Positions 1-24,040 of a stretch of DNA of 24,040 nt are shown piece by piece. The notes beneath the pieces are model-generated. The model was given only the letters and a program-made list of their open reading frames with translations, made no database searches and had not been told where the DNA came from. The stretch lies in IMG/VR virus record IMGVR_UViG_3300025010_000231, positions 1 to 24,040 of that record; one strand, written 5' to 3'. Both the position numbers and the translations under genes were made by a program. Numbering within the stretch: the stretch's first letter is position 1; each line of letters begins with the position of its first letter. This stretch comes from a virus.

Positions 1-418
1 GTGGCTGGCCGTATGGAATTCGGTGAATGTAAATATTATCATAAATTGAATCCCAACATCCAGTAATCGCATATACAGTTCCAGCGGCCTCTAAAGCAGC
101 CATTGCTGAATTGGAATAATTCTCAATTGATTTACCGGGAAGATCGTGGTTGCCTGGAACAGTAAAGAAGAGTTTGGGAAGATTCCTAATGGCCCACTGG
201 ATCAAGAAGTGAGACGGGCTTTGTTTGTACCTCTTATCAAATAAATCACCACCATCGAATATTGGGCAATTGTATTTTTGCTGAAGTTCGGACAGCCACT
301 TGATTTTTCTTTTCAGAGCCTCCCAATAGTTGTCTATTCTGGCAATAGGCGGATGAATCCTCAGCTCAATATCTGCTGTAATTATAGCACTGGTGACGGA
401 TTGAGATTTTCTTTTCAT
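1..418 (-). CDS. SbcD/Mre11-like metallophosphoesterase, C-terminus outside window
   Basis: Partial gene; the first 139 codons are visible and the rest runs off the left edge. I translated it by hand from the ATG at 418, which overlaps the stop of the SbcC-like gene as ATGA. Calcineurin-type phosphoesterase motifs are clear: GGDLFD at about residues 56-61 and GNHDLP at about 89-94. The first motif, normally D-x-H, reads ADIELR (about 16-21), so the metal-binding His is replaced by Glu. A GGGGAGGTGAAGAT stretch just before the ATG is a good ribosome binding site. Known family members are Mn-dependent nucleases that work with an SbcC/Rad50-like ATPase on DNA ends; the adjacent upstream gene encodes such an ATPase, which supports the call. 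Whether the His-to-Glu enzyme is fully active is not known. Confidence 0.85.
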   Translation of the reverse strand, partial: MKRKSQSVTSAIITADIELRIHPPIARIDNYWEALKRKIKWLSELQQKYNCPIFDGGDLFDKRYKQSPSHFLIQWAIRNLPKLFFTVPGNHDLPGKSIENYSNSAMAALEAAGTVYAITGCWDSIYDNIYIHRIPYGQP

Positions 419-1470
419 ATCTTCACCTCCCCACCACACATGGGACAGCTCTTTGGAATTCTGGTTTTTTCAATTTCAATCTGTTTATCCAACTTCTGAT
501 ATTTTTCTTTCTTAAAATAAATCTGAGATTTGATGGCATTCAGGTTGAAGCACAATGAAGAGATTTTTTCAAACTCCTTTTGCTTCTCAACTATTAACTG
601 ATGTTGCTCTGCTACTTTGTCCAGCAACTTTTCTCTTCCAGCCTTTTTGTTCTTCTCAATCAGCTTGTTTCTAATTCCCGTGACTATCTCGATCTCGGAA
701 CAGGTCTTTTCTAGTGAAGCATTAGATTCTTTGACTTGTAGAATCGTCGTTTGGATTGAATCCAAGTCTCTATATACCTCAAGGTCTTTCTTCTTTTTTT
801 GAAAGGAAGAACCGATTTTGGTGACTCCTGAGATAACAGAAGAGATTTGAACCAACATTCCACTCAACTGCTCAGATTGGGTCAGTAACTCATTTATCTC
901 CGGCAGCACTTCATACTTTTCCAGTTTTTCTTTCAAGGAGATAGTAATGTTTTCCTGGTTGCCCATCTCCTGTTTCAAATATCCAACATCTCTTTTGGCT
1001 GCGGAAAGTGTGGTGTCAATAGAATCAAGCCCAACGATCTTGTTAAGCACTCTTCCTCTCTGGCCGGAGTTGTCAAACATCAGAAAGGCTCGATCTATTT
1101 GAGACTGGTAGTTCACTTCCTCCATTCTGAACACTGCAGAGATTTCTTCTGGAACTTTTGTACCAGCGTTGAATGACTTATCTTTTTGGCCGGGTATCTG
1201 AAGAGCGTACTGATTGGCATTTTGGCCTTTGGTCCTGATTATTGTTTCCCCAGTATCAAAATGGACTTTTACAGAAGTTTCTCCATCCCAGTAGAGTGGA
1301 AGCATACCTTTCCCAAGAGGCTGGTTGGTTCTGGCAAAGTTGAAGGCCCTAAAGCATCCTGACTTCCCTCTGTCTGACTCTCCGATGAATACAGTCAAGC
1401 CTGGAGAAGGAAAGGTCAGGATTGTTCGCTTATGGCTTTCGTAGTTGTGGATCTCGAGTTTGGTTATCAT
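415..1470 (-). CDS. SbcC/Rad50-like ATPase, N-terminal half ending at a zinc hook
   Basis: 351 aa. The N-terminus (ITKLEIHNYESHKRT) is typical of SMC/Rad50 ATPases, with a Walker A GESDRGKS at 30-37. From about residue 150 the protein is charged and heptad-like, as expected of a coiled coil. It ends in KSCPMCGGEVKI, a CxxC zinc-hook motif at C342/C345. Full-length Rad50/SbcC has a returning coiled coil and a second ATPase lobe with signature and Walker B motifs; these are absent here. I recall phage proteins of this short type, so it may be a family architecture and not a fresh truncation. It overlaps the SbcD-like gene by four bases. Likely role: DNA end processing during replication or host DNA breakdown. 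No strong Shine-Dalgarno precedes the ATG. Confidence 0.85.
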   Translation of the reverse strand: MITKLEIHNYESHKRTILTFPSPGLTVFIGESDRGKSGCFRAFNFARTNQPLGKGMLPLYWDGETSVKVHFDTGETIIRTKGQNANQYALQIPGQKDKSFNAGTKVPEEISAVFRMEEVNYQSQIDRAFLMFDNSGQRGRVLNKIVGLDSIDTTLSAAKRDVGYLKQEMGNQENITISLKEKLEKYEVLPEINELLTQSEQLSGMLVQISSVISGVTKIGSSFQKKKKDLEVYRDLDSIQTTILQVKESNASLEKTCSEIEIVTGIRNKLIEKNKKAGREKLLDKVAEQHQLIVEKQKEFEKISSLCFNLNAIKSQIYFKKEKYQKLDKQIEIEKTRIPKSCPMCGGEVKI

Positions 1471-1500
1471 GATCTATTATATCTGAAAAAGCGGAATTGG

Positions 1501-1812
1501 TTAAACAGGTTGATGCTGTAATTCTTTTTTGTCGCCAGCAGGGTTTTCAATCCAATCCCGTTTTAATACTTCATCAATAACTTTGGAGGCTTCTTTTTCT
1601 GAATCAACTCCAAAATGAGAAAGAAGCTGCTGGCCAAATATTCCAGAATCAACAACCCCATCGGCAATCTGATTGATATTGAAGCCATTAACCCCGCCCC
1701 TGATTGCCTGGATTCCTTTCAGGATATGATGCGCTACTTCACCAACCTCTTCGGCCATTCCAAGGGTAAACTGCATGGCAAGAATCATATCAATGAGTTG
1801 GTCCTTGGTCAT
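1501..1812 (-). CDS. MazG-like NTP pyrophosphohydrolase, from internal start after an in-frame stop
   Basis: 103 aa as an open frame from the ATG at 1812. It carries the MazG-type all-alpha motif: EEVGE at 21-25, then QIADGVVD at 48-55, where the usual second-motif Glu is Gln. MazG-like enzymes hydrolyse NTPs or dNTPs to monophosphates and pyrophosphate. The natural start seems to be further upstream at 1884, in the same frame and overlapping the thyX stop as ATGA, but codon 14 of that longer frame is TAA (1843-1845). The residues before and after that stop (KELKEWQ, then RNFPRSRYEA) match what MazG-like phage proteins normally have at their N-terminus. The gene is therefore either interrupted, re-initiated at 1812, or mis-sequenced. 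There is no good ribosome binding site in front of 1812. Confidence 0.65.
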   Translation of the reverse strand: MTKDQLIDMILAMQFTLGMAEEVGEVAHHILKGIQAIRGGVNGFNINQIADGVVDSGIFGQQLLSHFGVDSEKEASKVIDEVLKRDWIENPAGDKKELQHQPV

Positions 1813-1884
1813 TGCTTCATATCGGGAACGGGGAAAATTTCGTTACTGCCATTCCTTCAGTTCTTTTTGTTTCAGATCAATCAT
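1813..1884 (-). other. Detached 5' end of the MazG-like gene with in-frame TAA
   Basis: ATG at 1884 overlaps the thyX stop (ATGA). It encodes 13 residues ending KELKEWQ, then TAA at 1843-1845, then 10 more in-frame codons up to the ATG at 1812. The reading frame is continuous with the downstream MazG-like gene, so this looks like its original N-terminal segment. Confidence 0.6.
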
Positions 1885-2771
1885 ACCAAAAACTCCTCCC
1901 AAGGCATCATATTCATTATCCGCTGCATGTCAGGATGAGCCGACTTCGCTGTCCGCAGTTTCCTGATGTGCGCCCACTCGGCGGCGTCGGCCGTCACCAC
2001 GATCTCGGTCTTCAAGGCGTTGGGCAGAACGGCGCGAGCTTGTTGGGGTTTGGACCAGTTGTTGATCATCCAATTGTATGAAATCTCGGAAAGGGCACAG
2101 GAGTCTTCAAAGTAGAATTTGACGTGCTTTGGCCAACCCGAGTACCCATCCGGCTCAATAAACTCTATATCCTTGCCGCCGTAATTCACATATCTGGTTG
2201 ATTCCTGAGCAAAAGAGCATGGCCTGTGCCGCACCAGTTCATGACTGACTCCACGATCACAGATAAACTTGGCAGCAAACCGGTGGAGTTCCTTGGGGAT
2301 TTCGTCATGGGGGAAGACTTCCCAATCAAATGGAAAATGTTTTATTCCGAAACTATGAGAGAAGGATATATCATTCAGCCCAAACAACTCTCCATATATG
2401 TGAAAAAACTGGTTAAAGATTCCCTCATAGGAGGCTTTAACCAACAGCCTTTGACACCAAGCAGTAAGACTTCCGCCTATATAGGTGTAGTCGGCATTAT
2501 CAAAAACATTTAGGTACTTACCGGCTTTTTGCTGCAAAAGGACTGCAGACGAATCCATCCTACGAGTCCGCACTACAAAATTCGAGTGCTCAACCATTGC
2601 CAGATGTCCAGCATTGATCAGCTTCCGGACGAAGCCTTCAGCACTGTCCTCAGTGATCTTGTCTTCTGACTTGTAGCAAGTTCTGCCAGCCATCTCAATA
2701 AACTTGAGAGCGGCATTATACTCTGTCGGCACTGCTCCGAAAAACTCAACGCTTGGTTTGATGATTTTCAT
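1881..2771 (-). CDS. thyX: Flavin-dependent thymidylate synthase
   Basis: 296 aa from the ATG at 2771. ThyX converts dUMP to dTMP using methylene-tetrahydrofolate, FAD and NADPH. The diagnostic ThyX motif is present as RHRPCSFAQESTRY at residues 181-194 (RHR-x7-S/T-x-R-Y type). The N-terminal GAGRTCYKSEDKI-like stretch and the HxxxxEH pattern around residues 56-62 (GHLAMVEH) also fit. A GTG at 2777 overlaps the upstream stop, but GAGGTGA lies five bases ahead of the ATG at 2771, so I prefer 2771. The protein boosts thymidine supply for phage DNA synthesis. Neighbours are a cell-wall hydrolase upstream and the MazG-like gene downstream, joined by overlaps. Confidence 0.95.
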   Translation of the reverse strand: MKIIKPSVEFFGAVPTEYNAALKFIEMAGRTCYKSEDKITEDSAEGFVRKLINAGHLAMVEHSNFVVRTRRMDSSAVLLQQKAGKYLNVFDNADYTYIGGSLTAWCQRLLVKASYEGIFNQFFHIYGELFGLNDISFSHSFGIKHFPFDWEVFPHDEIPKELHRFAAKFICDRGVSHELVRHRPCSFAQESTRYVNYGGKDIEFIEPDGYSGWPKHVKFYFEDSCALSEISYNWMINNWSKPQQARAVLPNALKTEIVVTADAAEWAHIRKLRTAKSAHPDMQRIMNMMPWEEFLV

Positions 2772-2773
2772 AC

Positions 2774-3145
2774 TCACCTCGATACATAGAATTTATGAGC
2801 ACCAAACTGTCCAATCTGGTGCATGTCTTTTGTCCAATATGGCTTGATACTCTTCTCGTGATAGAAAGTAGCCCCACCAGTAAAATCATATCCTTTAGTA
2901 GCAATAGAAACACTTTTAAGACAGACTATAAATGCCTGAAGATCATGGGGCCAGTAATCCGACTTCTGCCAAGTCCATGAAAATTGTTGGTCTTTGAGGA
3001 TTACTTGCTTGACAGGCTGGTTGGCGTTATAGGCGCGATTTAATGTTACGTGAGCTACAGCGATTTGACTGAGTTGGTCTTCACCCCTGGCTTCGTGGTA
3101 AACATTAAGAGTAAGCCATAACAGGCCTTCCAGCAGGCTTGTCAT
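2774..3145 (-). CDS. SleB-like cell-wall hydrolase
   Basis: 123 aa. It resembles the Hydrolase_2/SleB domain: VYHEARGE at about 16-23 with the candidate catalytic Glu, AVAHVTLNRAYN at about 29-40, and the C-terminal GGATFYHEKSIKPYW then IGQFGAHKFY. This family cleaves peptidoglycan glycan strands; in phages it can act as an endolysin or lysis helper. The protein is just the catalytic domain, with no signal peptide or cell-wall binding domain. It starts with ATGA overlap on the gene upstream and its TGA lies directly before the thyX start. A lysis gene inside a replication and metabolism block is slightly unusual. No holin is recognised beside it, although a small membrane protein is encoded at 3667-3801. 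Confidence 0.8.
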   Translation of the reverse strand: MTSLLEGLLWLTLNVYHEARGEDQLSQIAVAHVTLNRAYNANQPVKQVILKDQQFSWTWQKSDYWPHDLQAFIVCLKSVSIATKGYDFTGGATFYHEKSIKPYWTKDMHQIGQFGAHKFYVSR

Positions 3146-3456
3146 TTACCGTCTCGTTCGTAAATGACCTGACGGATATATACCGCTGCATCCAAAATTT
3201 CTTGATACAAATCTATCATCGGGTCACGGCCATTAAAAGGTTGCAGCCGGGTATTGTATTTCTGTTTACCAATCTCGTCCCGCTCCTTCATATCCTTTTG
3301 AACGAGATCCCAGACAGCCGGGTGATTGTTTTTAATTGGTGGTGGTTCAGGGGAGTTCATTCCAATTTCGCCAGGAGCATCAATCCTCATCTCTGGATGG
3401 AAACAAGCTCCTTCACAACAATCATCTAATGGGCATTTATCAGAACAGACTTTCAT
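3142..3456 (-). CDS. Conserved phage protein with Cys-rich N-terminus, possible MazG-like fold
   Basis: 104 aa. The first 18 residues hold five cysteines (C4, C8, C13, C14, C18) followed by FHP, which may bind a metal. The C-terminal part, with KYNTRLQPFNGRDPMID followed by YQEILDAAVYIRQ, resembles a widespread phage protein segment that I associate with MazG-like all-alpha pyrophosphohydrolases (helix with E..D). That link is inference; no catalytic motif is complete. ATGA overlaps at both ends place it in one operon with the 70-aa protein upstream and the cell-wall hydrolase downstream. Confidence 0.75.
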   Translation of the reverse strand: MKVCSDKCPLDDCCEGACFHPEMRIDAPGEIGMNSPEPPPIKNNHPAVWDLVQKDMKERDEIGKQKYNTRLQPFNGRDPMIDLYQEILDAAVYIRQVIYERDGK

Positions 3457-3665
3457 GATTTCTTATTTATTCCATTTTTGATTTTTCTTTGTTTAGCTGT
3501 CCATCGAGACAACTTTTCACCAGAAGTTTTGCTGACATAAGCACTATTATCTTTTCCCAATTTCCTCCGAGCAGCACGATTCAGTCTTTCTGGTAATAAA
3601 TCATACCCCTCTGGTGCTGGAGCGTCATATTCAACATTTACTAAGTGATTGGTATTTACATTCAT
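3453..3665 (-). CDS. Small basic hypothetical protein
   Basis: 70 aa, not recognised. The C-terminal half is strongly basic (RLNRAARRKLGK, then WTAKQRKIKNGINKKS), which would suit nucleic acid binding. GGGGATAAA precedes the ATG. The gene follows the small membrane protein gene by one base and overlaps the next gene as ATGA, so translation is probably coupled. Confidence 0.65.
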   Translation of the reverse strand: MNVNTNHLVNVEYDAPAPEGYDLLPERLNRAARRKLGKDNSAYVSKTSGEKLSRWTAKQRKIKNGINKKS

Positions 3666-3666
3666 T

Positions 3667-3801
3667 TTATCCCCAGATAAGTCGTTTCAAATAAATTATT
3701 CCAGAACACATAATGGTTATTATCAAAACGAGATATACAAACCAAAGGCATTTTGCCCACCATACCATTCCATCAAGAGAGGTGTAATCATCGTCTTTCA
3801 A
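3667..3801 (-). CDS. Small single-span membrane protein
   Basis: 44 aa, start TTG at 3801 with an excellent ribosome binding site (AAGGAG, seven bases upstream). The N-terminus is acidic (KDDDYTSLDG). A hydrophobic segment of about 20 residues follows (roughly residues 18-37), then a short basic tail (YLKRLIWG). This suggests an inner-membrane protein with the N-terminus outside. It lies two genes from the cell-wall hydrolase, so a holin or other lysis role is possible, but nothing in the sequence proves it. Confidence 0.6.
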   Translation of the reverse strand: MKDDDYTSLDGMVWWAKCLWFVYLVLIITIMCSGIIYLKRLIWG

Positions 3802-3840
3802 TTTTGATCTCCTTATAAACTTTGTTATCTTTTTACCACA

Positions 3841-3872
3841 AAAGCCCCATCATTTGCAGGTATGGGGTCTTT
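3841..3872. terminator. Hairpin, weak candidate terminator
   Basis: CCCCAT (3845-3850) pairs with ATGGGG (3862-3867), and AAAG (3841-3844) pairs with CTTT (3869-3872) across a one-base bulge; the loop is 11 nt. Read on the minus strand it is followed only by TTTTGTGG. On the plus strand it is followed by a T-rich run. It sits between the 54-aa gene and the small membrane protein gene. It may terminate weakly in either direction or act as a processing site. Confidence 0.35.
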
Positions 3873-3981
3873 GGGCATTTTTTATTTTTGGGAGATTAAT
3901 ATTTTTAATCCTTCCTATTTCTGTCGTTGCGCCGGAAGTTATAGCCATTCTCAGTATGGCCAGGCGCTTTGAGAATCTGCG

Positions 3982-4146
3982 TTAACCATAATCCTGTTGC
4001 GCCGGCGATGACACTATGTTATCCAGCCCAAGGGCAGGAATCGGTTTATTGATGAGTGATGGTTGCGGCAAAGATGCTGAGTCATCCCGCAAGTCTTCCC
4101 AATCAAACTCATCAAACTCAATATCTATATAATAGAAATCAAACAT
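3982..4146 (-). CDS. Small acidic hypothetical protein
   Basis: 54 aa from the ATG at 4146, very acidic at the N-terminus (FDEFDWEDLRDD around residues 11-22) with a proline-containing C-terminal half. Not recognised. A weak GGAAA ribosome binding site precedes it, and the candidate promoter at 4189-4217 lies about 45 bases upstream, consistent with expression. A protein-like reading frame (3905-4018) continues in the -1 frame beyond its 3' part, so the real product could differ. Together with the hairpin at 3841-3872 this accounts for most of the 3802-4225 gap. Confidence 0.45.
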   Translation of the reverse strand: MFDFYYIDIEFDEFDWEDLRDDSASLPQPSLINKPIPALGLDNIVSSPAQQDYG

Positions 4147-4188
4147 TTAATTTCCAGTTATTGGTTGATCTTCAATTACTTTTGTTTT

Positions 4189-4217
4189 ATTATAATGGTT
4201 TTCTGTTCAATCATTAA
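4189..4217 (-). promoter_or_regulatory. Sigma70-like promoter TTAATG-17-TATAAT
   Basis: Minus strand: -35 TTAATG (4212-4217), 17-bp spacer, -10 TATAAT (4189-4194) followed by AA. The same -35, spacing and -10 occur at 9576-9604, and a near copy at 16910-16938. It would drive the small genes, lysis gene, thyX and SbcCD block. Confidence 0.6.
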
Positions 4218-4225
4218 GGAATTTG

Positions 4226-4765
4226 TTATATATTTGTCCGCCTGGCCCACTCAGCAATCAGAATACCATCAGCATCAGGCTTACAATCTACCGATGGAAA
4301 AAGCCTCTTTCCAATAGACAGACTTGCCTTCTTCAACTGATCTGCCCCTTTCAATCCTGAAGGAAGCATTATCTTCTGCCACTGCTTTGAATCAATGTAC
4401 TGGTGAGAGATTTCCAGGAATTCTAATACATTCAATGTCGCCTCCAGTGCTCTCATAGCGGAAATAGAGGCCTGAAACCTTCCAGGGTTGACCATTGGTC
4501 TTTCAAGAAGAATGGACAATTGGCCTTTTTGTTGAAGAGGTTCCAAGAAGTCTTTCAATAACTTTACATTTATTCTGGTAACATTTGCTTTGGCTTTAGT
4601 ATATTTCAGCTCAGAGAAAGTTGGGGTTTTGATCTGACCGTAAATATGGATGTTGTTATGATATCCACTCCAGCCTATTGTTCCTGATACTCCGTTGTCA
4701 ACCCCAACCCAGATTTTGTTGGGAAGGTTTGGCAAAGCGATTTTCGGTGCTGTTGCTCTTTTCAT
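4226..4765 (-). CDS. RuvC-like Holliday junction resolvase
   Basis: 179 aa from the ATG at 4765, chosen because GGAG lies six bases upstream and because it starts two bases after the stop of the recombinase gene; longer in-frame starts would lie inside that gene. It has the RNase H-like RuvC signature: GVDNGVSGTIG with Asp23, LLERPM with Glu89, and DADG with Asp164/Asp166. Proteins of this type cut four-way DNA junctions; in phages they resolve branched replication products before packaging. Position right after the RecA/UvsX-like gene supports a shared recombination role. Confidence 0.85.
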   Translation of the reverse strand: MKRATAPKIALPNLPNKIWVGVDNGVSGTIGWSGYHNNIHIYGQIKTPTFSELKYTKAKANVTRINVKLLKDFLEPLQQKGQLSILLERPMVNPGRFQASISAMRALEATLNVLEFLEISHQYIDSKQWQKIMLPSGLKGADQLKKASLSIGKRLFPSVDCKPDADGILIAEWARRTNI

Positions 4766-4767
4766 TT

Positions 4768-5919
4768 TTACTCCGTATACCGAGATTTTCTGTTCAGCAG
4801 CAGGGTGTCTTCTATCTGATTCCAAACCTTCTGGACCACTCTCCTCAGTTTCGGTTCAAGGTTCAATTCTTCGATCTTCCTGACCAGTTTGTCTTTGCCA
4901 TTCTCTCTGAGATCCAGTTCAGGGGCTTCGACCCAAGAACCCGACTTCCAGTGCTTTTCCTTCAGGAGAAAGTCAACCATACTCCCGGTGTCGTCAATAC
5001 CCATATCATAATAGATGTTGAATTCTACATCCCTCAATTTCCCAGTGATGGAGTTCTTGTCCATCCTAATCTTGGAAGTTACACCGACCTTTCTTTCCAA
5101 CTTCTTCAACGATGCTACTTTAGAGAGATATGGACGAACGTGAGAATAGAAATATGGCGCCTCTCCACCTGATGTTACAAACGGAGATTGGCCAGGCATT
5201 GGGTTCATTTTTTGTCTGAGTTGCTGAGTAAGGATGAAAATAGAATTGGTATCAGCAACAACCTTGTTGATCATCCTGAGAATCTGGCCGAGTATCTTTG
5301 CTTTTTCTGCGTTGAAGCTCCCTGCGATCTTGGCTGCCGCTTCGTCCGACTTAGCAGATGCAATCGCTCTTCGCATTTCTTTCTCCAGTTCCTCGTCAGT
5401 CGTAAATGAGTCCAGTGAGTCGGCGACGTAAACAAACTTTTCTCCTTTCTTTCTCAAGAGAAGCATCCTATTACGGAGGTGCTGAATAGTATCGGAAATT
5501 CCCGTGTCCTCGTCAGTTTCTTCCAAGTCCCGATAGAGAATACCTGACGGAGTTTTCAAGCGATTGAGCAAAGGAGGAAACAGCTTTTTGATATCGAAGT
5601 CATTCCTTCTCTCTACATCGTCATAATACAGTTCGTAGTCGTTGAACTTTTCGTCCAGGCAGGCTTCTGTAAATGAACTGAGGATCACAATCGTTTTCCC
5701 TGCTGCTGACTGGCCAGGCATCGTCGATATTCTTCCCAACGGCCAACCTTTTTTTACATGGTCAGACATAGCCAGGTTGAGCATAGTGGATCCAGTAGAA
5801 AGAAATCCGTTGTATTTGGATGGGGCTGTTTCTTCTTTGCTTCTGATCCTTCTCTTCATCTGATTGACCAGAGGTTCTTTTTCAACTGGCGTAGTCGTTG
5901 GCCTTTTGGATCTTTCCAT
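4768..5919 (-). CDS. RecA/UvsX-like recombinase
   Basis: 383 aa from the ATG at 5919, where GAGG lies seven bases upstream. This start overlaps the end of the small HTH gene by 38 bases. It has a RecA-type ATPase core: LSTGSTMLNLAMS then Walker A GQSAAGKT (69-76) and Walker B VYVADSLDS (163-171), followed by LTQQLRQK and an SGGEAPYFYSHVRPYL segment typical of phage and archaeal RecA-like proteins. It would form filaments on single-stranded DNA and drive strand exchange for recombination-dependent replication. SSB upstream and a RuvC-like resolvase downstream form a recombination set. Whether it is closer to UvsX or bacterial RecA cannot be decided here. Confidence 0.85.
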   Translation of the reverse strand: MERSKRPTTTPVEKEPLVNQMKRRIRSKEETAPSKYNGFLSTGSTMLNLAMSDHVKKGWPLGRISTMPGQSAAGKTIVILSSFTEACLDEKFNDYELYYDDVERRNDFDIKKLFPPLLNRLKTPSGILYRDLEETDEDTGISDTIQHLRNRMLLLRKKGEKFVYVADSLDSFTTDEELEKEMRRAIASAKSDEAAAKIAGSFNAEKAKILGQILRMINKVVADTNSIFILTQQLRQKMNPMPGQSPFVTSGGEAPYFYSHVRPYLSKVASLKKLERKVGVTSKIRMDKNSITGKLRDVEFNIYYDMGIDDTGSMVDFLLKEKHWKSGSWVEAPELDLRENGKDKLVRKIEELNLEPKLRRVVQKVWNQIEDTLLLNRKSRYTE

Positions 5920-6100
5920 TAATGAACCTCTTGAAGTTTTCAGGTTGTACATACCACTTTCCACCAGGACCGCCGAGTTGATGGCCGAAGTGGTGAGTTA
6001 AAATCCATTTAATCAGAGTAGGTTTGCTGACTTCCACCCCAATCTTGTTGGCTTCCTCAATTGCTCTGGTCAGCGTCCAGTACTTCTTTTCTTTTTCCAT
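5882..6100 (-). CDS. Small helix-turn-helix DNA-binding protein
   Basis: 72 aa. The segment YWTLTRAIEEANKIGVEVSK followed by PTLIKWILTHHFGHQL and a GGKWYVQPENFKRFING ending looks like an excisionase/MerR-type winged helix, where a helix-turn-helix is followed by a beta wing and an arginine/lysine-rich recognition end. It could be a transcription factor or a recombination accessory protein. It sits between the SSB and the recombinase genes and overlaps the latter. A GAGG motif lies upstream of its ATG. Confidence 0.75.
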   Translation of the reverse strand: MEKEKKYWTLTRAIEEANKIGVEVSKPTLIKWILTHHFGHQLGGPGGKWYVQPENFKRFINGKIQKANDYAS

Positions 6101-6113
6101 TCTGACCTCGTAG

Positions 6114-6140
6114 TCCAGGGGGTTTCTCAGGCCCCCTGGA
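6114..6140. repeat. Perfect 9-bp hairpin between SSB and HTH genes
   Basis: TCCAGGGGG (6114-6122) and CCCCCTGGA (6132-6140) with a 9-nt loop. Read on the plus strand it is followed by TTTATTT, as in a terminator; on the transcribed minus strand no T run follows. It more likely protects the 3' end of SSB mRNA or separates expression of SSB from the genes downstream. Confidence 0.5.
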
Positions 6141-6145
6141 TTTAT

Positions 6146-6174
6146 TTAAAAAGGAAAGTCTTCAGCAGAACCTA
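6146..6174 (-). other. -1-frame SSB-like tail ending SAEDFPF
   Basis: Directly at the SSB stop codon the -1 frame reads ATA GGT TCT GCT GAA GAC TTT CCT TTT TAA, giving I-G-S-A-E-D-F-P-F. This looks like the conserved acidic/aromatic tip of SSB proteins. The SSB frame ends GAA AAA TAG in a run of five A, so slippage by -1 or one extra A would join the tail. Confidence 0.5.
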
Positions 6175-7308
6175 TTTTTCTTTCTTCCTTCCTGCTGCTT
6201 TCAGGGCATCCTGAGCGTCTTTGCAATCATCCCATTTATCGCAGTCATCACAAGCATCGTCGGTATCACAATCTTTCCCGAATTCCATCCCTCCGGGGCA
6301 CTCATTGTCATTGTCATCATCGTCTTCTTCAGGTTCCGGCTCAGGAGCTGGTTTCATTTTTCTCTTTGGTGGAGGCGTAGGGGCTTCATCTTCCTCATCA
6401 TCAGGGTCGTCTTCTGGTTCTTCTTTTTTGGTTCGCCGCTGTTCTTTTGGTGCCAACTTCTTTTCAGCCTTTTCGGAACGCCCTGACTTTTTCGATCGTT
6501 CTTCAGGCTCTTCGTCAGGTTCGTCTTCTTCACCCCCGTCCAGCTCGAAGAACTTCTTTTCCATTTCTTCCGGGGTTAAGATCCTCAAAGCAGCGTCCAG
6601 ATCCACTGCACCTTCCAGGACGTCAGCAGAAAGGTCATCCCGTTCTTCGAAGTCGATCCTGGCTATCTCCGGGAACTTGTGACCACCGAAAGAACCTTCA
6701 GAGAAACGAGCCTTAATGGCCAGGCCATCAGTGCAGTCTCCGTAGAACTTTCCATCGAAGTCATCTGCCTGGGCCCGATCTTCATCATCCAGCATGAGGC
6801 CAAACTGGTAAGGGGAGATTTCAAACAACTGGATGCCTTTATCCTCATCTTCGTGGTCGAGCACATTGAAGATTTGACGCTGCTTCGGCTTCAGGCTGTC
6901 TGCGAGCTCAGGGTCGTTTCCTTTCTTGATCAAGTCTTCCCTATACTCACAGATCGGACATCGCTTGTGCGACGATTGAACAGTCTTCTTCAGGCAAATG
7001 AAACGCTTGCTGTCGTCTCCTACTCCGACTTTGTGCTGCCAGTAAGTGCATTCATGCCACAGTTCACTTACTTCCTGAAAAGGATGGTTGGGAATACTTA
7101 CGACATAAGGCACGATGGAAAAGTTGTTCTTTCCTTTTTCTCCTCGGCCCTTTTTGGGCTTGAAGAACTCGATGTCAGGAGGTAGATTCTGGAGAGTATC
7201 AAGCCCCCCGCCACCCCTCTCTTTCTGCTCTGCTGCTTTCCTGGCTTTGTCCCGGATAGACTCCCGAGCAGCACCACGCTTCTTTGTTCTTTCTTCTCTT
7301 CTGGCCAT
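6172..7308 (-). CDS. ssb: Phage single-stranded DNA binding protein (gp32-like, zinc-binding)
   Basis: 378 aa. After a basic N-terminus, the core (residues 45-250) has the features of phage gp32-like proteins: a zinc-site candidate made of H85/C87, C105 and C117-P-I-C120, then a segment RQIFNVLDHEDEDKGIQLFEIS. The C-terminal third is extremely acidic and ends in a cysteine cluster (ECPGG, DCDTDDACDDC, WDDC) of a kind I recall in such phage proteins. It coats single-stranded DNA and would contact recombinase and polymerase. Ribosome binding site AAGGAA. The ORF stops with TAG after a basic KKEK end, while an SSB-type DFPF tip lies just beyond in the -1 frame. Confidence 0.85.
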   Translation of the reverse strand: MARREERTKKRGAARESIRDKARKAAEQKERGGGGLDTLQNLPPDIEFFKPKKGRGEKGKNNFSIVPYVVSIPNHPFQEVSELWHECTYWQHKVGVGDDSKRFICLKKTVQSSHKRCPICEYREDLIKKGNDPELADSLKPKQRQIFNVLDHEDEDKGIQLFEISPYQFGLMLDDEDRAQADDFDGKFYGDCTDGLAIKARFSEGSFGGHKFPEIARIDFEERDDLSADVLEGAVDLDAALRILTPEEMEKKFFELDGGEEDEPDEEPEERSKKSGRSEKAEKKLAPKEQRRTKKEEPEDDPDDEEDEAPTPPPKRKMKPAPEPEPEEDDDDNDNECPGGMEFGKDCDTDDACDDCDKWDDCKDAQDALKAAGRKKEK

Positions 7309-7350
7309 AGTTGGTTCCTTTTATTGATTGTTGATGGGTTAAATTAAATT

Positions 7351-7579
7351 GGTTCAGGCAAGGAATTGAACCTTGCAATGAGATTTCTGTTTTCAACCAT
7401 CGAATAAAGCAATCAAGCAATTATTCATACCGGAAGTTGAAACATTCGCACGGGATCAGAAAGATTAATGTGGCCTTGTCCACAATCTATTTCTCCTTCG
7501 ATTTCCTTGTTACCAAGGCTGAAAAACATCCCCGTATCTCTGTGCCATATATCAGCATTTGCCTTTCTGCCACTGAACC
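7351..7579 (-). other. Structured gap upstream of SSB with a tRNA-like T arm
   Basis: About 278 bases without a convincing gene. On the minus strand, GCAAGG-TTCAATT-CCTTGC (7358-7376) is a canonical-looking T arm, followed directly by CTGAACC (7351-7357). Its exact complement GGTTCAG lies at 7573-7579, about 220 bases earlier. CCTTG-GTAA-CAAGG and GTGG-ACAAGG-CCAC hairpins lie between. No anticodon arm fits, so I do not call a tRNA. It may be an SSB mRNA leader or a decayed tRNA. A few reading frames of 20-28 codons exist but are not convincing. Confidence 0.3.
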
Positions 7580-7586
7580 AAGCTCA

Positions 7587-8072
7587 TTATTTGTTTCTCT
7601 TCAGTTTATCTGCCGCCCTGGTCCTCACCTGAGTCTCTGTTCTGCTTCGTTTCTTGTCGAGTTCCTCCTTTACATTTCTTGGCTCAGAAGGCCTGGCAAA
7701 GTAGTCGGCCAATCCCAGTCTGACCAAATTTTCCAACATTGACTTCCTCTGGTTGAAAGCAAAGACAGCAGCAGTGGCAATGTTCATTTCATATTCTGCT
7801 TCGATGAACTGTTCTTTGGCCTCAATGTGCTTGGGATGAGTCCGGTAAAAAGCCTCGACCTTCTGGGCGTTGCTCAACTCTTTGTTCCCACCAGCCAACT
7901 TGATCAGCTCAGAGCGGGTAACTTTTACATTCTCGTAGGCAATGGCATAGTTCCTTTTGGCTTTTGCTTCTGCTCTGCTGTACTTTCCAAATAGAGACGG
8001 CTGCCTGAGGCACTCAATATCCAGTTCGTCTGGGTCTATCTCAATGTCATTTGTATACTCGTCTTTGTTCAC
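7587..8072 (-). CDS. Conserved phage protein, possible UvsY-like recombination mediator
   Basis: 161 aa, GTG start at 8072 with AAAGGAG six bases upstream. Mostly helical and charged: LRQPSLFGKYSRAEAKAKRN, then IEAEYEMNIATAAVFAFNQR and LENLVRLGLADYFA. The order (YxKxxxxA-type helix, a middle charged helix, then a C-terminal helix with AFxxRKxxLExLxRL) resembles in outline T4 UvsY, which loads UvsX on SSB-covered DNA. Its position just before SSB and near a RecA/UvsX-like gene supports this, but the similarity is from memory only. Confidence 0.65.
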   Translation of the reverse strand: MNKDEYTNDIEIDPDELDIECLRQPSLFGKYSRAEAKAKRNYAIAYENVKVTRSELIKLAGGNKELSNAQKVEAFYRTHPKHIEAKEQFIEAEYEMNIATAAVFAFNQRKSMLENLVRLGLADYFARPSEPRNVKEELDKKRSRTETQVRTRAADKLKRNK

Positions 8073-8083
8073 GGGGTTCTCCT

Positions 8084-8602
8084 TTAGAATGGAACATCAT
8101 TATCTGGTTTGTTTAACCTGGCTTTTTCTTTTTTCTTCCTTTGTTTCAAAAACGAAATATCTCTATGGATTTTCTTCAGGCATTCAAACAATTCTACTCG
8201 ATGCCTTTTCTCTTTGATTACTTCGTAGCCGATAAAACTCTCAAAATGCATTGCTGCAGACTTCCAAGCTCGATAGTTTATCATATCCATCGGAGCTATA
8301 ATGTTATATCTCCTTTGATTTATCGTAATAATAATTGAGTAAAATTCTTGTTGTCTTTCTTGATCGCAAGAATCTCCCCAGCTCTGCTCAAATATTTGCT
8401 TACATTCCCAATATGCTGGCCAGGTTCTTTCAAGTGTTTCAAATATCTTTTTTAACTTATCATAAGAAATCAGATAGTCATAGTCAGAATCTTCTCTTTC
8501 AACACCCCAAGCCCGACTACCTATAAAAATAGCAACATCTTTTATTGATTTCAAAAGGAATCTTTTTGCTTTTTCATTCTCTTTTTCGTCAAAAGGCTTC
8601 AT
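8084..8602 (-). CDS. Nucleotidyltransferase-like protein with SSB-type C-terminal tip
   Basis: 172 aa. GSRAWGVEREDSDYDYLI (28-45) is the GS-x(8-13)-D-x-D signature of polymerase-beta-type nucleotidyltransferases (Asp40 and Asp42). These enzymes transfer nucleotides to proteins, RNA or small molecules; the substrate cannot be predicted. The C-terminus is a lysine-rich helix ending in KPDNDVPF, which looks like the acidic D-x-P-F tip of SSB proteins. It begins one codon after, and in the same frame as, the TAG of the clamp loader gene. There is no clear separate ribosome binding site, so translation is probably coupled. Confidence 0.75.
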   Translation of the reverse strand: MKPFDEKENEKAKRFLLKSIKDVAIFIGSRAWGVEREDSDYDYLISYDKLKKIFETLERTWPAYWECKQIFEQSWGDSCDQERQQEFYSIIITINQRRYNIIAPMDMINYRAWKSAAMHFESFIGYEVIKEKRHRVELFECLKKIHRDISFLKQRKKKEKARLNKPDNDVPF

Positions 8603-8605
8603 AAT

Positions 8606-9547
8606 CTATTCCATCACTGATTCATAACAAGCTTCAATCAACTCAGCTTTTCCATCGTTGTAAAACGGCTTTGAAAAACAGTTCATAATCAAAAAGGCCT
8701 GGGGATTGTCTTCTTTCAGAAGAATAGCCGAGCAATAAGACCTGACCATCCGCCGAACTCCTTCATAGTCTTTGTCCGGGAGACCAGAAAGTATCTTGGC
8801 TATTGCTCTCCAGTCAACTCCTTTCTTCAACAACATCCTGGCCAAGTCGATGGCCTGAGACTCTATTTGAGCAGATTGCTTGGCAGCCCTCAGCATTTGG
8901 TTTGGTGGCAACTCAATAATCTTTTCCAAAATAGTCAAGGCTTCCCGAGGATGCTGCCTACTGTCTTTTCCGATTTGGTCCAATACTTCTCCTGGGATAC
9001 TATCCACCCCAGCTGCCTTGGCCGTTTTAGAAAGCAATGAATTCATTTGGCTGCTGGTCAATGGACTAACTTCATATGAAGTACACCTGGATCGGATGGT
9101 CTTCAGGATGTTCTGGGGATCAGTAGAGCAGATGAAGAAGTACACGTGCTTCGGCGGTTCTTCCAGCACTTTGAGCAGAGCGTTCTGTGGCTTGTTCTTG
9201 GGGCTGTCCCCGCCTTCTCCGAAGAGATGGAACTCGTCCAGAATCCACCCTCGATTGAACTCCTTTCCTTTCAGAGACTGGAGATTGCATTTACGGATAA
9301 TGTCCCTGGCGTCTTCGATAGTCCGCTGATTTGAGCAGTTAATTTCTTTTAGATCGAATCCAGAACAGCCACAGGACTCTGCTGTAATCCTGGCCAGTGT
9401 AGTTTTCCCACATCCTGATGGACCAGTGAACATATAGGTATGAGGCCGATCTTTCTTTTTGAGAACAGACTGAAGACTCTGGACAGTAGAGCGGTTGCCA
9501 ATAAAGTCTTCAAAGCAAGTGGGCCTGAGGTCTACGTGTAGTGGCAT
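8606..9547 (-). CDS. Sliding-clamp loader AAA+ subunit (gp44/DnaX-like)
   Basis: 313 aa. AAA+ ATPase with Walker A GPSGCGKT (42-49), Walker B WILDEFHLF (101-109) and the SRC motif at 153-155 characteristic of clamp loader subunits. It is the length of T4 gp44 and has no tau-like C-terminal domain. With ATP it would open the clamp encoded at 12299-13312 and place it on primed DNA for the polymerase. A small loader subunit (gp62-like) is not recognised nearby. AAGGAA precedes the ATG, and the promoter at 9576-9604 lies just upstream. The stop is TAG. Confidence 0.88.
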   Translation of the reverse strand: MPLHVDLRPTCFEDFIGNRSTVQSLQSVLKKKDRPHTYMFTGPSGCGKTTLARITAESCGCSGFDLKEINCSNQRTIEDARDIIRKCNLQSLKGKEFNRGWILDEFHLFGEGGDSPKNKPQNALLKVLEEPPKHVYFFICSTDPQNILKTIRSRCTSYEVSPLTSSQMNSLLSKTAKAAGVDSIPGEVLDQIGKDSRQHPREALTILEKIIELPPNQMLRAAKQSAQIESQAIDLARMLLKKGVDWRAIAKILSGLPDKDYEGVRRMVRSYCSAILLKEDNPQAFLIMNCFSKPFYNDGKAELIEACYESVME

Positions 9548-9575
9548 ATGGTTCCTTTTATATATTGGTTTATTT

Positions 9576-9604
9576 ATTATAAAGAATTTAAGCTATTTCA
9601 TTAA
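9576..9604 (-). promoter_or_regulatory. Sigma70-like promoter TTAATG-17-TATAAT
   Basis: Minus strand: -35 TTAATG (9599-9604), 17-bp spacer, -10 TATAAT (9576-9581) followed by AA. It fills the 61-base gap between the polymerase and clamp loader genes and is identical in both boxes and spacing to 4189-4217. Confidence 0.65.
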
Positions 9605-9608
9605 GAAA

Positions 9609-12302
9609 TTAAAATATGAAAAACTGTTTAAACGTCCTCAGGTCTTGCTTGGTGGTTACATAATCAGGATCAAAAGCTTTCGTATCCGTAAGAATTTTGA
9701 TAATGTTTTTGTTGACTCCCGGAATCTTCTCGCTTTGAGTAATGGTGAAAAAACCTTTCCTCTTTTTGTTATCTGGTTTGGATGCTGCTATCTTCTCAGC
9801 AACAGTTACCCCAACCCCATTGATGGAGATGAACGGGGCATACAAATTCCCATTCTTGTCACAGTTCCACTTTACAGCATCAGACACGCCTATTTTGGGG
9901 AGGTTGATATTTAGGCCGAGTCTCTTTGCCTCACCAATATACTCAACGTTTTTGTCCTTATCCCCCATGGTCAAGCAAGCGGTAAGAAACTCGTTAGGAT
10001 GGTACGTTTTGCTAAACATGTCCCAATAGGTTATCATTGAGTATTCTACAGAGTGAGATAGGTTGAAGCTATAGGACCCGGACTTTGACATCATGTCCCA
10101 AATTTGAATTGCTTTCTTTTCGGTAACAGTTCCTTGATTCTTACAGCCTTGAAGAAAGTCATCTTTATACTTATTAAAAGCAGCGTTGCCCATACTCTTC
10201 CCGATAATCTTTCGAATCTTATTACAAGTGGCCATCGAGATTCCAGCAAGCTGATTGATTGCTTTCATTACCTGTTCTTGGTAAACGATTACCCCGAAAG
10301 TCTCTTCTGTTATTTTGTCGAAGATAGGATGGATTTTTTCAATTTTGACTTTCTTTCTCTTCCTCTTGGAGTAGAGTTCAGTCATTCCTGATTGAAGTGG
10401 GCCAGGACGCCAAAGGGCAGTTACAGCATAAATCATTTGAAAGTTTTCGACACCAAGTTCTTTACAGTACCCTGTCAGGCCTGGAGTGCTTATTTGAAAT
10501 GCCCCAACAGTATTCCCAGCGGATATCTCTTTGAATACTTTGGGATCGTCAAAAGTTATCTTTTTGTAATCCAGATCAATTCCATGGTTCTGCTTCACCA
10601 ATCTCCGGCACTCGTTCAGGATAGTAAGAGCAGAGAGGCCGAGAATGTCCAGCTTCATCAGTCCACAGTATTCTGCATTTCTCATATCCCAGTTGGCTAC
10701 GATAGTATTCGATCTGGTAACGAGATTACAATTATATCCTTTTCTCAGATCGTTCTCAGAGATACAAACACCTGCAGCGTGCTGCCCATAGCCTCGTATT
10801 TGGCCCTCAATTGATTTGCATATCTCTACCACTTCAGGATGCTTGGCCTCGAACCTATGACATTCTCCGACTTTCTTGAAAGACTCCTCAACCTCTTTCC
10901 CTTCTTCTGCTTCGATCATGGCTTTAGCAGCGAAGTTTACTTCAACAAGAGGAATGTCAAACACTCTGCTGACATCTCTTAGGACCCCTTTGCCTTTCAT
11001 GGTTAGAAAGTTGGAGAGGCCGGATACGTTATATTCACCATATTTATCAGAGAGATATTTGCGAACATCTGTTCTCCGGATATCCTCAAAGTCCATATCA
11101 ATATCTGGGAGGTCTGCCCTTTCCTCTGAAACGAATCTGAAGAACTCCGTGCCATAAACAAGAGGGTCACAGTCAGTAATGTAGAGAAGATATGCAACTA
11201 AACTACCGCCTACACTTCCTCGACCAGGGCCGGTAAGGATGTTATTTTTATGACACCACTTGATCAGATCCCAGACAATAAGAAAGTACCGAACAAATTT
11301 CTTGGAAATAATTAACTTCAGTTCGACTTCAATCCTCTCTTTGTATGGTTTTAGTTCTTCAAAAGTCAATCCTTCCAGGCGCTGCTTTAACCCTCTGTAT
11401 ATATGGTTTTCCAGGAACAGAAGTTCAGCCTCTTCTGACGGGAATTTCTTAATGCTTGGTAGATAGACCTCTTGCTTTTCGATGGTGAAGTTCTCACATA
11501 TCTTTGCTACTGTCATTGTTCTACGAAGTGCCCGTTTGATTTCGTTGTCGGTCAAGCACTTCTGCTTCTTGAAAGCATCGAACATTTCTTCTTCAGAGCG
11601 GAGATACAGGCCATCACAGTTGAACTTCCACCTATCTTTATCCGTCCACTTCTTTTTGGACTGGATGGCCAAGAGCACTTCTTGATGCTTTGTCGCTTCG
11701 TTGGTAGGATAGTGGGCGTCATTGGTAGCGACAACTTGAACACCAATTTCTTTAGAGAGTTTCATTGCCAGTTTGTTGACTTTTATCTGATCTGGAATGT
11801 TGTGGGGCATCACTTCCAAAAAAACTCGATCTTTCCCAACAGCTTTGATGTAGTCGAGAATCATCCGGCTTTCTACATCGAGAAGCAGATAAGAGGAAGA
11901 GCAGGCAGAAAGAATTACCAGCCCTTCAATGTGGTTCATCAGGGTTTTATGGTCGATCCTAGGCCTGTGGTAAAAGCCTTCTATATTGGCAATAGTCAGA
12001 AGTTGAAGGAGATTTCTCCAGCCTGTTTGATTCTCAACGAGCAGAGTGATGTGGTATCGCTTTTCTCCTTTGTTCTTGATGGTAATGTCCGGGACCATAT
12101 ACATCTCAGCGCCAATGATCGGCTTGATGCCAGCCTCAATACATTGCTTTTGGTGCTCTATCGCCCCGTCGATATTCCCATGATTGCTGATTGAGATATG
12201 GGTATGACCGAGTCCTTTGGCCAGGGCAACATATTGTTTGGAGGTTCCGACCCCATCAAGAACGGAGTATTCATTGTGGAGGTGCAAATGGACGAAGCTC
12301 AT
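9609..12302 (-). CDS. dnaE: DnaE-type DNA polymerase III alpha subunit with PHP domain
   Basis: 897 aa, C-family replicative polymerase. The PHP domain starts the protein (HLHLHNEYSVLDG at 5-17, NHGNIDG at 40-46, TNDAHY at 193-198). Catalytic palm motifs are GPGRGSVGGS (358-367), PDIDMDF (399-405) and LDILGL (551-556), supplying the three conserved Asp residues. A helix-hairpin-helix-like INGVGVTVAEKI segment lies near the C-terminus. It is shorter than bacterial DnaE (about 1160 aa): the OB-fold and tau-binding region seem absent. The PHP motif that is usually a TDHG reads SNHG, so proofreading-type PHP activity is uncertain. ATGA overlap with the sliding clamp gene upstream couples the two. 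Confidence 0.95.
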   Translation of the reverse strand: MSFVHLHLHNEYSVLDGVGTSKQYVALAKGLGHTHISISNHGNIDGAIEHQKQCIEAGIKPIIGAEMYMVPDITIKNKGEKRYHITLLVENQTGWRNLLQLLTIANIEGFYHRPRIDHKTLMNHIEGLVILSACSSSYLLLDVESRMILDYIKAVGKDRVFLEVMPHNIPDQIKVNKLAMKLSKEIGVQVVATNDAHYPTNEATKHQEVLLAIQSKKKWTDKDRWKFNCDGLYLRSEEEMFDAFKKQKCLTDNEIKRALRRTMTVAKICENFTIEKQEVYLPSIKKFPSEEAELLFLENHIYRGLKQRLEGLTFEELKPYKERIEVELKLIISKKFVRYFLIVWDLIKWCHKNNILTGPGRGSVGGSLVAYLLYITDCDPLVYGTEFFRFVSEERADLPDIDMDFEDIRRTDVRKYLSDKYGEYNVSGLSNFLTMKGKGVLRDVSRVFDIPLVEVNFAAKAMIEAEEGKEVEESFKKVGECHRFEAKHPEVVEICKSIEGQIRGYGQHAAGVCISENDLRKGYNCNLVTRSNTIVANWDMRNAEYCGLMKLDILGLSALTILNECRRLVKQNHGIDLDYKKITFDDPKVFKEISAGNTVGAFQISTPGLTGYCKELGVENFQMIYAVTALWRPGPLQSGMTELYSKRKRKKVKIEKIHPIFDKITEETFGVIVYQEQVMKAINQLAGISMATCNKIRKIIGKSMGNAAFNKYKDDFLQGCKNQGTVTEKKAIQIWDMMSKSGSYSFNLSHSVEYSMITYWDMFSKTYHPNEFLTACLTMGDKDKNVEYIGEAKRLGLNINLPKIGVSDAVKWNCDKNGNLYAPFISINGVGVTVAEKIAASKPDNKKRKGFFTITQSEKIPGVNKNIIKILTDTKAFDPDYVTTKQDLRTFKQFFIF

Positions 12303-13312
12303 ATCAGAGCAACCACATGGCTGAATTTGTCGGCCAGAAAGTTGATCTTGTTTTCCGACAGAGAGGCTTTGTGAGAAGATGAAAGAATTTGGATCAGATA
12401 CTGAGGATTGATGCTGAACTCGAAAGCACTCCCATCGTGGCCTTTGATCCGAATAGTCTCTTCGTACCAGCCGGTGTCCCCTTCGGACTTGACTTTGAAA
12501 ATGCCTTTCTCATTGACGGAGATGTCTACCAGAACATCACCACTGTCAATGTCATCAGAGAAGATACCAGCCCTTTCCAAAATCTCCTTGGAAATGTTCG
12601 GGAACTCCAACTCCTTTCCGTCGTTGTCAAATAGGTGGTCGAGAGCAGGATACTTTCCTTCGAACGTCCTGCAGCTCAGAATCCCTCTACCTCCGAGGTC
12701 AAAGTGGATCCAGTTGGTGACAGAAAAAATCCTTTTGACGTCTTTGTACTGAAGAAGGGATTTGCCGGAGTAGTGAGAAAGGAGAATTTCAAACGGAAGT
12801 TCAGCATCAAGTTCCCATTTGGTTGCTCGGTCAGAGTCACAGCTCTCCAGGATATTCCCAAGCCCGTGCACAACGGTGAGGATCGGTTGTGATGCGTCGC
12901 GTGATACCGAGAAGAGAGTAGACTGTACAGCTTGGGCAAAGTCGCTTGGTAGTGCTTTCCACTCTCTTCTCGTAGGATATGTTATTTCATCCAAAGGCAT
13001 CCTGATTTCGGAGTCCAGCCTGATGCCGGCCTTGGACCTCCCAGACTTGATCAAGATTTCTGTTTCGGTCAGTTCGATGTCAGCCTCTTCTCCTTTCAGT
13101 TTGTTGACCAGGGCCAGAAACTCTTTGGCTGACACAGCACCAGTAAGGTCAATTGGAAATGGAACTTTGACAGAGACTTCGTCGTTGTAAGTGTAGGCAA
13201 ACTTGTCTTTGAAGACGAAGAAGTTGCTCTGCTCGGTCGTCTCTCTATTCCCAGAAAGTCCCGGTTTCAGCAAGAAAAGGATTTGCTTCAGATCTTCGAT
13301 TTTGATTTTCAT
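12299..13312 (-). CDS. dnaN: DNA polymerase sliding clamp (beta/DnaN-like)
   Basis: 337 aa from the ATG at 13312, chosen because GGGAG lies eight bases upstream; a GTG at 13327 is the alternative. Length and layout fit a DnaN-type clamp with three similar domains (for example [20 protein letters not shown] and [19 protein letters not shown] in domain 1). No single invariant motif exists, so the call relies on overall resemblance and on the neighbouring polymerase and clamp loader. The clamp tethers the polymerase to DNA. Its first 68 bases overlap the end of the decarboxylase gene in another frame, and its stop overlaps the polymerase start as ATGA. Confidence 0.8.
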
Positions 13313-14258
13313 TTGGTTTTCTCCCACTCAGAAGTTCGTCGAAATAGTTAATGGTTTTTATAAGTCCTTTTTCCAGCTGAATCGTAGGTTCCCAGCCGAG
13401 TTCCTTTTTGGCCAAAGTAATATCCGGCTGCCTCTGTTGAGGGTCGTCGGCCGGAAGTTCCTCAAATACAATCTCCGACTTCGACCCTGTAATCTCAATG
13501 ACCTTTTCTGCCAGTTCCAGGATGGTGAACTCATTGGGATTGCCGAGGTTGACTGGCCCAGTAAAACTGTCTGGGGAATTCATCAGCAAGATGAATCCAT
13601 CGATTAAGTCATCAACGTAGCAAAACGATCGTGTCTGGCTGCCTTTGCCGTAAACCGATATCGGACTACCCATCAAGGCTTGCACGATAAAATTAGAGAC
13701 AACACGACCATCATTTGGGTGCATCCGAGGGCCGTAGGTATTGAATATCCGAGCCACCTTGATTTTAAGATTGTGCTGCCTGTGATAGTCGAAGAAAAGA
13801 GCCTCAGCACATCTCTTCCCTTCGTCATAGCAGGCTCTTGTTCCAAGTGGGTTTACATGGCCCCAATAAGATTCTGGCTGAGGATGGATTTGAGGGTCAC
13901 CATATACCTCACTGGTGGAAGCCTGGAAGATTTTAGCTTTGGTTCTTTTGGCCAGGCCGAGCATATTGATTGCTCCGTGAACAGAGGTCTTGGTGGTCTG
14001 AATGGGATCATACTGGTAGTGGATTGGTGACGCCGGACACGCTAGGTTCCAAATGAATTCTATTTCTATATACAGCGGAAAGGTGATGTCATGGCGCATC
14101 AATTCGAAATGGGGGTTATCCAGCAGGTGCAGGATGTTCTTCTTGTTGCCGGTGAAATAGTTATCCACGACGAGTACATCATGCCCATCCTTGAGTAGCC
14201 GCTCACAGAGATGTGAACCTAAAAACCCTGCCCCACCTGTTATAAGATTAGTCGACAT
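13245..14258 (-). CDS. UDP-glucuronate decarboxylase-like NAD-dependent epimerase/dehydratase
   Basis: 337 aa short-chain dehydrogenase of the extended type: NAD-binding GGAGFLG (8-14), [33 protein letters not shown] and the catalytic YDEGK (144-148), then [22 protein letters not shown]. These stretches are close to UDP-xylose synthases, which turn UDP-glucuronate into UDP-xylose. GGAGGTG precedes the ATG. The body would normally end near the NYFDELL stretch, but this frame continues about 30 residues, overlapping the clamp gene by 68 bases before a TAG. Its partner is likely the glycosyltransferase at 14808-15950, giving an activated pentose for DNA modification; this is inference. Confidence 0.88.
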
Positions 14259-14805
14259 AAGTACACCTCCAGCCTTTATGTTGAGAAGCTTTTCCTTGAG
14301 CTACTTCAATTAAATGCCTATGGTTAAGGTTATTTTCTCTTGCAAACGCTGCAATTCCATATACCGGAATTATTTCACCAGTCGGAGAGATTACTGTATA
14401 ATGTTTTCTATATCTCATCCCAACTTCACGGCCCCACGGCTTAGACGTTCCTTTCTGAGAAGCAGATATTTTTTGTTTAGTTTCTTCTGAATGATAATGT
14501 CCTCTTATTCCTCCTAAATCAATATTATATCCGTTAGGATTTGAAGTATCCATAGTTAAAATAAAATGCTTTTCCATTCTTCCGGCTTTATTTATATTGT
14601 TAGTTTTTAACAATATATCATATATAAAATTTTCCCATTTAAATTTATTAATTGCCTTGGTTATTGTCGTTTTAGGGTTATTACTTGGATTTTTGTGATT
14701 ATTAATCCTCATTTCAAAGTTTGTAGTTAATCCAATATATTGCTTCCCGTTAATTGTATTTGTTAAAGCATAAACAACATATTTACAATTCGATTCTATT
14801 TTCAT
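14248..14805 (-). CDS. GIY-YIG homing endonuclease
   Basis: 185 aa from the ATG at 14805, with AAGGA six bases upstream; a TTG at 14811 is the alternative. N-terminal GIY-YIG nuclease motifs YVVYALTN and QYIGLT, then a NUMOD3-type DNA-binding motif ([16 protein letters not shown]) and a C-terminal NUMOD-like helix-turn-helix ending in HKGWRC. Such enzymes cut an intron- or gene-less allele so that their own gene is copied in. It is visibly more AT-rich than the flanking genes, a sign of separate origin. It stands free, without intron, between the glycosyltransferase and the UDP-sugar enzyme. Confidence 0.92.
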
Positions 14806-14807
14806 GT

Positions 14808-15950
14808 TCAATCCTTTTTGCTGTATGCCAGCTCCATTCCGTAGTCGTCATTGTCTTTTATTGGAGTTACGCCTTTACATAATTGTAATTGGTTTCTTTT
14901 GAATTTGGAGTAGTCGACCTGATGATGCCAGCGCCCAAATTTCCAGACCATTTCTACGCAATCAGGATGTTGCTTCTGGAGAGATTTAGCAAACGATAGG
15001 CGATGATCATCGTTGTTATATACGTTGTCTGTATTTCCGCCTTTCATTGCAGCAGATTTTTCCCCATTTCCATAATAAGTACCACCTTTCCCCATTAAAA
15101 GTGCCCTGAATAATAGGGTACAATACCCGTCCTTAAGTAATCGTAAACTCAGATCAGTATCTTCGTTGTATCTGCCTCTCCACCTGTGAGGCAGATTGGT
15201 ATCGAGAAGGATACAGGAATAAATCCTGTTGTTTAACAAAAAAGGGGTAAGCCTTGAACTTCTATCTGGAGCAAATCCTTTATGATGTGGCCCAGCCATA
15301 GCGATGTTTTCGTATCTGTCAACAAAATCTTCCATAGCCTGAAAGAATTTACCGCCTTTTACTAAAGGTCTGCGATTATTATTACAGCGAAGAAAATGAG
15401 CTATATTATCATCAACAGTCCAGTGGCGTTTAAACTCTCTTTCTTTTGCCCACTCCCAAATATAATTCCTGGCAGGGATAGATCCTTTTTTAAGATCGTG
15501 GAATGGCATTACAACAACGTTGTCTTCCCCAACATGATCACAGTATTCATCCTCTTCTGTTTCTTCGACAAAAAACTTATAAGATACGCCAAGGCCATCA
15601 AGAACTTTCCCGGTAGTTTGGCAATCAGCTCTGCCTTTACTGGGAATGCAAATAGGATATCTGGAATCAGAAGGTTTGCCAATATATTCAAATTCACCTG
15701 GTCTTAGTCTTTTTTGATCAGGCCACCAGGCTGAATTTGATTTTGAGGATATGGATAATTTCAACTTTCTAGCAAAGTCATCAACATCTTCTTTAGTCAT
15801 GAAATTCATAGTGATCTGGTACTTCGGAGTAGCGTCCTTCATCTCAAACTCAGGCATTCCCCACCAGATGTCCTTCCAGTTCGGTTCAACATCTATCAAC
15901 TTTCCTTTTCTTCTCTCTCGAACAGGACGGTTCTCGTTTAGGTCTTTCAT
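14808..15950 (-). CDS. TET-associated-type glycosyltransferase (TAGT)
   Basis: 380 aa. After a short N-terminal region with WKDIWWGMPEFE and a MTKEDVDDFARKLKL segment, the core has GT-A-like features: YPICIPSKGRADC (98-110), GSIPARNYIWEWA, a metal-binding VDDN (179-182), RYENIAMAGPHH, NRIYSCILLDTNLPHRW, RGRYNEDTDLSLR (258-270) and MKGGNTD (302-308). These match, from memory, phage glycosyltransferases first described next to TET/JBP oxygenases and proposed to glycosylate modified bases. No TET or DNA methylase is in this window, so the acceptor base is unknown. No good ribosome binding site is seen before the ATG. Confidence 0.8.
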   Translation of the reverse strand: MKDLNENRPVRERRKGKLIDVEPNWKDIWWGMPEFEMKDATPKYQITMNFMTKEDVDDFARKLKLSISSKSNSAWWPDQKRLRPGEFEYIGKPSDSRYPICIPSKGRADCQTTGKVLDGLGVSYKFFVEETEEDEYCDHVGEDNVVVMPFHDLKKGSIPARNYIWEWAKEREFKRHWTVDDNIAHFLRCNNNRRPLVKGGKFFQAMEDFVDRYENIAMAGPHHKGFAPDRSSRLTPFLLNNRIYSCILLDTNLPHRWRGRYNEDTDLSLRLLKDGYCTLLFRALLMGKGGTYYGNGEKSAAMKGGNTDNVYNNDDHRLSFAKSLQKQHPDCVEMVWKFGRWHHQVDYSKFKRNQLQLCKGVTPIKDNDDYGMELAYSKKD

Positions 15951-15980
15951 AGTTTTTCTGTAGTGGTCTTGGAATTTATA

Positions 15981-16018
15981 GAAAAATGGGGAAGCAGACT
16001 GGCCACTTCCCCATTTTG
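15981..16018 (-). terminator. Strong intrinsic terminator (works in both directions)
   Basis: A perfect 12-bp stem, AAAATGGGGAAG (15983-15994) and CTTCCCCATTTT (16006-16017), with an 11-nt loop; on the minus strand it is followed by TTTC. It lies 24 bases after the stop of the acidic protein gene. Confidence 0.85.
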
Positions 16019-16041
16019 TTCAGGCCTGGAAAACTTGAGGA

Positions 16042-16827
16042 TTACTTCTTCAGACGTCCGTTGAGCTTAAGCTCGGCAATGATCTTCTGAGTGTCGTTGA
16101 GGACCGAGAAAATGGTCCGCTGAGTAACAACAAAACCGGCTGCTTCGATCTGCTTGGTGAGTTCTTCCTGAGTGATGTTTTCGTCCTTACAGGTAATTGT
16201 ACGGAGAGCATCCATAACACCCTGTTTCTTCTCCTTCTTCGGGGCTTTTTCTTTCTTGGTAGCCTTGGGTGCTGCGGTTCCATCAATAACAGCCTGGAGT
16301 TTCTTGGCCAGATACTCGCGCATCTTTTTGATGTCTTTCAGGAAAGGCGGAGGAATATTCAGGCCTGCTTCCTTGGCCACGATCTTGAGATCCTCAATCT
16401 TCTTTCCTTTCTTTACGGCAGCCAGCTGGGTAGTAGCAACCTTGATTACGGCCGGGTCAACAGGCTCGGGCTCGTCTTCTTCGTCGGTATCGTCGTCCTG
16501 ATCATCATCGTCTTCTGCGGGCTCTTCGTCATCAGCATCGGGCTCATCTGCTTCCTCAGCCTCGTCGACCTTGGCTTCATACTCAATACCGAGAGCGTCC
16601 AGGGTGGCGGCAGTAGTAGCGGAGATAATGTCTTCAGCAACAAGCTCTCCAGCAGAATCTTTAACTTCGCTGTACAGCTCGACGTAATCCAGCTCCAGGT
16701 TGATTCCTGCTTCCGGGTTGTCAAACATGAACTCGTTGAAGTTCTCGGCTACAGCAATGAGCTGCTCCAACGATACTTCCGGAGCTTTCTTCTTGGTGGG
16801 TTTGGTCTGGGTCGGTTTCTTGGCCAT
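16042..16827 (-). CDS. Acidic phage protein of unknown function with own promoter and terminator
   Basis: 261 aa. Three parts: a helical N-terminal region (about 18-90), a very acidic linker (about 90-125, mostly Asp/Glu), and a C-terminal region with basic KATKKEKAPKKEKKQG followed by a possible winged-helix (DALRTITCKDENITQEELTK, then TIFSVLNDTQKIIAELKLNG). Not recognised. Regulation is clear: a good promoter at 16910-16938, an AAGGAG ribosome binding site seven bases before the ATG, and a strong terminator after the stop, so it is probably made in large amounts as a single-gene transcript. DNA binding or DNA mimicry are both possible. Confidence 0.8.
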   Translation of the reverse strand: MAKKPTQTKPTKKKAPEVSLEQLIAVAENFNEFMFDNPEAGINLELDYVELYSEVKDSAGELVAEDIISATTAATLDALGIEYEAKVDEAEEADEPDADDEEPAEDDDDQDDDTDEEDEPEPVDPAVIKVATTQLAAVKKGKKIEDLKIVAKEAGLNIPPPFLKDIKKMREYLAKKLQAVIDGTAAPKATKKEKAPKKEKKQGVMDALRTITCKDENITQEELTKQIEAAGFVVTQRTIFSVLNDTQKIIAELKLNGRLKK

Positions 16828-16909
16828 GGTAAATCTCCTTTGAATTGGTTTTGGGTGATCCCTGAGTAGTGAAGTAGTGAGAAGTTTCTCTGTTCTTCTC
16901 TTCTGTCTT

Positions 16910-16938
16910 ATTATAAGTGTTTTTGTTCAAACCATCAA
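16910..16938 (-). promoter_or_regulatory. Sigma70-like promoter TTGATG-17-TATAAT
   Basis: Minus strand: -35 TTGATG (16933-16938), 17-bp spacer, -10 TATAAT (16910-16915), followed by AA. It lies in the 138-base gap after the helicase gene and points at the acidic protein gene. It is the best match to the host consensus in the window. Confidence 0.75.
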
Positions 16939-16965
16939 GAAATAAATCCATTTAAACAAAAATAC

Positions 16966-18513
16966 TCAAAAAGAGGTGAGAAGAGGCCTGCCCATGGCCA
17001 GGCTTTGAAGTATGGTAACACTTTGATTTTCGTTGAATTCATCCTCCCTCACGGCAAGTTGGCCCAGCCTCATTATCCCTCTCTTTTTTTCTTCCGGGAG
17101 TTGGTTGAGGGTAATGGTACCTGTTACATGACTGAATTTCCTTTTGTCCTCAGAGAAGTTCTTCATCGTAATCCATGGTGCGTAATACGAAGCAGAGTCA
17201 GACTGAGAAGCGGAAAGGCCGAGGCAATGTCTTTTCTGGGTCAACCCTCGGTAAGCTGCCCACTTGCTGTTTTCCTGGTGCCTGAACTGGTCCATCTTCT
17301 CTCCGACCATAATATCCATATAGTCACAGATGATTACATCAGGAACAAAGCCTGTTTCCATCTCCCAGATATCCAGTTTCCTTTCTATCTCGGCCACGGA
17401 TAATGTACCGTTGCTGTAGGCCTCGATAAATAGCCGAGATTTCTTTCCCCAGCGCCGTTGGTATCTTTCCCCATACTTCACGGCTTCCGTCCATTCTAAA
17501 GGCGAAACAGGCGCTTTGGTGCGATACCACGACGAGCCCTCATACAAATCTCTTTTTCTCCGGCTTCTTCTACAGTAATCACACGGAAGATAGTCTGGTG
17601 CGGCTTCAAATTCCAGGAAGGTCATTTTCTCTTTGTCCTTGATCACTCCGGAATATGACAGCCTGTTTTGATCGTCACAATCATCCAGCTGGTTTTTCAT
17701 ACAGTCCAGGCAAGGGACTTTCAGTTCGCCACAGTACTTCTTTCGATGGCTCTTTCCAGCAAACCTGACTCCGTATCTCACCAACATCTGAGGAAGGGTC
17801 ATATCTCCTGCGCAAAAGAAGGCTACATTTCTGCCTGCTCTTCTGGCCCAGATGGACAGTTCGATCAGCATCCATGTCTTTCCTCGTTTCTCTGGCCCCA
17901 AGAGAGTGACGAACGAATCCCTGGTAAACATGTCATTGAGGAATCTTCCAGCAGCACCTGGGAGTTTGAAGAGCGGCTCAGCAGCGTAGTCAAACGCTTT
18001 GGCCATCTCTTCTCTGTTGGTAAAAGGATCAACTGCTTTTGATTTGGAAATAGAAATTCGTTTGTAATCAATCAGCTCATTCTGGGCGGAAGAGAGTTCC
18101 CCTCGTTCCAGCAACACTTTTACTTTCTTGGTCTTCAGTTCCAGGTTCTTGGTTTCCAGATAGGATTCTGTCTGGTCCAGGAGGTATTGGACGTTGAACT
18201 CTGCTGCTCTTTCATAGTCATCAGAGAGGGAAAGTAACAGCTCCTCAATGAGTGATTCTTCATCCTCATCAATATTGCCGGCCTTGGCTTCTTTCTTGAA
18301 GATGTCCTCGATGTGGATCCCTGGTGCTTTCTGAAACTGCTCCCAGTATTTTGTTGCCCACTTGATTACTGTTTTGATGTACGGAGTTTCAATCAATTCT
18401 GATTGAAGAAGAGGTTGGACCATCTTGAAATATTCATCAGAAACAATGAGCCCTAGTACAATCTGCCTTTCTGGATTCTCACGAACTTTCTTTCTTTTGT
18501 ATGTTCCGGCCAT
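16966..18513 (-). CDS. DnaB-like replicative helicase with cysteine-rich insert
   Basis: 515 aa. An N-terminal helical domain and linker precede a RecA-like motor with Walker A GPEKRGKT (206-213), Walker B VIICDYMDIM (393-402) and GLSASQSDSASY (the H3 region). Between the first strand and Walker B sits an insert of about 70 residues with six cysteines (C261, C268, C271, C279, C311, C314) that probably binds zinc. DnaB-type helicases unwind the fork ahead of the polymerase as hexamers. A loader and an initiator are encoded just upstream. Ribosome binding site AGGA. Confidence 0.88.
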   Translation of the reverse strand: MAGTYKRKKVRENPERQIVLGLIVSDEYFKMVQPLLQSELIETPYIKTVIKWATKYWEQFQKAPGIHIEDIFKKEAKAGNIDEDEESLIEELLLSLSDDYERAAEFNVQYLLDQTESYLETKNLELKTKKVKVLLERGELSSAQNELIDYKRISISKSKAVDPFTNREEMAKAFDYAAEPLFKLPGAAGRFLNDMFTRDSFVTLLGPEKRGKTWMLIELSIWARRAGRNVAFFCAGDMTLPQMLVRYGVRFAGKSHRKKYCGELKVPCLDCMKNQLDDCDDQNRLSYSGVIKDKEKMTFLEFEAAPDYLPCDYCRRSRRKRDLYEGSSWYRTKAPVSPLEWTEAVKYGERYQRRWGKKSRLFIEAYSNGTLSVAEIERKLDIWEMETGFVPDVIICDYMDIMVGEKMDQFRHQENSKWAAYRGLTQKRHCLGLSASQSDSASYYAPWITMKNFSEDKRKFSHVTGTITLNQLPEEKKRGIMRLGQLAVREDEFNENQSVTILQSLAMGRPLLTSF

Positions 18514-18539
18514 TATATATCCTGGATTTTGATTTGATG

Positions 18540-18695
18540 TTATCTATTCCATCTGTTCCTGGCCGCTGCTTGTTGATATTCAATTACTTCGTAATACAAA
18601 GGCTTCTTCACTACACCTGGATTGAAATTCTTTTTGTTCAATCCCACAACTTTGTCGAGTTCTTTTTTGGCCTGCTTGTTTGTCATCATTTTCAT
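18540..18695 (-). CDS. Small basic hypothetical protein
   Basis: 51 aa from the ATG at 18695, with a strong GAGGGAG ribosome binding site. Sequence begins MKMMTNKQAKKELDKVVG, with a basic, helical character and an aromatic patch (PLYYEVIEY). Not recognised. It lies just upstream of the helicase gene. The same frame stays open upstream to 18845 without a good start; see the finding for 18696-18857. Confidence 0.6.
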   Translation of the reverse strand: MKMMTNKQAKKELDKVVGLNKKNFNPGVVKKPLYYEVIEYQQAAARNRWNR

Positions 18696-18857
18696 TTTTT
18701 TCTCCCTCTTGAGCATTCTTGAATAATCTCTTCCGTTGAATAGGCTTGTTTTAGCTGTGTAATGAATTCTTTGCTTTTTAGAATCGCCGTATATGGGTAG
18801 GTCTATACTTCCACTTGTCTTATCTATAAATATCGCTTAAAACGTCATACACAGCTT

Positions 18858-19490
18858 TTATTTGCTTTTTCTCCTGTCTGGTCCATCCATCAATATAATT
18901 TCACACATCCCATTTATTCTACTGCTTAAACGGTCATCTCCCATCTTAGTCCCAAGGGCTTTGATGGTTAAATTCGATGTAATGATAATGGGCCTCATGT
19001 TCTCATATCTTTCGTTGATGATTAAATAGAGAATTTGAGTTGCCCAGTCAGAAGACTTTTCGGCCCCGAGGTCATCAAGAACTAAATGTTGAACTGTAGC
19101 ATATCTGTCCAATATCTCCCCTTCTGTTGGGCCTTCATATTTTTCTTTATTATTGTACTGCTGCCTTATATCAAATAAGAACTTTGAAACATTTACCCAT
19201 TCACCAGCAAACTTGTTCAACGGTTTAAGAAGATGGAAAAGAAGCAGCGCTGCTTCGTAACTTTTACCTGTTCCAGTCTTCCCTTGAAAATAATAACTTT
19301 TATCCAGGTCAAAAGTTATTTGAGAAAAGTCAGAATTGGAAAGTGAATCAACAAGAAGTTTAGGAACAGAAGCCGGAAGAGTATTGGCCGGAGTCTTTTT
19401 GTCAAGATATTCTTTTTTTCTACAGGAAAAACATTGATGCGTTCCGTTTTCCAGTTCTGTTCCACATTGGTGGCAGGCAGTTATTTTCAT
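18858..19490 (-). CDS. DnaC-like helicase loader (AAA+) with N-terminal zinc ribbon
   Basis: 210 aa. A zinc ribbon opens the protein (C6, C9, C20, C23), followed by an AAA+ ATPase with Walker A GKTGTGKS (70-77), Walker B LVLDDLGAE (136-144) and IITSNLTIK sensor, then the typical arginine-containing RLSSRINGMCEII ending. DnaC/DnaI-type loaders place the replicative helicase on DNA at the origin. The gene starts with ATGA overlap on the initiator gene, which matches that job. Downstream follows a gap of about 160 bases before the 51-aa gene. Confidence 0.88.
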   Translation of the reverse strand: MKITACHQCGTELENGTHQCFSCRKKEYLDKKTPANTLPASVPKLLVDSLSNSDFSQITFDLDKSYYFQGKTGTGKSYEAALLLFHLLKPLNKFAGEWVNVSKFLFDIRQQYNNKEKYEGPTEGEILDRYATVQHLVLDDLGAEKSSDWATQILYLIINERYENMRPIIITSNLTIKALGTKMGDDRLSSRINGMCEIILMDGPDRRKSK

Positions 19491-20476
19491 TTTACTTCCT
19501 CCAATATTGTTTCCCCTCTCATTTTATACTTCTTCCCGGATACAGTATCCAATTTGGTATAAATCGTATCATCATATTTGCCTTCTTCCATTTCTGCTCC
19601 ACCTGCCGGGAGTCTTGGTTTCTTTTTGTTGTTGGGATAGGCTTCTTCGAGAACTTTCAGATAATTCTTGTCGTTTTCGATAAGCCAGTCGAAAGAGACT
19701 TTCCATGTGGAGTTCGAATCAGAAGTGCCGAGGAGAAAGGATGATTTTGTAACTTTAGAGAAGAGATTGCGCCAGCCGGACAATTTGGAAAGGTCAGAAG
19801 ATTTTGACCGGGAGAGTATTTTGTTAATTCTTGACGGAGATAGTTTTGATATGGAAGAAAGTTGATTATCTTCCGCAACAACATTCCAAAGTGAAACAAC
19901 TCTCTCCGCAAAAGAATTTTTGCGAGAGTCTTTTACTGTCTTTTTATATTCTGTACTTATATCTACTGTACTTATAAGTTGGGCACTATATTTTCGATCT
20001 CTTCCGGAGGTACTAACATTTTCACATCCGGAGGTTATAGAATTTATAGTGTCGGGCGATATAGTTTTTATAAAGAATGGAGCATCTGGATTGTAGACTA
20101 TATCACCAAATCTACAGTTCTTCGATAACGGTTTCGGGTAATCTTTTTCTTTTAAAATACTTTCGCTTATTCTCGGAATGATATATTTGCTCGGCTTATG
20201 TTGCAGTCGATCACTTCCTTTCGGTGTTTTTATTTGAATTAAATTGTGTTTTTTAAGAATTAAAACATATGAGTTGAGGGTCTGAAGTGAAATCCCCATA
20301 TACTCAGCCCAATCTTCTCTTTTCATTCTAGGGAAAACATTTTCTGTTTCTCCTTTGCACATTCTTTTGAATAAACAGAGTAGTGAAAAAGGACCAGGCC
20401 CAAGAGTTCTTAACCAGATATCAACATATCTGTTGTCCATATTAAAAAATTTATCGGAACGATCTTCGAATATCAT
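19487..20476 (-). CDS. DnaD/O-like replication initiation protein
   Basis: 329 aa from the ATG at 20476 with AGGAG seven bases upstream. An N-terminal helix-turn-helix (REDWAEYMGISLQTLNSYVLILKK) would bind DNA. The C-terminal region has the replisome-organizer pattern: FAERVVSLWNVVA, LSPSRINKILSR, LSGWRNLFSKVTKSSFLLG and TWKVSFDWLIENDKNYLKVLE. Such proteins mark the phage origin and recruit the helicase loader. The middle is low-complexity Ser/Asn/Thr. The neighbouring loader overlaps by four bases. The leader upstream is highly structured and might contain the origin. Confidence 0.82.
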   Translation of the reverse strand: MIFEDRSDKFFNMDNRYVDIWLRTLGPGPFSLLCLFKRMCKGETENVFPRMKREDWAEYMGISLQTLNSYVLILKKHNLIQIKTPKGSDRLQHKPSKYIIPRISESILKEKDYPKPLSKNCRFGDIVYNPDAPFFIKTISPDTINSITSGCENVSTSGRDRKYSAQLISTVDISTEYKKTVKDSRKNSFAERVVSLWNVVAEDNQLSSISKLSPSRINKILSRSKSSDLSKLSGWRNLFSKVTKSSFLLGTSDSNSTWKVSFDWLIENDKNYLKVLEEAYPNNKKKPRLPAGGAEMEEGKYDDTIYTKLDTVSGKKYKMRGETILEEVK

Positions 20477-20517
20477 ATCTGATCTCCTATATGTGAATAG
20501 AAGTTATGAGAAAAGAA

Positions 20518-20627
20518 GGGGAGGAAGCACATAATGTTGATTATTTCCCCGGTGGACAAAGCCGGCATAATCAACCTTCCTCCCCCGGTACAAGACCGCC
20601 TGAGGGATCAGCTCAGGCTCTTCCGGG
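20518..20627 (-). ncRNA. Two-hairpin structured leader or replication origin element
   Basis: Two large inverted repeats next to each other. Structure A: CCCGG/CCGGG, AAGA/TCTT and GCCTGAG/CTCAGGC (20584-20627), loop 7 nt. Structure B: GGGGAGGAAG (20518-20527) with CTTCCTCCCC (20576-20585), GTTGATTAT (20536-20544) with ATAATCAAC (20567-20575), and an inner CCGG/CCGG pair. The two overlap by two bases. It sits in the 5' leader of the initiator gene, downstream of a TATAAT box. I cannot assign it to a known riboswitch or ribozyme. An origin with cruciforms is an equal alternative. Confidence 0.55.
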
Positions 20628-20646
20628 AAAATTGTCCGTCAATTAT

Positions 20647-20652
20647 ATTATA
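20647..20652 (-). promoter_or_regulatory. Candidate -10 box TATAAT before the structured leader
   Basis: TATAAT on the minus strand within TTTATAATATAATTG. There is no recognisable -35 at 16-18 bases. A start about 7-12 bases downstream would place the structured element at the very 5' end of the mRNA. Confidence 0.4.
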
Positions 20653-20705
20653 AAGAAAAATTCTCGTTTCCTTATAAAATAGTTTAAAATATAATTACAT
20701 TAATA

Positions 20706-21041
20706 TTAATTAGTTCTTTTCTTTCTTATTAACAGTTTGAATCGAGCCCCACAATTTACACATTTTCCAATCATTGATCCAGATCTTGTTTGATAAAGTA
20801 GTCCGGAACATTTTTGACAAGTGATTGTTTTTATTCTGTCATTCATTAATTTGTTTATATTTTCTGAATTGTTTTCCCTTTTTATTCCATATATTCCAAG
20901 AGCTTTTAATATTTTTTTATACTCTTTTGGGATCCATTTTCCATCTGGTTCGTGATGAAGGCCATCTCCCATCATATCCCCTAGTTTTATTAATTGATTA
21001 TGTAAATGCTTTTTGGTATTTTCATTTAATTCAGTTTTCAT
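20706..21041 (-). CDS. Conserved phage hypothetical with C-terminal zinc ribbon
   Basis: 111 aa. The N-terminal half contains LGDMMGDGLHHEPDGKWI (about 21-38) and KEYKKILKALGIYG, a pattern I recall from other phage hypotheticals. The C-terminal half is a zinc ribbon (CQKC about 75-78 and CVNC about 93-96). Function unknown; zinc ribbons in a replication block suggest nucleic acid binding. It overlaps the primase stop as ATGA. Confidence 0.75.
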   Translation of the reverse strand: MKTELNENTKKHLHNQLIKLGDMMGDGLHHEPDGKWIPKEYKKILKALGIYGIKRENNSENINKLMNDRIKTITCQKCSGLLYQTRSGSMIGKCVNCGARFKLLIRKKRTN

Positions 21042-21958
21042 CTCAGTAAATCTCCCATAAGATTATCGGCGTCTTTTTGATCCATTTCCCCTGGATCTCC
21101 TTCAGCCAATTCAATTATCTCCACCTGTCTTCTCCCATCAGTCAGAGAGTTGGCTAATTTTCTTGCCTGTTCCCCAGCCTGAGGGTCTTGAGCCTCACTG
21201 TCATATAGGATGAATATACGTTTGAAAGCGAGTATGAGTCGCACCTGAGCCTGTTTGAACTTTACCCCGAATGTGGCTACGGCCCCAGGGCCAAGACGCC
21301 ATACATCCATAACTCCCTCGACTACAACAACAGAATCTCCTTTGACTTGGTCCAGGCCATACAGACAGTGCTTGTGTTCTCTCCCTTCTTTTTCCTGGGG
21401 GCAGGCCTTGTACTTCATTCCTGATTTCCCGGTAATGTCCCGGCCCTGATAGCTGACCAGAATGCCTTTGTAATAGATGGGGATTATGATTCGATGCTTG
21501 TAATCACCAACAGGCCCGGTTCCTTTTATTCCCCATTTTTCTATCAGCTGATCTGGATCGAATTTTCTTCTTTCCAGGTATCTTCGATGGGGCTGATTGA
21601 GGTCATTGGATCCATCTGGGAGTTTACAGATTACGCCTGGGCCTCTCTTTTCTTTTCTTGGTGGGATGTAGTTGGCTGCTCCATCAATATCAAATTGATG
21701 GAGCAGCTGGTAGACTTCTGAATCTTTGATCATCAGCAGCGTGGAAAGAACCTTGATAATGGATTTTCCACCACAGCGCCAACAAATGAATCTCCCGGCA
21801 AACTTTGAGGATTGATCAATGCAATATCCGAGGTGGTATCCAGGATTTCCTGAACAGAATAGGCAAGGAATTCCAACCCAGCCCTGAGAGACGTGCTTAT
21901 GGCCTTCTGTCTGGTATGGAATTCCTCGATCGTTGTAGAGACGGACGATGTCAATCAT
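21038..21958 (-). CDS. Toprim DNA primase with zinc-binding domain
   Basis: 306 aa. N-terminal zinc-binding module (C32-x2-C35 and C59-x2-C62), a linker, then RIIIPIYYKGILVSYQGRDI (RNA polymerase-like domain region) and a Toprim domain with VVVVEGVMDVW (Glu214) and LYDSEAQD (Asp253). DnaG-type primases make RNA primers for lagging strands. It has no fused helicase; the helicase is a separate gene at 16966-18513. It starts with ATGA overlap on the gene upstream. Compared with bacterial DnaG it is short, lacking the helicase-binding C-terminal domain. Confidence 0.9.
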   Translation of the reverse strand: MIDIVRLYNDRGIPYQTEGHKHVSQGWVGIPCLFCSGNPGYHLGYCIDQSSKFAGRFICWRCGGKSIIKVLSTLLMIKDSEVYQLLHQFDIDGAANYIPPRKEKRGPGVICKLPDGSNDLNQPHRRYLERRKFDPDQLIEKWGIKGTGPVGDYKHRIIIPIYYKGILVSYQGRDITGKSGMKYKACPQEKEGREHKHCLYGLDQVKGDSVVVVEGVMDVWRLGPGAVATFGVKFKQAQVRLILAFKRIFILYDSEAQDPQAGEQARKLANSLTDGRRQVEIIELAEGDPGEMDQKDADNLMGDLLR

Positions 21959-22398
21959 GGCGTATGAACACTTTTTGGATTTAAAACCAATAGACTTTCA
22001 CAATCCCATCCATACAGTCCTGGAATTGAAAATCGAGTGTTTTCCTCACCTTGTTCTGTTAAAAATATCCCATCAACTCCTAATTGCAGCATCATTTCAA
22101 AATCTGGATAAAAATAATATCTTTTATCCCATCCTGGTTGAATAATTAGTTTTTTAAGACAGGATGTTTTTGAAATAATTATTGTATTTCCTTCATATAT
22201 TAATTCAAATTTACTACTTAAATCTCCAAAATCATTTTCTTTACACCAATCACTCCAGCCATAATTACTATCTTTTGGCGATGCCCATAGCCCCCCGTCT
22301 GGTTTGATAAACATTCTATTTTTAATTGGTCTGATTAATTCTGGCTTGAAAACATTTCCATGGCCATATGTTATTATAGACATTTTTAATGGTTTCAT
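21955..22398 (-). CDS. Conserved phage hypothetical
   Basis: 147 aa, not assigned. The segment FIKPDGGLWASPKDSNYGWS plus DWCKENDFGDLS is reminiscent of a hypothetical protein seen across tailed phages. It begins SIITYGHGNVFKPELI. No transmembrane segment and no classical catalytic motif. It starts with TAATG overlap on the zinc-ribbon gene and overlaps the primase start, so it belongs to the primase operon. Confidence 0.75.
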   Translation of the reverse strand: MKPLKMSIITYGHGNVFKPELIRPIKNRMFIKPDGGLWASPKDSNYGWSDWCKENDFGDLSSKFELIYEGNTIIISKTSCLKKLIIQPGWDKRYYFYPDFEMMLQLGVDGIFLTEQGEENTRFSIPGLYGWDCESLLVLNPKSVHTP

Positions 22399-22571
22399 TA
22401 CTTGTCTTCCTCACCTTTGTATCTTGGTTCTCTGCCTCTGCCTGTTTCTTTCCATGGGCGCCAATCTCCTCTTTTCCTTTCATTCAAACGGTGCTTTATT
22501 CCACAGCTGTTACATCTCCATAATTCCGGTTCTTCTTTTGGCTTTCCACATCTTCCGCAAGTATCACTCAT
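22398..22571 (-). CDS. Small zinc-ribbon protein
   Basis: 57 aa, identified by hand. Two CxxC pairs (C5-x2-C8, C20-x2-C23) form a classic zinc ribbon, followed by a basic, arginine-rich tail. A good ribosome binding site (AAGGAG) lies seven bases before the ATG. TAATG overlaps join it to the gene on each side, which makes it very likely real. Probably nucleic acid or protein binding. Confidence 0.75.
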   Translation of the reverse strand: MSDTCGRCGKPKEEPELWRCNSCGIKHRLNERKRGDWRPWKETGRGREPRYKGEEDK

Positions 22572-22843
22572 TACTTTTCTCCTTCGGCTTTGACACAGTT
22601 GCAGTTTTTAAATCCCATCAGTGAACAGAAGTCGGTGTCACAATTTGATTTCTCATGAGGTTCTCGGTGGGGGCAGGTCCCATGGTACCAGCAAGAAGTT
22701 ACCCGAGAGCAGATGTATAGGAATCGTTTGCTTGAAGGCAAGATCGATCGCCTTGGCCGTTTTGGGGCATCGTCTATATGAAGAGATGGACTCTTAGTCC
22801 TTCGACGTTTTTCTAAGGCAGGAATCGTTTTGGTTCTTTTCAT
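22571..22843 (-). CDS. Cysteine-rich hypothetical protein
   Basis: 90 aa. A basic N-terminal half (KRTKTIPALEKRRRTK, then RPRRS) and a cysteine/histidine-rich C-terminal half (ICSRVTSC, HGTCPHREPH, NCDTDFC, NCNC) that would coordinate metal. Not recognised. The start lacks a Shine-Dalgarno; a later start is possible. The end is secured by the TAATG junction with the next gene. Confidence 0.65.
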   Translation of the reverse strand: MKRTKTIPALEKRRRTKSPSLHIDDAPKRPRRSILPSSKRFLYICSRVTSCWYHGTCPHREPHEKSNCDTDFCSLMGFKNCNCVKAEGEK

Positions 22844-22874
22844 AATTAGACCATATTTAAAAAGTTAGGTACAT

Positions 22875-23627
22875 CTACAATAAAGAAGACAATAGTTTTT
22901 GTTTATTTTTAGCAATATCATTTCCTTCTTTTTGTAGATGAATTATCATTTTTAACATCTTTATTACTATCTTGCTATTATTTTTTATCTCCTCTAGGTT
23001 TTCAATTATTTTTTTATTATCCTCTGGTATATAGACGGTATTATCTAATAGGCTAAACATTTTTTTATTGATAAATCTTAGATAATCTGTTGAGTCATAT
23101 TTTGGCGATTTTTTGTTTATTGTTTTCTGTTTATTTTTGTCATTAGTTAATTTGGGGTTAGTTAATTTGGGGTTAGTTAATTTGGGTATTGGTTTTAATA
23201 ATTGAAAATGAGGTTGTTCTTCTTGCGCTGGAGGATATATTTGATTAAGTATATCTTTACATTTTTTAAGATATTCTCTGAGTTTGTAGTTTTTTTCTGG
23301 TAAACACCTGAATTTTATTAAGTCATTTAAACTTAAAAGGAAGGCACTTGTTCTCATATTACTTCCCCAATGATTTGGTTTTGGATTTATTTCAGCTATG
23401 TTTGTTTTTATTGAATTTTCTCCAAGAAATTTTTTCCATATACTAAGTGATCGTTGCTGCATCTTGGTTTTTGTTAAATCTTCATAGCCATTTGCTTCCA
23501 TTATTTCCTTCGAAGGAATAAACCATTTCCCATTTATTTGCAAAAACATAGTATTGAGTTCCATTGTTTCTTCTAATTCTTTGATGTTTACAACTATTTG
23601 TGTGCTTTTACAGGTATAATTTCTCAT
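22875..23627 (-). CDS. Hypothetical protein with PKLTN repeats
   Basis: 250 aa, start ATG at 23627 with AGAGGA upstream. Not recognised. An N-terminal globular part of about 130 residues contains FLQINGKWFIPSKEI and a LREYLKKCKDILNQIYPPA helix. Then comes a lysine/asparagine-rich linker with three PKLTN units, and a helical, charged C-terminal region (IIENLEEIKNNSKIVIKMLK). It ends with TAG. The gene is markedly AT-rich. Confidence 0.7.
   Translation of the reverse strand: MRNYTCKSTQIVVNIKELEETMELNTMFLQINGKWFIPSKEIMEANGYEDLTKTKMQQRSLSIWKKFLGENSIKTNIAEINPKPNHWGSNMRTSAFLLSLNDLIKFRCLPEKNYKLREYLKKCKDILNQIYPPAQEEQPHFQLLKPIPKLTNPKLTNPKLTNDKNKQKTINKKSPKYDSTDYLRFINKKMFSLLDNTVYIPEDNKKIIENLEEIKNNSKIVIKMLKMIIHLQKEGNDIAKNKQKLLSSLL
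23143..23186 (-). repeat. Three tandem 15-bp repeats in coding sequence
   Basis: TTAGTTAATTTGGGG occurs twice and once more minus its last base, on the plus strand. It encodes PKLTN repeated three times in the linker of the 250-aa protein; slipped-strand changes in repeat number are likely. Confidence 0.85.
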
Positions 23628-23684
23628 TTCAATCCTCTTTCTGGGTTAATTTTTTAAGCAGTAAAGAAAGCATTTACTATCATA

Positions 23685-24023
23685 TTATATCTCCATTAAA
23701 ATAAAAACCTGGTTGATAAGATTCATATATCGTCTGGCGTATTCATTATCTTTGTGAGTATTGGAGACAGCTTTTACAAACTGTGAAATAGTCCCATTGA
23801 AACACCCGCAAATTATTTGGGTATCTCCAAAGCAGTCCCAATAAATTTTAACTTCTGAATTTCTACTCCCAATATCTTGAAAGAAAATTCGAAAAGGGTT
23901 TGATTTAAAGTCCTGGCAGTTAATTAATGATTTTGATTTTTCTTCCGCTTGTTTTCTTGTATTGATATTACAGTTCCATGAATTGTTATTTGAATCAACC
24001 CATTGATTATTTACTTTTTTCAT
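23685..24023 (-). CDS. Hypothetical protein with SNNNSWNC motif
   Basis: 112 aa with AAGGA upstream of the ATG. The N-terminal SNNNSWNCNINTRKQAEEKS and KSLINC patterns resemble a phage protein family in which many CxxC-like repeats follow; here that repeat part is short. The C-terminal half includes EVKIYWDCFGDTQIICGCFNG and TISQFVKAV. Function unknown. AT-rich, like its neighbour downstream. Confidence 0.65.
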   Translation of the reverse strand: MKKVNNQWVDSNNNSWNCNINTRKQAEEKSKSLINCQDFKSNPFRIFFQDIGSRNSEVKIYWDCFGDTQIICGCFNGTISQFVKAVSNTHKDNEYARRYMNLINQVFILMEI

Positions 24024-24040
24024 TTTAGTTTTCCTTTTCA

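Follow-up and report, generated by a model that had tools for sequence, protein, structure and literature searches.

A putative -1 recoding site at the end of a phage gp32-type single-stranded DNA-binding protein gene, with a conserved docking-like tip behind it

Why should the gene for a phage single-stranded DNA-binding protein (SSB) stop immediately ahead of a well-formed SSB-type tip that can be read only in the -1 frame? The question is raised by a 24-kb phage contig (24,040 nucleotides, called the window here) that carries a broad replication gene set on its minus strand, encoding a PolIII-alpha-like polymerase, a clamp, a clamp-loader ATPase, a primase, a DnaB-like helicase, and UvsX/RecA-like and UvsY-like proteins. 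In the 0 frame, the SSB gene (6172..7308, minus strand) encodes a gp32-like, predicted ssDNA-binding protein of 378 aa, a tailless form that ends in GRKKEK, and its 3′ end reads ...GCA GCA GGA AGG AAG AAA GAA AAA TAG, with the stop at 6174-6172. A run of five A (6179-6175, minus strand) lies just before the TAG and forms the putative slip site GA[A_AAA] (6175..6180) that abuts it. The -1 frame across this point (6175-6146) reads ATA GGT TCT GCT GAA GAC TTT CCT TTT TAA, i.e., I-G-S-A-E-D-F-P-F-stop, which resembles the C-terminal tip of bacterial SSB (SSB-Ct). An acidic SAEDFPF tail behind a -1 shift was the central claim of the original prediction, and the sequence confirms it with every coordinate right. 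Also on the minus strand, the next gene encodes an HTH_17-like protein of 72 aa (5882..6100; Pfam HTH_17, 21.3 bits, below the cut-off), and the neighbors encode a RecA/UvsX-like recombinase (4768..5964; PF00154, E=3e-20; PHROG UvsX-like, E=3e-36) and a UvsY-like protein (7587..8072; PF11056, 20.4 bits, below the cut-off), the latter being a possible partner of the SSB tip.

The sequence profile and the predicted core fold both place the window SSB in the gp32 type, as for T4 gp32. The Pfam gp32 model gave 24.4 bits (E 3.5e-5), below its curated cut-off of 26.8 bits, and the profile of the window SSB matched T4/RB69 gp32 in the PDB (E 6e-4). An AlphaFold model built from 49 sequences reached a pLDDT of 80, an earlier one from 9 sequences having been useless (pLDDT 35), and in a Foldseek search with the better model the six best solved-structure matches were all T4/RB69 gp32 (E 5e-7 to 7e-5), at an identity of ~13%. 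T4 gp32 uses a single reading frame and is not known to end in xPF. No match to the window SSB was found among phage and plasmid records, and a first scan of genome contigs found no relatives; a second scan turned up four, all distant and from metagenome-assembled genomes, and the shifted tip was absent from each of them.

That the tail was unlikely to be a product of chance had also been proposed, and a control across open reading frames agrees. We searched for [DE]x(0-2)[ILVFM]P[FYW] followed by a stop at 1,253 distinct ORF ends, drawn from the window and every related locus that was fetched. Because these loci had been chosen for their relationship to SSB or RecA, the sample is weighted toward SSB genes: the motif was reached in the -1 frame at 7 of the 1,253 ends, all of them SSB genes, and it is the absence of any +1 case (0/1,253) and of any non-SSB gene with a -1 tip that serves as the control. 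In-frame readthrough reached it once (1/1,253, in L054), and a narrower first pass had found the -1 tip at 5 of 831 ends, again all SSB. The 0-frame stop before the -1 tip is TAG in all seven cases, compared with 193 of the 1,253 stops overall. The "PF" that follows the stop in L054 and L080 was rejected as a tip, since the following gene begins with those bases, and the one match of a DNA pattern scan, in L126, was an unrelated chance match.

Homologues had been suggested as the place to look for a DFPF-type tip, and relatives of the window SSB either encode one in frame or place it after the same -1 shift. The seven -1 cases are the window, L002, L012, L013, L015, L124, and L149, and each has a candidate slippery motif at the frame switch. 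L002, with 87% identity to the window over the aligned protein, ends in GGA AAA AAG TAG, i.e., the dnaX-type heptamer A_AAA_AAG and then TAG; read in -1, it yields VEYDAEDVPF. L012, L013, and L015 have a run of nine A (A9) followed by TAG, with the -1 tips IEYSGTGEDVPF, IDHSTGELPF, and IDYSTGELPF, respectively. L124 and L149, members of a distant group that are ~93% identical to each other, have A_AAA_AAG before or just upstream of the TAG, and their -1 frame encodes a 44-residue extension with a Cys-knuckle domain and a DDDLPF/NDDLPF tip; L148, from a separate sample, shows no difference from L124 over 3,032 bases. In the window clade, the tip is 9, 10, 10, 10, or 12 residues long and in the -1 frame in every case, and across the family the C-terminal acidic-x-P-F appears as EDFPF, EDVPF, GELPF, EDIPF, DDIPF, and DDDLPF. 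The in-frame tips of L003 and L004/5 (..TGEDIPF) and of L018 (IDYSTGELPF, with A10) show what the SSB gene normally encodes. L004/5 also has an A9 run, at which a -1 shift would end the protein at KKK-stop, the arrangement of Escherichia coli dnaX. Among SSBs at a greater distance, some have an in-frame DDIPF, DDIPY, DDDDVPF, or EADIPF end, and most have no tip. A tree of the SSB core groups the window with L002, L003 with L004, L006 with L020, and L012 with L013/14/15/18, indicating that forms with an in-frame tip, a shifted tip, or no tip are intermingled. A separate arrangement was seen in L011 (3085-3126), where the SSB end reads IDA-TAG-EMPPF-TAA, so that an in-frame stop precedes a PF tip, near relatives having DDIPF in frame.

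The layout is shared by the relatives, and on that basis these phages probably produce the SSB in two versions, one with the docking tip and one without it. We consider it likely, from the comparison of sequences, that the gene is decoded in two ways through -1 recoding, giving the tailless SSB and a fraction with the SSB-Ct-like tip. The absence of the tip from L006, L014, and L020 counts against this, since it shows that the tip is dispensable in evolution. The same losses, together with the weak slip site in the window, would suit a relic, in which one-base deletions removed an in-frame tip and an untranslated leftover persists. Such decay is improbable, however, given that all seven cases lie in the same -1 frame with tip and stop intact, that spacer length changes by whole codons, and that 8 of the 10 tip substitutions in the window clade are silent in the tip frame, whereas ~2.6 would be expected. 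The silent changes are 5 of 6 among L013/L015/L018 and 3 of 4 between the window and L002, the expected fraction being ~0.24-0.27. A hand calculation with p=0.26 puts the probability of at least 8 silent changes in 10 at ~6e-4 and, without L018, that of 6 in 8 at ~5e-3, both from small numbers. The -1 extension appears to be conserved and under selection across the seven cases, although not for L124 versus L149 alone, a pair that we set aside as selection evidence because changes in its -1 part are 2 silent and 9 not, even though the cysteines and the tip are kept.

Long runs of A or T are depleted in these sequences, with 10 runs of at least 9 against 37 expected under a Markov model and 16 of at least 8 against 96. 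Yet the only run of at least 9 in the read sequence of the L012, L013, L015, L018, and L004/5 contigs is the one at the SSB end, which fits a slip site that is kept and further disfavors a relic. Such runs might instead change in length in the DNA, so that some phage particles would have the tip on (A10) and others would have it off (A9), and L018 (A10, in frame) and L015 (A9, out of frame), which share 91% DNA identity, look like the two states. We find this kind of phase variation no easier to accept than a relic, though: L015, L016, and L017 are the same phage from three samples (>99.9% identical) and read A9 in all three, and the runs in the window (A5) and L002 (A6 and then G) are too short for quick variation, yet their tips lie in -1.

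The original prediction left slippage and a missing A as alternatives; slippage is now the best explanation, and a missing A fails for six other lineages while being possible in the window. Adding one A would restore an in-frame tip in the window, L002, L012, L013, and L015, and another L002 gene is also disrupted at an A run, which leaves room for an error in that contig, but the window shows no other gene frameshift despite 144 A/T runs of at least 5, and the same place is affected in six other lineages and several samples, making a sequence error the least probable of the explanations considered. The frameshift test, a tblastn comparison of 488 ORF proteins between contigs that is blind to very short tails, found no true gene frameshift in the window, 17.8 kb of which was covered by homologues; its one window match was an antisense reading, and matches overall were mostly antisense ORFs. 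In L002, the homologue of the window gene at 8084-8602 is out of frame after T_TTA_AAA, and L002 may for this reason hold errors or else a second recoded gene. A frameshift outside SSB that proved real on checking affects an HNH-endonuclease-like gene at ~10263 of the L013 contig (L140), relative to its homologues.

Under two-way decoding, most ribosomes would stop at the UAG right after the Lys codon run and release tailless SSB, and a fraction would shift to -1 at the A-rich Lys codons, with tRNA-Lys slipping at A_AAA_AAG or A_AAA. At the A9 sites, mRNAs with one extra A, made by RNA-polymerase slippage, would be an alternative, and either machinery could act, while A_AAA_AAG is most naturally read as a site of ribosomal slippage. 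The shift would add 9-12 residues ending in acidic-x-P-F, and tipped subunits, mixed into the ssDNA filament in a ratio that recoding would set, would recruit partners at a limited density. The means seem to alternate among the related phages, with a ribosomal heptamer in some, an A9 run in others, and the tip in frame in others still, which is broader than the single A run first pointed out. Whether this phage group sets the number of tip-bearing filament subunits by -1 recoding, swapping the means and keeping the two-form output, we regard as evenly balanced. The site in the window, A_AAA, is the weakest of the slip sites, and the A_AAA tetramer is weak in E. coli reporter tests (PMC4066793); the shift in the window may be rare for this reason, and decay or a missing A there is possible.

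Neither of two kinds of stimulator was demonstrated. Shine-Dalgarno-like pairing at SSB ends was no stronger than that at other purine-rich ends (not significant), and no structure was found at stimulator spacing downstream of the slip site. A 9-bp hairpin, UCCAGGGGG/CCCCCUGGA (6114..6140, minus strand), lies 3′ of the tip, between the SSB gene and the HTH gene, but was rejected as a frameshift stimulator, since at ~35 nt beyond the stop it is too far for the usual spacing. L002 has the same hairpin with a compensatory pair change (GGAGG/CCTCC). The window hairpin has no T run, and those of L013-L018 are terminator-like. In L014, an inserted HNH-endonuclease-like gene (after 4113, between the SSB and HTH genes) replaced both the SSB tip and the hairpin.

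The closest known parallel may be dnaX. In E. coli, A_AAA_AAG, which is the dnaX site, shifts much more readily than similar heptamers do, a few bacteria have a reversed dnaX layout in which the 0-frame stop abuts the shift site and the shift yields the longer form, and dnaX of Thermus thermophilus uses transcriptional slippage (PMC5009743). Like dnaX with its gamma and tau, the SSB gene is a replication gene whose two putative forms would differ at the C-terminus, and L002, L124, and L149 share its heptamer. The SSB stop directly after the shift site recalls the reversed layout, and polymerase slippage of the T. thermophilus kind is a possible alternative at the A9 sites. Unlike dnaX, the protein is unrelated, its extension is a putative docking tip of 9-12 residues (44 in L124/L149), and no stimulator was found at the SSB sites. 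The tip itself, with acidic residues and then hydrophobic-P-F at the C-terminal end, is like bacterial SSB-Ct (DDDIPF in E. coli), which has this composition and likewise closes an ssDNA-binding protein (PMC5872125) and which recruits partner proteins in bacteria (PMC5872125, PMC7145534), but it sits on a gp32-type fold rather than on the bacterial tetrameric SSB and here would be reached only by -1 recoding. In our search of part of the literature, no report of an SSB with frameshifting or slippage was found, and SSB is mentioned neither in the text of the GeneTack survey nor in the available part of a recoding review.

Among phage genes, the lambda-type tail assembly chaperone has a conserved -1 shift near the gene end that yields a long minor form (reviewed in PMC5009743). 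The SSB gene is similar in being a phage gene with a conserved putative -1 shift near its end, but differs in being a replication gene and not a structural assembly gene. How many SSB tails are needed per replication fork is usually approached with engineered SSBs, and in the present case recoding appears to provide a natural means of dosing the tip, on an SSB whose fold is known. The related phages offer short test sequences, with the tip in frame, behind A_AAA_AAG, behind A9, or absent, and dnaX-type control would be extended to another core replication protein. Phage replication proteins may have the acidic-xPF tip in common as a tag for docking.

Similar ends were also seen outside the SSB genes. 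The window gene at 8084-8602 (minus strand) encodes a nucleotidyltransferase-looking protein with no Pfam hit, the in-frame end of which, DNDVPF, is like the SSB tip, and in its homologue in L002 (1532-2059) a YDDIPF tip is reached in -1, apparently past T_TTA_AAA. In distant contigs, clamp-loader ATPases and a DNA-polymerase-like protein end in DHDIPF (L051 ..1243), EADVPF (L052 ..2105), and EEDIPF (L106 ..962).
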